Positions 1-57,992 of a stretch of 57,992 nt of DNA are shown in pieces (position 1 is the stretch's first letter; every line of letters starts with the position of its first letter). The translations under genes and the position numbers were made by a program. The notes under the pieces were generated by a model. The model did not search any database. It worked only from the letters and a program-made list of their open reading frames with translations, and was not told the origin of the DNA. The DNA is from Thermoplasmata archaeon (GTDB lineage: Archaea; Thermoplasmatota; DTKX01; VGTL01), in NCBI GenBank assembly GCA_038851035.1, contig JAWCLH010000016.1:1-57992 (forward strand). Reading direction: 5' to 3'.

Positions 1-233
1 GGGTCGGAGACTGTGATGTTGACGGTGTAGTTCCCGATGTCGTCATTTGTCGGTGTGAAGTTGATTTCGGCGCTCTGGTCGCCACGCGGCGTAATGTCAA
101 ACAGCGGGCAGTCCTCGGTCCAGTTGAGCCTGTCGCCGTCAGCGTCCTCTGCGAAGATGAGCAGCTTGAAGTTCTTTCCCTGGCTTGCGACCTGGTCCAT
201 TATCGGGCTCAGGACCGGGTAGCGGTTCACGTA
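1..233 (-). repeat. inverted copy of 57619-57851 (paralogous surface-protein segment)
   Basis: Read on the minus strand, bases 233-1 align without gaps to 57619-57851 on the plus strand. I count about 19 differences over about 230 bases by eye, mostly third-codon positions, with one stretch of 50 or more bases almost identical. Both copies encode the same segment of a surface repeat domain. Confidence 0.85.
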
Positions 234-1562
234 GAGCGTCCTTGAGGCGAGCGGTGTGCCCATGAGCGCCAGCCAGACGGTGTGGCTCCCGCCATCGGGA
301 ATCCATTTGAAGTTAACCTCAGTCTCGGCCTGCGGGGCCAGAGGGAGCTCCGTTGCGCATATCTCTCGCGAGCTCTCGAAGCTCTCTCCATCGTGTAGAG
401 AGACCCGTATCTTAATTTCATCGAGCGCAGGGTTCTCGAATGTTGCGTTTATTTCGATCCAGTCCCCCTCGTTGAGCAGCGATGGGGTCACCGAGAAGCT
501 TGTGAATCTCACCGAGCGCTCCTCCTGCCCGATTCTCACTGCCGGCTCCACGGGTGTGTACTTCCTGACCCTGAAGTTGTCGCACCACCCGACCTCATCG
601 TTATTCCGGTGCTGCCAGAGACCCACTCCTGTGGTTTGGACCGAGAATCCAGGGTTGGCATTGTAGCTCAGGAAATTAATATTGACCACGTTTCCGGACG
701 CGTCAATGGTTGCGCGCATTCTGTGATAAGTGTTCAAAACGCCCCCGCTCAGGCCTGTTGATATTACAATTCCCCTCTCCGTCCCCCCGCTGACCTGCCA
801 CCTAACGAGCTCTGCGGTGGTGCTCCTCCAGTAGATCGCGTTGTAGTTGCTGGCGTCCTGATAGCCGACAATTATCCCGGGGTGGGGGTTGTTCCCGGAA
901 ACCTCGTCCGCAATGTCCGCCTCCACGATTCTCGCGCCGCTATAAGAGGCACTCCTGATGAGCGCGGCAGAACTCCCCGTATCGTCCAGCCGAACCGCCC
1001 GGCTCTTGCTCGGTGGAGTGGTCAGAATCCAATCGCCTGATATCTCCTGCCAGTTGGGAATGTTGGTTCCGTCGTTGTAGGCCTCGAAATCGTCGAAGAA
1101 CTCAAATGTTGCCTCCCCGCTAGAGACTGATGTTGCGGAGGCGTTTCCATAGTACGCATAAATAATCGCGCTCGAGCGAGAGGGTATGCTGGGCACGCGG
1201 ACCCAGAAGCAGCTCTCGTTCTCCATATAGTAAGCGAGCTGCTTCTTGCCTTCCTGGTCAGCGAACCTCAAGTCGCCACGGTCCACCCTCATCTTTCCGG
1301 CGGTGACCAGCGCCTGTGTGTCGAGTTTAATAAAAATTTGGAAGTCTTTCAGGGTCTCGGCATTGTTTGTGTTGTCGATTGTGATGGGTAGTCTATACAG
1401 CCAGCCATAGTCCCACCAGGAGGCGTACCTCTCGCTCGGCCCGTTGCCCCCATCTTCAAGAGCCGCCGCGGCTGGGGTGTGCAGGGAACTGATGAGCATT
1501 AATACGGCAAGCAACCAGACCATCACCACTTTCCGAACTCCTGGATTTGAACTCCTTTTCAT
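1..1562 (-). CDS. secreted DUF2341/CARDB-type surface protein (partial, runs off left end)
   Basis: About 520 residues are visible and the 3' end lies outside the window. The protein opens with a signal peptide (KR near the start, then a hydrophobic run, then an AAA cleavage-like site near residue 35). A DUF2341-type domain follows, recognised by WWDYGWLYRLPITI near residue 50 and the YYGNAS motif. Next come a concanavalin-like module, a CARDB/APHP-like module near residues 340-430, and the start of a cadherin/PKD-like repeat. It should be exported and extracellular or surface-attached; its ligand is unknown. The ATG at 1562 is preceded by an AT-rich TATA-like element at 1610-1618. Its last visible part is almost identical to the gene at the right end of the window. 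Domain names rest on motif recognition, not a search. Confidence 0.85.
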   Translation of the reverse strand, partial: MKRSSNPGVRKVVMVWLLAVLMLISSLHTPAAAALEDGGNGPSERYASWWDYGWLYRLPITIDNTNNAETLKDFQIFIKLDTQALVTAGKMRVDRGDLRFADQEGKKQLAYYMENESCFWVRVPSIPSRSSAIIYAYYGNASATSVSSGEATFEFFDDFEAYNDGTNIPNWQEISGDWILTTPPSKSRAVRLDDTGSSAALIRSASYSGARIVEADIADEVSGNNPHPGIIVGYQDASNYNAIYWRSTTAELVRWQVSGGTERGIVISTGLSGGVLNTYHRMRATIDASGNVVNINFLSYNANPGFSVQTTGVGLWQHRNNDEVGWCDNFRVRKYTPVEPAVRIGQEERSVRFTSFSVTPSLLNEGDWIEINATFENPALDEIKIRVSLHDGESFESSREICATELPLAPQAETEVNFKWIPDGGSHTVWLALMGTPLASRTLYVNRYPVLSPIMDQVASQGKNFKLLIFAEDADGDRLNWTEDCPLFDITPRGDQSAEINFTPTNDDIGNYTVNITVSD

Positions 1563-1609
1563 TGTCAAGCCGTTCAGCCCCCTGTCCTTGGAGGGGAACC
1601 AGACGATGG

Positions 1610-1618
1610 ATTAATATT
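1610..1618 (-). promoter_or_regulatory. TATA-like box of the left-end surface protein
   Basis: On the minus strand the sequence reads AATATTAAT about 48 bases before the ATG at 1562. It sits in a short AT-rich stretch inside GC-rich DNA, as expected of an archaeal TATA box. The divergent kinase-like gene begins about 110 bases away. Confidence 0.4.
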
Positions 1619-1725
1619 GCGACATTATAATAATTTTGCTATCTCTCCCTATGTTTGAACGGGGGGCCGTTTGTAGGTGGGTTACGAGCGAAAATAATAA
1701 AGAACCGCCCGCTCCTCTCATTTTC

Positions 1726-2469
1726 ATGGCCGGGCATCTTCCCCCATGGCTAGAGGGCTGTGTCATCGCTCCGCCCCTCCCGAGCAGGAAGAACCTCGTT
1801 TTAAAAGTGAAGTGGAGCGGAAAGACCTGCGCTGCCAAGGTCTTCGGCCCTGGCTCCGGAGGAAGGGCTGCAACGGAGTACAGGGTTCTGGGCTTGTGCA
1901 GTGAACACCGGTTGCGCACGCCTCGCCCCATCGTCTTGAGGGACGGGGTGGTCATCATGAGCTGGCTCTCGGGTATGCCGGCGTTCGAAGTCTTCCTCAG
2001 CCGCCTGCGGAGTGCGGGTGGAGCGGACTCTCGCGGGAGGGGTGCGGAGTCATTTGAGGTGGAAAGGAGCCAAGTCGCGCCCGTTCTGGACGGTGTCGCG
2101 GCCTGGCTGGCCAGGTTCCACCGCGCCTTCAGATGCGAGCTGAGGAGGGGGGACGCCATTCTGAAGAACTTCATCTGCTCTGGAAAGGTGATTTATGGAA
2201 TCGACTTTGAGGAGGCGAGAGAGGGGGACCCCCTCGAAGACGTGGGGCAGCTCTGTGCCCACATCCTCGCCTCCGGAGAGCGGTTCACGACCCCGCTCTT
2301 CGATGCGGCCAGATATTTTACGCTGAGGTACTGGGCCCGCCTCGGCGAGGACAGGTCGAGTGAGCTCCCGCACGCCGTGGCCTCGGGGCTGGAGCATTAC
2401 GCTCGGTACAGGAAGGACGGTTCCCTGCTGAGGCGGTGGGCGTGGAGAATTCGGGACGAGGGACTGTAG
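1726..2469 (+). CDS. small kinase-like protein (RIO/APH/KdkA-type fold)
   Basis: A 247-residue protein with a minimal eukaryotic-like kinase or aminoglycoside-phosphotransferase pattern. A lysine sits in AAKVF at about residue 38. A catalytic-loop-like RRGD with a following Asn lies at 143-148, and a metal-binding IDFEEA at 159-164. Length and layout resemble small archaeal and bacterial lipopolysaccharide-kinase-like and RIO-like proteins. The substrate cannot be told from sequence. The open frame extends upstream to 1636, but an AT-rich promoter-like stretch (AAAATAATAAAG near 1690) and the ATG at 1726 favour the shorter form. It stands alone between the surface protein and the rnpB region. 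Confidence 0.7.
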   Translation: MAGHLPPWLEGCVIAPPLPSRKNLVLKVKWSGKTCAAKVFGPGSGGRAATEYRVLGLCSEHRLRTPRPIVLRDGVVIMSWLSGMPAFEVFLSRLRSAGGADSRGRGAESFEVERSQVAPVLDGVAAWLARFHRAFRCELRRGDAILKNFICSGKVIYGIDFEEAREGDPLEDVGQLCAHILASGERFTTPLFDAARYFTLRYWARLGEDRSSELPHAVASGLEHYARYRKDGSLLRRWAWRIRDEGL

Positions 2470-2500
2470 GACGTCTCTTTAAGGGAGCTTTCCGGATCAT

Positions 2501-2600
2501 GTGCCCGACCGTTTGCCCCAATCGCACTGGGGAGCGTCGGGCACAGCAGGCGAGGTGGCATGGCACCAAGCTTCCGGGCAGCACAGGCCCGTGCTGCCCG
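2501..2600. repeat. two strong hairpins between the kinase-like gene and rnpB
   Basis: The first hairpin pairs GTGCCCGAC (2501-2509) with GTCGGGCAC (2536-2544) and holds an inner CCCCA/TGGGG stem (2516-2520 with 2528-2532), giving a stem, internal loop and stem. An ACA trinucleotide overlaps the 3' foot on the plus strand. The second pairs CGGGCAGCAC (2575-2584) with GTGCTGCCCG (2591-2600) around a 6-base loop. They could be transcription-end structures, part of a small RNA (the first loosely resembles an H/ACA unit) or a dispersed palindromic repeat. No coding frame explains them. Confidence 0.6.
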
Positions 2601-2619
2601 CCCGCGAAGCCTTCTTATT

Positions 2620-2659
2620 CCAATTTTCTTTGCACCAATAGCACAGATAAGAAAATTGG
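2620..2659 (-). terminator. hairpin directly 3' of RNase P RNA, possible end signal
   Basis: CCAATTTTCTT (2620-2630) and AAGAAAATTGG (2649-2659) form a perfect 11-bp stem with an 18-base loop, touching the 3' foot of the rnpB P1 stem. Read in the rnpB direction it offers a T-rich stretch right after the mature RNA, so it may act in termination or 3' processing. Intrinsic hairpins are not required for archaeal termination, so the role is inferred. Confidence 0.4.
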
Positions 2660-2960
2660 CCAGGTGCCGGCCGTAAGCCCCCTTCTGTTCTGGCGACATT
2701 CGACTGAGCGCCCCACTCGACGGTCACGGGCAGCTCATCCCGTCCTTTCGGGCTTGCTCCGGCAGGGAAGGCCGTTTCATCAATTCCGCGCGATCTCGAC
2801 TCCGCGGCGGCCGCATCATCGCTCCCGCGCGGCTGTGTCGTTTCTGCGCGTTAACCGGGACTCTCGCCCCTCCGGCTTGCGCCGGACCGCCTCGCCCTGT
2901 GGAGGGGGGACTTTCCTCAGCGCCCTCTCGGGCACCGTCGGTCGCCCACCGGCTCCTGGC
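2659..2960 (-). ncRNA. rnpB: RNase P RNA, archaeal type
   Basis: The minus strand carries the conserved RNase P core: GAGGAAAGTCC near the 5' side (P4 5' half), GCAGAAACGACAC in the middle, and CAGAAGGGGGCTTAC near the 3' end (P4 3' half). The ends are set by the P1 stem, where GCCAGGAGCCGG (5') pairs with CCGGCACCTGGC (3') apart from one A-A mismatch. This gives an RNA of about 302 nt, a normal size for an archaeal type A RNA. It is the catalytic RNA that removes tRNA 5' leaders. Several open frames cross this interval on both strands and are spurious. A TATA-like element lies 20-30 bases upstream. Confidence 0.95.
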
Positions 2961-2980
2961 ATTGCGATATTAGTATGGTG

Positions 2981-2989
2981 ATAAATAAT
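2981..2989 (-). promoter_or_regulatory. TATA box of rnpB
   Basis: ATAAATAAT at 2981-2989 (ATTATTTAT on the minus strand) sits 21-29 bases upstream of the mapped 5' foot of RNase P RNA at 2960. This is the usual archaeal TATA-to-start distance for a stable RNA. Confidence 0.6.
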
Positions 2990-3041
2990 CATTATGGAGG
3001 CTTCTTTGGTCCGAGCCCGCCAAGAATTGATGTGTCTCTTT

Positions 3042-3662
3042 TTACGGGGGCCCGGTGGTTCCGGACGGGCACATCATCCTGCGGAGAGCGAGCCTCAGCT
3101 CACCGCATAGATGCCGACTACGGTCCCCATTCATTATCGCTCGAGAATATCTCTTCTCCACGAAAGCTACGAGCTCTTTGCCCCTGCGCTTCCACAAGTC
3201 CAACTCACCAGCGCCAACTGCAAAAACAAGCACATACCCCCCTCTAACCAACAGCAAACGCCTCGTCTCCGATTGAATCACTTTTGTCTCATCCTTATCT
3301 GTCCCCTCTTTCTCCATGATTTCCTGGATGGTCTGGAGGGTCGCCCTGAGAAGCACACTATTCATCATATCTCTATCGGAAATAGTTTCTCGCGCAATCA
3401 ACTCCCCCATCTCCCGAGACGAGGAGAGCCTCATGGACCCCGGCCGGCTCCTCTCTCGCGCTTTGAAGCAGATGCCCAAGAGTACTTGGATGGTCTACTG
3501 TAAAGGTCGCTGGAGACTCCCGAACGTGAGCGGGAGCATCCGCTCGAGCTCCGACATCTTGAGAGCTCCATGCCTCGTCAGCGTCAGCATTATAACAAGC
3601 CTTCCGGGATGCGAGACCACTCGCTTCCCGCTCAAGAGCTCATGAATGGCTCTGTCGTTCAT
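3042..3662 (-). pseudogene. winged-helix regulator interrupted by an in-frame TAG
   Basis: From ATG 3662 a winged-helix domain starts (HPGRLVIMLTLTRHGALKM, then SELERM and an LTFGSL recognition helix). It is cut by TAG at 3497-3495 after 55 codons. The same frame then continues without a stop for about 150 more codons: the wing-like segment CFKARERSRP, then a C-terminal alpha/beta segment containing RRLLLVRGGYVLVFAVG. A similar tail occurs in other Thermoplasmatota regulators, from my recollection of such proteins. The ATG overlaps the TGA of the upstream membrane protein gene (ATGA), so the pair is translationally coupled. The simplest reading is a nonsense-mutated regulator. A split gene, a sequencing error or TAG readthrough are alternatives. 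Confidence 0.6.
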
Positions 3663-4066
3663 CCATCGCACCCTTTCATTTTAAGGCGTCTCCTTAAGCT
3701 CCGCCATGCCCAGATATATGATAGGAAGGCCACTGAAGAAAATATTACGAAGCCTGAGAGGGGGAGAAAGTATTCACAGAGTAGGGTGGAGGGAAGGGTT
3801 AGGAGCATAGCCCCTCCCGTCGCTCTTTGCTTTCTGGAGCCATCAAGGCCGGATATTGACATTAGGAGATCGCCCAGGCCCACAGCAAGCTGAATACCGG
3901 GGGGAATTCCGAACAATGGTGTGAGGGCATGGATGAAGTAAATCAGAGCGATGGCCAAAATGGATGAGACAATCCATCCAAGGAGTGTACTCTTTTCAAG
4001 GTTCTTGAAGAGAACCTCAAGTTTGCTCCGGTGTTCAGGGGGCATGCGCGCCAGTGACAGTGTCAT
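3659..4066 (-). CDS. small integral membrane protein upstream of the wHTH regulator
   Basis: A 135-residue protein with a charged N-terminus and hydrophobic spans near residues 28-48, 53-75 and 85-117, ending in a basic RSLRRRLK tail. I do not recognise the family. Its TGA overlaps the start of the downstream winged-helix gene by four bases. A membrane protein coupled to a DNA-binding regulator in this way suggests a one-component sensing or anti-regulator pair, but that is inference from context. The start could be ATG 4066 or the later Met at residue 8. Confidence 0.6.
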   Translation of the reverse strand: MTLSLARMPPEHRSKLEVLFKNLEKSTLLGWIVSSILAIALIYFIHALTPLFGIPPGIQLAVGLGDLLMSISGLDGSRKQRATGGAMLLTLPSTLLCEYFLPLSGFVIFSSVAFLSYIWAWRSLRRRLKMKGCDG

Positions 4067-4506
4067 AGAGGCCTGGGCTGCTTGAATGATTTTTATGAAT
4101 ATAAGAAGGGTAATGATTGTTCAGAAGGCTGCATGCAGCGCTCACTCCGAGGGGGATTTAAAAAAGATATGGATGAGGAGAGAGATTCCTCCACCCATGA
4201 GCATTCCGATGACTCAAAAGAGGTAGGCCTACGCCCCCGCTTCTGTTGAAACTCTCTCTAGGCAACTGTCGATGTCCCCAATTCCTTCGAGAAGCCTCGC
4301 GTCCTCCCGGCGGTTCCTCGTCTCTGGGATGCCCCTACACTCGCCTCTCATCTTCAATGCGCGGGAGGGAAAATAAATGGTGCAGAAACTCTATTTCGCA
4401 GAGTCGCGCGACTCCTAGTCTCCGGTTCTGAACCGGATGAATCTCTTCCCAATCTCTTCCCAACATCGAGCGAAGCCTTTTTCCCCGGTAATGATTCAAT
4501 GTCCCT
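4067..4506. other. 440-base gap with no supported gene
   Basis: I find no frame with a recognisable protein. The segment holds AT-rich promoter-like DNA near 4085-4130, suitable for the leftward membrane gene, and a short direct repeat of TCTCTTCCCAA near 4442-4463. It may contain decayed coding sequence, but nothing can be assigned. Confidence 0.4.
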
Positions 4507-5190
4507 TTATTTGTCCACCAATCTGGATTTCTTTATAAAATATACCCCGCTTCCTCCGCTCCAAAGAATCTCGGCTTCCAGAATCTCGAGCCGTTTTTTA
4601 AACATCGGGGCGTCGAGAACGAGCGTCTCGAACTCCCCGCCCTCGCCGGCGAGTGAGAACCGGTGCCTCTCGCTCAACTCCCCCAGCTCCTCAATTGCAG
4701 ACACGTCGAGTTGCCTTCCCAGCCATCCCGGGCCGAGACCCTCCGCGGCCACGGCGCTCACAATAACTTTGAACTTCCGCCGAACCATCTCAGCCAGAAG
4801 CTCTCGAGCTTCACTCCCCCAGAGCGGGCTCAAGCTCGCTAATCCAAGCTCGCTGGATATCCTGTCTATCCTCCTCTTCTGGTAGCTGGAGGCCACGGCC
4901 CCGCTGAGCACGCCCTCGATTCTGTACCTCTCAACGGCCTCTCTCAGCGCTTCCCTCAAGTCCCCGAGCTCCGCCTCCCTCTCGCCCTCGGTCTCACGGT
5001 AGATGATGGGGAGACCCATCGCCTCCGCCTGGAGCGGCGCAAGATGGATGTTGGCGACATGAAACATATAGGATTCCGGGTTTTTCGAGGCTAGAGTGAC
5101 CAGAGCGGAGACCTCGTGCCCCTCCTCACCTGCGAGATGGATGGACAAGGTCGAGTCCTTCCCCCCCGAGAAAAGCCCCGCGAGCCTCAC
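4507..5190 (-). CDS. dph6: diphthine--ammonia ligase (Dph6, ATP-pyrophosphatase)
   Basis: A 227-residue protein that should carry out the last, ATP-dependent amidation of diphthine on elongation factor 2, in the cytoplasm. The N-terminus has the PP-loop signature FSGGKDST at residues 7-14. The conserved GVLSGAVASSYQKRR segment follows near residues 93-107 and SPLWG near 120. The C-terminal GEGGEFETLVLDAP near 183-196 is diagnostic of the family. Length matches archaeal members. The upstream region on the minus strand has an AATATATATC-type AT-rich promoter near 5240-5260. It is transcribed divergently from the acylphosphatase gene. Confidence 0.93.
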   Translation of the reverse strand: MRLAGLFSGGKDSTLSIHLAGEEGHEVSALVTLASKNPESYMFHVANIHLAPLQAEAMGLPIIYRETEGEREAELGDLREALREAVERYRIEGVLSGAVASSYQKRRIDRISSELGLASLSPLWGSEARELLAEMVRRKFKVIVSAVAAEGLGPGWLGRQLDVSAIEELGELSERHRFSLAGEGGEFETLVLDAPMFKKRLEILEAEILWSGGSGVYFIKKSRLVDK

Positions 5191-5339
5191 GCTCCCCGAA
5201 AACCGCCGAGGGGTGTATAAACCTATGGAGTTCTTTTATCCTGTGAAAATATATATCATATAGAGGCAGATTGGGGAGCATGCACCGGGGGTGTTGATTT
5301 CCCGGGTCCGGGGGGCTAGCGACGAAGAGGAGGGCGTCG

Positions 5340-5603
5340 GTGGTTTTCAGAGGCCGAGTCCAGGGCGTGTGGTTCAGGGCCAACACCCGAGACAAAGCTA
5401 CGGCCGCCGGCCTGAGCGGGTGGGTCCGCAATCTCCCCGACGGCTCCGTGGAGGCGGTTTTCGAGGGAGAGGAAGAAGTCATCCAGCGAGTCTTGGCCGA
5501 GATTCGATCCGGGGAGGGCATGGGCGCGGCCCGCGTGACCGACATGAAGGTCGAGTGGTCGGAGTTCAGGGGCGAGTTCAGCGAGTTCACTGTGAGAAGG
5601 TGA
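5340..5603 (+). CDS. acyP: acylphosphatase
   Basis: An 87-residue enzyme hydrolysing acyl phosphates such as 1,3-bisphosphoglycerate. The active-site loop GRVQGVWFR carries the phosphate-binding Arg near residue 15, and the catalytic Asn lies in GWVRNLPDGSVE near residue 33. Both are intact and the length is standard. The start is GTG at 5340, chosen because a GAGGAGGG ribosome-binding site ends about six bases upstream and the frame has no earlier start before a TGA at 5295. Confidence 0.93.
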   Translation: MVFRGRVQGVWFRANTRDKATAAGLSGWVRNLPDGSVEAVFEGEEEVIQRVLAEIRSGEGMGAARVTDMKVEWSEFRGEFSEFTVRR

Positions 5604-5700
5604 GGAAGGAATTCAGTTCCGGTGGTAGCGGGAGGGGGTGGAGGGTGCGGCGGCGGAATTGCTGAGAATGCGGGTGTGAGAGAGGGTCCGGGGAGATGGA

Positions 5701-6477
5701 ATGCAGGGCGGCAATGTGTGGGCGGAGGGGAGGGGCGACTCGACTAGGGCGAACAGCCATAGGGGCCCGAGGGCGCTGGCCTTCTCTTGTAGCCCTAGGG
5801 GCCGGAGGGGGGCGACGGAACTTGTGCTCAGGAGCTTTATCAGAGGCTTTGAAGAAAGCGGGGGGGTCGCGCGCCTCCTGAACCCCTACGAGCTCAATAT
5901 CGAGCCATGCAGGGGCTGCTTCGCTTGCTGGACCCGCACACGGGGGAGGTGCGTGATTGATGACGACATGGCGCGTGTCCTTGATGGTATTCAAAATGCG
6001 GACGCCATAATCCTCGCAACCCCAGTATACCATTTCACATTCTCCGAGGGAATGAAGAGGCTTCTCGAGAGAACGATGCCCCTGCTCGAGCCTCGCGTTC
6101 AGCTCTCTCCAGACGGCCGGACCCGTCACCGCAGGCTCGGCCCCCGGGGCCAGTGGGCGGTCCTCATCGCAACCTGCGGTCTCCCCGAGCTCGAAGTATT
6201 CGATTCACTGCTACTGGCCTTCAGGGAGATTTGCGACATGATGGAGTGGAATCTGCGTGCCGTGGTCCTGAGAACAATGGCGGGGCTCCTCCTCTCCAAG
6301 GATGAGCGCCACCGCGATAAAATCGAGGCTTACCTGCAGCTCGTCAGAAGCGCGGGCAAAAAGGTTGCGGGCGGGGAGGTGCTCGAATCGGGATTCCGAG
6401 CGCATCTCGAGGCGGAACTCCTCCCCCGGGAGCAGTATCTCGAGGCCACGAACAGATTCCTGGGACTCTCTCCTTAG
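5701..6477 (+). CDS. flavodoxin-like NAD(P)H-dependent oxidoreductase with CxxC motif
   Basis: A 258-residue member of the flavodoxin/NADPH-dependent FMN reductase superfamily (WrbA/iron-sulfur-flavoprotein-like). The phosphate-binding loop is SCSPRGRRGATE near residues 29-40. CRGCFACW near residues 69-76 resembles the Cys motif of FMN-dependent redox proteins. DAIILATPVYHF near 100-111 is the typical second flavin-contact strand. It probably passes electrons through FMN, but the substrate is unknown. The first 25 residues are basic, GC-rich and unlike the family, so the true start may be later, although GGGGAG lies just before ATG 5701. Confidence 0.8.
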   Translation: MQGGNVWAEGRGDSTRANSHRGPRALAFSCSPRGRRGATELVLRSFIRGFEESGGVARLLNPYELNIEPCRGCFACWTRTRGRCVIDDDMARVLDGIQNADAIILATPVYHFTFSEGMKRLLERTMPLLEPRVQLSPDGRTRHRRLGPRGQWAVLIATCGLPELEVFDSLLLAFREICDMMEWNLRAVVLRTMAGLLLSKDERHRDKIEAYLQLVRSAGKKVAGGEVLESGFRAHLEAELLPREQYLEATNRFLGLSP

Positions 6478-6650
6478 TGGCGCGGCCTGGCTCGCCCACG
6501 CTCCTACACTGGGCGAAGGCTCGGGAACTCGGTGAAATCTGGCCCCGGGCCCTAGACGCATCTGACCCACCTCCCGGGAGCGAGGGAAATAGGGCATAAT
6601 TGGTCGATTCCCGGGATACTATTAATACGCCGGAAATCGTTATTGGGTCG

Positions 6651-7181
6651 ATGAGGCTCGAGATAGACGGCTGGGCGACTGGCCTAAGGTTCTCGGCCTG
6701 CCACTTCCTTCCCGGCCATAGGAAGTGCGGGCGGCTCCATGGACATACCTATGCCGTGAATGTCAGGTTAGAGGGAGAAAGTGGTGAGGATGGCTACATC
6801 GCCGACTTCTTCGAAGTCAAGAGCGTTTTCAGGAAAATCATTGATGGCCTGGACCATAGAGTCCTCGTTCCGGCGCGGAGCAGGAGAGTTCGGGTGACGG
6901 TGAAAGGAAGGGTGCTTCGCCTGAGCGCGGGGCGGAAGGAGTACGAATTCCCGAGGGTTGATGTGGCACTGCTCGAAATTCCCCAAGTGACCGCGGAGGA
7001 GCTCGCTAGCTATATTCTCGAGAGGGCCGCCCCCGCCGTTGAGAAACTTGCAAGGGGAAGGCTGCGTGAGCTCCATGTGGGGCTCTACGAGGGAATCGGA
7101 CAGGGAGCGTGGGCGGAGAAAATATTCCGGGCCACCGGCGGGTCTGTCGCGAGTGGGGGCGGAGCGGGACGGAACCAATAA
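6651..7181 (+). CDS. 6-pyruvoyl-tetrahydropterin synthase/QueD family protein
   Basis: A 176-residue protein of the 6-pyruvoyl/6-carboxy-tetrahydropterin synthase family. Zinc-binding histidines are visible in FSACHFLPGH and in CGRLHGHTY, where the Cys of CxxxHGH is the usual catalytic thiol. LDHRVL and the YEG motif near the C-terminus complete the set. It acts on dihydroneopterin triphosphate; members make a queuosine/archaeosine precursor or a pterin, and sequence alone does not decide. An insertion of about 35 residues (residues 78-112) separates LDH from the C-terminal half. ATG 6651 is chosen because TACTATTAATACG, a TATA-like element, lies about 30 bases upstream. Confidence 0.85.
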   Translation: MRLEIDGWATGLRFSACHFLPGHRKCGRLHGHTYAVNVRLEGESGEDGYIADFFEVKSVFRKIIDGLDHRVLVPARSRRVRVTVKGRVLRLSAGRKEYEFPRVDVALLEIPQVTAEELASYILERAAPAVEKLARGRLRELHVGLYEGIGQGAWAEKIFRATGGSVASGGGAGRNQ

Positions 7182-7222
7182 TTTATATCAGCACGATTTG
7201 ATAGGGATTGGAGGCGTCGCCC

Positions 7223-9877
7223 ATGGACCTGGACCTCTTCGCCCCCGATTATAAAAAAGAGCAGAAGGCCCTCGAGAAAACCCAGGAGCTGCTGGCAAGG
7301 GCCTCAAAAGCGGAGGCGGAAAAGAGACCCAACGCTCCCGAGCTCTACATCGAGGCTCTGGAGTATCTAAACACGAAAAAAGAAATCATGCTCCAGCACA
7401 GGAACTCGTTCTCCGATTGCTTTCTGGAGATATTTTCTGCTCTCAGGAGGGCTGGGCGCAAAGATGAGGCCTTCCGTGCGCTCGAGGCCGCGGTTCAGGT
7501 TGCGCCCGAGCACGCCCCCGCATGGGCGGCGCTCGGTAGGGCCCTCCTTCAAGAGCAGAAGTTCGAGGATGCGGCGGGCTACCTTGACCGGGCGCTCGTG
7601 CTGTCCCCGCGGGACCCGGAAATCTGGCAGGCGAAGGGGGATGCCATGCGCGCCCTGATGGAGTATGGCGAGGCGCGCCTGTGCTACGCAAAGGCGCTGG
7701 AGCTCGACCCACTGGGGGTCGAGACCTATGACCTTCTTCTGGAGATTCGACCGAACGACACCGAGGTTCTTAGAGGAAAAGCTGTGGCACTGTCCCTTCT
7801 CAACAGGCACGGGGACGCCCTCGAGACCTTCAAGGAGGCGCTGGCGGCCTCGCCCGGGGACCCTGCCACGCTAACGGAAATGGGGAGGGCTCTCGCCCGC
7901 GCCGGAAGACGCGACGAGGCCCTCCCCTACTTTGACAGAGCGCTGGAGAGCAGCCCGGCCTATAAAGCGGCGGCGATCGCAAAGGGTCTCGTGCTGATTG
8001 AAATGGGGAGGAGAGAAGAGGCCCTGAAGAGCTTAGAAGCAGTCCTAAGGATCGACCCATTGGACAGGGCCGCGCTGGAGGCCGCGGCCGATGCCCTCAT
8101 CGCACTCGAGCGGTACTCCGAAGCCCTGGACTACCTCGAGCGCGCGCTCGAGCTGGACCCCGGCCGCACCCAGCTCCTCCTCAAGAAGGGCTCGGCCTTC
8201 GAGCAACTCGGGAGACACCGAGAGGCGGTTAAGGTCTATGAAGACGCAATAGCATCAAGTCCCGGGGAAGCGCAGGGATGGGCGGGAAAGGGCAGATGCC
8301 TCCTCTCGCTCGGGCGGGCCGAGGAATCACTGAAGTACCTCGAGAAGGCTCTGGAGCTAGACCCCCGGAATCCACACATCGGTCTATGGAAGGGTAGAGC
8401 CCTGTGCACCCTCGGAAGACACGCCGAGGCACTAGCGGCCTACGATATCGTTTTGGAGACCGCCCCCGAGCTTGTAGATGCCATCCAGGGCAGAGCCGAG
8501 GTGCTCTGCGCGCTGGGGAGAATTGATGAGGCCATCAGGGCATTCAACAGAGCGGGGGAGCTCGCGCCCGATATCGCGGCGGTCTGGGTGGGGAGGGCGA
8601 GGTGCTCGCTCCTGAAGGAGAGGTTCGATGAGGCCATAGCGTTTCTCGACCGCGCTCTCGCGATAGAACCCGGTGCGATCGAGGCTGCTTCGCTCCGGGA
8701 GAGCGCGCGCGCGATGAAGGAGAAAATGGAGCTGGAGGGATACGCCCGGGAAATTCTCAAGTTCGAACAGAAGGCGGGAAGGATGCCAACCCGCGAGGAG
8801 GCGTTCAGGGACTGCCGCGTCCCCTTCGAGCTTCTCGACAGAGTGCTCAGCTACCTCGAGGCCCCGGAAGAGGTTGACCTGAAAAGGCTATCCCCCGCAG
8901 AGGAGGGAGAGCTAGGGGGCCTCGCCTCCGAGCTCATCAGGCGCATCCCCCCACACCAGCCCTTGCGACTCTCGGATGCCGTGAGGCTCCTCCCGGGAGT
9001 GAGCGTTCTGCAGGCGAAGAGGGTTCTCGGGTTCATCGAGAGCGTCCGGACGATGCCAGTGCAGCTCGAGACTCCCCTCCGGCCTGAGACCGAGGAGCGG
9101 AGCCGGGCCGGACTCCATTTGCCGGAGGAGGAGCGGAACCTGTTCGGTATCGTGCGGGGTCTCAACCTGCCCCTCTTGGAGGCGAGGAGGGTAGAGGAGG
9201 TTATTGCGAGGCTTAAGACCGGTGCTCCACTGTCGCCGCCCCCGCGGGTGGAGACCCCCGCTGGCGGGGAAGAGGTGCCAGAGAGCGAGTTGGAAACATC
9301 GCCCGATGTAAGGGCACCGGACAGAGCGGCTGAAAAAAGGGCGAGACGGGGAAGGAGGAGACAGGCCCAGGCTCCCGCATCACCCCCAGCAACAGAGGCA
9401 CCAGAGGAAGCAACGGGCAGCGGGAACGTGGAGCTCGCCCCCGGGGAGGGGGTGGGCGAAGTGCAGGGGACGGGTCCGGCCGGAAAAGAATGGGCGAGGG
9501 GGGAGGGTGGCGCGGCGGAAACCGAGGGAGGTGGTGGGGCAGGGCCCCCGGAGGAGGCACCTGGGGTCAAGCTTGAGGAAATCTCGGACAGCCTCAGGGA
9601 CATCGTGACGAGCATCGAGAGGAGAGAGACGAGGAGGGAGGAGGCGCAGAAAGCTGGGGAGAGGCAGGGGGGGAGAGCTAGGACATACTGCTCTATCTGT
9701 CATTCGATCATCGCAACGATTCACCACGGCTGCGGCGCCCATCTCTGCAGCCGATGCGTGATCGATTTCAACAAGGATAGGCGCGCTGAGAAAAACCTGT
9801 GCCCGAAATGCCTTAGGCCGATAGAGGCGGTGCCTCCCGCCCCAGGAGCGAGGGCGGCCTGGCGCGACACGCTCTGA
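7223..9877 (+). CDS. large TPR-repeat protein with C-terminal zinc-finger domain
   Basis: An 884-residue protein. Residues about 70-500 hold a dozen or more tetratricopeptide repeats, seen as recurring ALELDP, GR..EAL and KALELDPR units. A helical middle region follows, then a low-complexity Glu/Gly/Ala/Pro linker (about 660-790). A C-terminal zinc finger resembles a RING or B-box: YCSICHS, a CGAHLCSRC segment and CPKCLRP. TPR arrays bind peptides or other proteins, so this is a probable cytoplasmic scaffold; partners are unknown. TATTTATATCAG-like DNA near 7180-7190 is the promoter, with ATG at 7223. The DUF763 gene follows 17 bases after the stop and is probably co-transcribed. Confidence 0.85.
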   Translation: MDLDLFAPDYKKEQKALEKTQELLARASKAEAEKRPNAPELYIEALEYLNTKKEIMLQHRNSFSDCFLEIFSALRRAGRKDEAFRALEAAVQVAPEHAPAWAALGRALLQEQKFEDAAGYLDRALVLSPRDPEIWQAKGDAMRALMEYGEARLCYAKALELDPLGVETYDLLLEIRPNDTEVLRGKAVALSLLNRHGDALETFKEALAASPGDPATLTEMGRALARAGRRDEALPYFDRALESSPAYKAAAIAKGLVLIEMGRREEALKSLEAVLRIDPLDRAALEAAADALIALERYSEALDYLERALELDPGRTQLLLKKGSAFEQLGRHREAVKVYEDAIASSPGEAQGWAGKGRCLLSLGRAEESLKYLEKALELDPRNPHIGLWKGRALCTLGRHAEALAAYDIVLETAPELVDAIQGRAEVLCALGRIDEAIRAFNRAGELAPDIAAVWVGRARCSLLKERFDEAIAFLDRALAIEPGAIEAASLRESARAMKEKMELEGYAREILKFEQKAGRMPTREEAFRDCRVPFELLDRVLSYLEAPEEVDLKRLSPAEEGELGGLASELIRRIPPHQPLRLSDAVRLLPGVSVLQAKRVLGFIESVRTMPVQLETPLRPETEERSRAGLHLPEEERNLFGIVRGLNLPLLEARRVEEVIARLKTGAPLSPPPRVETPAGGEEVPESELETSPDVRAPDRAAEKRARRGRRRQAQAPASPPATEAPEEATGSGNVELAPGEGVGEVQGTGPAGKEWARGEGGAAETEGGGGAGPPEEAPGVKLEEISDSLRDIVTSIERRETRREEAQKAGERQGGRARTYCSICHSIIATIHHGCGAHLCSRCVIDFNKDRRAEKNLCPKCLRPIEAVPPAPGARAAWRDTL

Positions 9878-9893
9878 AATCGAAGGAGGGATA

Positions 9894-11060
9894 ATGCTTC
9901 GAACGGGCGTGGCTGAGCTGCCTCTCCACGAGGGCCGGGCTCCCCCCTGGCTTTTCAAACGTATGGTCCGCCTCGCGGGTGCGATCTCGGCGGTGATAGT
10001 AGAAGAGAAAGGGTGCGATGAGCTCCTCAGGCGAATCTCCCACCCATACTGGTTCCAGGCCTTCTCGTGCGTTCTTGGCTTCGACTGGCACAGCTCCGGG
10101 ACGACAACGGTGACGATGGGTGCGCTGAAGGAGGCTCTCAAGAGGGAGGAGCTGGGGGTCAGCGTTGTGGGCGGAAAGGGCGCGCTTTCGCGCGCTCTCC
10201 CCTCCGAGCTAGAGGAGCTCGGGAGGAGGTGGGGGTTTGGAGAGGAGGATGTGGCGAGGCTCACCCGCTCGAGCAGGATGTGCGCGAAGGTCGATACCAG
10301 CGCCATCCAGGACGGTCACCAGATATACCATCACACGATGCTCGTGAGCGATAAGGGGAAATGGGCCGTCGTCCAGCAGGGGATGGATGAGAGCTCCGGG
10401 TACGCAAGGCGCTATCACTGGCTATCCGAGAATGTGAGGGATTTTGTAAGCGACTCCGGCGAATTCATCGCAGGAGCTATAAAAAAGAGGGATGGAGAGG
10501 TGCTCGACCTAACAGCACCCGCGAGCGAGGAGTGCAGGAAAATCACTCTGGACCTCGTGGCTGAGGGGCCACGGAGACTTCAGGACATGGTGCGTGTCCT
10601 GCCCGACTCCACACGGCCCTTTGGGGTGGCGGGGACCGCTTCTAAGGTAGGGCTGAGGCGCGCTGGCCAGGCCTTTCTGGAGGACTTTGGCGGAGGGGCC
10701 CCGGGCAGGGTTGTGACGTTGAGAATGCCCCGGGGAATTAACTGGGATGTCCTCAGGAAGGCGTATGAGTTCAGGCCCTGCAACTATGAAGACTTCCTCG
10801 GGCTCAGAGGTGTGGGCCCTGCGACAGTGCGCGCCCTCGCCCTGATTTCAGAAGTGGTCTATGGTGCCCCTCCGAGCTGGAAAGACCCCGTGAAGTTTTC
10901 CTTCGCCGTGGGGGGAAAGGATGGGGTGCCTTTCCCCGTCGATAGGGCGGCGATGGACCGCTCTACGGAGCTCCTGAGGGAGGCTCTTGAGGCCGCCAGG
11001 GGGATCGATGGAAGGGAGAGGCTGGATGCGATCCGGAGGCTTCGAAGGATTGTCCCTTAG
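9894..11060 (+). CDS. DUF763 family protein
   Basis: A 388-residue protein matching the archaeal/thermophile DUF763 family. It begins with RTGVAELPLHEGRAPPWLF and carries the family core DTSAIQDGHQIYHHTML near residues 127-143, then KWAVVQQGMDE and ARRYHW. FLGLRGVGPATVRALALI near residues 299-316 is a helix-hairpin-helix-like segment, which suggests nucleic acid binding. The family's biochemical role is not established to my knowledge. It lies 17 bases after the TPR gene with a GGAGG site before ATG 9894, and endonuclease III follows. A link to DNA repair is inference from the hairpin and the neighbour. Confidence 0.85.
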   Translation: MLRTGVAELPLHEGRAPPWLFKRMVRLAGAISAVIVEEKGCDELLRRISHPYWFQAFSCVLGFDWHSSGTTTVTMGALKEALKREELGVSVVGGKGALSRALPSELEELGRRWGFGEEDVARLTRSSRMCAKVDTSAIQDGHQIYHHTMLVSDKGKWAVVQQGMDESSGYARRYHWLSENVRDFVSDSGEFIAGAIKKRDGEVLDLTAPASEECRKITLDLVAEGPRRLQDMVRVLPDSTRPFGVAGTASKVGLRRAGQAFLEDFGGGAPGRVVTLRMPRGINWDVLRKAYEFRPCNYEDFLGLRGVGPATVRALALISEVVYGAPPSWKDPVKFSFAVGGKDGVPFPVDRAAMDRSTELLREALEAARGIDGRERLDAIRRLRRIVP

Positions 11061-11078
11061 GCCGCGGGCTCACGCATC

Positions 11079-11102
11079 CGCAGATATTGACGCAGATATT
11101 GA
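11079..11102. repeat. tandem 12-bp repeat, two copies
   Basis: CGCAGATATTGA occurs twice in perfect tandem between the DUF763 gene and nth. A third, imperfect match (GCAGATATTGAA) lies upstream of the phosphofructokinase gene near 19547. It could be an operator or chance. Confidence 0.5.
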
Positions 11103-11201
11103 ATTTCACTCGGAATATTCAATGGTTGCCACACGTGGTCCTCCTCCCTCGCGGCGGCAATGAAAAGCTTGTTATAATCGATATCCCTCAGGCCGTTTGG
11201 A

Positions 11202-11924
11202 ATGAGGAACGGAGGTTGCGCGCGGCCCGCCACGGTCCTCCGGCTCCTCAGGCGCAGGTACCCTGAGGCACGGCTGGAGCCCGCCGACCCTTTCCAAACC
11301 CTGATAGCGACAGTCCTCTCCCAGAGAACGAGGGAGGAGAACACCGCCATCGCCTCCCGCAGGCTTTTCGAGCGCTTCCCCGACGCCCCCTCGCTGGCCT
11401 CGGCCCCCGTGGAGGAGGTCGAGCGTCTCATCAAGCCCTGCGGATTCTACAGGATGAAAGCCAATACAATCGTGCGCATCGCCAGAGAGCTCGTGGAGAG
11501 GCACGGGGGTTGGGTTCCGCGATGCCGTGAGGAGCTTCTAAAGCTCCCTGGCGTGGGCCGGAAGACCGCCAACTGCGTTCTCGTCTATGCCTTCGGCATC
11601 CCCGCAATACCCGTGGACACGCACGTCCACAGAATATCCAACAGGCTCGGCTGGGTCAGGACGATAACGCCGGAGGAAACCGAGAGGGAGCTCGAGCGCC
11701 TCATCCCCAGAAATCAATGGCTCGACATCAACGAGCTATTCGTACTCTTCGGTAGGGAGCTCTGCAGGCCCTTGGGCCCCAGATGCGCTGAGTGCCCCAT
11801 CCGGGACTGCCCGTCAAGGGGCAGGCTGGCGGAGGGGAGGAGGCGCGGGAGGGCCTCGGCCCCCGGGCTCGCCGGGACGGTGCTGGGCGAGGTGGGGAGG
11901 CTGGCAGGCACCGGCCCCCGATAG
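11202..11924 (+). CDS. nth: endonuclease III (DNA glycosylase/AP lyase)
   Basis: A 240-residue base-excision-repair enzyme that removes oxidised pyrimidines and nicks abasic sites. The helix-hairpin-helix LPGVGRKTANCVL near residues 114-126 carries the catalytic Lys, and VDTHVHR near 139-145 the catalytic Asp. The iron-sulfur loop reads CRPLGPRCAECPIRDC. Its spacing is C-x6-C-x2-C-x4-C, one residue shorter in the last gap than the usual C-x6-C-x2-C-x5-C. A basic tail of about 40 residues extends past the cluster. A TTATAATCG promoter-like element lies about 25 bases before ATG 11202. Confidence 0.92.
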   Translation: MRNGGCARPATVLRLLRRRYPEARLEPADPFQTLIATVLSQRTREENTAIASRRLFERFPDAPSLASAPVEEVERLIKPCGFYRMKANTIVRIARELVERHGGWVPRCREELLKLPGVGRKTANCVLVYAFGIPAIPVDTHVHRISNRLGWVRTITPEETERELERLIPRNQWLDINELFVLFGRELCRPLGPRCAECPIRDCPSRGRLAEGRRRGRASAPGLAGTVLGEVGRLAGTGPR

Positions 11925-12034
11925 CCCCGGTAGGGGTTCGCGCGGTCCAGCCGGGAAAGTCGGAAAGGCCCCTCGTCGAAGGAGCGCCACTGGCCCGGGC
12001 AAAGACTATCTAGTGCGAGGGGAATTCAGGTCGC

Positions 12035-13342
12035 ATGGTAACGAGGCCTAGAAGGAGCGCGGACCTGCTCATCGTCAACGCCTCCGAGCTTGTGACCCTC
12101 GCTGGCCCCGCGAGGCCTAGGCGCGGGAGGGAGATGGAGGAGCTCGGGATAATCAAAGACGGCGCCCTCGCGATTCGGGGCGGAAGGGTCGTCGCCGCCG
12201 GCCCGACATCCGAAGTCAGGGCCTGTTTCTGTCAGAGAAGGGGTAGGCCGCTGGATGCATCCGGAAAGACAGTGATTCCCGGTCTCGTGGACCCCCACAC
12301 CCACCCCGTTTTCGCTGGGTCGAGGGAGGGGGATCTCATCATGAAGCTCGAGGGCAGGAGCTATCTAGACATTCTAAAGGCGGGAGGGGGGATAATGAGC
12401 ACCGTCAGGGCCACGCGGGCGGCGACGGAAGGGGAGCTCCTCGACGCCCTCCTCCAGAGGCTCGACAGGGCCCTCCTGCATGGCACAACCACAATCGAGG
12501 CCAAGTCGGGCTACGGCTTGGACGTCCCCACCGAGCTCCGCCTACTGAGAGTGTTGCGGGCCGCGGGGCGGAGGCACCCCATAACAATCGTTCCGACCTT
12601 CATGGGTGCCCACGCCCTCCCGCCGGAGTTCAGCGGGAGGCCTCATGAGTACATCGACCACCTCATACGCGAGGCCCTCCCAGAGATCGCGAGGCACCGT
12701 CTCGCGGAGTACTGCGACGTCTTCTGCGAGGAGGGCGTGTTCACGGTCGAGCAGAGCCGGAGGCTCCTTCTGGCGGCGAAGAGACTCGGTCTCTGGCCCC
12801 GAATTCACGCCGACGAGCTAGCCCGGACCGGAGGGGCTGAGCTCGCCGCGGAACTCGGGGCCGCCTCGGCAGACCACTTGCTCAGGTCCTCACAAGAGGG
12901 ACTGAAGGAAATGGCGGAGGCGGGAGTTGTGGGCGTCCTCCTTCCCGCGACGGTTCTTTCATTGATGAGCCGGGAGTACCCCGACGCAAGGGGCATGGTC
13001 TCCCTCGGCATCCCCCTTGCACTGGCCACGGACCTCAACCCCAATTGTATGACCGAGTCCATGCCATTCGTCATCGCACTATCTTGCTACTGCATGAGAA
13101 TGAAGCCTTCGGAGGCCCTGACCGCCTCCACAATTAACGCAGCATACGCCATTGGCAGGGGCGCGGAACTCGGGAGCCTTGAGCCCGGAAAGAGGGCTGA
13201 TGCTGTCATCCTTGACGCCCCGAACTACATCCACATCGCCTACCACTTTGGCGTCAACATCGTTGACACGGTCCTCAAGGGCGGCAGGGTGGTCATCCGG
13301 GGAGGAAGGCCTGTCTGGAAAAGGCGCAGCCGCGGTCCTTAG
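12035..13342 (+). CDS. hutI: imidazolonepropionase
   Basis: A 435-residue amidohydrolase that opens 4-imidazolone-5-propionate to N-formimino-glutamate in histidine degradation. The metal site DPHTHPVFAGSREGD lies near residues 87-101. TTIEAKSGYGLD near 151-162, PTFMGAHALP near 187-196, HADE near 258-261 and TDLNPN near 329-334 all match the family. Length fits. No other hut genes are in the window, so the pathway may be scattered or the enzyme may act alone. The next gene, an acyl-CoA dehydrogenase, has its own promoter. The start is ATG 12035. Confidence 0.94.
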   Translation: MVTRPRRSADLLIVNASELVTLAGPARPRRGREMEELGIIKDGALAIRGGRVVAAGPTSEVRACFCQRRGRPLDASGKTVIPGLVDPHTHPVFAGSREGDLIMKLEGRSYLDILKAGGGIMSTVRATRAATEGELLDALLQRLDRALLHGTTTIEAKSGYGLDVPTELRLLRVLRAAGRRHPITIVPTFMGAHALPPEFSGRPHEYIDHLIREALPEIARHRLAEYCDVFCEEGVFTVEQSRRLLLAAKRLGLWPRIHADELARTGGAELAAELGAASADHLLRSSQEGLKEMAEAGVVGVLLPATVLSLMSREYPDARGMVSLGIPLALATDLNPNCMTESMPFVIALSCYCMRMKPSEALTASTINAAYAIGRGAELGSLEPGKRADAVILDAPNYIHIAYHFGVNIVDTVLKGGRVVIRGGRPVWKRRSRGP

Positions 13343-13523
13343 GGGTAGAACAGGCTCCGGCGGACATCCGTCTGAGCGCCCTGAATCGGTCACGCCTGTG
13401 CCCCGAATTGGGGAGGCGTTGGAACGCGGCTGGGCAGACTGGAGAAGTGAATGGAGGTCCGCGGCTCCCCACGCGACCAAAGCTTTAATGCCCCATCTCG
13501 AATTCAGCGTGGGAGTGCCGCGG

Positions 13524-14669
13524 ATGGACTTCAAGCTGACGCCGGAGCAGGAGGAGTTCAGGCATAGGGCGCGCGAGTTTGCGGAGAGGGAACTTGCGCC
13601 TGGGGCATCTTCAAGGAACAGGACTTCCGAGTTCCCAGCCCAACTGCTCAGGAGGCTCGGAGCGGCCGGCCTAATGGGTGTTATGGTAGCGCCTGAATAC
13701 GGTGGAGCTGGCCGGGACTGCGTCTCGTATGTACTGGCGATCGAAGAGCTCTCGAGGGTGTGTGCCTCAACCGGCGTCATCGTCTCAGTAAACAACTCCC
13801 TAGTCTGCTTCCCCATAGAGCATTTCGGCTCGGAGGGGACGAAGTCCAAGTTCTTACCCCCGCTGACCTCGGGCGAGAGGGTCGGGGCCTTCTGCCTCAC
13901 CGAGCCCGGCGCAGGGACCGACGCCGCCGCACAACAGACGACGGCGGTCAGGAAAGGGGACGAGTATGTGCTCGACGGGACGAAGATATTCATCACCAAC
14001 GGCTCCCACGCGGGTTCCTTTGTGGTCTTCGCCATGACCGACAAAACAAAGGGCCACAGGGGCATCAGCGCCTTCGCCGTTCAGAAAGAGGCACCGGGAA
14101 TACGGTCCGGCCAGCTGGAGCACAAGATGGGCATCAATGCCTCCGGAACGTCTGAGATTCTGCTCGAGGGCTGCCGCGTCCCAGCCTCAGATAGGCTCGG
14201 CGCTGAGGGCGAGGGCTTCAAAATCGCCATGATGACCCTGGACGGCGGAAGAATCGGCATCGCCGCTCAAGCTGTGGGCATAGCCCGGGCTGCGCTCGAG
14301 GCCTCAATAGAGCACCTCCGCCGGAACCCTGAGAAGGGGAGGTCCCAGGCGCTCCAGCACGCGGTGGCAGAGGTGGCGACGGAGCTCGAAGCCGCCCGAC
14401 TGACCGCTCTGAGGGCCGCGTTCACGAAGGACCTGGCGGAAAAGGACCATTCACTCAGGTATTCCAAGGAGGCTGCGATCGCGAAGCTTGTTTGCGCAGA
14501 GGTCGCGGTGAAAGCTGCAACAACCGCCGTTAGAATTATAGGGCCCGCTGGAACAGCTTCATCCTCTATCGCAGAGAGGCTTTTCAGGGACGCAAAAATA
14601 ACGGAGATCTATGAGGGTACCTCAGAGGTCCAGAAGATGGTGATAGCGGCCTCGCTCGGGCTGAAGTAG
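13524..14669 (+). CDS. acyl-CoA dehydrogenase
   Basis: A 381-residue FAD enzyme of beta-oxidation or branched-chain amino acid breakdown. It begins MDFKLTPEQEEFR, the usual N-terminus. CLTEPGAGTDA near residues 125-135 and IFITNG near 155-160 are flavin and substrate contacts. EIYEGTSEVQ near residue 365 places the catalytic Glu as in short-chain and branched-chain members. The open frame extends upstream to 13152, but that part overlaps hutI. ATG 13524 is preceded by a CTTTAATGCC TATA-like element about 35 bases away. An electron-transfer flavoprotein partner is not in the window. Confidence 0.93.
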   Translation: MDFKLTPEQEEFRHRAREFAERELAPGASSRNRTSEFPAQLLRRLGAAGLMGVMVAPEYGGAGRDCVSYVLAIEELSRVCASTGVIVSVNNSLVCFPIEHFGSEGTKSKFLPPLTSGERVGAFCLTEPGAGTDAAAQQTTAVRKGDEYVLDGTKIFITNGSHAGSFVVFAMTDKTKGHRGISAFAVQKEAPGIRSGQLEHKMGINASGTSEILLEGCRVPASDRLGAEGEGFKIAMMTLDGGRIGIAAQAVGIARAALEASIEHLRRNPEKGRSQALQHAVAEVATELEAARLTALRAAFTKDLAEKDHSLRYSKEAAIAKLVCAEVAVKAATTAVRIIGPAGTASSSIAERLFRDAKITEIYEGTSEVQKMVIAASLGLK

Positions 14670-14685
14670 GGAGCTGGCTTTACCC

Positions 14686-15150
14686 ATGACCGGCAACGCG
14701 GAGCGCAGGGAAAGCGGGGAGAGGGAGGCCAGCGGGCCCGTAGCTCCTGGAGTCCGCTCGAGGGTCCCAGCGAAGGGCAATGGGGCTGAGAAAAAGGGTG
14801 GTGTAGACCGGCTCGGCGGACGGGGCCGGGGCCCGGCGGCCAAACGGGTGACCGGCTCCGGTGGGGCGGGGCCCCTACGGTTTTACAATTTCCCGTGCCC
14901 CGTATGCGGCAGCCTCGCGAGGCCCCTGGCGGTGCAGGGCGGGGTGCGCTGCAGCCTCTGCGGCGAGGATATCACGAGAGCAGTTCTCGGAATGGCTCGA
15001 GTTACTAGAATGAGCGGGGTGGGTGGGGGAGTCTTGGGCTTCGCCGCCTGCGGCCGCTGCGGGAGTCTGGTCATTGCGCGGAGGGAGCTCGACGAAGATG
15101 AGGGCGAGCATTGGCTCTGCACGAGGTGCGGGAGGCTCGTTTTCGTGTAG
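14686..15150 (+). CDS. zinc-ribbon protein of unknown function
   Basis: A 154-residue protein in two parts. Residues 1-62 are a Gly/Arg/Glu-rich low-complexity tail. The rest holds two zinc ribbons: FPCPVCGS with CSLCGED, and AACGRCGS with CTRCGRL. Such ribbons bind zinc and often nucleic acid or protein, and nothing more can be assigned. It lies 16 bases after the acyl-CoA dehydrogenase gene, so the two are probably co-transcribed. The true start could be further in, because the N-terminal tail shows no conservation that I recognise. Confidence 0.65.
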   Translation: MTGNAERRESGEREASGPVAPGVRSRVPAKGNGAEKKGGVDRLGGRGRGPAAKRVTGSGGAGPLRFYNFPCPVCGSLARPLAVQGGVRCSLCGEDITRAVLGMARVTRMSGVGGGVLGFAACGRCGSLVIARRELDEDEGEHWLCTRCGRLVFV

Positions 15151-15398
15151 CCGGTTGCGTAGCCCTCCTTGCCCCTCCACACCCCTCACCCCGGCCCCTC
15201 ATTAAAGCGCCCAGCGCTGGTGCTCTCTGAGTAATATCTAAGTATCCCGGTGCCTATAACAAATTACGGTGGTCTGGGCTGAGGAGAGGCGAGGCTGGCC
15301 GGCGCTCGGGCGCTGAGCGGACCTCCCCCTCTTCGGGCCACGAGACTGTCCGCCTACCCCCGCCCGTCGCTTCGTTTCTATTCTCCTACACTCAAACG

Positions 15399-17858
15399 TT
15401 GAGAAGGAGGGCGGAGTTCTTCGTCATAGCCACAGTTCTAGTGACGGTTCTCTTTGTCCCGGTCCTGCAAGAGATGAGGTTCGAGACTGACCTAGAGAAG
15501 TTCCTGCCGGACGACGAGCTCATCCGCGCTGACAGAAGGGTCGAGGCCCGCTTCGGGAGGCAGGCTGAGCCCCAGTACTTCCTCGTGACCGGGGAGAACG
15601 TCCTATCCGCGCGAGCGCTCAGGGAGGAGTTGAACGTATCGCTCCATGCCGGATACGTGGAGGGCGTGGTCGGAACTCTCTCCCTAGCGGGGATTTTCGA
15701 CGAGATATCGAAGTGGAGCTACTCGAATGGCTCATGGTCGAGGGACCCCTCCCGGGGCCTCCTGAACATGTCGGATGCGGAGGTCGAGGCCGTGAGGGAC
15801 TTTGCGCTTCAGGTTCTCGACCCGGACCTCAACCTGAGCAACCTCCCAGTTCCGCCCGGAACCGACCTTGCCGACCTGCAGCTCCTTATCGCAGCCTTCC
15901 TTCCGGACGGTTTCAAATACGGCAACTCCTCGGCACGGCAGACAGTTGTCGTTGCCAACCTGAACGGCTCCATGCCTGCAGAGGCCCGGAAGAGTGCGGC
16001 GGCGCTCGCGGTCGAGAGGGTCCGGGCGCTCAGACTGAGTGAGGTCCGCGTCAAAGCGACTTCGACCTCCCTCTTAACAAAGAAGGTGGACGAGGCAACC
16101 GTCCGAGACAACTTACCAATCGCCATCGCGATCGTGGCCATCATCAGCGCCCTGCTCGGTATCTCGTTCCGCGGCCTGTCCTACATCCTCCTCCCCCTCG
16201 CCTCCATGGTCATGGCGGGTGTATGGACGCTAGGCACCGCAAGGCTCCTTGGAATTGCCCTCAACGCAATAGACATCGCTGTGATTCCTCTAATCGTTGG
16301 TCTGGGCGTGGACTATTTTATCCATGTATCTACAAGATATCAGGAGGAGCTCTCAAGAAACGGCCCGCCGGGAAGGGCAATGTGCGCGGCGCTCGCCGGC
16401 ATCTTCCCGCCGATGTCCCTAGCTGTGGTGACCACAATGGCCTCCTTCTCCACGAACTTCTTCACCGGCATCCAGCCCATCAGGGAGTTCGGGCTGATAT
16501 GCGCGCTGGGCGTGGGCTCCTGTGCGCTTCTTGGCGTCACATTCTATCCGGCCTCCCGGATTCTGGTCGATGAGAAGGCCGGAGACCCTAGGGTGAGGAC
16601 GCTGCGCGACGTCCACCTCTTCAGCCTCGGGATGGCGCTCGGGGCCCAGACTGTGAGGAGGCGCCCGCGGCTCGTGGTCACGCTCGTGGTGGCCCTCTCG
16701 GCGCTCGCCCTCCTCTCCTCCATGAACCTTAGGACCGAGTTCGGTGTGGAGGACTTCGTCCAGCCCCAGTGGCCCGAGATGAGAGCGGTGGAGGAGATTC
16801 GGGAAGACTTTCAGGCGGCGAGTATGTACCAGTCCTATGTGCTCTTTGAGGGGAAAGTAGCCACAACCGAGGTCCTCAGGAACATCCACGCCACACACGC
16901 CGCTGCTGAGGACGACCGCTTTGTCGTCAGGGCAGAGGTTGGCGGTGTCAGGACGGCGAAGATTCATAGCGTGGCCTCGGTGATTCGACGCGCTGCCTCC
17001 ATTGATGCTGGCCTCTGCGCGAGATTCAGGGTCTCTCCGGACGGGCTGCCGCTGGCGAACTGCACCGACGCGGACGTCGAGGCCCTCTATGATTTCCTTG
17101 CATCGAACGAGACCTATGGGAGCGCACTCAAGGAAACGGTGCACCGAGGAAAAAATGGGTACGACGCGGCCCTGGTCCGGATCTACACATTCGTCCGGGA
17201 CACCGCCGAGGGCCGCAGGATGCTCGCCGAGCTTCAGGCGGACATCTCCGGAAGGGGCGTCGCCACCGGAGGAGTCATTCTCACAATCCGGACCCTCGAT
17301 GCGTTCAGGGAGAGCCAGCTCTCCTCCACGCTGGTTGCGGTCGCATTCGCCGCGGTCTTCCTGGCGCTGATGTACAGGGACCTCGTCCTTGGTCTTCTCT
17401 CCATCGTGCCCGTGGGAATCTCGGCGCTGTGGATTCTGGGCACGATGTTCCTCTTCTCGATATCGCTCAACGCCCTCACCCTGACCGTGACGGCGCTCAC
17501 CATAGGCCTCGGCATAGACTACACCATCTATATCATCCAGCGCTTCAGGCAGGAGCTGAAGCATAGGAGTACGGGCGAGGCGCTGCAGGAGACGATAGTG
17601 AACGTCGGGGCCGCGATATTCCTCTGCACCCTGACCACGTGGGCCGGCTTCGGCGTGCTCTGCCTCTCCCCCATGCCGATAACGCAACAGTTCGGCCTGA
17701 TAACCGCGGCGACCATCGCTTACTCTTTTGTTCTCGCAGTCTTTGTCCTGCCGATTCTGCTGGTCGCCTACACAAGGGCCCGGGGACTGAAGAACAATCA
17801 TGAACCGGCGCCGGCCAGAGGAATTTTCTCCGGAAGGCGGTGGAGGAGCGACCCCTAG
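15399..17858 (+). CDS. RND-superfamily exporter (MMPL/HpnN-like)
   Basis: An 819-residue membrane protein with duplicated halves. The first membrane helix is near residues 6-24. Each half has an extracytoplasmic domain followed by a five-helix bundle of the sterol-sensing type. The paired motifs GLGVDYFIHVSTRYQEE (about 304-320) and GLGIDYTIYIIQRFRQE (about 705-721) are equivalent positions in the two halves and are typical of archaeal predicted RND exporters. It probably exports lipids or hydrophobic compounds using the ion gradient; the cargo is unknown. The TTG at 15399 is the first usable start I can find, and no clear ribosome-binding site precedes it. The stop overlaps the convergent decayed gene by a few bases. 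Confidence 0.85.
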   Translation: MRRRAEFFVIATVLVTVLFVPVLQEMRFETDLEKFLPDDELIRADRRVEARFGRQAEPQYFLVTGENVLSARALREELNVSLHAGYVEGVVGTLSLAGIFDEISKWSYSNGSWSRDPSRGLLNMSDAEVEAVRDFALQVLDPDLNLSNLPVPPGTDLADLQLLIAAFLPDGFKYGNSSARQTVVVANLNGSMPAEARKSAAALAVERVRALRLSEVRVKATSTSLLTKKVDEATVRDNLPIAIAIVAIISALLGISFRGLSYILLPLASMVMAGVWTLGTARLLGIALNAIDIAVIPLIVGLGVDYFIHVSTRYQEELSRNGPPGRAMCAALAGIFPPMSLAVVTTMASFSTNFFTGIQPIREFGLICALGVGSCALLGVTFYPASRILVDEKAGDPRVRTLRDVHLFSLGMALGAQTVRRRPRLVVTLVVALSALALLSSMNLRTEFGVEDFVQPQWPEMRAVEEIREDFQAASMYQSYVLFEGKVATTEVLRNIHATHAAAEDDRFVVRAEVGGVRTAKIHSVASVIRRAASIDAGLCARFRVSPDGLPLANCTDADVEALYDFLASNETYGSALKETVHRGKNGYDAALVRIYTFVRDTAEGRRMLAELQADISGRGVATGGVILTIRTLDAFRESQLSSTLVAVAFAAVFLALMYRDLVLGLLSIVPVGISALWILGTMFLFSISLNALTLTVTALTIGLGIDYTIYIIQRFRQELKHRSTGEALQETIVNVGAAIFLCTLTTWAGFGVLCLSPMPITQQFGLITAATIAYSFVLAVFVLPILLVAYTRARGLKNNHEPAPARGIFSGRRWRSDP

Positions 17859-18314
17859 CCGCCGGGTCCGGGAGCCCTCAGCCTCCCCTGCAGCCTTCCG
17901 GCATTGACGAAAACGCGGACGAGGGGAATCATCAGCGCCGTAGCGAGACCTGAATGTAGAGTCCCATGCCCTCTAAGTCGAGCTTGTCCCGGGGAGGGAG
18001 GTCGGTCCGGTACCAGAACTCGTAGTAGTACTCCGTCCCGTCGACGAGCGGGTCGATGAGAGAGGGGAGGAGGGTGGCGAGGAGGCCCAGAGTGACGGCC
18101 AGAATGGGCAGGAGCCCTCAGGTTTTGGTCGAGAAGGGTGGCACAACAAGAAGCGCGCTGAATGCGATCATGGGCCGTAGAAAGAGTTTATAAATCCCAA
18201 GACGAGATAGACCGGTCCAGGGAGCCCGTGGAAGAAATCGGAGGGAAAGATAGCAGCCGCTAGGATGGACGCGCCCGCTACAGCGTGGATGGCAATTGCG
18301 CCCCATCGTGGCAC
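17855..18314 (-). pseudogene. decayed integral membrane protein, DUF998-like
   Basis: Pieces of one membrane protein appear in successive minus-strand frames. A helix pair starts near 18300 (HAVAGASILAAAIFPSDFF, then GLPGPVYLVLGFINSFYGP). The reading shifts frame near 18170 to MIAFSALLVVPPFSTKT, then meets an in-frame TGA at 18120-18118. The same frame continues with LLPILAVTLGLLATLLPSLI and a soluble stretch EYYYEFWYR. A last frameshift near 17940 gives LATALMIPLVRVFVNAGRL and a stop. The AIFPSD motif and helix layout suggest the DUF998 family. At least three lesions argue for real decay rather than a single sequencing error. Confidence 0.65.
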
Positions 18315-18373
18315 TCTAGCCCAGATGGGGGCAGGGTCTGGAGACGCAGGCCCATTATGAATCAGCAGTCGTC

Positions 18374-19528
18374 TCAGGTCGTATTAAAATACATCGTGTC
18401 CGCGATAAGCTTGGGTGTGAAGTTCCTCTCGTCGTAGCACCTCTTCCAGTCGAGATAGTTTGTCCTCGCCGCCTCGTCGAGAGGAGCGTCCGTCACTCTG
18501 TTGTCCTTCAGGCTCGCCATCCGACCAAATCTCCCCTCGTCAACGAGCCCAATCGCCTTTATGCCGAACAGCCTCCCCAGAATCATGTCGAAGGTCGAGG
18601 GTGTGCCGCCCCTCTGCAGGTGGCCTAGCACCAGCTCCCTCGCTTCGTATTTCTTATTCACATACTCCTCGAACTTGTGCCTGAGGAATAGCGCCACCCC
18701 GCCGAGATAGGTGTGGCCGAAGGCGTCTCTCTTTCCTTGCTTTATCTCCCCCACGCCCCTCAGCCTCGTTCCCTCGGCGACCGCGACAATCGTGTACCTC
18801 TCCCCCCTCCTCCCGCTCTCCTTCCTCCTGACGATCTTGTCGAAGAGGGCCTCCATGTCGACCTCGCATTCCGGCACGAGGATGAAGTGGGCACCACCGG
18901 CCATCCCGCCGTGGAAGGCAAGGTGGCCCGTGTGCCTGCCCATGATTTCGACGAAGAAGTTCATGTTGTGAGAGCCGGCGGTGTAGACCAGCCTAGTCAT
19001 CGCCTCCTTGATGTAGTTGACGGCCGAATCGAATCCGAGAGTGATGTCCGTGCCACCGAGGTCCTTGTCTATTGTCTTCGGAATTCCGACCACATTCAGA
19101 CCCATTTTATGGAGGCGGGCCGCGACGCCCAGAGTGTCCTCGCCCCCTATCGCGACCACCGCGTGGTACCTCTCAGATAGTGCCCGGAGGACCTTCTCGG
19201 ACACATTCACAGGCTCCGAGCTCGGGCTCTCCTTGTATTTGAAGGGGTTGGTCCGGCTGCTGCCCAGAATCGTCCCCCCGTCCCTGTCTATCTTCCTCAC
19301 GAATTCCTTGTCTAGGGGTGTGATACAGTCTCTACAGTCCGCGCTCTTCAGGGCAAACTCTATCGCGCCCCTCCAGCCGTAGTTTATGCCCTCGACCTCA
19401 TACCTCTCCCCACGCGCTTCAGCGAGAGCGTCGTCGAGGGCCGCGTTGGTCACCCACTTTATCGCATTGTTCAGTCCCGGGCAGTCCCCTCCTCCTGTCA
19501 GGACGGCCACCCTCTTCACCATTTCCAT
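18374..19528 (-). CDS. 6-phosphofructokinase, PPi-type residues
   Basis: A 384-residue glycolytic enzyme phosphorylating fructose 6-phosphate. TGGGDCPGLN near residues 11-20 is the phosphoryl-donor loop. AIGGEDT near 126-132 has Asp where ATP-dependent enzymes have Gly, and PKTIDKD near 149-155 has the Lys typical of PPi-dependent ones. Both point to pyrophosphate as donor. The final residue of PKTIDKD replaces the usual Asn. EIMGRHTGHLA, HLQRGGTPS and the C-terminal region are standard. The start may be Met1 or Met3. The gene is single, flanked by the decayed membrane gene and the PKD protein gene, with a TTTAA element near 19558. Confidence 0.9.
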   Translation of the reverse strand: MEMVKRVAVLTGGGDCPGLNNAIKWVTNAALDDALAEARGERYEVEGINYGWRGAIEFALKSADCRDCITPLDKEFVRKIDRDGGTILGSSRTNPFKYKESPSSEPVNVSEKVLRALSERYHAVVAIGGEDTLGVAARLHKMGLNVVGIPKTIDKDLGGTDITLGFDSAVNYIKEAMTRLVYTAGSHNMNFFVEIMGRHTGHLAFHGGMAGGAHFILVPECEVDMEALFDKIVRRKESGRRGERYTIVAVAEGTRLRGVGEIKQGKRDAFGHTYLGGVALFLRHKFEEYVNKKYEARELVLGHLQRGGTPSTFDMILGRLFGIKAIGLVDEGRFGRMASLKDNRVTDAPLDEAARTNYLDWKRCYDERNFTPKLIADTMYFNTT

Positions 19529-19570
19529 CTCCCTGCGGGGCAGATATTGAATTGCCCCATTTAAGCCCTT

Positions 19571-22426
19571 TCAAAGCGCTTGGGGCATCGTCTCACCACA
19601 GTTCTCAGCCCTGCACCCCGCCGGGGCCCTGTTCCTCCCCCGCTCCCCCCTCCCCCCGCCCCTCCGTCTGAGGCTTGCCCATACGACGAGCGCGAGCATA
19701 ACTAGGCCCACCAATGCCGCAACCAGCGCAACCGTGGTCCATGTAGTCCCTGGGGATATCGGCAAGGAGACGGGTGGTGGGGTGGGCATCTCCCTGACCC
19801 ACAGGACAGCTGATGAGGAGTTGGTCGCGCCCTCGTCGTCCGTGACAGTCAGCGTCACCGTGTAGTTCCCCGGAGTTGAGTAGCCATGGGACACTACCGC
19901 TCCATAGCCCCTCGTACCGTCACCGAATTCCCATGACCAGTTAACTATCGAGCCGTCCGGGTCCCAGCTGAAGGTAGCGTCGAATGTGAACGTCTCATTC
20001 AGGTAGCCCGGGGGGGGACAGGCGAAGAGGGCCTCCGGAGGAAGGTTGGGTACCCTGACGGTGTGATAGAGTGTGGAGTTGTCGCCGTCGTCGTCGCTCA
20101 CGGTAAGGGAGACCCTGTAGGTCCCGCTCCTCGTGTAGCAGTGGGAGACTTCGGGGCCAGTCGCGGAGACCCCGTCGCCGAAGCACCAGAGAAAGCCTAG
20201 TAACTCAGGAGGGTCGTCGAGATCCGTAGCACAGGCCCTGAATATGCCCTCCTCTCGCTTGAGCAGGTCGGAAGGTGCCGAGAGAATTGTTGCACAGGGC
20301 GGGGTGTTCTCGACTATTAGCTCTTTGCGGACGGAGGTTGAGTTCCTGCCCTGATTGAAGAAAACCGTCAGGGTTACGGTATAGACCCCGTCGTCAGAAT
20401 AGCGGTGCGAGGGTGCTTGGTCGGTGGTGCTCAGGCCGTCGCCCAAGTCCCAGAGCCAGCCGCTCATTGTGTTGTCGGGGTCCTGAATCCGATAGCGGAA
20501 TATGAACACCGTCGATACATTACCGGTGGGGGGGTTCCATGTGAAATCGGCGCTTGGGTCTCGTTTTGAGATATAAACCCTCGCGCTGGCGCTCGCGGAG
20601 GCGCCATCGCTGTCGGTCACCGTCAGAACGGCTTTGTAGCTGCCCTCCCTCTGGTATCTATGCCCCACCACGGGCACCGAGGCGCCCGTTCCGTCGCCGA
20701 AGCTCCAGTGATACGAGGCAATTCTGCCGTCGGGGTCGTGGGAAGCGGAGGCGTTGAACCTGACCTCCTCGGCGATTCTCGCCCTCCCGTCCTCTGGAAC
20801 CATGGTGAATGAGGCCACGGGAGGCGTATTGACGGTCAGAAAGGCCGATGCGTTGTTGTTGTCCTCGTCCAGCTCATCTATCTGGTTGAAGCGGTCAACG
20901 ACAAATAGGAGGGAGAGGTTCCCGGTCAGGTTGGCGACCCAGTGCAGGAAGACGAGATAGGTCCTTCCGGCCGGAATATTGCTCTCCACCGCAACTGCGA
21001 GCCGAATCTCGTCTGCGAGAACCTCCACGAGAATACCTCCCGCGGCATCCATTGTCCCGGAGTTGTCCACGCCGAACTTGAACGTAACGTCATCGCCGGG
21101 ATTGGGGCGCGTTGGATAGATTTCGAGAGTGCTCAGATTGATACTGAGGTCGGGCATTGGGGGCGAGAGGCCCTCGATAACTTCGAAGAAAGAGAACCTG
21201 ACCCTCTCCTCCGAATTCGAGCAGGAGCCAAGGCCCAAGCCTTTGCCGGGTAGGGGATAGGGCTCTGTCTTCGATGCGACCTGTGCCGAGTTGACGTAGA
21301 ACTCGAACCCGCTCCCATTCCACAGAACCGTGAGGGTGTACCACTCATTTTTAGCAACCGGAAAGGGCTTCACGAGCCAGTTTGCATTAACCGCCCCGCC
21401 CTCGGTCCTCCGGACTCGGAAGGTCTGGTCGCGAGCGGAGAGGAGGACGAGGTAGTGGTCACCGGGGCCGTTGAAGCCGAAGAGGACCCCGCTCTCGAAG
21501 TTGCTCCCCGCGCTCCATATCATCCTTGTCCTAAGAGTCCAGTTGGACCCGGGCGCCTCAACCGGCGCGAGGATGCGGTCCAGACCCGCGCCCTCAGATA
21601 TCAGGCCGCACTCGCCATCGGCGATGTCCCAGGTCCCCTCGTGCGGGTCCCAGCCCCCACACGGGCTGGAGCTGAAATTGTCGGAGAGGAGGATGGCCCC
21701 GGTCACCGCGTCTCTAACCACGATGTTGTCGAATTCGGCGGTGGAGCCCCGAGCCCCCAGCCCCACCCTGCCCTGCATGAGCTCGAGATTCGTGTGGTTC
21801 AGAACGGGCTCTCCGTCAAGGAGGAGCTCCATCGCCGTGCCGCATACCCTAACGCCGAAGTCGTGCCAGTCGCCAGCTGAGAAATTGCATGGTGCACTCT
21901 TCAGAGCGACTTCGCCCATCGCTACCCTGCTTAGCCTCGCCGTGCCCTTCCCGGAAAAGCTCGCTTGATAGTACCTCCCGTTGTTCAGGCCGTGGCTCGC
22001 CGAATTCACTCTGAAGAGCACCCCCGCCTCCCCGCCCGAGACTAGCCTGAGCCTTCCCGTTATGTGGATGTCGAGCCACTCTCCGCTCCCCGCGACAATG
22101 CGCGCGTCTGCTCCTGAGCCATTGATGACGCCATCATGATATCTCCAAGTCCCTTCAACAACCCTCCAGGAGGGGCTGTAGTCGAAATCGTCCCGGAAGC
22201 TGAGGCCTCGAGGAGCTGAGGGCGACCCCGTCCAGGCGGAGGAAGAGAGGTTGGTGAGCAGAATGAGTAGGGAGAGGAGGAGGGTGAAGGGGCGAATTCT
22301 TGCTGTGCGCGGAGTGGGTAGGGACCCGGGCCCGCTCTCTCCATCCCCGGCCTGCGCGTGAGGCTCTAATGCGACACGAAATCGTAAGGGGCCTCCAACC
22401 ATATTAGGGCACCACGGCATCCTCAC
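19571..22426 (-). CDS. secreted multi-PKD/CARDB surface protein with C-terminal anchor
   Basis: A 951-residue exported protein. A hydrophobic signal sequence (FTLLLSLLILLTNLS) lies near residues 47-61, so the first 40 residues may be over-extended. Two concanavalin-like sandwich domains follow, opening with FRDDFDYSPSW and LLSDNFSSSPCGGW. A CARDB module (NPGDDVTFKFGVDNSG) sits near residues 440-530. Four PKD repeats show the family signatures YHWSFGDGTG, WLWDLGDGLS, FLWCFGDGVS and WSWEFGDGTR. A single membrane helix (VALVAALVGLVMLALVVWAS) and a basic tail end it. It should be cell-surface anchored, with adhesion or polymer binding as a likely role. Confidence 0.9.
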   Translation of the reverse strand: MRMPWCPNMVGGPLRFRVALEPHAQAGDGESGPGSLPTPRTARIRPFTLLLSLLILLTNLSSSAWTGSPSAPRGLSFRDDFDYSPSWRVVEGTWRYHDGVINGSGADARIVAGSGEWLDIHITGRLRLVSGGEAGVLFRVNSASHGLNNGRYYQASFSGKGTARLSRVAMGEVALKSAPCNFSAGDWHDFGVRVCGTAMELLLDGEPVLNHTNLELMQGRVGLGARGSTAEFDNIVVRDAVTGAILLSDNFSSSPCGGWDPHEGTWDIADGECGLISEGAGLDRILAPVEAPGSNWTLRTRMIWSAGSNFESGVLFGFNGPGDHYLVLLSARDQTFRVRRTEGGAVNANWLVKPFPVAKNEWYTLTVLWNGSGFEFYVNSAQVASKTEPYPLPGKGLGLGSCSNSEERVRFSFFEVIEGLSPPMPDLSINLSTLEIYPTRPNPGDDVTFKFGVDNSGTMDAAGGILVEVLADEIRLAVAVESNIPAGRTYLVFLHWVANLTGNLSLLFVVDRFNQIDELDEDNNNASAFLTVNTPPVASFTMVPEDGRARIAEEVRFNASASHDPDGRIASYHWSFGDGTGASVPVVGHRYQREGSYKAVLTVTDSDGASASASARVYISKRDPSADFTWNPPTGNVSTVFIFRYRIQDPDNTMSGWLWDLGDGLSTTDQAPSHRYSDDGVYTVTLTVFFNQGRNSTSVRKELIVENTPPCATILSAPSDLLKREEGIFRACATDLDDPPELLGFLWCFGDGVSATGPEVSHCYTRSGTYRVSLTVSDDDGDNSTLYHTVRVPNLPPEALFACPPPGYLNETFTFDATFSWDPDGSIVNWSWEFGDGTRGYGAVVSHGYSTPGNYTVTLTVTDDEGATNSSSAVLWVREMPTPPPVSLPISPGTTWTTVALVAALVGLVMLALVVWASLRRRGGGRGERGRNRAPAGCRAENCGETMPQAL

Positions 22427-22498
22427 GCATCCCGCCCAACGGACACAATAATTGCCCTGGTAAGTATTAATATCGTTCGCTGCATTGCCATGTGAGGG

Positions 22499-23047
22499 GT
22501 GAATGTGAAGGGGGAATGGAGGAGGCGCCGCCTAGGTATGGTCCACGTCTACACTGGGGACGGCAAGGGCAAGACCACCGCAGCCCTGGGCCTAGGCCTG
22601 AGAGCCGTCGGCCACGGCCTCCACGTCTGCATGATTCAGTTCATGAAGGGCAGGAATCAGTACGGGGAGCAGAGGGCCGTGGCGCGCCTCCCCAATTTCG
22701 AGCTCTACCAGTTCGGGAGGAGGGGATTCGTCAGGAAAGGGGCCCCTTCCAAAACAGACAAGGCGCTGGCGCGCAGGGGGCTGGCTTTCGCTCGCGAGGC
22801 CGTATGCTCCGGGAGATACGACATCGTCATACTGGACGAGCTGAACGTAGCCCTCGACTGGGGCCTTATCTCACTAGAGGACGTCCTGGGCCTCATCCGG
22901 GGGAAGGCCCCGCGGACAGAGCTCGTCCTGACAGGCCGGTACGCCCACCCGCAGGTGATGGAGCTCGCGGACTATGTGACGGAGATGAGGGAGATCGCCC
23001 ATCCCTACCAGAAGGGCTATCTTTGTCTCAAAGGAGTGGACTGTTGA
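22499..23047 (+). CDS. cobO: corrinoid adenosyltransferase (CobO/CobA type)
   Basis: A 182-residue P-loop enzyme that attaches the adenosyl group of ATP to cob(I)alamin, the last step giving coenzyme B12. VYTGDGKGKTTAALG near residues 17-31 is the P-loop. CMIQFMKG near 48-55, RRGLAFAREAV near 94-104, DIVILDELNVALDWG near 109-123 and LTGRYAHP near 143-150 are all diagnostic. Start choice is uncertain: GTG 22499, GTG 22505 or ATG 22538, the longer form keeping the basic N-terminal arm usual in the family. The next gene starts immediately after the stop, and methylmalonyl-CoA mutase, a user of the product, follows. Confidence 0.93.
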   Translation: MNVKGEWRRRRLGMVHVYTGDGKGKTTAALGLGLRAVGHGLHVCMIQFMKGRNQYGEQRAVARLPNFELYQFGRRGFVRKGAPSKTDKALARRGLAFAREAVCSGRYDIVILDELNVALDWGLISLEDVLGLIRGKAPRTELVLTGRYAHPQVMELADYVTEMREIAHPYQKGYLCLKGVDC

Positions 23048-23428
23048 ATGCCGGAGAGGGTGGTGAACTTCCTCACAGGAGCTCCGCCCGAAGTGATTTT
23101 CCCCATTCCGCTCGAGACATGGGACGATTATGACCTTCAGGGCGAAGAAGTTCTGGTTTGCGAAGTCGCGCGCGTGGTCAACCAGTGGGGCGAAGTCGTG
23201 GCGGAGCCTCGGGAGAGGCTTGAGTGCAGGACCATATTCTATCAGTCGATTCTCGGCTGGACAGGTACCGGCATCGTGATTCCACAGGATTTTCTCGAGA
23301 GGCATAACGTGAAGGAGGGCTGGTACCTCGAGGTTTTTCTCTATTCTGTGAAGAGGGGAGAGGAGGAAACCCCGATATACCCGGGAGAGACGGTCGAGCA
23401 CGAGATAAGGAAGGAGATTCGCGATTGA
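23048..23428 (+). CDS. unknown 126-residue protein coupled to cobO
   Basis: I do not recognise this family. The protein is acidic and soluble, with alternating strands (EVIFPIPLETWDDYD, VLVCEVARVVNQWG, GIVIPQDFLERHNVKEGW) that suggest a small beta-rich fold. The IVIPQDFLERHNVKEG stretch loosely resembles the strand-helix element of AbrB/SpoVT-type swapped-hairpin proteins. ATG follows the cobO stop directly (TGAATG), so translation is coupled. The mutase gene is about 170 bases downstream with its own AT-rich promoter. A role linked to corrinoid use is only a guess from position. Confidence 0.65.
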   Translation: MPERVVNFLTGAPPEVIFPIPLETWDDYDLQGEEVLVCEVARVVNQWGEVVAEPRERLECRTIFYQSILGWTGTGIVIPQDFLERHNVKEGWYLEVFLYSVKRGEEETPIYPGETVEHEIRKEIRD

Positions 23429-23597
23429 GATTGCGGACTGGGCTGCCCGGGACCCGGAAAAAGCACTCTTCCATTCAGGGCACCACCCCGGCGGATACGT
23501 CGGGGTGGCGGCCGCGCCACCCTCCCCCTCAACAACGAGCTTGCGATTCCACCTCAGAAATAAATAGAGAGCAAAACCCTGAAATACTGCCCGCCCG

Positions 23598-25301
23598 ATG
23601 ATGGGGCGGGTGGCCTGTGTGTACGACAGAAAAGCCCTTGAGGAAATCCGGGAGCATCGGAGAAAATGGGAGGAGACCACCCTCAGGGAGAGCCTCTCAC
23701 GCGCGCCTGAGAGGCGGGAGCGCTTCGTCACGACCTCGAGCAAGGAAGTGAACAGAATCTACGCTCCCGACGACCTCGAGGGGTTTGACTACATGAAGAA
23801 GCTCGGCTTCCCGGGGGAATACCCGCTGACTAGGGGCATCCATCCAACGATGTACAGGGGCCAGCTCTGGACGATGAGGGAGTTCTCGGGCTTCGGCACC
23901 GCCGAGGATACCAATAAAAGATTCAAATACCTACTAGCCCACGGCGAGACCGGCCTGAGCATTGCGTTCCATCTGCCAACGATATATGGCTACGATAGCG
24001 ACCACCCCTTCTCGAAGGGGGAGATTGGTAAGTGCGGCGTGGCCATAGACTCCTTGAAGGACTTCGAGATTCTCTTCTCCGGAATTCCCATGGACAGGGT
24101 CACGACCTCGATGACGATAAACGCCCCCGCGAGCGTCCTTCTCTCGATGTACATCGCGGTGGCGAAGCAACAGGGCGTGTCTCCGAAGGTGATATCAGGC
24201 ACCATTCAGAACGACATTCTGAAGGAGTACATGGCGCAGAAGAGCTACATCTTCCCCCCCAGGCCCTCGATGAGGCTGATAACGGACATAATGGCTTACT
24301 GCACAAAGGAGGTCCCCCGCTGGAACACGATTTCCATCAGCGGCTACCACATTCGAGAGGCCGGGGCAACAGCGCTTCAAGAACTCGCATTCACGCTGGC
24401 AGATGGGATGGAGTATGTAAAGGCGGGCATCGAGGCCGGGCTGGATGTCGACGCATTCGCTCCTAGGCTCTCTTTCTTCTTCAATGCCCACAACGACATC
24501 TTCGAGGAGGTGGCGAAGTACCGCGCCGCGAGACGAATCTGGGCGACCGTCATGAAGGAGAGGTTCGGGGCGAAGAACCCTCGCTCCTGGTGGATGCGCT
24601 TCCACACCCAGACCGCGGGCTGCAGCCTGACCGCCCAGCAGCCTGAGAACAACATTATCCGCGTCACCCTTCAAGCCCTGGCCGCTGTCCTCGGGGGGAC
24701 GCAGAGCCTCCACACCAACTCGATGGACGAGGCCTGGGCCCTGCCGAGCGAGAAGGCCGTCAGAATCGCCCTCAGGACCCAGCAGATAATCGCGCACGAG
24801 AGTGGAGCCACAAACACAATAGACCCTCTCGGGGGAGCTTTCTTCATCGAGCAGCTAACGAACGAGATGGAGGAGGGGGCCTACAGATACTTTGAGAAAA
24901 TAGAGAAGCTGGGTGGCGTGATTCCGGCCATCGAGAAGGGCTTCTTCCAGCAGGAAATCGCCGACTCAGCCTACCGCTATCAGAAAGAGATAGAGAGGGG
25001 CGAGAGGGTAGTGGTCGGCGTCAATGAATACAAAATGGCCGAGGAGGAGCTGAAAATCCCCATTCTGAAGGTCCCGAAGAGGGTCGAGAGGGTCCAGCTC
25101 GCGAGGCTCAGGGCGACCCGGAGAAGCCGGGACAATCAGGAGGTCAGGAAGAGACTGGAGGCGCTCCGGGAGGCCGCGCAGGGGGATGAGAACCTGATGC
25201 CCCTGATTCTCAATTGCGTCGAGGCCTACGCCACGATAGGCGAGATATGCGGCGTCCTGCGCGAGGTTTGGGGTGAGTACCAGGAGCCGCCAGTCTACTG
25301 A
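23598..25301 (+). CDS. mutA: methylmalonyl-CoA mutase large subunit, catalytic domain
   Basis: A 567-residue subunit interconverting methylmalonyl-CoA and succinyl-CoA with coenzyme B12. Length matches archaeal catalytic subunits that lack the C-terminal B12-binding domain, which must be encoded elsewhere. [14 protein letters not shown] near residues 76-89, GYDSDHP near 134-140, [14 protein letters not shown] near 201-214, [12 protein letters not shown] near 246-257 (substrate-contacting Tyr-His) and THTIDPLGG-like TNTIDPLGG near 405-413 are all present. ACAD, the mutase and cobO would together connect odd-chain and branched acyl-CoA to succinyl-CoA. AAATAAATAGAG near 23560 is a likely TATA element. 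The gene converges on the SCS-like operon. Confidence 0.95.
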
Positions 25302-25319
25302 TGGATGCCCAGAAAGAGC

Positions 25320-26192
25320 TTACTTCCTGAGCGCCCTCTTGAGCATCCTCGGGATGTCCATCAGGGTCTCAGCCACAGGAACTCCGGCTTCTTTTAGCAC
25401 TCTGACCTTGTTCGCGCCCGTGGGACTAGGAGCGAGGAAGGGCGGGAAGCCCCTCTCCGGCCACCTGCCCTCGGGGTAACTGACTCCCGTGATGTAGGCG
25501 ACGACGGGCTTTCTCATCGTTCTGATGAATCCGGCCGCGGTCTCCTCCAGGGCCCCGCCGGGCTGGCCCGCTATGACAACGGCCTGGGTCTCCGGGTCTT
25601 CCTCGAACCTGCTCAGGACCTCCTCGTAGCCGCAGCCCGTGAAGGTGTCCGCGCCGAGGACGGCGCAGGTGCTCACGCCCATGCCCGCGAGGTCGAGCGT
25701 GTTGGCGATGTAGTAGGAAACGAGGCCGCTTCGCGAGACTATTCCGACGCTTCCGGTGGAGAAGGCGCCGGTGGGGAGCATGCCCGCGAGGGCCCTTCCA
25801 GGACTGATGACGCCGAGAGTATTCCCTCCGAGAAAAACCAGTCCCCTCTCCCACGCCTTCTTCCGAGCAAGGATAATGTCGTGGGGGGGAACGCCCTGGG
25901 TCGTCAGCACAATGAGCTTGATTCCGGCCTCGACCGCCTCCAGCACGGCGTCGCGGGCCTGACGCGGGGGAACCCAGAGTACCGTGGCCTTCACATCCGG
26001 GTGGTGGTCTTGGCACTCCCTGACCGTATTGTACACGGGTAGGCCGCAGACCGTCTCGCCGCCTCTCCCTGGCGAAACCCCCCCGACGACCTTGGTTCCG
26101 TAGGAGAGCATCAGCTTGGTGTAGTTCCTGCCGGGGGCATTGGTGATGCCCTGCACCATGACTTGGGTGCTGCCCGTGACCAGAATCGCCAT
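25320..26192 (-). CDS. succinyl-CoA synthetase alpha-like protein lacking the phospho-His
   Basis: A 290-residue protein with the alpha-subunit (SucD) fold. The CoA-binding N-terminus shows GSTQVMVQGITNAPG. VGIVSRSGLVSYYIANTL near residues 148-165 and KPVVAYITGVSYPEGR near 224-239 keep the family layout. The active-site loop that should read GHAGAI and hold the phosphorylated His is replaced by RWPERGFPPFLAP. The partner Glu of GEIGG is Gln in GQPGG. The usual phospho-His route therefore appears impossible. The ATG directly follows the TGA of the beta-like gene. It may be a CoA- or nucleotide-binding regulator, or use altered chemistry. Confidence 0.8.
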   Translation of the reverse strand: MAILVTGSTQVMVQGITNAPGRNYTKLMLSYGTKVVGGVSPGRGGETVCGLPVYNTVRECQDHHPDVKATVLWVPPRQARDAVLEAVEAGIKLIVLTTQGVPPHDIILARKKAWERGLVFLGGNTLGVISPGRALAGMLPTGAFSTGSVGIVSRSGLVSYYIANTLDLAGMGVSTCAVLGADTFTGCGYEEVLSRFEEDPETQAVVIAGQPGGALEETAAGFIRTMRKPVVAYITGVSYPEGRWPERGFPPFLAPSPTGANKVRVLKEAGVPVAETLMDIPRMLKRALRK

Positions 26193-27605
26193 TCATCCAC
26201 CCCCCGCGGTGGTGCCGGAGGCGCCAGTATCCCCTCTTCCGCCCCGGCTCTCGAGCCTCTCCGGGCCACCGCCACCAGCGCCTTCGCTGCCCAAATTCTT
26301 GGTGACCCCAATCCCCCCGGTCACGGAGCGGCCGTCGTCCCTCCGGTCACCACCCTCTGCTCTGCTGTTCGCTCCGCTCCCGCTCCCCTTTGAGCCCCCG
26401 GGGGCTTTCTCATCGGAGTTGTCTCTCCTGCCGCGCTCAGCCACATCTCCCTCCGGACTCTTTCCTTCAGCGGAGGCCCGTCCCGCCCTCGACGATTCTC
26501 GTGGGCCATCCTCCACAGTGGGCTCCTCAGCCGCCCGCTCTTCCCCGAATGGGCTCTCGCCTCTCTTTATCATGTCCGTCAGGGCGACGGCCTCGCGTGC
26601 GACGTTGTCGAAGGGAGTGTTGGAGTAGAATACCCAGACCCTCTTGAACTCCTCCGGATGCTTCTCCGCCGCTTCCTCGAATAGTCTCCGGGCTTCGGCC
26701 TCGCCGTTACCCGCCACGCGCAGGACAATTGGCTTGCATGGCTTCTTCTCGATTATATAATCAATCATCAACCGGGCCCAGTCCTCCGCGCGGGTCAGCC
26801 CCGCCCAGCGGCTACAGAAAGCCGTCACGACGGCGGGGTTGTCTAATAGGAGGTTCATCATCGTCTCGAGCCTCTCTTTGGTGACCTCTCCGCCCGAGTC
26901 CATAATGTTGGCGGGGCTCCCCCCCACTCTCCTCACAATGTCCAGCGCGGCTAGCGCGAAGCCCATCCCGCCGGGCAGGAGCCCGATGTCGCCGTCGAGG
27001 TCAAGGTACAGAATTCCGGCCTCGCGGGCCCTCCTTTCTCTCTCAGTCATCCCGGGGAGCGCGGATGGTTCACCGGCGCCCTCGAGCTCCGGGTGGCGGA
27101 AGAGGGCCTCGTCACAGACCTCCACGACGGCTCTGCAGACCGCGAAGCCCTCGCCGCTTCTGCAGAACCTTACGTCCACCCAGAGTGCCTCGTGGGCAGA
27201 GAGCGCTTCGTGGGCGGCGGCGACGAGCCTCTCAAGCCTGGTCTGGTCCTGGCCGGGGAACCCAGCTCGGCGAGCGAGCTCCCTCCCTACGAAGCCACTG
27301 GCGGCCTCGCCGGGCTCAAGGTACTCTCTCGCCACCTCTCTGGGCCGGGCCTCGAGCAGGGAGCCCCAGTCTTCCACATTCCCTTTTTTCAGTAGAAGAA
27401 GAACCTTGTGGGAGGCTGGATCCAGGCCCACGAGAAGGGAGCCCTCCACATCCGGACCCCTCTCAACCCCCTCTCCATTTTTCTCGGCACTCCCATCCCC
27501 ACCACCCCCGCCCCTCTCCGCCCCCGTCCCTCGCCACGCCAGGGCCGCGCCGTGCGCGGCCAGGAGTTCCATCGCCCTCTCCTCCCTAAGCCTCAGGTCC
27601 CTCAC
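26193..27605 (-). CDS. divergent succinyl-CoA synthetase beta-like protein with disordered tail
   Basis: A 470-residue protein. Residues about 205-345 match the C-terminal half of the SCS beta subunit (LDLDGDIGLLPGG, GGSPANIMDSGGE, KPIVLRVAGN). The N-terminal ATP-grasp part is shortened and interrupted by a Gly-rich stretch. The Mg-binding EINP motif is replaced by WVDVRF, and the GG.DIE loop by KKGNVEDW. The last 125 residues or so are Gly/Ser/Arg/Glu-rich and probably disordered, which is unusual for this family. It starts with GTG two bases after the AAA+ gene. With its alpha-like partner it looks like a pseudoenzyme pair, but altered activity cannot be excluded. Confidence 0.75.
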   Translation of the reverse strand: MRDLRLREERAMELLAAHGAALAWRGTGAERGGGGGDGSAEKNGEGVERGPDVEGSLLVGLDPASHKVLLLLKKGNVEDWGSLLEARPREVAREYLEPGEAASGFVGRELARRAGFPGQDQTRLERLVAAAHEALSAHEALWVDVRFCRSGEGFAVCRAVVEVCDEALFRHPELEGAGEPSALPGMTERERRAREAGILYLDLDGDIGLLPGGMGFALAALDIVRRVGGSPANIMDSGGEVTKERLETMMNLLLDNPAVVTAFCSRWAGLTRAEDWARLMIDYIIEKKPCKPIVLRVAGNGEAEARRLFEEAAEKHPEEFKRVWVFYSNTPFDNVAREAVALTDMIKRGESPFGEERAAEEPTVEDGPRESSRAGRASAEGKSPEGDVAERGRRDNSDEKAPGGSKGSGSGANSRAEGGDRRDDGRSVTGGIGVTKNLGSEGAGGGGPERLESRGGRGDTGASGTTAGGG

Positions 27606-27607
27606 CC

Positions 27608-29164
27608 CTACTCGTAGCCCTTCTTGTCGTCCGAGAGGTGCTGGTTCCAGAGGTTGTAGGGAGCGTAGTCTCTTTGGGCCAGCGAGATGTCCCTCGCCAC
27701 GCCCGCAAAGTATGAACCGTACCTGTCCCTGACCTGCTCCTCTACGGTCCTGGAGCGCTTCAGCGCCGCTCTAATGTGGGCCGCCTCGACCAGCTTGTCT
27801 CCCGACATCACCGCCAGATCCCCGGCGGTCCTTATTAGCCCCCCTAGCTCCCTGAGCCTGAGCGTCAGGCACCGGTCCTTTCCGTCCAAGGCCTTCGCCC
27901 TACGCCTCGCCTCCGCAATCACCTCCTCCACCCCGGCCCGGCTGACGTGCGGAATTCTCCCGTCCATTGCGACCTCCTGAGCAACAAACTGGGCTATCTT
28001 CGCCCGGTTCTCCTCTGTGTCGGGCATGTAGGTCTCCACCAGAACCTCGTACCCGGATCCAGCGATTCTCGACCTCAGGGGAGAGAGTATGTTCGGAAGA
28101 TCCTGGAGATTGCACGCTCCAACGAAAATGAAGTCGCATGGCACGCCGTCGACCTTGACACTCGCGCCCGCGCTCTGCGGGTTACGGCCGGATATCGGGA
28201 AGCGCTTCTCCTGCATCGCGGTCAGTATGTACCTCTGGAGATGGCTCAGGTGGGGCAGCTCGTCAATGAAAAGAACGCCTTCATGGGCCTCGTGCACCGC
28301 CCCAGGGATGACCCTGTCGTAGGGCAGTGAGCCGAGCTGGGGGTGGCCGCCGTAGGGGTCGTGCCTGACGTCACCCAGCAGCTCCGTCTCGCTAGCCCCC
28401 GTCGCCATGACGAAGGGGTTGCGCTGGAGAGGGACTAGAACTTTGCGCGGGTTCGCCCTCTCGACCTCTCGCCTCTTCTCAAGCGCCCTCTGGTCGAGAA
28501 CCTTGATTCGATCGCCGCATCGCTCGTAGACCACGACCTCCTCCCCGCCCCCACGCCTGCGCGTTGTGGTGACCCGGTTCCTCCCCGCTCCCCCGAGCTG
28601 GTTTATGGTTACCTCAACGATTCCCCCTATAAGGTCCCCGAAAGGGTTGTTGGTGCTCAAGGTGCGCAGGGGCTGGAACTTCGACCTCTCGCAGCTCGGG
28701 CAGACGGTCTCCGAAGGTGGGGAGTAGGCTCCGCAGTTCGCGCATCTGTACCCGAGCTGCTCGGCGACCTTCACAGGCGCCTCGTGTGGCTCAATCAGCT
28801 CTCCCTCCGCCCCCTCGCGGGCCTCAAGCTCCCTCCTGACGTCGAGTGCCGTCTTAACCTCCACGAATGGCCTCTCGGGAGCCTCCGGGTTGTGGACCAC
28901 CTGAATCTCTTCCGAGGGCCGGGGAAGATGGAGCGATATCGCCTGCGCGATCATGGACTTGCCCGTCCCCGGAGGGCCCACGAGGAGGAAGTGGCGGTGC
29001 TGCCGGGCAGCGATTCTCGCGAGCTCCACGGCCTCGTCCTGCCCGATCACCCTCTCGAGCGGGTCGGAGGGAATTCTGATGTCGGCAGTGCTCTCTATAT
29101 CCCCCAGCCTGCCCCCCTTCCTCATGTCCACAGCGTCCGAGGGCAAAGACACCACGCTCTTCAC
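27608..29164 (-). CDS. LonB-like AAA+ ATPase without protease domain
   Basis: A 518-residue AAA+ protein related to the ATPase part of archaeal Lon. Walker A is GPPGTGKS at residues 63-70 and Walker B is GVLFIDELPHL. A zinc-ribbon insertion (YRCANCGAYSPPSETVCPSC) lies near residues 138-157, between Walker A and B. The helical lid ends near residue 490. The Lon Ser-Lys protease domain and the membrane anchor of archaeal LonB are absent, so it is probably an unfoldase or remodelling ATPase. The GTG start overlaps the dnaG stop by four bases (GTGA). It is part of a dnaG, AAA+, SCS-beta-like, SCS-alpha-like operon. Confidence 0.85.
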   Translation of the reverse strand: MKSVVSLPSDAVDMRKGGRLGDIESTADIRIPSDPLERVIGQDEAVELARIAARQHRHFLLVGPPGTGKSMIAQAISLHLPRPSEEIQVVHNPEAPERPFVEVKTALDVRRELEAREGAEGELIEPHEAPVKVAEQLGYRCANCGAYSPPSETVCPSCERSKFQPLRTLSTNNPFGDLIGGIVEVTINQLGGAGRNRVTTTRRRGGGEEVVVYERCGDRIKVLDQRALEKRREVERANPRKVLVPLQRNPFVMATGASETELLGDVRHDPYGGHPQLGSLPYDRVIPGAVHEAHEGVLFIDELPHLSHLQRYILTAMQEKRFPISGRNPQSAGASVKVDGVPCDFIFVGACNLQDLPNILSPLRSRIAGSGYEVLVETYMPDTEENRAKIAQFVAQEVAMDGRIPHVSRAGVEEVIAEARRRAKALDGKDRCLTLRLRELGGLIRTAGDLAVMSGDKLVEAAHIRAALKRSRTVEEQVRDRYGSYFAGVARDISLAQRDYAPYNLWNQHLSDDKKGYE

Positions 29165-30600
29165 TCAAGGTCGCTCTTCGTCCATACCTCTATGCTTGCC
29201 GGCATTTTAGTGATGCTGGCGCTCTTCATCCCCACAACGCACTTCAGGCCGCCCTCAGCGGCTGCGTCTAGCACCCTCTGGGTGATGATGCCATCGAAGA
29301 CCACTGAGAAACTCTCCGGCGGGGGCGACTTCAGGCCCTCTGCAAGGTCCCTGACGGGAATCTCCGAGAGCACCACTCCCTTGGCGTTGAGGATGTTGGC
29401 TTTGCCGGTCCCTCCGAGCTTGTCGAGGAGCTGCTTCATCCTATGCTGGTCGGGTGATAGCCTCTTGCCAGGCTGGGCGGGCGGCGCAGGGGGCGGGGGC
29501 TGGACCTGCGCTCTCTGCTCAGTTCTGCCCCGGTTGATTATGTTGGAGAGCCAGCCACCCCTTCCCTCCTGCGGTCCGCCCATGGAGGCAGAGGCGTCCG
29601 GTGGGGGAGCGGGAACGGGGACGCCCGGCTCGGGAACGACGGAGGGCGGCGGGGTGCGCGGGTAGTCGGGGGCCGCGGATGCTTCGGGCCTCCTCTCCTC
29701 CGGTCTCTCCGCCTCCTCCTCGGGGGGAGGGGGTAGGGGGAACTTCGCGTTCCCGTGGAGCGCGCCGGGGCCGCCTATGGACTCGAGGAACTGGTCTATG
29801 CTCATCTTGTCTCTTAGGGCCTTCATTATCTGCTTTTGTGTAAGCTCCTCAACCTCCTTGCCTCTCGGCGCTCTGGCGACGTAGTCCACCTCGGCGACCT
29901 GCAGCAGCTCCCTGAGAATCAGCTCCCCACCCCTATCCCCGTCCACAAAGGCCGTCACAATGCGCTCCTTGCTCAGGTCCTGAATGGTCTTGGGTATGTT
30001 GGTTCCGCCCACGGCTATCGCGTTCTTGATGCCGTGGCGCAAGAGGTTGAGCACGTCGGAGCGGCCCTCGACGACAATTATGGCGTCGGAGTCCACCACG
30101 TTGGGCCCGGCGTCGCAGCGGTCCTTACCGTAGGCGATGACCTCCTCCTGTTGGAGGGCGGCCCTGACCGAATTCGTCAGGTCCGCGCCACCGGCCTTGG
30201 ACTTCTCCATCAGCTGCTGGAGCAGCACTTTGGCCCTCTCGATGATTTTCTTCTTCTTCTCCACCCTCACGTCCTCGATGTCCTCGACCTCGATCTTCGC
30301 CCTGCAGGGGCCTACCCTATCGATGGTCTCTAGGGCGGCCGCTAGAATGGCTGTCTCGACCTGGTCCAGGCTCGAGGGCATGGTTACCCTTCCAATCGAC
30401 TTGCCCCTCTGGGACTCCACCTCGACCTCTATGCGACCCATCCTGCCGCTCTTCTGGAGGTCCCTAAGGTCGAGCTCGTCCCCGAGGAGTCCCTCGGTCT
30501 GCCCGAATATTGCTCCCACGACGTCCGGTTTCTCGACGATGCCGTCGGTCTGGAGCTTCGCGTGTATCACGTACTTCATTGCTGTTGGGTCTATATTCAT
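29161..30600 (-). CDS. dnaG: archaeal DnaG-like primase (TOPRIM)
   Basis: A 479-residue archaeal DnaG homologue, known in other archaea as a primase-related protein and an exosome-associated poly(A)-binding factor. The N-terminal signature KYVIHAKLQTDGIVEKPDVV and GQTEGLLGDELDLR are diagnostic. The TOPRIM core shows AIIVVEGRSDVLNLL near residues 174-188 and FVDGDRGG near 217-224. A Pro/Glu-rich linker (about 293-370) joins the small C-terminal domain. The ATG has a GAAGGAGGATAAGG ribosome-binding region just upstream. As first gene of the operon it is probably driven from the AT-rich ATTATTTATAG element near 30795. Confidence 0.95.
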   Translation of the reverse strand: MNIDPTAMKYVIHAKLQTDGIVEKPDVVGAIFGQTEGLLGDELDLRDLQKSGRMGRIEVEVESQRGKSIGRVTMPSSLDQVETAILAAALETIDRVGPCRAKIEVEDIEDVRVEKKKKIIERAKVLLQQLMEKSKAGGADLTNSVRAALQQEEVIAYGKDRCDAGPNVVDSDAIIVVEGRSDVLNLLRHGIKNAIAVGGTNIPKTIQDLSKERIVTAFVDGDRGGELILRELLQVAEVDYVARAPRGKEVEELTQKQIMKALRDKMSIDQFLESIGGPGALHGNAKFPLPPPPEEEAERPEERRPEASAAPDYPRTPPPSVVPEPGVPVPAPPPDASASMGGPQEGRGGWLSNIINRGRTEQRAQVQPPPPAPPAQPGKRLSPDQHRMKQLLDKLGGTGKANILNAKGVVLSEIPVRDLAEGLKSPPPESFSVVFDGIITQRVLDAAAEGGLKCVVGMKSASITKMPASIEVWTKSDLE

Positions 30601-31157
30601 CTCCTTATCCTCCTTCTCTTAGCTTCGCTCGAAGAAGAGCCCGGGGAACTCGCACTCCCCACAAGCCTCCGGCATCTCGCCGGGGCCCTATGTCCGCGCT
30701 GCGCACTGCGCGCGCGGCTCATCGGACTTGACTGATGAGAGTGAGTTGGGATTGCGTTCCGTTGTTCTTCTTCTAATTGCGCTACGACTCGGTACTATAA
30801 ATAATTTGCGCTTGCGGCTCGCGGGGCCCTCGGCCCGAACTCCGATACCACCCTTCACCAGCCATCGCTCAGGGGGCTTCCGTGGCCGATGGAGTCTGAA
30901 TTTGACCTATCCTCCCGGCCAAGGCGTTCCTCGCGCCGGTCTCTGAAATGGTTCACAATCCCTCCTGACACCTCCCCGGCTACCACTCCAGCCCGAGATG
31001 CGTAAGATTTCTTCGGCCCGCGGCTCTCTTCAGAAGCGCTCTCTCGTTCTATCTCGAACTCCAACCGTAAGCGAGTCCGCCCTTGCCCACCTCCGCTCAT
31101 CCTTTCGCTTCGATAAACATTATTATCGTTCCCGGCAATCAGGGAAATGGGGAGCTC
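30601..31157. other. 557-base divergent intergenic region between dnaG and the CBS gene
   Basis: No convincing protein is seen. CTATAAATAATT near 30795-30806 is a good TATA-like element readable on either strand, and ATAAACATTATTATCG near 31112-31127 sits before the CBS gene. If dnaG starts from the first element, its leader would be about 170 bases. That leader contains an 18-codon frame, MPEACGECEFPGLFFERS, with a CxxC motif. The rest is unexplained GC-rich DNA and may hide a small RNA. Confidence 0.4.
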
Positions 31158-31583
31158 ATGCCGAAGGAGGAAAAGGGCGAGGGCCGCTTGAGGGTCAGCG
31201 ACTTCGTCATCACGGACGAGTTCGACACCGTAAGCGCGGGAACCACGGTCCGGGAAACGGTGAGGAAGCTGCTCGCCATGAAAAGGGGCGTGGTTTTGGT
31301 TAAGGACGGAGAAAATATTCTTGGGGTGGTCACAGAGCGCAAGATTCTCAGGGGCATCCTGGAGGCGCAGGGGGACCCTCTCTCGCTCGATGTCTCAAAG
31401 GTCATGGACACGCACATCCTATACGTGAGGGACACGGACGCGCTTGAGACCGCACTCGAGGAGATAAAGAAGAATCGGCCGGCGGCGGTGATTGTTCGCG
31501 ATGCTCAGGACAGGTTCCGGGGTTACTTCTCTCCCATCGACTATATCGAGGCCGAGGAGAAGCTCAAGGCGATGAGGAAATGA
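31158..31583 (+). CDS. CBS-domain pair protein
   Basis: A 141-residue protein made of two CBS motifs. The first spans about residues 14-70 (TTVRETVRKLLAMKRGVVLV, then ILGVVTERKILRG) and the second about 80-135 (KVMDTHILYVRDTDALETAL, then RFRGYFSPIDYIE). CBS pairs bind adenosine nucleotides or S-adenosylmethionine and usually regulate a partner. None is fused here, so the target is unknown. ATG 31158 is chosen over the upstream frame start because an AT-rich promoter lies at about 31115-31127. GcvH follows with its own TATA element. Confidence 0.85.
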   Translation: MPKEEKGEGRLRVSDFVITDEFDTVSAGTTVRETVRKLLAMKRGVVLVKDGENILGVVTERKILRGILEAQGDPLSLDVSKVMDTHILYVRDTDALETALEEIKKNRPAAVIVRDAQDRFRGYFSPIDYIEAEEKLKAMRK

Positions 31584-31598
31584 TGGTTTTTTCAAAAA

Positions 31599-31607
31599 TC
31601 CTTTAAA
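31599..31607 (+). promoter_or_regulatory. TATA-like box of the lipoyl/sulfur gene cluster
   Basis: TCCTTTAAAACC lies about 40 bases before the GcvH start and just after the CBS gene stop. It is the only AT-rich element in the gap and fits an archaeal TATA box. A GGGAGGGGAGGC ribosome-binding site precedes the ATG. Confidence 0.45.
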
Positions 31608-31643
31608 ACCCCACCCCCTTACGGTGCCCGAGGGAGGGGAGGC

Positions 31644-32069
31644 ATGAAAGTACTTGACTACGACTGTCCGGAGGAGCTCTACTACCACAAAGACCACGCC
31701 TGGGCCAGGGTTGATGGGGAGCTGGTCGTCATCGGCGTGACGGACTTCGCCCAGAAGATGGCCGGGACCATCAAGCGAATCGTGACGCTCGAGGTCGGGG
31801 ATGAGATCGAGCAGGACAAGCCCTTCGGGACCCTGAGCTCGGGCAAGTGGACGGGAAAGGTCCAGTCACCCATCAGCGGCGAAATCGTGGAGGTCAATGC
31901 CGCGCTCGAGGAGAGGCCGAAGCTCGTCAACGACTCGCCCTACGGCGAGGGCTGGATGATAAAGGTCAGGCCCTCCAACCTCCAAGACGAGCTCGCCAGG
32001 CTCTATCGCCCCGGCACCGAGGCTTTTACAAACTGGCTCACGGCAGAGCACAACAAGTACAAGAAGTAA
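31644..32069 (+). CDS. gcvH: lipoyl-carrier H protein (GcvH family)
   Basis: A 141-residue lipoyl-domain protein. The N-terminus has YYHKDHAWARVDGELVVIG, the standard H-protein opening. The lipoylated Lys lies in LSSGKWTGKVQSPISGEIVE near residue 64, in the beta-hairpin. NDSPYGEGWMIKV completes the fold. It would carry lipoate in the glycine cleavage complex or as an assembly or sulfur carrier. No glycine cleavage P or T protein is in the window. Lipoate ligase, a second carrier and a LipS-like enzyme follow directly, so it is a likely substrate of that machinery. Confidence 0.93.
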   Translation: MKVLDYDCPEELYYHKDHAWARVDGELVVIGVTDFAQKMAGTIKRIVTLEVGDEIEQDKPFGTLSSGKWTGKVQSPISGEIVEVNAALEERPKLVNDSPYGEGWMIKVRPSNLQDELARLYRPGTEAFTNWLTAEHNKYKK

Positions 32070-32218
32070 GGCCGGGGCCTCGAGGGCGCCGAGGAGGCCG
32101 TCGTGAGGGGCAGAATGAGCGGCGACGCGTGTCCCGGCTCGGCTGGTTCAGGTGGAGTGGCCAGTGCGCAAAGAGGCGGGGCCGGGGGCGACTTTCGCAC
32201 CCTTGCTAGTAGCCCCGG

Positions 32219-33352
32219 GTGAGTTGTGAGGTGGACTTCTTGCTCCTGCTCGACATCCCTCGGATGCGCTGGGACGCGACCCAGCTCGTCTACCACGCGC
32301 TGGGCAGGCTGGGCATCGAGGCCCTCGTCCTCACACGCACAATCGAGCCGTATGTGTGCGTGGGATTTTCGCAAGGCATCTCAGCCGAAGTCGACATCGA
32401 GTACTGCAGGAGGAATCGCATCGGCGTTTTCAGGAGGGAAATCGGCGGCGGGACTGTTTTCATAGACAAGAACCAGCTCCTCGTCCAGCTCGTGCTCCGC
32501 AGGGACAATCCCGCGGTCCCGGCCGGGCAGAACAATTTCTTTAGAAAATTTCTCAGTCCGATACTCGAGGTGTATAGGGGGCTGGGGCTGGAGGCGGAGC
32601 TCAGGCCCCCCTGCGACGTCCTCGTGAAGGGCCGGAAGATATCCGGCACCGGCGGAGGGGAGGTCGGGGAGTGTGCGGTTCTCGCGACCAATCTCCTCGT
32701 CGATTTCAATATCGACAGAATGACCCGTGTCTTGAGGTGCCCCGGAGTGGAGTTCCGGCGGGCGCTCCGGAACTCTCTCGAAAGGAATATAACGACCCTC
32801 AGGGCCGAGCTTGGCACTCCGCCGCCCTGGTCCGTACTCCGCAGGCTGGTCAGGGAAGGCTACGCGAATCTGCTGGGGGCCCTAGAGGAGCCTGGGAGCG
32901 CACCTCCACTGGCCCCGGGAGGGACTGGGACGGAGCGGCGGAAGTATAGAGGAGGTGGCCGGATGCGCGGAGCGATTCCCTTTTACCAGATTCGCCGGCG
33001 CAAGAGCGGAGAGGGAGATGGAGCCGCGGGAGGTAGCCCGCTAACGGAGGCGATTGCGGAGGAGATGGAGAGGGTGAGGATGGAGCTGTTTTCTAAGAAA
33101 TGGCTGGGGGACCAAGGGGCGAAGAAGAGCTTCCGCGAGGTCAAGGTCAGGGAGCTGAACTACCTCGTTCAGTTCGACTGCGCCGGGACCGAGCTACTAC
33201 TCGAGGTTGTCGAGGGGAGGATAGCTTCTGTCAAAAATCTGCGTAGGGCGGGGCCCGAGGGCTGGTGGAGCGGCCTGGTGGGTCTTGATTACTGCCCCGA
33301 AGAAATTATTAATATCGCCACCCGCATCGCTGGTAACGGCAGTGGGAGATGA
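32219..33352 (+). CDS. lplA: lipoate--protein ligase with C-terminal accessory domain
   Basis: A 377-residue enzyme that loads lipoate or octanoate onto carrier lysines through an acyl-AMP intermediate. The N-terminal biotin/lipoate ligase domain (about 1-215) shows PYVCVGFSQGISAEVDIEYC, the RREIGGGTVFIDKNQLLVQ core near residues 73-91, and VKGRKISGTGGGEVGE near 139-154 with the catalytic Lys. A Gly-rich linker (about 230-290) joins a C-terminal LplA accessory domain (about 290-370), here fused rather than separate. GTG 32219 is the start. The following carrier gene lies within or just after its 3' end. Confidence 0.9.
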   Translation: MSCEVDFLLLLDIPRMRWDATQLVYHALGRLGIEALVLTRTIEPYVCVGFSQGISAEVDIEYCRRNRIGVFRREIGGGTVFIDKNQLLVQLVLRRDNPAVPAGQNNFFRKFLSPILEVYRGLGLEAELRPPCDVLVKGRKISGTGGGEVGECAVLATNLLVDFNIDRMTRVLRCPGVEFRRALRNSLERNITTLRAELGTPPPWSVLRRLVREGYANLLGALEEPGSAPPLAPGGTGTERRKYRGGGRMRGAIPFYQIRRRKSGEGDGAAGGSPLTEAIAEEMERVRMELFSKKWLGDQGAKKSFREVKVRELNYLVQFDCAGTELLLEVVEGRIASVKNLRRAGPEGWWSGLVGLDYCPEEIINIATRIAGNGSGR

Positions 33353-33419
33353 GGAAGGGGGAATTTACGTGGTAGGGGAGGGTCCTAAGAAGAGAGAAGG
33401 TCCGAGGAGGAGCGTCCCG

Positions 33420-33932
33420 ATGGGCCTGAGGGCGAGGCGCGAAGGGCGGGGAAATAAGGAACAGAGGGTGGCCCCGGCAAGGGGCCGGAGGGGCGTTCTT
33501 AAGGTCGGCGGGCTGCGCTTTCCGCTCGACAGGTTCTACTATGCGCGCAGGGGAGCGCACGTCTGGCTCAAGCCAGAGAGGGGCGGTGTGGTGAGAATAG
33601 GCCTGGACTCGTTCCTTGCGCGCACGGCCGGCCACATGAACTACATCGCACTAGGCCCGGGAGAAACGGCCCGCCAGGGGAGGTCCCTCGGTAGCTTCGA
33701 GTCGGCGAAGTTCGTCAGCAGGCTAATTTCGCCCCTCAGCGGAAGGGTGGTCGAGGTCAATCAGAAGGTAATGAGGGACCCGAGGCTGATAAACAGGAGC
33801 CCATACGACGCCTGGATTCTCGCGATCAGGCCGGAGAGGTTGGAGAGGGAGCTATCGTCGCCCGACATTCTGTCCGAGCCGGAGGCCCTGAAGAGCTGGA
33901 TTCTGGAAGAGATGAGGAAGGCCGAAGGTTAG
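33420..33932 (+). CDS. second lipoyl-carrier-like protein (divergent GcvH)
   Basis: A 170-residue GcvH-like protein. The lipoyl hairpin reads SFESAKFVSRLISPLSGRVV with the Lys retained, followed by EVNQKVMRDPRLINRSPYDA. Its N-terminal half is unusual: about 25 basic, Gly-rich residues, then a shortened first part (FPLDRFYYARRGAHVWLKP) in place of the standard opening. ATG 33420 is chosen because AGGAGGAG lies 7-8 bases upstream; upstream in-frame GTG codons at 33342 and 33369 are less favoured. It resembles lipoate-binding carriers other than the glycine-cleavage type, such as those of sulfur pathways, but that link is inferred. It lies between lplA and the radical SAM gene. Confidence 0.8.
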   Translation: MGLRARREGRGNKEQRVAPARGRRGVLKVGGLRFPLDRFYYARRGAHVWLKPERGGVVRIGLDSFLARTAGHMNYIALGPGETARQGRSLGSFESAKFVSRLISPLSGRVVEVNQKVMRDPRLINRSPYDAWILAIRPERLERELSSPDILSEPEALKSWILEEMRKAEG

Positions 33933-33955
33933 GTTGGGGGAAAGGGGTGCCTGAA

Positions 33956-35032
33956 ATGGCGGTCGTGGCGCGCCGGGACAAAGGTGGAAGAATCGGGAAA
34001 ACCGCACATGAGTCGCCCGATTATGTGCGGGCGAGCACGGCCGCGGCCATAACCCTTGGGTTCTACCCTGGGAGATTCTACCGGGGTGCGCGCCTCGGCG
34101 CGCTCAACCTCCTTCTCACATACGAATCGGGCTGCTACGCGAGATGCGCCTACTGCGGCCTCTCGAGCTCGCGCGAGCCCGAGAGGGACAGTTTCATCAG
34201 GGTGGACTGGCCGACCTTCCGCACCGACGAGGTGATAGAGCGCACCCTCCAGCGCGGTCGCCACCTCCAGAGAGTCTGCATATCTATGATAACCCACCCG
34301 AGAGCCCTCGCCGACCTGAACGACATAGCGGGCAGGTTCAGGGACAGCACGAATCTTGGAATATCGGGCCTCATCGCGCCGACGTTGATAAGGGGCAGGG
34401 GGCCCCTCGAAGAGATGAAGAGGGCCGGTGTGGACAGAATCGGTATTGCGATAGACGCAGCCACGCCTGAGCTCTTCGAGCGCCTTCGCGGCCGGGGGGT
34501 CCGTGGCCCGCACAGGTGGGAGCGCTACTGGAGTGTTTTGGAGGACTCTATTGCCGTCTTTGGCAGGGGCATGGTCGGGGTCCACCTCATCGTCGGTCTC
34601 GGAGAGACGGAGAGGGAGATGGTCGAAGCGATTCAGAGGGTTAGCGACCTAGGCGCCTCGACGCACCTCTTCTCGTTCTTCCCTGAAGCGGGGAGCGCGA
34701 TGGAGGATTGGCCCCGACCACCCCTTGGCCAGTACAGGAGGGTTCAGCTCGCGAGGTACATCATCGATACCGGTCTGGGCAGGTTCGAGAGGATGAGCTT
34801 CAACTCGAGGGGCCAGCTCGTCGGCTTCGACCTGAGTGGCGGGGAGCTTGAGAGAGTGATCGAGTCGGGCGAGGCTTTCATGACCTCCGGCTGCCCCGGG
34901 AGGGACGGGAGGGTCGCCTGCAACAGGCCCTACGGGAACGAGAGGCCCTCGGAGAAGCTGAGGAACTTCCCCTTCCCACCAGGCAAGAGGGACATCCGGG
35001 ACGCGAGGGCGCAGCTGGCGGACTATGACTGA
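33956..35032 (+). CDS. radical SAM enzyme, LipS2-like lipoyl synthase component
   Basis: A 358-residue radical SAM protein. The cluster motif is CYARCAYCGLSS near residues 61-72. The barrel shows CISMITHPRAL and HLIVGLGETEREMV. The C-terminus TSGCPGRDGRVACNRPYGNE near residues 313-332, followed by LRNFPFP, resembles the LipS2 branch of the two-protein archaeal lipoate synthase (LipS1/LipS2) described in Thermococcus. It would insert sulfur into an octanoyl group on a carrier protein. LipS1 is not in the window. ATG 33956 is favoured by GGGG about eight bases upstream; GTG 33947 is possible. The context of two lipoyl carriers and LplA strongly supports the role. Confidence 0.85.
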   Translation: MAVVARRDKGGRIGKTAHESPDYVRASTAAAITLGFYPGRFYRGARLGALNLLLTYESGCYARCAYCGLSSSREPERDSFIRVDWPTFRTDEVIERTLQRGRHLQRVCISMITHPRALADLNDIAGRFRDSTNLGISGLIAPTLIRGRGPLEEMKRAGVDRIGIAIDAATPELFERLRGRGVRGPHRWERYWSVLEDSIAVFGRGMVGVHLIVGLGETEREMVEAIQRVSDLGASTHLFSFFPEAGSAMEDWPRPPLGQYRRVQLARYIIDTGLGRFERMSFNSRGQLVGFDLSGGELERVIESGEAFMTSGCPGRDGRVACNRPYGNERPSEKLRNFPFPPGKRDIRDARAQLADYD

Positions 35033-35172
35033 CCCGCCCCGCGAGTCTTCAATTAGCCCATCCACTCCCGAAAAAGTCCACAGGGTAGTTCTGGTGTGTT
35101 CTTCCCACGCCCCGTTCTGACCCGAGCCCGGAGGACCTCTGGCGGCACGGGAGGACTCCCAGGCCCTCGGCC

Positions 35173-36354
35173 TCACCTCAGGTGCTCAGGCGTCAGGGGA
35201 GACATTGCTCTCAGGCGTCTCACGATGTCCGGGAGGACTCCGACGACGTGGTCGATGTCCTCCTCTGTGATGTATCTATGTAGGGAGAATTGGAGGGTCC
35301 CGTGAGCCTCCTCGTGGGGCAGGCCGAGCGCCATCAGAACGTGGGAGGGCTCGAGGGTCTTGGATGTGCAGGCCGAGCCCGAGGAGACGGCAATGCCCTT
35401 TGCCTCCAGATTCAGAATCAGCGACTCCCCCTCGACGTACAGGAACCGGATGGAGGCGATGTTCGGGAGGCGCTTCTCCACGTGGCCGTTCAGGTATGTC
35501 TCCGGAATTCTCTCCGTGATTCCCCTCACGAGCCTGTCCCTGAGGGCCGCGAGCCTCGGCGCTTCGGCGAGCATCTCGCTCGCCGCGAGCCCCGCGGCCC
35601 TGCCGAAGCCCACGATGCCAGGCAGGTTCTCGGTCCCGGAGCGCAGTCCCCTCTCCTGCCCCCCGCCGTGAATAACGGGCTCGAGCTTGGTGCCATCTCT
35701 GACATACAGCGCTCCCACGCCCCTCGGGCCATGGATGTCGTTTGAGGAGAGGGTGAGTAGGTCCACGCCGGCCTTTTGAACGTTTATCGGCACCCTGCCC
35801 GCGGCCGCCACGGCGTCGCTGTGGAAGTACACGTCCCTCTCTGCCGCGATTTTCCCTATCTCCTCGACGGGCTGGAGGGTGCCGATCTCGTTGTTCGCCC
35901 ACATCACTGAGATCAGCGATGTGTCTTTTCTGATAGCTCGCTCCACGGCGCCGGGGTCGACGATGCCATCCCTATTGGGCGGAACCTCCGTGACCTCAAA
36001 GCCGTTCTTCTGGAGGAACCTGCAGGAGTTGATGACAGACATATGCTCTATTCTGGATACAACAATGTGCTTCCCCTCACCCCGGTTTCTTAAAGCCACG
36101 CCCTTTATTGCGAGGTTGTTGGCCTCGGTCGCTCCAGAAGTGAAGACAAGCTCACCCGGTCTCGCCGCGCCGATGAGCGCTGCGACGCTCGCCCTAGCGG
36201 CCTCGAGTGCACTCCTCGCCTCCCTTCCGAACATGTGGACCGAGGAGGGGTTTCCGAACCTCTCCGTGAAGTAGGGCATCATCGCCTCGACCACTCGCGG
36301 GTCCACGGGAAGCCCCGCCGCTCCATCGAGATAGACTCTCCTTGCTTCCCCCAT
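35173..36354 (-). CDS. IscS/NifS-like protein lacking the PLP lysine
   Basis: A 393-residue class V aminotransferase-fold protein of the cysteine desulfurase family. FTSGATEANNLAIKG, RIEHMSV, RGLRSGTENLPGIVGFG and the persulfide Cys in SGSACTSKTLEPSHVL are all intact. The PLP-binding site that normally reads SGHKIYGPKG reads SSNDIHGPRG, so Lys is Asp. The Gln of DAxQAxGK is Ala in DAVAAAGR, and the RFSLGR motif is QFSLHR. Without these residues normal PLP chemistry is unlikely. Archaeoglobus fulgidus IscS also has Asp at the lysine position, as I recall. It may be an iron-sulfur scaffold partner. TusA and ferredoxin lie just upstream on the same strand. Confidence 0.88.
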   Translation of the reverse strand: MGEARRVYLDGAAGLPVDPRVVEAMMPYFTERFGNPSSVHMFGREARSALEAARASVAALIGAARPGELVFTSGATEANNLAIKGVALRNRGEGKHIVVSRIEHMSVINSCRFLQKNGFEVTEVPPNRDGIVDPGAVERAIRKDTSLISVMWANNEIGTLQPVEEIGKIAAERDVYFHSDAVAAAGRVPINVQKAGVDLLTLSSNDIHGPRGVGALYVRDGTKLEPVIHGGGQERGLRSGTENLPGIVGFGRAAGLAASEMLAEAPRLAALRDRLVRGITERIPETYLNGHVEKRLPNIASIRFLYVEGESLILNLEAKGIAVSSGSACTSKTLEPSHVLMALGLPHEEAHGTLQFSLHRYITEEDIDHVVGVLPDIVRRLRAMSPLTPEHLR

Positions 36355-36380
36355 CTATTCCCCTCCCGAACCGGGGTCCC

Positions 36381-36629
36381 TCAGCCGGAGGTCTTCCGGA
36401 TGATGAAGTGGTTCACGCCGTCCGCCCTGTAGAAATCGACAAGCTCGTTGCCCGTGCGCTCCACAAGGCGCGGTATGTCCTCCGCGGTCGCCGGGTCGTC
36501 AGCGACGACCTCAAGGATCTCACCGGGCTTCATATCGTCCAACTCCTGCCTCGTTCGGAATATAGGCTCGGGACAGTACAGCCCGAGCTGATCCGAGACG
36601 CGGTCCGGCACAACCCTCTGCGCGGCCAT
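36381..36629 (-). CDS. tusA: TusA/SirA-family sulfur carrier
   Basis: An 82-residue protein of the TusA family, which carries sulfur as a persulfide. The sulfur-carrying Cys sits in GLYCPEPIFRTRQELDDM near residue 19, matching the CPxP signature. The two-layer fold continues with GEILEVVADDPATAEDIPRL. Length is standard. It lies 26 bases upstream of the IscS-like gene in the same direction, with a TTTTATCTTAAG-like promoter near 36655-36665. Co-location with lipoyl carriers and a LipS-like enzyme suggests sulfur delivery within this cluster, which is inference. Confidence 0.9.
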   Translation of the reverse strand: MAAQRVVPDRVSDQLGLYCPEPIFRTRQELDDMKPGEILEVVADDPATAEDIPRLVERTGNELVDFYRADGVNHFIIRKTSG

Positions 36630-36836
36630 CTGAGCCCCCGCGGGAAAGTCTGGTCTTAAGATAAAATCTTTTTGGGAAGCCGGCCGGAGAGCGCGCTGAA
36701 TTCCCCTCGGATAGCGGGGACCACTGGGCAGGTATAAAGAGTTAACCGGCGCTCCTTCCCCGCGGTGCGAGAGACATGCCGGCGTGGGAGCACCGGTGCG
36801 GAACTCACCCGCCCCAGTGGCACGGGAGGTCTGGGA

Positions 36837-37013
36837 TCAGTCCAGGCTGAGCGCCTGGTTCGGGCAGGCGTCGACGCACGCGCCGCACTCGACGCAGTCG
36901 TCAGGTTTGGCGATGTGAACCTTTCCACCTTTCTTTTCAAGAACCTCGTTTGGACAAGCTTCCACGCAGGCCCCGGCCCCCTTGCACTTCTTCAGGTCCG
37001 CCTTGACTACCAT
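36837..37013 (-). CDS. 58-residue dicluster ferredoxin with one motif Cys replaced
   Basis: Translated from ATG 37013 to TGA 36837, this is a 2x[4Fe-4S]-type ferredoxin of 58 residues. The second motif is complete: CVECGACVDACP at residues 40-51. The first reads CKGAGACVEACP at 10-21, with Ala13 where the second Cys should be. Cluster I would keep only three Cys ligands (10, 16 and 50) and may be [3Fe-4S] or have a labile iron. AAGGAGG lies just upstream as a ribosome-binding site, and a CTTAATATAC TATA element near 37055-37064. It is an electron carrier, perhaps for the nearby radical SAM enzyme. Confidence 0.9.
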   Translation of the reverse strand: MVVKADLKKCKGAGACVEACPNEVLEKKGGKVHIAKPDDCVECGACVDACPNQALSLD

Positions 37014-37330
37014 CCACTATGCCTCCTTGCTCCTGGGGGCGGGAACATTTTTTTGTATATTAAGGTTTGTTCCGCTGCGCTCGTAGAATGGTGCTAGCGA
37101 GGGCCACGCGCGCCGCACAGTTCGGAGCGGTCGCGGCGCACTCTATCCACGGGAGCGAATTCCGCGCCGTGGTCTTAAGGCCCACCATCCGGACGGGTCT
37201 GGCGGTGAAATTGAGGAGACCGGGGTTCAGGAAATGCCGGGAAGCCCCCTCCGGCTCTAGCGCAACCCGCCGCGCCCGCGACCGATGCGTTTATCAGCTC
37301 GCAGTGGCATTGATTACCCGGTCATCCAGC

Positions 37331-37735
37331 ATGTCCCCGCGCATCAGAGACCGCTTCGCCCTCACACTCGAGGAGTTGCAGGAGGACGTCGCCGATATGC
37401 TCAGGTGCGGCCTGGTGGAGCCATTCGGAAGAGAGGAGGACGGGACCCCGACCACCTTCATCCCGAGCAAGGAGCTCTACCGCGCCTTCCTGCATGAGTT
37501 CAAGGAGCGCAAGAAGACCAGTCACCCCAACTCCGCGGCGACCGGGGCGCTGATAAACGCTATGTACGACATGGCGAAGGACAGGCTCCCTGGGCTAAAG
37601 GGTGAGGAGCTCAAAAAAAGGGTCGCGGCCTTCTACTTCGTCATGGCCTTTTTCATGGAGGAGCAAGGAATTCCCTCGAGGCTCGGAGTGGATTTCTTCG
37701 ACCTTGAGACGATAAGGAGGGGGCCGGAGGGGTAA
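37331..37735 (+). CDS. unknown soluble 134-residue protein
   Basis: I do not recognise this protein. From ATG 37331 it is mostly alpha-helical, with a helix near residues 12-28 (LEELQEDVADMLRCGLVEP), a SKELYRAFLHEFKERKK helix near 45-61, and a hydrophobic VAAFYFVMAFFMEEQGIP stretch near 98-115. It has no signal peptide. The open frame reaches 37067, but the upstream part is Arg/Ala-rich and not protein-like. It lies alone between the ferredoxin and the decayed genes, marking the left edge of the accessory island. Confidence 0.6.
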   Translation: MSPRIRDRFALTLEELQEDVADMLRCGLVEPFGREEDGTPTTFIPSKELYRAFLHEFKERKKTSHPNSAATGALINAMYDMAKDRLPGLKGEELKKRVAAFYFVMAFFMEEQGIPSRLGVDFFDLETIRRGPEG

Positions 37736-37794
37736 CGGGGCCGCGCTCCAGAAGAGCTTAATTAATTTAAAATGAATTCCAGCTCGCCCGGAGA

Positions 37795-38139
37795 ATGACT
37801 TCCCACAGAACCTATGGCTGGCACGCGAGCTTCGAGGAGTTCTGCAGAGCAAGGCCCGCTGTTGTCAGGAACACGCTCAGGGAATTCATCAGGGACGCCT
37901 CCGGCTCCCAGCTTTCCGCATGGGACACCTCGATTCCTGTGCTGCAGCGGCAGATACGGGTGATGACAGAGACGGATGCCTGCGCCTCCGGGTATGACAA
38001 CATTCTGGAATATCAACTTCCAATGGAATCCAGGCGACCCGATGTGATTCTCCTTGGAAACAGAGCCATTGTTGTCCTCGAGGATGACGGAAGAATCGCC
38101 ATAAGAGTGAAGAAAGCAGGATGGTGCGGAAAAATATGA
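37795..38139 (+). pseudogene. N-terminal remnant of a DUF2075-type nuclease/ATPase
   Basis: A 114-residue frame resembling only the N-terminal nuclease-like domain of DUF2075 proteins. GWHASFEEFCRARP, then SQLSAWDTSIPVLQRQI near residues 38-54, then ILEYQLPMESRRPDVILLG follow that pattern. At the point where the nuclease core should read VLEFK it reads VVLEDDGR, then stops. About 20 bases on, another frame has YPCNHHHESLRRWP, which resembles the family's NYHxES segment. The rest (P-loop ATPase, about 400 residues) is gone. This is best read as a decayed accessory gene; identification is moderate. Confidence 0.5.
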
Positions 38140-38204
38140 AAAATGTCCTGTGTCAATACCCCTGCAATCACCACCATGAGTCTCTCCGGAGGTGGCCTTG
38201 AGAC

Positions 38205-39268
38205 ATGGGACGCGTCGAGAAACGGCTCGTCGCAATCCAAATCGTCATCACTACAGGAGCGATGATCACGGCAGCGACTGCAGTATTTTTAAATATCAGC
38301 CCTCTCTTGTTGGCATATCTATATTTTATCGGTGGAGCGATTGCAATAACTGGACTTTTAATGGAGGAGAGACTGGAGAATCGTCAAATCGAATTGTCGC
38401 TTCCGGAGACCCCGGAGTCACGCCAGAGGTCTTACGTAATGCTTGGATATGTCAGGGTATGTTCATGTTCTCCTTCGCAGGAGTCGCATTTATCGGGGTC
38501 AAGGAAGAGGACACGCCCTGGCGGGTTATCAACTGGGCAGCTCTTTATCTTTTCATAATCATTGGCATATTCTTATTCTATATCACATATTTCTCTCAAA
38601 AGGACGTTTTCGATGAGTTCCGGGAGAGTCTCTACACTCTCAGGTATAGACCGCCCGGCGAGGTCATCGGAAACGCGTTCAGGGTGGACCCGCTCATGGA
38701 GAAGGATGTGAGCGGAATCGGAATCTGGTTCGCCCGGACGGGTCGAGTGGCTATCCCGCTCGCCGGACTCATCGTCTCCGTCTTGATGGCTGTATTGGCG
38801 GTCACACGATGGCTGGCCGACCCCTCTATTCCAGCCGGTATAGCTCTGATACTCTTCGTCTCCGCTTCGGCCTTCTTCGGCTATCGTATTGTGGTGTTCG
38901 TCAGGCGCGGACCTTCCCCGGTCGAGGCAAATTTCGTGGCCAGCGAAAAGATCCTGGTCGCAATCCAGAAAGCGCTCTCGGAAAAGCATCGTCTCGCCCC
39001 ATCAACCCCCCTGACCACTTTATTTGCAAGCGAGATCCTGCCCGGCCTCCCCTCAGTCGAGTTTCGGGACGAAAGGAAGAGGACGGGCGTCCTCATAAAG
39101 AACCTGGAGCTCGTGAGGGACAGCCATGGAAGGAACAAGCACATGGTTGGGAGAATGATGCTGTTCCGGTCCGTATTCGACAATAGAGATGAGTTACGGC
39201 GGGTGATTGAGGACATCAAGGCCTGCTTCCCGGAGAAGAGGCGGGAGCAGGAGGTCTTGCTGTACTGA
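38205..39268 (+). pseudogene. membrane protein split by a frameshift
   Basis: Two overlapping frames together make one protein of about 350 residues. The first, from ATG 38205, gives two membrane helices (VAIQIVITTGAMITAATAVF and LLAYLYFIGGAIAITGLLM), then loses sense after residue 80. The second frame picks up at about 38455 with MFMFSFAGVAFIGV, more helices (INWAALYLFIIIGIFLFYIT, LAGLIVSVLMAVLAV, AGIALILFVSASAFFGYRIV) and a soluble C-terminal domain ending at 39268. The shift lies between about 38400 and 38460. I do not recognise the family. A single frameshift may be a real mutation or an assembly error, so the gene could be intact. Confidence 0.6.
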
Positions 39269-39370
39269 GACAGGCCCGGTGGCCACCGCCTGATTAAAAA
39301 TTTAATAGTCGCTTCCTTCTCGTCCATCCTCCGGATGCCTGCCAATCATAGTCGTAATTATGACCACTTC

Positions 39371-42300
39371 TCATCGCCCCACCCGGCTCTTTCCCTCATG
39401 CCATTGCCAATCAACCACCTGCGGTGCAAGAGCGTTTCTTCTTTCCTCCCCTCCTTTCCCCCTCCTCTCCTCTCCCGGTCCCCGCCCCCCCGCCCTCTTA
39501 ATCGCCTCGAGCTCATCCCTCACCCTACTCTCTATCCTCGGGCCGGTCCTTGAGAACCCGAGCGCCCTCGCGGCCTCAGCCACGATTTCGTCATCCGTTC
39601 TCAGGACGCCGTCCGAGAGAACCCAGAGCACGACCGCCCGAACCTCCTCCGGCTCTAGCTCCTCGACGCTCCCGACCCTCCGGACGGGGGGCGGGGGCCC
39701 CCTCCGCCTCGCCGGGTTCACAATTCGCCAAAGGTCGCCACCGTCTCTCAGGGCCTCCGGCCCGCCGGAGCCCACAGAGGCCTCGCCCATTCCCCGGTCC
39801 GCGTGTCCACCGGCAATTTGCGCGGACCGCTCAATTCCCTTTGCGCCCTGTTCCATCCAGCCCCGCCCGGTGGCAATGTCCCCGGGCTCCCGCGGGCCCC
39901 CCCTATCCGCGACAAAATTCGGCCATCCCTCCCGGCGCTTGGGTGCGGAGAGGTCTGTCAGAGCCGGGCTCCTCCCCACCGACAGCATTCCTGAACAGTC
40001 GAGAGCGTCCGCCGCCTCCACCGCCCTCCTGTAGGCCTCGAGCGCCCTCCGGACCTCTTCCTCGCGCCTCATGAACCAATCCAGGGACCATATTCTATGG
40101 AACCTCCAGCCCAGCGCCTCGAGCCGCTCCTGCCTGAGCCTGTCACGGTCCCGGGCCATTGGAACGGAGTGGTAGCTCGCACCGTCGCACTCTATGGCGA
40201 GGACGAACCTGCCGGGCCTCGAGGGGTGCTGGGCGGCCATGTCGATTCTGTAGCCGGATACGCCCCACTGCGGGACAAGAGGAATTCCTTTCGCCCTGAG
40301 CGTCTCGTATACATCCGCCTCAAACGCGTTGAGGGCCCCGCCGGCACCGGCTGTATCCCCGAGGGTTCTCCCATGTGTTGAGACATATTCCAGATACGCG
40401 CGCAGGAGCTGAACCCCCCTCGCATCCGACCTAGCCGGGTCCATGTCGAGGTGGCTGAACGAGGAGACGACCGTCATCCTGCACCTCGCCCTCGTTATGG
40501 CGACATTAAGCCTCCTCTCACCGCCCTTGTAAAGGAGTGGTCCGAAATGATAGTAAAGCCTCCCGTCCGGCGTTTTCCCGTAGCCTATGGAGAGGATTAT
40601 CGCGTCCCTCTCGTCGCCCTGAACGCGCTCGAGGTTCTTTATAAAGAACGGCTCTCTCCTCTCTGAATTGAAGAACTCCTCGCAATCGACGCCTCTCTCC
40701 AGCACGTCATCGAGCGCCATTTGAATTCTCTTCGCGTGCTTGATACCCAACGCGATGACGCCGAGCGATTCTTCGGGGCGGTTGCGAGCATGCTCCAGAA
40801 TCAGCTCCACCACTCTCCTGACCTCCTCCGCGCTGCTCTCCTCCCGGGTGTCGCGCAGGGTCGCCTCCACCAGCACGAGGGACAGCGCCGGGTCCCTCCC
40901 GCACCCCGGGAAGGTGACCAGCCTGTCGCTGTAGATGTGCCGGTTCGAAAAAGCGATGAGAGCCTCGTCCCTGCTCCTGTAGTGCCAGTCCAGACTTCTT
41001 GTCTCGACGAAAGCGCTCATCACATCCAGAATGCTCTCGAATCCGGAGGTTGTGGATGGCTCCTCCTCGAGCTCCTCGTCCCCCGTCTCCGAGAAGAAGG
41101 TCGTCGGAGGGAGCTGGTTCCTGTCGCCCGCGACAATAGCATGCCTCGCGCGCAGGAGCGTGGGAATGGCGGTCTCCGGCAGGATTTGGCTCGCCTCGTC
41201 GAATATCACATAATCGAAGTAGGTCCTCGATGCGTCGATCAGGTTGCTCACCGAGAGAGGGCTGGCCATCCAGCAGGGGCAGAGCGCCGTCAGGACATCC
41301 AGGGCCTCGGCCATCAGGGCCCGGAGGGGTTTGTGCCTCGTCGCCTTCTTCAGCTCGCGCTTGACGACCGCCGCCTGCGAGGGGAATCTGTTCATCGTGT
41401 CAATGGCCCTCAGGGCGTGCTGCCGCCTGACGCGAGCGCGCGCGAGCCTCAGCTGCTCGTCATCCAGTCTCCGGAACTCCTCTACAAGTCTGTCGTGGGC
41501 CCTCCCGTTGAAGCCCATTGTCTCTGGCGATGAAGCGCTCGCCTCCTCCAGCATCGATTCGAGCCAGGAGCGCCTGAAGACGGATGGCCAGAGTTCCGGA
41601 GAGACCCCCTTCGATATCATAAAATCAAAAACATTGCGCGTGCCCAGCGATGTCAGCTCGTCGACCATATCCTTTAAGCTCACGATTCTATATGGCGTTA
41701 CGCGGTCCGCTGACAGCTCCGAGAGCAGCCCCGCCAGCTCCTCGAAACCGAGCGCTTCGAGACCCCCGGTCCTGAGCGCTGCCGAGACCGTGGAGAGGGC
41801 GCCTGCCACCGAGGCATGTTGCGCCCTCGCCCCATCAAACTCCCGGGGAACGGTGGGTTTCGCGGCCCGATTCCCTGAAATGGTCCTCCACTCCCTCCGG
41901 ACCCGGGAGGCCATCAGGCAGTGCTCATAGACTCGAGAGAGCGGCTGGTGCCCGTGGCGCTCGAGGGAGAGGAGGAGTTTCCGCATCCTGCGGAATCGAG
42001 GGCTCAGGACGAGCCACCTCAGCTCCCGCAAACGGCTGCCCAGGGCCGGCCTCAGGAGCTCAAGCGCCAGCTCCAGGTCCTGGTCGAATATCATGGGCTC
42101 CACAACGGTCAGGACCTCCTCAACATGTTTCACCAATTCCAGCATCCTGCCTGCCTCAGCCGGCGAGTGCGGAGCGGGGAATCCACAGGCGGATGCGAGG
42201 GCCGCCATCCTATTTTTATATCGAGCAAACTCACCCCCGCTGAGCCAGGCCACGGTGTCCTGAACCCGGTTTGCTTCTTCGCCGCTGGAGAACCATGCGC

Positions 42301-43744
42301 CCCTCCAGGGAGACGCACTGGTCCCGAAGATGATGTCGGTGAGGCCAGCCATCCGGGTGAGGAGATGCTGAACCCTGTCGGCCGCGGGGCCGTCCAGTCT
42401 AAGTAGCTCAGCCCCGCGCCAGCGCACCGGACACGCGGTCTCGGGGGGCATCCGAAGGAGGCGCCCCATAATCTCGTAGAGGCTGAGTCCCGCCGGAGGC
42501 CGGGGCATGTGCATCCTCCTGTCGTGAGCATTGAGCGCCGCCCGGCGCTCCGCAAACTGTCGGTTGCATTCATCGGCGCAGACATCCGTGCTTGTTCTAA
42601 GAATCTCGTTCGAGCGCCTTAGGCCGTTGATTATTTCGCGCTTGGAGATATCGGCGGCATGAATGTCGAGCACGAGGTGGTCGAGTCCGCACTCGGTCAG
42701 CCTCTGCAGCACCACATCGAGCGCGGCGCGCTTCTCCGCCACGAAGAGAACCCTCTTCCCCTCAGCGGCCAGCACGGCTATCAGATTAGCAATAGTCTGG
42801 CTCTTCCCCGTCCCCGGGGGACCGGATATAACGAGGTGCTGGCCCCTTCTTGCAGCTTCTATCGCAACGCGCTGGCTGGAATCCGATTTAAGGATGAGCC
42901 ACTCGTCCTCAGGCGGGATGCTGTCCAGTTCACGGGGATCAATTTCTCCGTGCTCACGCTGGAGCGAGGCCTGCGCGACTGGGTCCCCCGCGATGGCCGC
43001 GATCAGCTCATTCGAGACCAGGGTCTCTTCATAGTTATCGAGGTCACGGACCATCGCCATCCTCTGAAAAGCGAAGTTGCCCAGCACGAGAGTGTCGGCT
43101 ATCGAGAAGCCGGGAACTTCTCTGGCTATGGCCCGGAGCTCTCCGAATATGGCTGAAATATCGGTTTGCTCCACCTCATTCTCCAGATCCGGCAGGAGAG
43201 CTTCTTCGTCCACCCTGCAGCCGAAGTCCGAGCGCAGGACCTGCACAAGGGCAGGATTCAGGCGAAGGTCCCCGACGCGCTTGATTGTCGCATTGCGCGG
43301 GTCGGAGCCTCTGTAGGAGACGGAGACGGGCATCAGAAGAACGGGAGCAGCGGGCGGGCGCCCCCCGTCGACAGCGTTCCAGCTCGCCATTCCGAATGCA
43401 AGGAAAAGCGTCTCCAGGCCCCGCTCTTCGAGATTTGATCGGGCCCTTCGCCATATCTCTCTCAGGGCGGCGGCGGCCCTCGCCCGCTCCTCCTCGGGGA
43501 ACGCGCTGAGCGGAGAGACCTCGGCCCCGCCAAGGAGGGCGCGCCTCGCTCCGCCGTCGAGGCCGTCGAGCCTGAGGGTGCCGGCTCTCAGCTCCCGAAA
43601 ATATAGGAGGTTGTTCCTGCGCGAGAGGTCCATGAGCTGTCTTTTCCATCCATCCCTGGCTTTGAGGACGATTTCTCGCCGCCTTGTGAGAGGGTCGTCC
43701 GGAGGGGATGGCGCGCCCGTATTCAATCCCGAGCCGTCTCCCAT
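39371..43744 (-). CDS. DUF4011 SF1 helicase with C-terminal PD-(D/E)XK nuclease and DUF3320
   Basis: A 1457-residue fusion. The N-terminal DUF4011-like segment contains RDGWKRQLMDLSRRNNLLYF near residues 30-49. A Upf1-type superfamily 1 helicase follows, with Walker A GPPGTGKSQTIANLI at 308-322, the Walker B variant YVIFDEASQILPETAIPTL, AGDRNQLPPT, and motif VI NVAITRARCRM. A Vsr/DUF559-like nuclease (MTES_1575 type) near residues 1190-1270 shows AIECDGASYHSVPMARDRDR and RFHRIWSLDWF. A DUF3320-like domain is near the end (VVLWVLSDGVLRTDDEIVAE). Such proteins sit in defence-rich loci. The GGGTATTAAAATAG promoter near 43775-43785 gives it its own start. It may also repair DNA. Confidence 0.92.
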   Translation of the reverse strand: MGDGSGLNTGAPSPPDDPLTRRREIVLKARDGWKRQLMDLSRRNNLLYFRELRAGTLRLDGLDGGARRALLGGAEVSPLSAFPEEERARAAAALREIWRRARSNLEERGLETLFLAFGMASWNAVDGGRPPAAPVLLMPVSVSYRGSDPRNATIKRVGDLRLNPALVQVLRSDFGCRVDEEALLPDLENEVEQTDISAIFGELRAIAREVPGFSIADTLVLGNFAFQRMAMVRDLDNYEETLVSNELIAAIAGDPVAQASLQREHGEIDPRELDSIPPEDEWLILKSDSSQRVAIEAARRGQHLVISGPPGTGKSQTIANLIAVLAAEGKRVLFVAEKRAALDVVLQRLTECGLDHLVLDIHAADISKREIINGLRRSNEILRTSTDVCADECNRQFAERRAALNAHDRRMHMPRPPAGLSLYEIMGRLLRMPPETACPVRWRGAELLRLDGPAADRVQHLLTRMAGLTDIIFGTSASPWRGAWFSSGEEANRVQDTVAWLSGGEFARYKNRMAALASACGFPAPHSPAEAGRMLELVKHVEEVLTVVEPMIFDQDLELALELLRPALGSRLRELRWLVLSPRFRRMRKLLLSLERHGHQPLSRVYEHCLMASRVRREWRTISGNRAAKPTVPREFDGARAQHASVAGALSTVSAALRTGGLEALGFEELAGLLSELSADRVTPYRIVSLKDMVDELTSLGTRNVFDFMISKGVSPELWPSVFRRSWLESMLEEASASSPETMGFNGRAHDRLVEEFRRLDDEQLRLARARVRRQHALRAIDTMNRFPSQAAVVKRELKKATRHKPLRALMAEALDVLTALCPCWMASPLSVSNLIDASRTYFDYVIFDEASQILPETAIPTLLRARHAIVAGDRNQLPPTTFFSETGDEELEEEPSTTSGFESILDVMSAFVETRSLDWHYRSRDEALIAFSNRHIYSDRLVTFPGCGRDPALSLVLVEATLRDTREESSAEEVRRVVELILEHARNRPEESLGVIALGIKHAKRIQMALDDVLERGVDCEEFFNSERREPFFIKNLERVQGDERDAIILSIGYGKTPDGRLYYHFGPLLYKGGERRLNVAITRARCRMTVVSSFSHLDMDPARSDARGVQLLRAYLEYVSTHGRTLGDTAGAGGALNAFEADVYETLRAKGIPLVPQWGVSGYRIDMAAQHPSRPGRFVLAIECDGASYHSVPMARDRDRLRQERLEALGWRFHRIWSLDWFMRREEEVRRALEAYRRAVEAADALDCSGMLSVGRSPALTDLSAPKRREGWPNFVADRGGPREPGDIATGRGWMEQGAKGIERSAQIAGGHADRGMGEASVGSGGPEALRDGGDLWRIVNPARRRGPPPPVRRVGSVEELEPEEVRAVVLWVLSDGVLRTDDEIVAEAARALGFSRTGPRIESRVRDELEAIKRAGGRGPGEERRGKGGEERRNALAPQVVDWQWHEGKSRVGR

Positions 43745-44011
43745 CTGTCACTCCCCGCATCTCAATTGCAGTCAGACTATTTTAATACCCTTGGGCTCCC
43801 TCCACAGCCCTCGCGCCTGAGTAATATTGGTCGCTCTAGAGAGAGCACGGTCTGAAAGCCACCACAAACAGGAGACTTGACAGTGGCGGGTGGGACCTCA
43901 TTATGGCGGGTGGTGACGAGAGAGGGCTCCGGCGGCTGGGTGAGGGCGAGGCCGCTCTCCTCACCTCTCCGAAACCTGGAAAACGGTCCCATTTTCACGC
44001 CCTCACGTCCC

Positions 44012-45235
44012 TCACTCCTCCTCCCTCAGCCTCCCCAGCCTAACCTCCGGTCTCTCTGTCCTCCTGACGAAGGGCGCCAGCGTCCTCGCCACCCTTCTGT
44101 CCAGCGCGCCCTCCTCGAGCGCTCTCAGAAGGGCGTGGCTGTCGAGAACGGAGAACTGGTCCCAGAGCCCCGCGCCCCTGACCACCTCCGCAACTCTATC
44201 GTACTCCTCCTCTTCCGAGGACCGGCTCGGGAGTGCCGGGACCATGCGAACATTTACGGACGCCACGGCCGAGCTCCCGCGCACCCTCGTCACTCCCTCG
44301 CGCCTAGCGTAGTCTATCAGCCTCTGCCTCACACCTTCGAGCTCCTCGGCCAGCTCCCTCTCTCGCGCCTTGAGAGCCGCGTACCGGTTCACCAGCTCGA
44401 AGCCCTCCTCGCGGGCCGCGTCCGGGGGCTCCAGCTCCGCGATTTTGACCAAGTGCCTTTTCTCGGGGCAGTAGGACCAGTAGGGGCACCAGTCGCAGAG
44501 CGGGCCGGGCCTCGGCTTAAACTCGCGCTCGCCTTCAATCCTTTCAATGAGCGCAGCGCACTCCGCCTCCAGCGCCTCAAGCTGCTCGGGTGTCCTGGTT
44601 GAGACCAGCTCCTCCCCGAACTGGAGGAAGTGCCACACTAGCTTCACATTGGTCGCGTCGCTCCACATCCTCTGGACCCCGAGCTGGTAGAGCGCGAGCT
44701 GGCGGTCCTCATCAATCTGCGCCTGGGTCGGCAGGAAACTAGAAGTCTTGTAGTCGTGAATCTCGTATGAGCCATCGGGCATTCTATCGATTCTATCAAT
44801 AACGCCCCTGACGGTGTGGGGCCCGAGCGTGAAAGAGAAGGTCCTTTCGATTCCCACCGGCGTGCCCTGGTCGAAGGGCCTGAAGCGGCTATAGTATCGC
44901 TCGATGCACCTCCTGCCCGTGTCGAAGTAGTTCTGCGGTGTGTAGCCCTTTCTGGCAATCACAATGCCGTCGTGCCAGTCCCTCTCCCACTCCCTCCTGT
45001 AAAACTCCAGGAGCTCCTCCAGCGTGTTGAGTTTTGACCTCTGGAGGTCCACATAGAGCTTCTCGAGCGCGCTGTGGACCTTCGTGCCCATGTAGGCCTC
45101 GATGCCCTCTTCCTCGACCTCTATGCGGTCTATGTAGGCTAGCTTGTACTGCAGGGGGCAGTTCTCAAAGGTCTCGAGTCTGGTGTGTGAGTAGACCGCC
45201 AACCACGTCACCCCCCTTGCTCCCGCAATCATCAA
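44012..45235 (-). CDS. RecB/Cas4-like PD-(D/E)XK nuclease with iron-sulfur cysteines
   Basis: A 407-residue exonuclease-like protein of the PD-(D/E)XK_1 family. GTKVHSALEKLY near residues 49-60 supplies the N-terminal His. VRGVIDRIDRMPDGS and EIHDYKTSS near 138-163 hold the catalytic D and DxK, followed by DRQLALYQLG (QxxxY motif). One Cys in TFENCPLQYKLAYID and three in CDWCPYWSYC near 247-256 match the [4Fe-4S] arrangement of AddB/Cas4-type nucleases. A coiled-coil (about 280-315) and C-terminal region follow. No cas genes lie nearby. It is on the same strand as the DUF559 and helicase genes and probably acts on DNA ends. Confidence 0.9.
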   Translation of the reverse strand: MMIAGARGVTWLAVYSHTRLETFENCPLQYKLAYIDRIEVEEEGIEAYMGTKVHSALEKLYVDLQRSKLNTLEELLEFYRREWERDWHDGIVIARKGYTPQNYFDTGRRCIERYYSRFRPFDQGTPVGIERTFSFTLGPHTVRGVIDRIDRMPDGSYEIHDYKTSSFLPTQAQIDEDRQLALYQLGVQRMWSDATNVKLVWHFLQFGEELVSTRTPEQLEALEAECAALIERIEGEREFKPRPGPLCDWCPYWSYCPEKRHLVKIAELEPPDAAREEGFELVNRYAALKARERELAEELEGVRQRLIDYARREGVTRVRGSSAVASVNVRMVPALPSRSSEEEEYDRVAEVVRGAGLWDQFSVLDSHALLRALEEGALDRRVARTLAPFVRRTERPEVRLGRLREEE

Positions 45236-45285
45236 TCGATTCGGGAATATATCTCACTATCCTTTCAGGCTGGGCTGTGCCCCTC

Positions 45286-45573
45286 CTACACATATGCCCT
45301 CATCACCTCCTCGAGCTCTCTCCGGCGGCCATCGGTCGAATCGACCGGCTTGAATATCGGTGACTTCCGCTCGCGCATCTGTAGGATAAACTGCCTAGGG
45401 TCCTCAGAGGCGACCTCGAACCCGAGCACGAGCAGGTCGCCCGCGAAGGCAGAGAGCCTCTCCCACCCTAGCTGCTTCAGGGCCTCTGGGGACATATGGT
45501 GCCTGGTCATCCTCCAGACCTCGACGATGGTCTCCAGCAAGTCTTCATGGACCTCTACCTTCAGTTCAGGCAT
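45286..45573 (-). CDS. unknown 95-residue protein between two nuclease genes
   Basis: I do not recognise it. It is acidic and probably helical: VEVHEDLLETIVEVWRMTRH near residues 6-25, then HHMSPEALKQLGWERLSAFAG and LLVLGFEVAS. The ATG lies inside the 3' end of the DUF559 gene (8-base overlap), so translation is coupled. A small protein coupled to a nuclease may be an adaptor, inhibitor or immunity partner, but nothing in the sequence proves it. The RecB-like gene follows about 50 bases downstream. Confidence 0.7.
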   Translation of the reverse strand: MPELKVEVHEDLLETIVEVWRMTRHHMSPEALKQLGWERLSAFAGDLLVLGFEVASEDPRQFILQMRERKSPIFKPVDSTDGRRRELEEVMRAYV

Positions 45574-45952
45574 CGCGTACCCCCCTCCTTCTCATGACAT
45601 CGGCCAGGAGAATTCTCTCGCTCTTAGTGAGACCCCGGAGCCTAAGCGGACCGCCGCAGAGCCTGACCACGAGCTTCCGGCGGACCCTCCATGGCGCTCT
45701 CACCAGATCCGTGCCCCAGAAGCGAATCACCCTGTAGCCCAAGGCGAAGAGCTCCTGGTCCCGAATTCGGTCCCTGCGCATCGCCTCGCCTTGGTGGTAG
45801 GGCTCCCCGTCGGCCTCCATTATTATTTTGTACTCCGGAAAAAGGACATCGACCTCGTACCCTCGAACGCGCTGGTTGGTCAGGTACTTTCCGGCCAGCC
45901 CAAGTGAGTCCAGAATTCCGCAGAGACAGCGCTCGATGCAGGTCTTCACCAC
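45566..45952 (-). CDS. Vsr/DUF559-like endonuclease
   Basis: A 128-residue single-domain PD-(D/E)XK nuclease. YEVDVLFPEYKIIMEADGEP near residues 31-50 holds the acidic residues. The His of PYHQGE, the RDRIRDQEL helix near 60-68, and GYRVIRFWGTDL near 71-82 fit the Vsr-like/DUF559 pattern. Such domains nick or cut DNA and are common in mobile and defence loci. The same fold recurs at the C-terminus of the 1457-residue protein in the same cluster. It heads the putative operon, and the divergent CARF-like gene starts about 140 bases away, sharing the promoter region. Confidence 0.85.
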   Translation of the reverse strand: MVKTCIERCLCGILDSLGLAGKYLTNQRVRGYEVDVLFPEYKIIMEADGEPYHQGEAMRRDRIRDQELFALGYRVIRFWGTDLVRAPWRVRRKLVVRLCGGPLRLRGLTKSERILLADVMRRRGVRDA

Positions 45953-46071
45953 TAGTCTCCCCCCAGCGAAATACCATCATTTGCTTCCCAACCCAACTCA
46001 TCAGTTGCGGCTATACCGCTGCACCGTATCATGGTTAGGTAGAAATGCGGAAAAAATAAATAACAAATAAT

Positions 46072-46084
46072 ACGTTACAAACGT
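46072..46084. promoter_or_regulatory. palindromic operator candidate in the nuclease/CARF divergent promoter
   Basis: ACGTT-ACA-AACGT is a perfect 5-bp-arm inverted repeat, located 16 bases before ATG 46100 and just downstream of the very AT-rich AAAAAATAAATAACAAATAA at 46051-46070, which looks like TATA DNA. Its symmetry and place suggest a binding site for a dimeric regulator, perhaps the adjacent winged-helix protein. Confidence 0.5.
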
Positions 46085-46099
46085 TATGGAGTTGTGTAT

Positions 46100-46855
46100 A
46101 TGCCGGGGCTTTCGAATCTTAGGATCGTAGTCTCTTGTGTTACATTTGAGACTGTTATGGTTGTTAAACCCATCGAGTTCTACCGAGCCGACCGGGTCTA
46201 TCTTATTCATTATGCACGGAAGCCGCCCTATACCGACTTTCTTAGGGAAGTCGAGTCCCAGCTAAAGCCTCTCGTACGAGAGTGCGAGCGAGTGGAGGTG
46301 AACGTTAATAGCTTCAGGGATGTTCTCAGGGTCCTTCTGCAAATAATCCGGAGAGAGAAGGGTGCCGGGAATCATGTTTATGTTAACATCAGCGCCGGGC
46401 CAAATGTTTATGGGGCCGCTGCGCTCGTCGCCTGTGGAATGGAGGGGGCGATTCCATTCAGCGTGGGGGTGAAGGAATATACGGTCAGGGATATGAGTGT
46501 GTATTGTGTCGATGGAAAGCTTGTCGGCCTCGCTAGGGCCGTGTACGACCCTACTCCCCTTCCTGAGTTCGAGATCAGGGCCCCGAAGCGGGAGCATGTG
46601 GCAGGGCTGGGGGTCCTAGACAAAATGCTCCGCCAGAGGGCGATATTGAGCGCCTCCAACATCGTCCGAAGGCTGGAAAGGGAAGGCTTGATGTCGGCCG
46701 TTTTCGACCAGAGAGGGAGGGTGACGCAAAGCGCTATAATGAGGTACCGCAGGAACTTTCTCGAGCCGTGGCTTAGGAACCAATGGGTCCGAGGCAAGGG
46801 GCGGGAGCTCTCGATAACCGAGCTCGGCAGAACTGTTTTGGAAATATTCGGCTGA
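46100..46855 (+). CDS. CARF-like Rossmann domain fused to winged helix (HFX_2341/DUF6293-like)
   Basis: About 251 residues. The N-terminal Rossmann-like domain (1-125) runs from RIVVSCVTFETVMVVKPIEF through ADRVYLIHYARKP to VYVNISAGPNVYGAAALVAC near residues 92-111. The last segment equals the nucleotide-contact strand of CARF domains, although GPN replaces the common GTK. A winged helix follows (about 170-251), with ILSASNIVRRLEREGLMSAV and a C-terminal LSITELGRTVLEIF. CARF-HTH proteins such as Csa3 and the HFX_2341 family are transcription regulators gated by cyclic oligoadenylate or other nucleotides. Start may be GTG 46094 or ATG 46100. It diverges from the nuclease operon. Confidence 0.8.
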   Translation: MPGLSNLRIVVSCVTFETVMVVKPIEFYRADRVYLIHYARKPPYTDFLREVESQLKPLVRECERVEVNVNSFRDVLRVLLQIIRREKGAGNHVYVNISAGPNVYGAAALVACGMEGAIPFSVGVKEYTVRDMSVYCVDGKLVGLARAVYDPTPLPEFEIRAPKREHVAGLGVLDKMLRQRAILSASNIVRRLEREGLMSAVFDQRGRVTQSAIMRYRRNFLEPWLRNQWVRGKGRELSITELGRTVLEIFG

Positions 46856-46907
46856 GCTCGGGGGAGAGCAAGGCGTAGGAGCTAGCGCTCATGCGTATCC
46901 CATCCAA

Positions 46908-46919
46908 TTTTTAATATAG
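46908..46919 (+). promoter_or_regulatory. TATA-like box of the multi-cluster flavoprotein gene
   Basis: TTTTTAATATAGG lies about 50 bases before ATG 46967 in an otherwise GC-rich stretch, and after the CARF-like gene stop at 46855. It fits a TATA box for the downstream redox gene. Confidence 0.45.
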
Positions 46920-46966
46920 GTGGTGGGAAATTGCGCAGGACGCCCGCGAGCGTCAGGGGTGCGGAT

Positions 46967-49579
46967 ATGGCGGAGGGTACCAGGGATAGGCTCAGGCTAA
47001 GCATTGATGGAAAGGCCCTTGAGGCTGTGAGGGGTCAAACGATTCTGCAGGTTGCGCGCGAGGCCGGGGTCTACATACCCGGAATCTGCTCCCATCCCGA
47101 CCTCTCCTCGCTCGAGCTCGCGAAGCCTTCTCCATTCATATTTAGGGGAGACGAGAGAATCGAGGGGGACGTCCCTCCTACCGAAGTGAAGGGCTGCAAG
47201 CTCTGCCTAGTCGAGGTCGCGGGGAGGGGAATAGTCACATCCTGTACGACCCCCGTGGAGGAGGGCATGGAGGTGCGGACCGACACGCCGGCGGTCAGGG
47301 AGGAGAGGCAGAAGAATCTCGCGCGCATTCTTGCGAACCACCCCCACGCCTGCCTGACCTGTGCCCAGCAGGAGGGCTGCGTCCGCGAGCCTTGCTCCTC
47401 TAGCGTACCCATGGCGGAGAGGTGCTGCCCGAAGTTTGGGAAATGCGAGCTGCAGAGAGTAGCGAACTTCATCGGCGTCCCGCCGAGCACGCCAAAGTAC
47501 GTGCCGCGTGGCCTCCCCATACTGAAGGACGACCCCCTCTTTATTCGCGACTACAACCTCTGCATCAACTGCGCGAGGTGCGTCAGGGCCTGCGCCGAAG
47601 TCAGGGGCGTCGGGGCGCTCGGATTTGTGTTCAAAAACGGTGAGAGGGTCGTGGGCACGACGCGCGCTCCAAGTCTCCGAGAGTCCGATTGCCGCTTCTG
47701 CGGCGCGTGCGTCGAGGTCTGTCCCACGGGCGCCCTGATGGACAAAGATGCATATACCGAGGGTGAGCGGGAGGCGGCGCTCGTCCCCTGCCGCTCCACA
47801 TGCCCCCTCGGCGCTGACGTACCGGAGTACGTCAGACTCCTCGCGAGCGGGAGACCGGAGGAGGCGATTCGTGTCATCAGGGAGAGGGTGCTCCTGCCCC
47901 TCGTTCTGGGCCATATATGCCTCAGGCCCTGCGAGTCGAGGTGCCGGAGGGGGAAGGTGGATGAGCCCGTGTCGATTCGGGAGCTGAAGAGACACGCCGC
48001 GCTGAGGGGTGACAGAGCGTGGAGGGAGGGTCTCAACCGCTCTCCGGAGACGGGGAAGAGTGTTGCGGTCGTGGGCTCAGGGCCCGCGGGGCTCTCCGCC
48101 GCCTTTCTCCTCTCACTCAAGGGCCACTCCGTCGTCGTGCTCGAGAGGGAGGAGAGGCCCGGCGGCGTGCTCGCGTGGGGAATTCCGCCGTTCAGGCTGC
48201 CGCGTGAGGCCCTCGAGGCTGACCTCTCAGAGCTAGCGGGCGACCTCTTGATCAAAACGGGCATCGAGGTCGGGACCGCGGTGTCCCTCGAGGACCTCGT
48301 GAAGAGCTTCGACGCGGTCCTGCTCGCTCCTGGCCTCCCGCGCAGCCGGAGAATCGAGGTCGAGGGCGCGGGGCTCGACGGGGTCCTCTGGGGGCTGGAC
48401 TTCCTGAGGGCCTACAACGCCGGCACAGCGCCCCATGTCGGAAGCAGGACGGTTGTGATCGGCGGCGGGAACGTAGCGGTGGATGTCGCCCGCGCGGCCC
48501 TGCGCTCAGGCGCAGAGGAGGTCGTGATGGCCTGTCTTGAATCTAGGGAGGAGATGCCCGCCTCGCCCTGGGAGCTCGAGGAGGCACTCGACGAGGGTGT
48601 TGAGATTCTGCCCTCCTGGGGCCCGCTGAGAATTCTAGGGAGGAGGGGGGGGCGAGCCGAAGCGATGGGGGCGGGCAATGTCTCGGAGGGAGGTGAGGCT
48701 GGGGCCGGGGGAGGTAGGGGAGGTGGTGAGTGCGTGGCGGGCGTCGAGCTCCGGCGCTGCACGCGCGTCTTCGACGAGCAGGGGCGGTTTAATCCTGCAT
48801 TTGATGATTCTGTAAAAACATCCATCGAGGCCGACACTGTCATATTCGCGGTTGGGCAGGACGCGGACCTGCGCTTCATTCCTCCGGAGCTCGGGATAGA
48901 GACCCGGAAGTCAGCTGTGGTGGTCGACGCCTCTCAGATGACGACTAGGCCCGGCGTCTTCGCGGCCGGAGATATCGTGAAGCAGCCGGGCTCCGTGGTC
49001 GAGGCCGTGGCCTCGGGCAGGAGGGCGGCGTCTGCAATCGACAGGTACCTCGGCGGCGACGGAAACGTGGACATCACCCTCCGGAAATGGGTAGCCCCAG
49101 AGCAGAGAATCGGGAGGGTAGAGGGCTTTGCGACGCTTAGGAGGGTGAGGGCGAGGCGCAGGAGGGACAGGAAGGGCGGGCCCGCCATGGATAGGGAGCC
49201 CGTGGAGCTCCCACTGGAGCCCGGAGAGGCGATGGCCGAAGCCCGGCGCTGCCTTCAGTGCGATTTGAGGCTTCTGATTCGCAGGAACCCGCAACCCCCG
49301 GAGAGGTGGCTCGAGTTCATAGCAGAGAATATCGAGAAGGCGCCCGAGAGCGAGGGGGTCTACGTATTGCTCGATGAGAAAAAGGAGACTCTGAGAATCG
49401 CGGGTGTGCAGAACATCAGGGCCGCTCTCAGGGAGCAGCTGGCAGCCGGAGGGAGGGCCAGATTCTTCCATTTCGAAGAGGATAAGATGTACACGAAGAA
49501 GGAGAGCGAGCTCCTCCAGCAATATATCCAGCAGCACGGGAGGATGCCAGGCGGAGGGGAAGAGGACGAGCTATACTAA
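46967..49579 (+). CDS. multi-cluster iron-sulfur flavoprotein (complex-I-like N-terminus + GltD)
   Basis: An 870-residue redox protein. A [2Fe-2S] domain has Cys41, 77, 80 and 93. The NuoG-type segment HPHACLTCAQQEGC has His125 and Cys129, 132 and 138. Two ferredoxin motifs follow, CINCARCVRAC (199-209) and CRFCGACVEVC (242-252). The rest is GltD-like: FAD-binding VAVVGSGPAGLSAAF near 366-380 and an NADPH-type GGGNVAVDVARAAL motif near 500. A low-complexity insertion lies near 560-590. The last 110 residues resemble a GIY-YIG-type domain (GVYVLLDEKKE), which is odd in a flavoprotein. It probably moves electrons between NAD(P)H and ferredoxin; the partner is unknown. Confidence 0.85.
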   Translation: MAEGTRDRLRLSIDGKALEAVRGQTILQVAREAGVYIPGICSHPDLSSLELAKPSPFIFRGDERIEGDVPPTEVKGCKLCLVEVAGRGIVTSCTTPVEEGMEVRTDTPAVREERQKNLARILANHPHACLTCAQQEGCVREPCSSSVPMAERCCPKFGKCELQRVANFIGVPPSTPKYVPRGLPILKDDPLFIRDYNLCINCARCVRACAEVRGVGALGFVFKNGERVVGTTRAPSLRESDCRFCGACVEVCPTGALMDKDAYTEGEREAALVPCRSTCPLGADVPEYVRLLASGRPEEAIRVIRERVLLPLVLGHICLRPCESRCRRGKVDEPVSIRELKRHAALRGDRAWREGLNRSPETGKSVAVVGSGPAGLSAAFLLSLKGHSVVVLEREERPGGVLAWGIPPFRLPREALEADLSELAGDLLIKTGIEVGTAVSLEDLVKSFDAVLLAPGLPRSRRIEVEGAGLDGVLWGLDFLRAYNAGTAPHVGSRTVVIGGGNVAVDVARAALRSGAEEVVMACLESREEMPASPWELEEALDEGVEILPSWGPLRILGRRGGRAEAMGAGNVSEGGEAGAGGGRGGGECVAGVELRRCTRVFDEQGRFNPAFDDSVKTSIEADTVIFAVGQDADLRFIPPELGIETRKSAVVVDASQMTTRPGVFAAGDIVKQPGSVVEAVASGRRAASAIDRYLGGDGNVDITLRKWVAPEQRIGRVEGFATLRRVRARRRRDRKGGPAMDREPVELPLEPGEAMAEARRCLQCDLRLLIRRNPQPPERWLEFIAENIEKAPESEGVYVLLDEKKETLRIAGVQNIRAALREQLAAGGRARFFHFEEDKMYTKKESELLQQYIQQHGRMPGGGEEDELY

Positions 49580-49725
49580 AGCGGCCCGTGCTCCCGTCCC
49601 AGCGAGCCGGGTCGGGCCCATGAGCCCCCGCTCTTCAACCACTGGGGGCCTGATGCTGGAACCCGGCGAAGGGCGGCGGAGAGGGTAAGGTCGGGGGGAG
49701 GGAAGAAAGGAGGAGGGTGGCTGTG

Positions 49726-49986
49726 ATGTCTGAGCGCGGGAAGATGGGTAAAAGGGAGGCCGAGCTCGCGCGGGAGGGCTGGGTGAGGAGGAGCACCTAC
49801 GACGAACCGCGGCTGAGCGAGATGGTGGAGATGTACAGGGAGCTCGGGCTCGAGGTGAGGCTCGAGGAGCCGGAGGCTGAGGAGCTCTGCGAGGCGTGCC
49901 TGAGGGGTGCGAAAGGAAGCCTGAAGACCATATACACAAGGGAGCCGCGGGCGGGGGAAAATGGGCCCGAGGAGCGTGGCGGTTAG
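49726..49986 (+). CDS. unknown conserved-looking 86-residue protein
   Basis: A small acidic protein. GWVRRSTYDEPRLSEMVEMY near residues 16-35 and ELCEACLRGAKGSLKTIYTR near 52-71 look like conserved blocks. A CxxC-type pair (CEAC) suggests a metal site or a redox pair. The family is not one I can name. ATG 49726 is chosen because AAGGAGGAGGG lies eight bases upstream. It is probably in the same transcript as the large redox gene upstream, so it may serve it. Nothing in the sequence shows a function. Confidence 0.65.
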   Translation: MSERGKMGKREAELAREGWVRRSTYDEPRLSEMVEMYRELGLEVRLEEPEAEELCEACLRGAKGSLKTIYTREPRAGENGPEERGG

Positions 49987-50121
49987 TCCTCTGGGATATA
50001 GGACCGGGGATATAGGGGCCTGGTGCGCGGGAGGATCTGCTGCGTTTCTTGGGTCTAGTCGCTGGGGCCGGCCCCGATACCGGTGCTTGGTGGTGGTCTT
50101 TAAAGCGAAAACGAACAGAGG

Positions 50122-51558
50122 ATGTTGAGGAATTTGAGGGAGACCCCGGAAGCTGAAAAGACCGCGGTGCTGTTCGCCGCCACCCTTGCCTCCTTCCTCA
50201 CGCCATTCATGGGCTCGTCGGTGAATATCGCCCTGCCCGCGATCGGAGGGGAGTTCTCGATGGACGCCGTCGCGCTGGGCTGGGTTGCGACCTCCTACTT
50301 ACTCTCCGCGGCGGTTTTCTTGGTGCCTTTCGGTAGGGCGGCGGACATTTACGGAAGGAAGAGGTTTTTCCGCTGGGGCGTGGTGATCTTCACAGCCTCC
50401 TCTCTACTCTCCGCTATCTCCAGCTCGGCCGCGCTCTTGATCTCTTTCCGGGTCGTGCAGGGCCTCGGGGGCGCGATGATATTCGGCACGTCCGTGGCCA
50501 TCGTTACATCGGTCTATCCTCCGGGCGAGAGGGGAAGGGCGCTAGGGATAAACGTTGCCTCTGTCTATCTCGGTCTCTCCCTCGGCCCTTTATTGGGGGG
50601 CATCCTGACCCAGAGCCTCGGGTGGAGGAGCGTTTTTCTGGCGAGCGTGCTCCCCGGCTTGCTCGTCATCCCTGTCGTGGTGTTGAGGGTTGAGGGCGAG
50701 TGGGCCGAGGCGCGGGGAGAGGGGCTCGATGTCCCCGGCTCAGTCTTCTACGGTCTCGGTATCACGGCCCTGATGTGCGGCCTCTCCGCCCTCCCCGGGC
50801 CCTCCGGCGCGGGGCTGGTTCTGCTCGGCGCGCTGGGCGTCGCGGCCTTCGCGCTTCTGGAGTTCAGAAGCAAGAGCCCCGTGCTGGACATACGGCTTTT
50901 CGTAAGAAACCCGGTCTTCCTCCTCTCCAACCTGGCCGCGCTTATCAACTACAGCGCCACCTTCGCCGTGACCTTCCTCCTCAGTCTCTATCTACAGTAC
51001 ATCGGCGGTCTCGACCCCCGGAGCGCGGGGTTGGTTCTAATGGCCCAGCCGGTCACGATGGCCGCCCTCTCACCGCTGGCCGGAAGGCTCTCCGACAGAA
51101 TCGAGCCCCGCATCATCGCCTCAGCCGGTATGGCAGTGACCGCGGGCGGACTCTTGCCCTTCACCCTACTGAGCGAAGGAACGAGGCCGGAATTCATCGC
51201 CACCGGTCTCATCGTCATCGGGACAGGCCTGGCGCTCTTCTCCTCACCCAACACGAACGCGGTCATGGGCTCTGTCGAAAGGAGGCATTATGGAGTGGCC
51301 TCGAGCACACTCGGAACGATGAGGCTGGTGGGTCAGATGCTCAGCATGGGAATCGCCATGCTAATCATCGCGACATGTGTTGGCAAGGTTGAGATTCTCC
51401 CGGAGCGGCACCCGGCCCTTCTGAGCGCGGTCAGAACAGGCTTCGCGGTCTTCTCCGCCCTATGCTTCGGTGGAGTGTTCGCCTCGCTCGCTGGGTGCAG
51501 CGCGCGGCGCGGGACGTCGTCGCCTCCTGCAAAACCTTTTAAACCAGCCGGCGATTAG
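50122..51558 (+). CDS. MFS multidrug exporter, DHA2-type (14 TM)
   Basis: A 478-residue drug:proton antiporter-like membrane protein. The N-terminus ends the first helix with SVNIALPAIGGEF, typical of DHA2 members. GRAADIYGRKRFFRWG near residues 69-84 is the loop 2-3 signature. RVVQGLGGAMIFGTSVAIVTSVYPPGERGRALG near 110-142 covers helix 4 and its motif. The number of hydrophobic stretches fits 14 spans. The substrate is unknown. TCTTTAAAGCG near 50098 is a likely promoter with ATG 50122. A TTTTAAACC element overlapping its 3' end probably starts the next operon. Confidence 0.9.
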   Translation: MLRNLRETPEAEKTAVLFAATLASFLTPFMGSSVNIALPAIGGEFSMDAVALGWVATSYLLSAAVFLVPFGRAADIYGRKRFFRWGVVIFTASSLLSAISSSAALLISFRVVQGLGGAMIFGTSVAIVTSVYPPGERGRALGINVASVYLGLSLGPLLGGILTQSLGWRSVFLASVLPGLLVIPVVVLRVEGEWAEARGEGLDVPGSVFYGLGITALMCGLSALPGPSGAGLVLLGALGVAAFALLEFRSKSPVLDIRLFVRNPVFLLSNLAALINYSATFAVTFLLSLYLQYIGGLDPRSAGLVLMAQPVTMAALSPLAGRLSDRIEPRIIASAGMAVTAGGLLPFTLLSEGTRPEFIATGLIVIGTGLALFSSPNTNAVMGSVERRHYGVASSTLGTMRLVGQMLSMGIAMLIIATCVGKVEILPERHPALLSAVRTGFAVFSALCFGGVFASLAGCSARRGTSSPPAKPFKPAGD

Positions 51559-51570
51559 CGTCCGGAGCCA

Positions 51571-52623
51571 ATGGGAGGGGAGACACTGGCTGAGATGAGA
51601 GCCGCGGTTTTCAGGGAGAAGGGCCAGCCGATGAAAATCGAAAGGGTCCCTGTTCCGGAGTACGGTATTCGTGATGTTCTGGTTAGGGTCGCGGCCTGCG
51701 GCTTGTGCAGAACTGACCTGCACTACCTACATGGCCTGCCGACCGCGAAGAAACCCCCGATAATACTGGGCCACGAGATATCCGGAACGGTGGCGGAGAC
51801 GGGCTCCGCGGTGACGGAGTTCAAAAAGGGCGACCGGGTCCTCATTCCGCCGGTTTTCGCCTGCGGCACCTGCCACTACTGCAGGACGGGGCGCGGGACC
51901 ATTTGCGAGAGGCAGACCATGGTGGGGAACCACAGGGACGGTGGCTTCGCCGAGTTCATTTCAGTCCCGGCCTCGGACATATTCCACCTGCCCGAGCCGA
52001 TTCCGCTTCAAGAGGGCTGCATCATCTCCGACGCCATCTCGACACCGTATCACGCCGTCGTCAACAGGGGCAGGGTCCTGCCGGGCGAGAGGGTCCTGGT
52101 CATCGGGTGCGGGGGAGTGGGCCTCTCTCTGGTCCAGATGGCCTCGCTCGTCGGTGCGAGCGTCATCGCGGTCGACATCTATGACGAGAAGCTGGAGCAG
52201 GCGAGGAAGCTAGGGGCCAGCGACGTCATTAACGCGAAAAAGGTGGAGAGCCTCTCGAAGGCGGTGAAGAAGCTCACGGGTGGTGGGGCGGACATCGCGT
52301 TCGAGGTCATAGGCAACCCGCCCACTATAGAGGAGGCATTCAGAGCGGTCAGGTGGGGGGGCAGAGTTGTGGTCGTGGGCTACACGCACGAGGACGTGAA
52401 GCTCAACGCGGGCAGAATCATGTTCTGCGAGATTGAGGTAAAGGGTTCGCTGGGCTGCGGCCTTCAGGACTACCCGAGAATCATCGAGCTAGCGAGGTCC
52501 GGGAAGCTCAGAGTCAAGGAGCTCGTGACGCACAAGTACAGGCTAGACGAAATCAACGAAGGCTTTAAAAAGCTCGAGAGCGGGGACCCATCCCTGATAC
52601 GGTCCATCGTCGTCATGGAGTGA
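51571..52623 (+). CDS. zinc-dependent alcohol dehydrogenase family enzyme
   Basis: A 350-residue medium-chain dehydrogenase. Catalytic zinc ligands are CGLCRTD and GHEISG. The structural zinc loop CGTCHYCRTGRGTIC is complete. VLVIGCGGVGLSLVQ near residues 174-188 binds NAD(P). Alcohols oxidised by this family include 6-hydroxycyclohex-1-ene carbonyl-CoA in benzoyl-CoA breakdown, and the next gene is a dienoyl-CoA-hydratase-like enzyme, so that assignment is plausible but unproven. The ATG at 51571 may be replaced by ATG 51595 (MRAAVFRE), a more typical N-terminus. It is the first of five genes in one operon. Confidence 0.85.
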   Translation: MGGETLAEMRAAVFREKGQPMKIERVPVPEYGIRDVLVRVAACGLCRTDLHYLHGLPTAKKPPIILGHEISGTVAETGSAVTEFKKGDRVLIPPVFACGTCHYCRTGRGTICERQTMVGNHRDGGFAEFISVPASDIFHLPEPIPLQEGCIISDAISTPYHAVVNRGRVLPGERVLVIGCGGVGLSLVQMASLVGASVIAVDIYDEKLEQARKLGASDVINAKKVESLSKAVKKLTGGGADIAFEVIGNPPTIEEAFRAVRWGGRVVVVGYTHEDVKLNAGRIMFCEIEVKGSLGCGLQDYPRIIELARSGKLRVKELVTHKYRLDEINEGFKKLESGDPSLIRSIVVME

Positions 52624-52624
52624 G

Positions 52625-53401
52625 GTGGCCGCCTTGGACTACAAGCACATATCCTTCGGAGTCTCCGACCACGTGGCTAGATTGGTGCTCAGAAGGCCCC
52701 CCAACAACATCCTGAACATCGAGATGATGATGGAGCTCAATGACGCTCTCGTCAGTGTCCAGAAAAGCGAAGGCCTGAGGGCGCTGGTGATATCTGCCGA
52801 GGGGAAGTACTTCTCGACGGGCGTGGACGTCGGAGAGCACACGAAGGACAAGGTCAGGGAGATGATCAAGGTATTCCACACTATATTCGAGAATCTGAAC
52901 AAAATCGATACACCCACGGTGGCGCTCGTTCAGGGTGCCTGCCTGGGCGGCGGGTGCGAGCTCGCGCTCTACTGCGATATCGTTCTCGCGTCCGAGAGGG
53001 CGAGGTTCGGCCAGCCAGAGATAAAGGTCGGTGTTTTTCCCCCTCTCGCGGCCTACCTCCTCCCGAACACCACGGCCTACAAACATGCCGCCGACATTCT
53101 TTTGACCGGAGACACATACTCCGCGGCGGAGATGAAGGCGATGGGGCTCGTGAACCGCGTGTTCCCGGACGAGAGCTTCGCAGCAGAGAGCGAGGCATTC
53201 ATTTCGAAGCTAACCGCGAGTAGCTCCGCAGTTCTCGCGATGGCCAAGCGAGCGATGCGCAGCGCCCTGGGCCAGACCTACTCTGAAGCGATGCCCGTCA
53301 TCGAGGAGCTGTATCTGGAGAAACTTATGGCGACAGAGGACGCGAGCGAGGGGCTCGCCGCTTTTCTCGAGAAAAGGAAGCCCATCTGGAAAGACAGATA
53401 G
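52625..53401 (+). CDS. enoyl-CoA hydratase/isomerase family (dienoyl-CoA hydratase-like)
   Basis: A 258-residue crotonase-fold enzyme. RPPNNILNIEMMMEL near residues 23-37 and DVGEHTKDKVREMIKVFH near 66-83 resemble cyclohexa-1,5-diene-carbonyl-CoA hydratase of anaerobic aromatic degradation. QGACLGGGCELALYCDIVLA near 103-122 is the oxyanion-hole region, and FGQPEIKVGVFPP near 128-140 holds a catalytic Glu. ORF order with the Zn-ADH matches the beta-oxidation-like steps of that pathway, but the ring-opening hydrolase is absent. GTG 52625 starts one base after the ADH stop. A general enoyl-CoA hydratase remains possible. Confidence 0.8.
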   Translation: MAALDYKHISFGVSDHVARLVLRRPPNNILNIEMMMELNDALVSVQKSEGLRALVISAEGKYFSTGVDVGEHTKDKVREMIKVFHTIFENLNKIDTPTVALVQGACLGGGCELALYCDIVLASERARFGQPEIKVGVFPPLAAYLLPNTTAYKHAADILLTGDTYSAAEMKAMGLVNRVFPDESFAAESEAFISKLTASSSAVLAMAKRAMRSALGQTYSEAMPVIEELYLEKLMATEDASEGLAAFLEKRKPIWKDR

Positions 53402-53431
53402 TTCGTTGAAGTCTCCGGGAGGCCTGTTGAA

Positions 53432-54175
53432 ATGGAACTCGAAGGGAAGAATGCAATAGTGACCGGTGGAAGCATGGGAATAGGCCGGGCAATATGCCTC
53501 GCGCTGGGGCGGGAGGGGGCGAACGTGGCGCTGAACTACAGGAGGCATGATGCCGAGGCAAAAGAGGTCGTGAGAGAGCTGGAGGCGATGGGCAGGAAGG
53601 GTCTGGCGATAAAGGCAGACGTCACCTCGTTCAAAGAAGCGGAGAATATGGTCCAGACCGTGCTGAAGGAGTGGGGCAGCATCCACATTCTCGTCTGTAA
53701 TGCCGGCATCAACTGGGATAGCGTGATATGGAAAATGACGGAGGAGCAGTGGGACACGGTCATCAACACGAACCTGAAGGGCTATTTCAACTACAACCGC
53801 GCCGTCGCTGGAATATTTAAGGACCAGAGGTATGGTAAAATAGTCAACGTGACCTCGATAAACGGCCTCCGGGGCAAGTTCGGTCAGACCAACTACTCGG
53901 CTTCGAAGGGCGGCGAGATAGCGATGACGAAGGCCCTCGCTAAGGAACTCGGTAAGTTCAACGTGAACGTGAATTGCGTCGCGCCGGGCATGGTGATGAC
54001 AGAGATGGCAAAGAAGATTCCTCCGGAGTTCCTCGAGAAAGCGATAGACGAGACAGTACTAGGCAGAATAGCAACACCCGAGGACGTCGCAAACGTGGTT
54101 GTGTTTCTCTGCACGGAGAAGGCGAGGCACATCACCGGGGAGGTCATCAAGGTCGACGGCGGGCAGTACATCTGA
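53432..54175 (+). CDS. SDR-family 3-oxoacyl reductase/3-hydroxyacyl dehydrogenase (FabG-like)
   Basis: A 247-residue short-chain dehydrogenase. VTGGSMGIGRAI near residues 10-21 binds the nucleotide. The NAG motif is in VCNAGIN near 87-93. The catalytic Ser of NVTSINGL, and Tyr-Lys of NYSASKGGEIAMTKALAKEL near 151-170, are all present. GGQYI ends the protein as usual. It would interconvert 3-oxo and 3-hydroxyacyl intermediates; cofactor and direction are not decided. It follows the hydratase gene by 30 bases and precedes the thiolase gene. Confidence 0.9.
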   Translation: MELEGKNAIVTGGSMGIGRAICLALGREGANVALNYRRHDAEAKEVVRELEAMGRKGLAIKADVTSFKEAENMVQTVLKEWGSIHILVCNAGINWDSVIWKMTEEQWDTVINTNLKGYFNYNRAVAGIFKDQRYGKIVNVTSINGLRGKFGQTNYSASKGGEIAMTKALAKELGKFNVNVNCVAPGMVMTEMAKKIPPEFLEKAIDETVLGRIATPEDVANVVVFLCTEKARHITGEVIKVDGGQYI

Positions 54176-54185
54176 GGTGAAGGAG

Positions 54186-55337
54186 ATGAGGGTCGCGGCG
54201 GTCGGAATCGGTCACGGGGTCTTCGGGAGGAGGAGCGACGCGAACGTGCAAGAACTGGCGTTCGAGGCGTTCAGAGAGGCACTGCGAGACGCGCGAAACC
54301 TTGAGAGAAAGGACATCGAGGCCGCTGTTCTGGGTTCCGTCCCGGAGTACCACAAGCAGAGGTCCCTCGGGGGTGTGATCGCAGAATATCTCGGACTCAA
54401 TCCGAAAGCGATTTGGCTTACGGAGTGCGCCTGCGCCTCCGGCAGCGCGGCGATTCGGACCGCTTATATGGCGATAAAATCCGGGATGCATAGTGTGGTC
54501 GCGGTCATAGGCGCGCAGAAAATGACCGAGCTCACCACGCCCGAGATTCTGGCGCTGATGGGGCGTGTGGGAGAGGTCCAGTGGGAGTCGATATTCGGAA
54601 CCACTTTTCCGGGCTACTACGCGATGTTCGCTAACGCCCACATGCACCGGTGGGGCACGACCAGAGAGCAGATGGCCGCTGTGGCGGTGAAGAACCATTA
54701 CTACGGCTCGATGAATAAATACGCGATGTTCCAGAAGCCCGTGACGCTGGAGAAGTGTCTCGAGTCCGACCCAGTGGCCTATCCCTTCGGAATCTTCGAC
54801 TGCTGCGCCAACGCCGATGGCGCCGCCTGCGTGATTCTTGCCTCTGAAGAGAGGGCCCGGGAGTTCACAGACGAGCCCGTCTGGCTCGAGGGTCTGGGCT
54901 GCGCAACGACATCGATGTCCGTTCTCCGAAGGCCCAACCATTGGAGCCTCCCGAGCGCCAGGGAGGCTGCGAGACAGGCCTACAAACAGGCGGGCGTTGG
55001 GCCAAGGGACATAAAGGTGGCGGACGTTCACGACTGCTTCACCATAGCCGAGATAATGGCATACGAGGACCTGGGCTTCTGTGAGGAGGGAAAGGGTGGA
55101 AAGTTCATAGAGGAGAAGCAGTCCTACATCGGAGGCGCCCACCCTGTCAACGTCGACGGCGGCCTGAAGGCCAAGGGCCACCCGATAGGGACAACGGGCG
55201 TCTCGATGACGGTGGAGATCGTAAAACAGCTGCGGGGCCACGCAGAGAAGAGGCAGGTCCCGGGCGCGGACATCGGCCTGACGCACAATGTCGGCGGCAT
55301 AGGGCAGTACTGCTTTGTCCACATATGGAGGAGGTGA
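54186..55337 (+). CDS. thiolase family protein (acetyl-CoA acetyltransferase type)
   Basis: A 383-residue archaeal-type thiolase, shorter than bacterial biosynthetic thiolases, similar to the SCP-x/lipid-transfer thiolase group. The nucleophilic Cys is in TECACASGSAAIRTA near residues 79-93. VADVHDCFTIAEIMA near 278-292 and KGHPIGTTG near 329-337 hold the catalytic His and neighbouring elements. In archaea such thiolases pair with a DUF35 zinc-ribbon protein, which is the next gene here. ATG 54186 has AAGGAG upstream. It would cleave or form 3-oxoacyl-CoA in the cytoplasm. Confidence 0.92.
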   Translation: MRVAAVGIGHGVFGRRSDANVQELAFEAFREALRDARNLERKDIEAAVLGSVPEYHKQRSLGGVIAEYLGLNPKAIWLTECACASGSAAIRTAYMAIKSGMHSVVAVIGAQKMTELTTPEILALMGRVGEVQWESIFGTTFPGYYAMFANAHMHRWGTTREQMAAVAVKNHYYGSMNKYAMFQKPVTLEKCLESDPVAYPFGIFDCCANADGAACVILASEERAREFTDEPVWLEGLGCATTSMSVLRRPNHWSLPSAREAARQAYKQAGVGPRDIKVADVHDCFTIAEIMAYEDLGFCEEGKGGKFIEEKQSYIGGAHPVNVDGGLKAKGHPIGTTGVSMTVEIVKQLRGHAEKRQVPGADIGLTHNVGGIGQYCFVHIWRR

Positions 55338-55341
55338 GGGC

Positions 55342-55758
55342 TTGTTCAAGTGGTTCGGGAAAATCAATTTCGTTCCGTACACAAAGGTTAGCGAGTTTGC
55401 GCAGCACCTGAAGGAGGGCAGAATAATGGGCACGCGCTGCAGGGGCTGCGGGGCCGTCACCTTCCCCCCGAGGGCGGACTGCGCGGAGTGCATGTCCCCG
55501 GAGTTCGAGTTCGTCCCGTACAGCGGCAAGGCGAGGCTGGTCACCTTCACGCAAATCAGCGCCGCGCCCACCGGCTTCGAGGACATCGCGCCCTACACAA
55601 TCGGGCTGGCGGACCTGCCCGAGGGCGGACGCGTTCTGGCGTGGGTGAGCGGGATTGATGTCCGGGAGCTGAAAATAGGTATGGAGCTCAAACTCGTACC
55701 CCGCATCTTCGAGGAGATACCGGAGATCAAGCTCTACTACACCCTCGAGAGGCCCTAA
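55342..55758 (+). CDS. DUF35 OB-fold zinc-ribbon protein (thiolase partner)
   Basis: A 138-residue protein with an N-terminal rubredoxin-like zinc ribbon (CRGCGAVTFPPRADCAEC near residues 32-49) and a C-terminal OB-fold (about 55-130). Such proteins act as bridging subunits of archaeal thiolase/HMG-CoA synthase complexes, passing CoA intermediates. It overlaps nothing but starts four bases after the thiolase stop. TTG 55342 is chosen because GGAGGTGA lies three to ten bases upstream; the open frame continues upstream to 55315. Last gene of the five-gene acyl-CoA operon. Confidence 0.9.
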   Translation: MFKWFGKINFVPYTKVSEFAQHLKEGRIMGTRCRGCGAVTFPPRADCAECMSPEFEFVPYSGKARLVTFTQISAAPTGFEDIAPYTIGLADLPEGGRVLAWVSGIDVRELKIGMELKLVPRIFEEIPEIKLYYTLERP

Positions 55759-55896
55759 GAAACTGCCGAAGCATATCACCTAAAAAAGGTTCCTTAGGAG
55801 GCACCGGCGCGCCCCGATATAGCCATTTATTTCTTATACCAGAACACATATCCCACATCCATAACAGCCGGGCGCCGACGGGAGCGGACGTGAAGC

Positions 55897-55969
55897 GGGC
55901 CGGTAGATCAGCTGGAAGATCGCCACTTTGGCATAGTGGAGGCCTGGGGTTCAAATCCCCACCGGTCCA
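55897..55969 (+). tRNA. tRNA-Ala, anticodon GGC
   Basis: A 73-base cloverleaf. The acceptor stem GGGCCGG/CCGGTCC contains the G3-U70 pair that identifies alanine tRNA, with A as discriminator. The D-arm is GATC-AGCTGGAA-GATC, the anticodon arm CCACT-TTGGCAT-AGTGG with GGC as anticodon, and the T-arm TGGGG-TTCAAAT-CCCCA. CCA is not encoded. An AT-rich ATTTATTTCTTATACC element is about 60 bases upstream. No intron is seen. Confidence 0.95.
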
Positions 55970-56126
55970 TATTACCCAATTGCACAAATTAACCAAGGTG
56001 GGGATTTGAGAGAAGGATGGGTCCGGTTCTGCGAGAGGACCCATCCTCCGAATCCTCAACGAACGGGAGCGTATGCGAGCCGTTCGTTGTGCCCGCATGG
56101 AAATCCCCACAGGTCCAATTGACCCA
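55953..56126 (+). repeat. direct repeat of the tRNA-Ala 3' end (possible attachment-site remnant)
   Basis: The last part of the tRNA and its flank, AAATCCCCACCGGTCC then ATATTACCCA (55953-55978), recurs at 56101-56126 as AAATCCCCACAGGTCC then AATTGACCCA, with four differences in 26 bases. Archaeal integrases often recombine at tRNA 3' ends and leave such copies. Only 148 bases separate the copies and no integrase is present, so any element is gone or very small. Confidence 0.55.
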
Positions 56127-56154
56127 TCGTGTTTACTAACCGTGTGGGGGATTT
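55998..56154. ncRNA. candidate structured RNA / palindromic element beside tRNA-Ala
   Basis: GTGGGGATTT (55998-56007) pairs with AAATCCCCAC (56101-56110) as an outer 10-bp stem. Inside are two hairpins: AGGATGGGTCC (56014-56024) with GGACCCATCCT (56037-56047), an 11-bp stem, and CAACGAACGG (56057-56066) with CCGTTCGTTG (56080-56089), a 10-bp stem. Together they make a three-way junction. A further TGTGGGGGATTT at 56143-56154 can compete for the 56101-56111 strand, giving an alternative fold. No gene covers it. It may be a structured RNA, or a palindromic element carrying a tRNA fragment. Confidence 0.5.
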
Positions 56155-56250
56155 ATGAGGGCGAGGCCAAGGAAGTACTTAAACTATTAATCTTCATACC
56201 ATAATTATAATATCTCCCTCCCAATCATCTATATCCTGGAGCTGATAAAA

Positions 56251-57992
56251 ATGAACGATATTAAAAAACAGCTCATTGCGTTTGTGGTTCTGTTTTCCCT
56301 TTTTACGGGAGGACAGGCTGGCGGCCTCAATGCCACTGCGACCGCCCCTGGCATAGATTCGGGAATCGCACCCAGTGCCGGCGAGGGCGGCCGGGCACGA
56401 GAGTACACCCCTTGGTGGAACCCCGGCTGGCTCTATCGCAGGCCAGTCACAATCAGCAACACGGGTGGCGGGGCGCTCACCGAGTATCAGGTTCTGGTAA
56501 AGGTCACGTACGACAGCCACATGAATACCGATTTCTCCGACCTGCGCTTCGTGCACTACAAATCATCCTCTGGCCAGAGCGTCGAGCTTCCGTACTGGAT
56601 AGAAGAAAAGATGGACGGCTCTAGAGCGAGCGTGTGGGTAAGGGTGGACGAGATTCCCGCCAGCTCCAGCATCATCATCCACATGTACTACGGAAACGCC
56701 TCCGCGGCCTCCGCCTCGAAGGCCTCGAGCACTTACCTCTTCTTCGAGGATTTTGAGAGCGGGCAACTTGATACCACAAGATGGGAACTGATTGATGGCA
56801 CATGGGAGATTGTACAAGACGGGGGGAGCCGAGTACTCAAGGCGACGGGCGCGGGGGGCTCCAACTGGGCTAGAAAGACCATGAGGCTTAAGCTGCCCAG
56901 CGACGCCACCATAAAGAATTTCGCCGCGGAGATGGACTGGCGCGTCTCCGACGACAGCACTCTAGCGAACTTCATCTACAGGGCCCAGAGCACGACCCTT
57001 CCCTCCACCGACAGGTGGTGGGTGAGGGTAGAGAGCCGGAGTAGCTACGGCCGGGGCTTCCATCTGCTGAGGTCGGTATCAGGAAGCGAGAGCTGGGAGT
57101 CTGTCGTATCCATGAGCAGCGTGACCAATTATAATCACTATATAATAAAGGTCTTTGAAAACACACACAGTCTGGAGGTCAAGGACACCGGCAATGGAGA
57201 GAGAAATTATGCCCATGTGAATCAGGCCGGCTATATGGGATACCAGGTCGAACTAAACTCGATGTACGTGGACAACATCCGGATACGTAAATATACCTCT
57301 CCGGAACCAACAGTCTCGGTTGGAGGGGAAGAGCTTCAGATACTTTTCAAATCTTTTACCCTCAGCACCGAATCTCTCGATGAGGGGGAGGAGCTGACGT
57401 TCACCGCGGTCTTCGGGAACCCCTCTGGCGCGGCACTGAGCATTCCGCTCGCAATTCGCGACGGGCCTGACCCGGAGAGCGGCCCTTTCGTTTTCTCGGA
57501 CGAAGTCACTCTGAACCTCTCTGGGGACACTATTGTCAGGGTGGACTGGGTTGCCACCGGGGGTAGCCACAGATTCTGGCTTCTCGTCGCCGGCAGCCCG
57601 CTTGCATCGAAGAGTGTATACGTAAACCGCTACCCAGTCCTGAGCCCGATAATGGACCAGGTCGCGAGCCAGGGGAAGAACTTCAAGCTGCTCATCTTCG
57701 CAGAGGACGCCGACGGAGACAGGCTCAACTGGAGTGAGGACTGCCCCCTCTTCAACCTTACCCCGCGCGGTCCCCAGAGCGCCGAAATCAACTTCACACC
57801 GACAAATGACGACGTCGGGAACTACACCGTCAACATCACAGTCTCCGACCCGCGGGGTTGCAAGGACAGCACGCGCTTCAAACTGACAGTGAAGAATGTA
57901 AATGATTATCCTGTCATCGAGCCTATTAAGGACCAGAGCGTTGCGCAGGACACGGAGTTCAGGTACAAAGCAAAAGCCTCGGACATTGACGA
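56251..57992 (+). CDS. secreted DUF2341/CARDB-type surface protein (partial, runs off right end)
   Basis: At least 580 residues are visible, with no stop before the window ends. A signal peptide (KKQLIAFVVLFSLFTGG) starts at residue 5. A DUF2341-type domain follows (WWNPGWLYRRPVTISNTGGG near 55-74; YYGNASAASASKAS), then a concanavalin-like module (LFFEDFESGQLD), a CARDB-like segment (about 380-460) and cadherin/PKD-like repeats (NRYPVLSPIMDQVASQGKNF). Architecture and much sequence match the left-end gene in inverted orientation, so the two are paralogs. ATG 56251 is preceded by ACCATAATTATAATATC promoter-like DNA. It is exported to the cell surface; the ligand is unknown. Confidence 0.85.
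   Translation, partial: MNDIKKQLIAFVVLFSLFTGGQAGGLNATATAPGIDSGIAPSAGEGGRAREYTPWWNPGWLYRRPVTISNTGGGALTEYQVLVKVTYDSHMNTDFSDLRFVHYKSSSGQSVELPYWIEEKMDGSRASVWVRVDEIPASSSIIIHMYYGNASAASASKASSTYLFFEDFESGQLDTTRWELIDGTWEIVQDGGSRVLKATGAGGSNWARKTMRLKLPSDATIKNFAAEMDWRVSDDSTLANFIYRAQSTTLPSTDRWWVRVESRSSYGRGFHLLRSVSGSESWESVVSMSSVTNYNHYIIKVFENTHSLEVKDTGNGERNYAHVNQAGYMGYQVELNSMYVDNIRIRKYTSPEPTVSVGGEELQILFKSFTLSTESLDEGEELTFTAVFGNPSGAALSIPLAIRDGPDPESGPFVFSDEVTLNLSGDTIVRVDWVATGGSHRFWLLVAGSPLASKSVYVNRYPVLSPIMDQVASQGKNFKLLIFAEDADGDRLNWSEDCPLFNLTPRGPQSAEINFTPTNDDVGNYTVNITVSDPRGCKDSTRFKLTVKNVNDYPVIEPIKDQSVAQDTEFRYKAKASDID

Follow-up and report, generated by a model that had tools for sequence, protein, structure and literature searches.

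We identify P0005, the gene that faces a group of nuclease genes in the window (the whole stretch of DNA analysed, 57,992 nucleotides), as a CARF-winged-helix regulator of the HFX_2341/DUF6293 (CARF3) family. Tandem 9-bp direct repeats are conserved at the promoters of this sensor family and near-unique in the sensor's own genome, and in relatives the same repeats lie before nuclease, DNA-break-processing and cas genes. The sequence-only reading had seen here a candidate nucleotide-gated defence locus, in which the sensor controls the neighbouring nucleases, a helicase-nuclease among them. The computational evidence lends independent support to the regulatory part of that idea, and it points to a CARF regulon that takes in cas genes and genes for DNA-end processing, not to a nucleotide-gated system of five genes.

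The sensor and the genes that it faces

The window spans the whole of contig C16, part of an archaeal genome of 2.69 Mb (99% complete), in which an archaeal RNase P was found and whose relatives are Thermoplasmatota. All five genes previously described on it are present and judged to be real, including the minus-strand DUF559 nuclease, the coupled 95-residue unknown and the RecB/Cas4-like nuclease with its Cys set; the divergent starts of P0004 and P0005 lie 141 bases apart (Table 1). The decayed genes reported to the left amount to one membrane-protein gene (38205-39268) split over two frames, and its frame break near 38450 fits either a frameshifted pseudogene or an assembly error. The remaining genes of the window, read by eye, are mostly metabolic and informational rather than those of a defence island.

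Table 1. Features of the sensor-nuclease region, in coordinates of the window
Feature	Position	Strand	Basis or placement
P0001, DUF4011-AAA_11/12-MTES_1575 helicase-nuclease, 1457 aa, PDC-S37/ProA-like	39371..43744	-	Pfam, PADLOC
TATA-like box TATTAAAATA	43778..43787	-	34-43 bp upstream of P0001, by eye
P0002, Cas4/RecB-like PD-(D/E)XK nuclease (PDDEXK_1), four-Cys set	44012..45235	-	Pfam, Cas4-like similarity
P0003, 95-aa protein of no known family, overlaps P0004 by 8 bases	45286..45573	-	ORF
P0004, DUF559/MTES_1575 (Vsr-like) nuclease, 128 aa	45566..45952	-	first gene of divergent group
Imperfect palindrome CAACTCATCAGTTG	45994..46007	.	divergent intergenic region
Putative operator, two 9-bp direct-repeat units ACGTTACAA ACGTTAT	46072..46087	+	expected transcription start of sensor
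P0005, CARF3-type CARF + winged-helix transcription regulator (HFX_2341_N + DUF6293_C)	46094..46855	+	profiles, alignment, AlphaFold model

The annotated start of P0005 is GTG 46094, with the alignment favouring ATG 46100. Its N-terminal region matches Pfam HFX_2341_N (67.7 bits vs a cut-off of 30), its C-terminal winged helix matches DUF6293_C (PF22665; 32.0 vs 27 bits), and PADLOC assigns it to CARF3 (E=9e-55). A phmmer search against PDB sequences returned nothing meaningful, so a fold comparison was needed, for which we used an AlphaFold2 model with 48 homologues as input (mean pLDDT 93.6). Among the 50 PDB fold matches listed, 49 are recognisable as CARF by title, and the remaining one, VC1899, we take to be a member of the CARF superfamily; the top matches comprise Csa3, Csm6, ring nucleases, Cam1, Can1/Can2 and Cad1. 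Taken over the whole query, the normalised TM-scores stay modest (0.36-0.46), which probably reflects that the CARF domain is the main part that superposes. Since the fold matches are CARF proteins, the N-terminal domain can be accepted as CARF, as the sequence-only reading held. A VNxSAG motif that resembles a ligand site is kept in the family (N98 in at least 90% and G102 invariant in alignments A1/A2).

CARF proteins are best known for receiving the second messengers of type III CRISPR systems. In the 99%-complete genome to which the window belongs, a search confined to models for Cas10, Cas1 and mCpol gave no matches. Gating by cyclic oligonucleotides is thus left without a known source, and the claim of nucleotide gating finds no support in this genome. 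P0005 and HFX_2341 of Haloferax mediterranei are alike in the HFX_2341_N and DUF6293_C domains of a CARF-wHTH protein, and the host of HFX_2341, too, is without a cyclase like those of type III CRISPR systems (PMC11434293). Over-expressed HFX_2341 represses cas genes, and its deletion raised cas3 most among the cas genes while the genes that went up were mainly those for transport and metabolism (PMC11434293). Unlike HFX_2341, for which the available text of PMC11434293 describes no operator, P0005 has a putative local operator with a single promoter site in the genome, and it faces nucleases. The top PDB fold match, Csa3 of Saccharolobus/Sulfolobus (6wxq, 2wte), likewise combines CARF with a winged helix, and Csa3a is reported (cited in PMC8844856) to activate genes for CRISPR adaptation and for DNA repair. 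P0005 differs from Csa3 in falling below the profile cut-off (TIGR01884, 22.9 vs 60.2), in belonging to a genome in which Cas1 and Cas10 were not found, and in the 9-bp direct repeats at its promoter.

Of the divergent genes, P0004 passes the Pfam cut-offs for DUF559 (40.5 vs 20.6) and MTES_1575 (39.5 vs 38.2) and stays below that for the Vsr mismatch endonuclease (25.7 vs 97.85); in the genomes of the phylum its only homologues were nuclease domains of helicases. P0003 is modelled by AF2 entirely as helices, with low confidence (pLDDT 74), and a reading of it as a ribbon-helix-helix antitoxin partner of P0004 was accordingly dropped. Its homologues occur, away from sensors, in 7 other genomes (one of them weakly matched) among 243 of the phylum, spread over a few other lineages; by eye, those at L211-L216 form a small conserved archaeal family near genes of housekeeping or informational function, such as aIF6 and UbiA-like genes. 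Neither P0003 nor P0004 had a homologue beside a sensor in the other genomes, and viral contigs yielded no relatives of the sensor or of P0003. P0002, whose probable true start is TTG 45202, resembles the Fe-S nucleases of Cas4/AddB type in its PDDEXK_1 domain and its four-Cys arrangement (FENC near the N terminus, CDWCPYWSYC further on). It differs from Cas4 in scoring below the cut-off (TIGR00372, 28 vs 65), in its length of 407 aa with a C-terminal extension, and in being mostly stand-alone in the phylum.

The helicase P0001 shares DUF4011, AAA_11/12 and the MTES_1575 nuclease with PDC-S37, ProA and Hhe, scoring 983 bits against PADLOC PDC-S37 over three stretches (the best at 727-1347 of 1550). 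Unlike ProA and Hhe themselves, it remains under the NCBIfam cut-offs (ProA 937 vs 1500, Hhe 649 vs 2000), and DUF3320 at its C terminus is a sub-threshold match (14.4 vs 25 bits), so that the earlier description holds for its DUF4011, helicase and nuclease domains and only at that level for DUF3320. The box TATTAAAATA suggests that P0001 has its own promoter, and together with the 267-bp gap that separates P0001 from P0002 upstream it makes a common operon doubtful. In all likelihood P0001 is a PDC-S37-type defence gene that acts independently of its neighbours and is transcribed separately.

Direct repeats at sensor promoters and at other genes

The tandem repeats were first noticed on reading sensor upstreams side by side. 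In the window they read ACGTTACAAACGTTAT (family consensus NNYGTTAYN, with a strict 9-bp period) and lie 7-22 bp ahead of the GTG start codon of P0005, directly after a TATA-like, AT-rich stretch (46052-46063), at a place where a bound protein would block transcription of that gene. At least two GTWAY units at the exact 9-bp period occur in 17 of the 55 sensor upstreams (both strands scored), as against a mean of 0.39 and a maximum of 4 in 200 dinucleotide shuffles, a comparison that overstates the surprise somewhat since the unit was defined by eye on the same sequences; at least three units occur in 6 of the 55 and in none of the shuffles. The period scan and the genome scans are more independent. 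On the coding strand, 17 loci show a period of 9 and 9 loci a period of 18, with at most 3 at each other period from 5 to 21. In the sensor's own genome the exact two-unit pattern recurs, beyond the sensor promoter, in one intragenic match (C3:5553), located within a gene for a repeat protein and regarded as a chance hit. We found no description of this signature in the literature. The palindrome earlier proposed as a promoter element does exist, but what the homologues share is the direct repeat; being unique in the genome and absent from the other sensor promoters compared, CAACTCATCAGTTG was rejected as an operator.

A scan of the 36 sensor-bearing genomes for three units yielded 56 matches, as against 10 when the pattern was reversed, a count that includes overlapping matches and one genome under two handles. 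Many of the genes whose starts face these matches are sensor genes. The repeats were further found 17 bp before a cas3 followed by cas5 (L275), 291 bp before another cas3 (L255), 74 bp before addBA in a genome whose sensor is on a different contig (L276), about 106 bp before sbcDC (L269), 372 bp before a YhcG/DUF1016 nuclease (L256), before NYN-X-YqaJ genes with which the sensor shares them (L246, L289), and before Schlafen AlbA_2-type genes (L283 by Pfam, L280 by eye); the cas3 of L275, the addBA of L276 and the sbcDC of L269 were found by the motif search itself. Unrelated genes, such as those for ribosomal L15e, formate-THF ligase and SIMPL, are also preceded by them. In L269 a P0002 homologue and a NYN gene have two units between them, at a distance of 49 bp ahead of the P0002 homologue. 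Among the other gene starts in sensor loci, 9 of 557 carry at least two units vs 1.5 expected, and these nine include one SbcD gene, NYN genes and a second sensor. The repeats are absent at the sensor-linked AddB or SbcD promoters of L119, L156, L191, L192 and L094.

Two further groups of genes were seen at repeat sites. Two TnpB-like genes of G287 (L262, L263) have the repeats either about 28 bp ahead of their called start or just past it. At L282, L284 and L285 the repeat sites are followed by a conserved ORF of about 100 aa (FNRYLVMYGPDEGxTGIKGIRSDAP-like), the one copy tested having no Pfam match.

Gene linkage across the phylum

Homologue searches covered 243 genomes of the phylum, of which 42 have the helicase P0001 and 62 have P0002 homologues, largely in different families; P0002 homologues are widespread and mostly stand-alone, and in the sampled neighbourhoods of either gene the other is missing. 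No P0001 homologue stands beside another sensor in these neighbourhoods, the nearest being about 7 kb off (L161), and P0001 was rejected as part of a sensor unit on linkage. Given these distributions, and with no P0003 or P0004 homologue beside a sensor, the five-gene arrangement is unique to the window among the genomes searched, and we discarded it as a conserved system.

The 53 sensor loci fetched present other associations. In two other lineages, at L192 and L094/L167 (51% identity between the sensors), the sensor gene is divergent to an operon of genes for a NYN protein, an unknown, partly coiled-coil protein, SbcD, SbcC and a P0002 homologue, and at L189 a sensor, a NYN gene and a P0002 homologue lie within about 6 kb. 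Sensors are also found near SbcCD (L119, L146), AddAB-like or UvrD-PDDEXK genes (L156, L158, L191, L196), YqaJ exonuclease (L162, L177) and Cas12a (L121, L169). In total, about 13 of 54 sensor loci have an SbcCD, AddAB-like, Cas12a or YqaJ module, and 40 comparison windows (593 kb), non-random in that they were centred on P0001, P0002 and P0003 homologues, contain a single YqaJ and, apart from the bait nuclease domain, neither SbcCD nor AddAB nor Cas12a. The Fisher value for this enrichment (4e-4) is indicative only, since it took 0/40 controls and so left out the YqaJ case, the 'DNA-processing' grouping was picked after the neighbours were seen, and related genomes are non-independent. The majority of sensor loci are without a nuclease module in their surroundings. 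G001, the sister genome, retains a sensor of 59% identity, the upstream region of which is cut by the contig end, and has no P0002 orthologue. The link between sensor and nucleases drawn by the earlier reading is thus supported for the sensor family, through recurrent linkage and shared repeats, and unsupported for the five-gene unit.

Two arrangements in these loci may be recorded in their own right. In Methanomassiliicoccales, a CARF3 sensor lies 16-128 bp from Cas12a (L121:7714-12384, L169:6955-10765), the two Cas12a proteins being 52% identical to each other. There is also an apparent module in which a NYN protein and an unknown, often coiled-coil protein precede either SbcDC and a RecB-like nuclease or a YqaJ exonuclease (L192:2288-9867, L094:1178-8732, L162:7359-9860).

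Readings of the locus

We propose that P0005 would bind the tandem 9-bp repeats overlapping its own transcription start and repress itself, and that through the same intergenic region it would control the divergent P0004-P0003-P0002 genes. A CARF ligand signalling stress or foreign DNA would change this binding, upon which the DNA-end-processing nuclease module would be made. We infer that the protein bound to the repeats is P0005, that its effect is repression and not activation, that it responds to a ligand and that it controls the divergent operon, the last of these staying an inference because the putative operator is placed at the start of the sensor gene itself, some 125 bp away from P0004. 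An autorepressor that also controls the divergent genes is the likeliest of the readings considered, and we weigh its chances as evenly balanced.

That same position of the operator, together with P0004 and P0003 occurring beside no other sensor, P0002 homologues being mostly stand-alone and the own genome offering no other good promoter site, is what would be expected if the sensor regulated only itself, or itself and distant genes, its place opposite the nucleases being incidental. The recurrence of P0002 homologues in a sensor-facing operon or under the repeats in Methanomassiliicoccales argues against such self-regulation, which we regard as rather unlikely. A system in which sensor, three nucleases and helicase act together under CARF gating draws on the physical adjacency of the genes and on PDC-S37/Hhe/ProA relatives being annotated as anti-phage proteins or candidates; with the set at no other locus, the helicase accompanied by neither P0002 nor P0004 nor a sensor in those relatives that were examined, and a TATA-like box of its own before the helicase, it appears improbable. 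We judge it equally improbable that P0005 is a general metabolic regulator with incidental defence or repair targets, as the response of transport and metabolism genes to HFX_2341 deletion and the repeat sites before housekeeping genes might suggest: its motif is at a single promoter in its own genome, and the repeat-bearing non-sensor promoters near sensors include those of SbcD and NYN operons.

Beyond autorepression with divergent control in the window, we tentatively envisage, with somewhat less than even confidence, a CRISPR-independent CARF regulon in Thermoplasmatota, in which a signal-reading CARF-wHTH protein would jointly control, via the 9-bp repeats, itself, cas3-led CRISPR operons, SbcCD, AddAB-like helicase-nucleases and Cas4/RecB-like nucleases. 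Such a regulon, if true, would couple immunity to DNA-end processing even where, as in the genome of the window, neither CRISPR nor a cyclic-oligonucleotide cyclase was found, and would give a testable answer to the role of CRISPR-unlinked CARF regulators, with the repeat operator as a sequence signature for finding further archaeal targets. The presence of this signature at sensor, CRISPR and break-processing genes suggests that they share a control circuit, an idea now open to testing.
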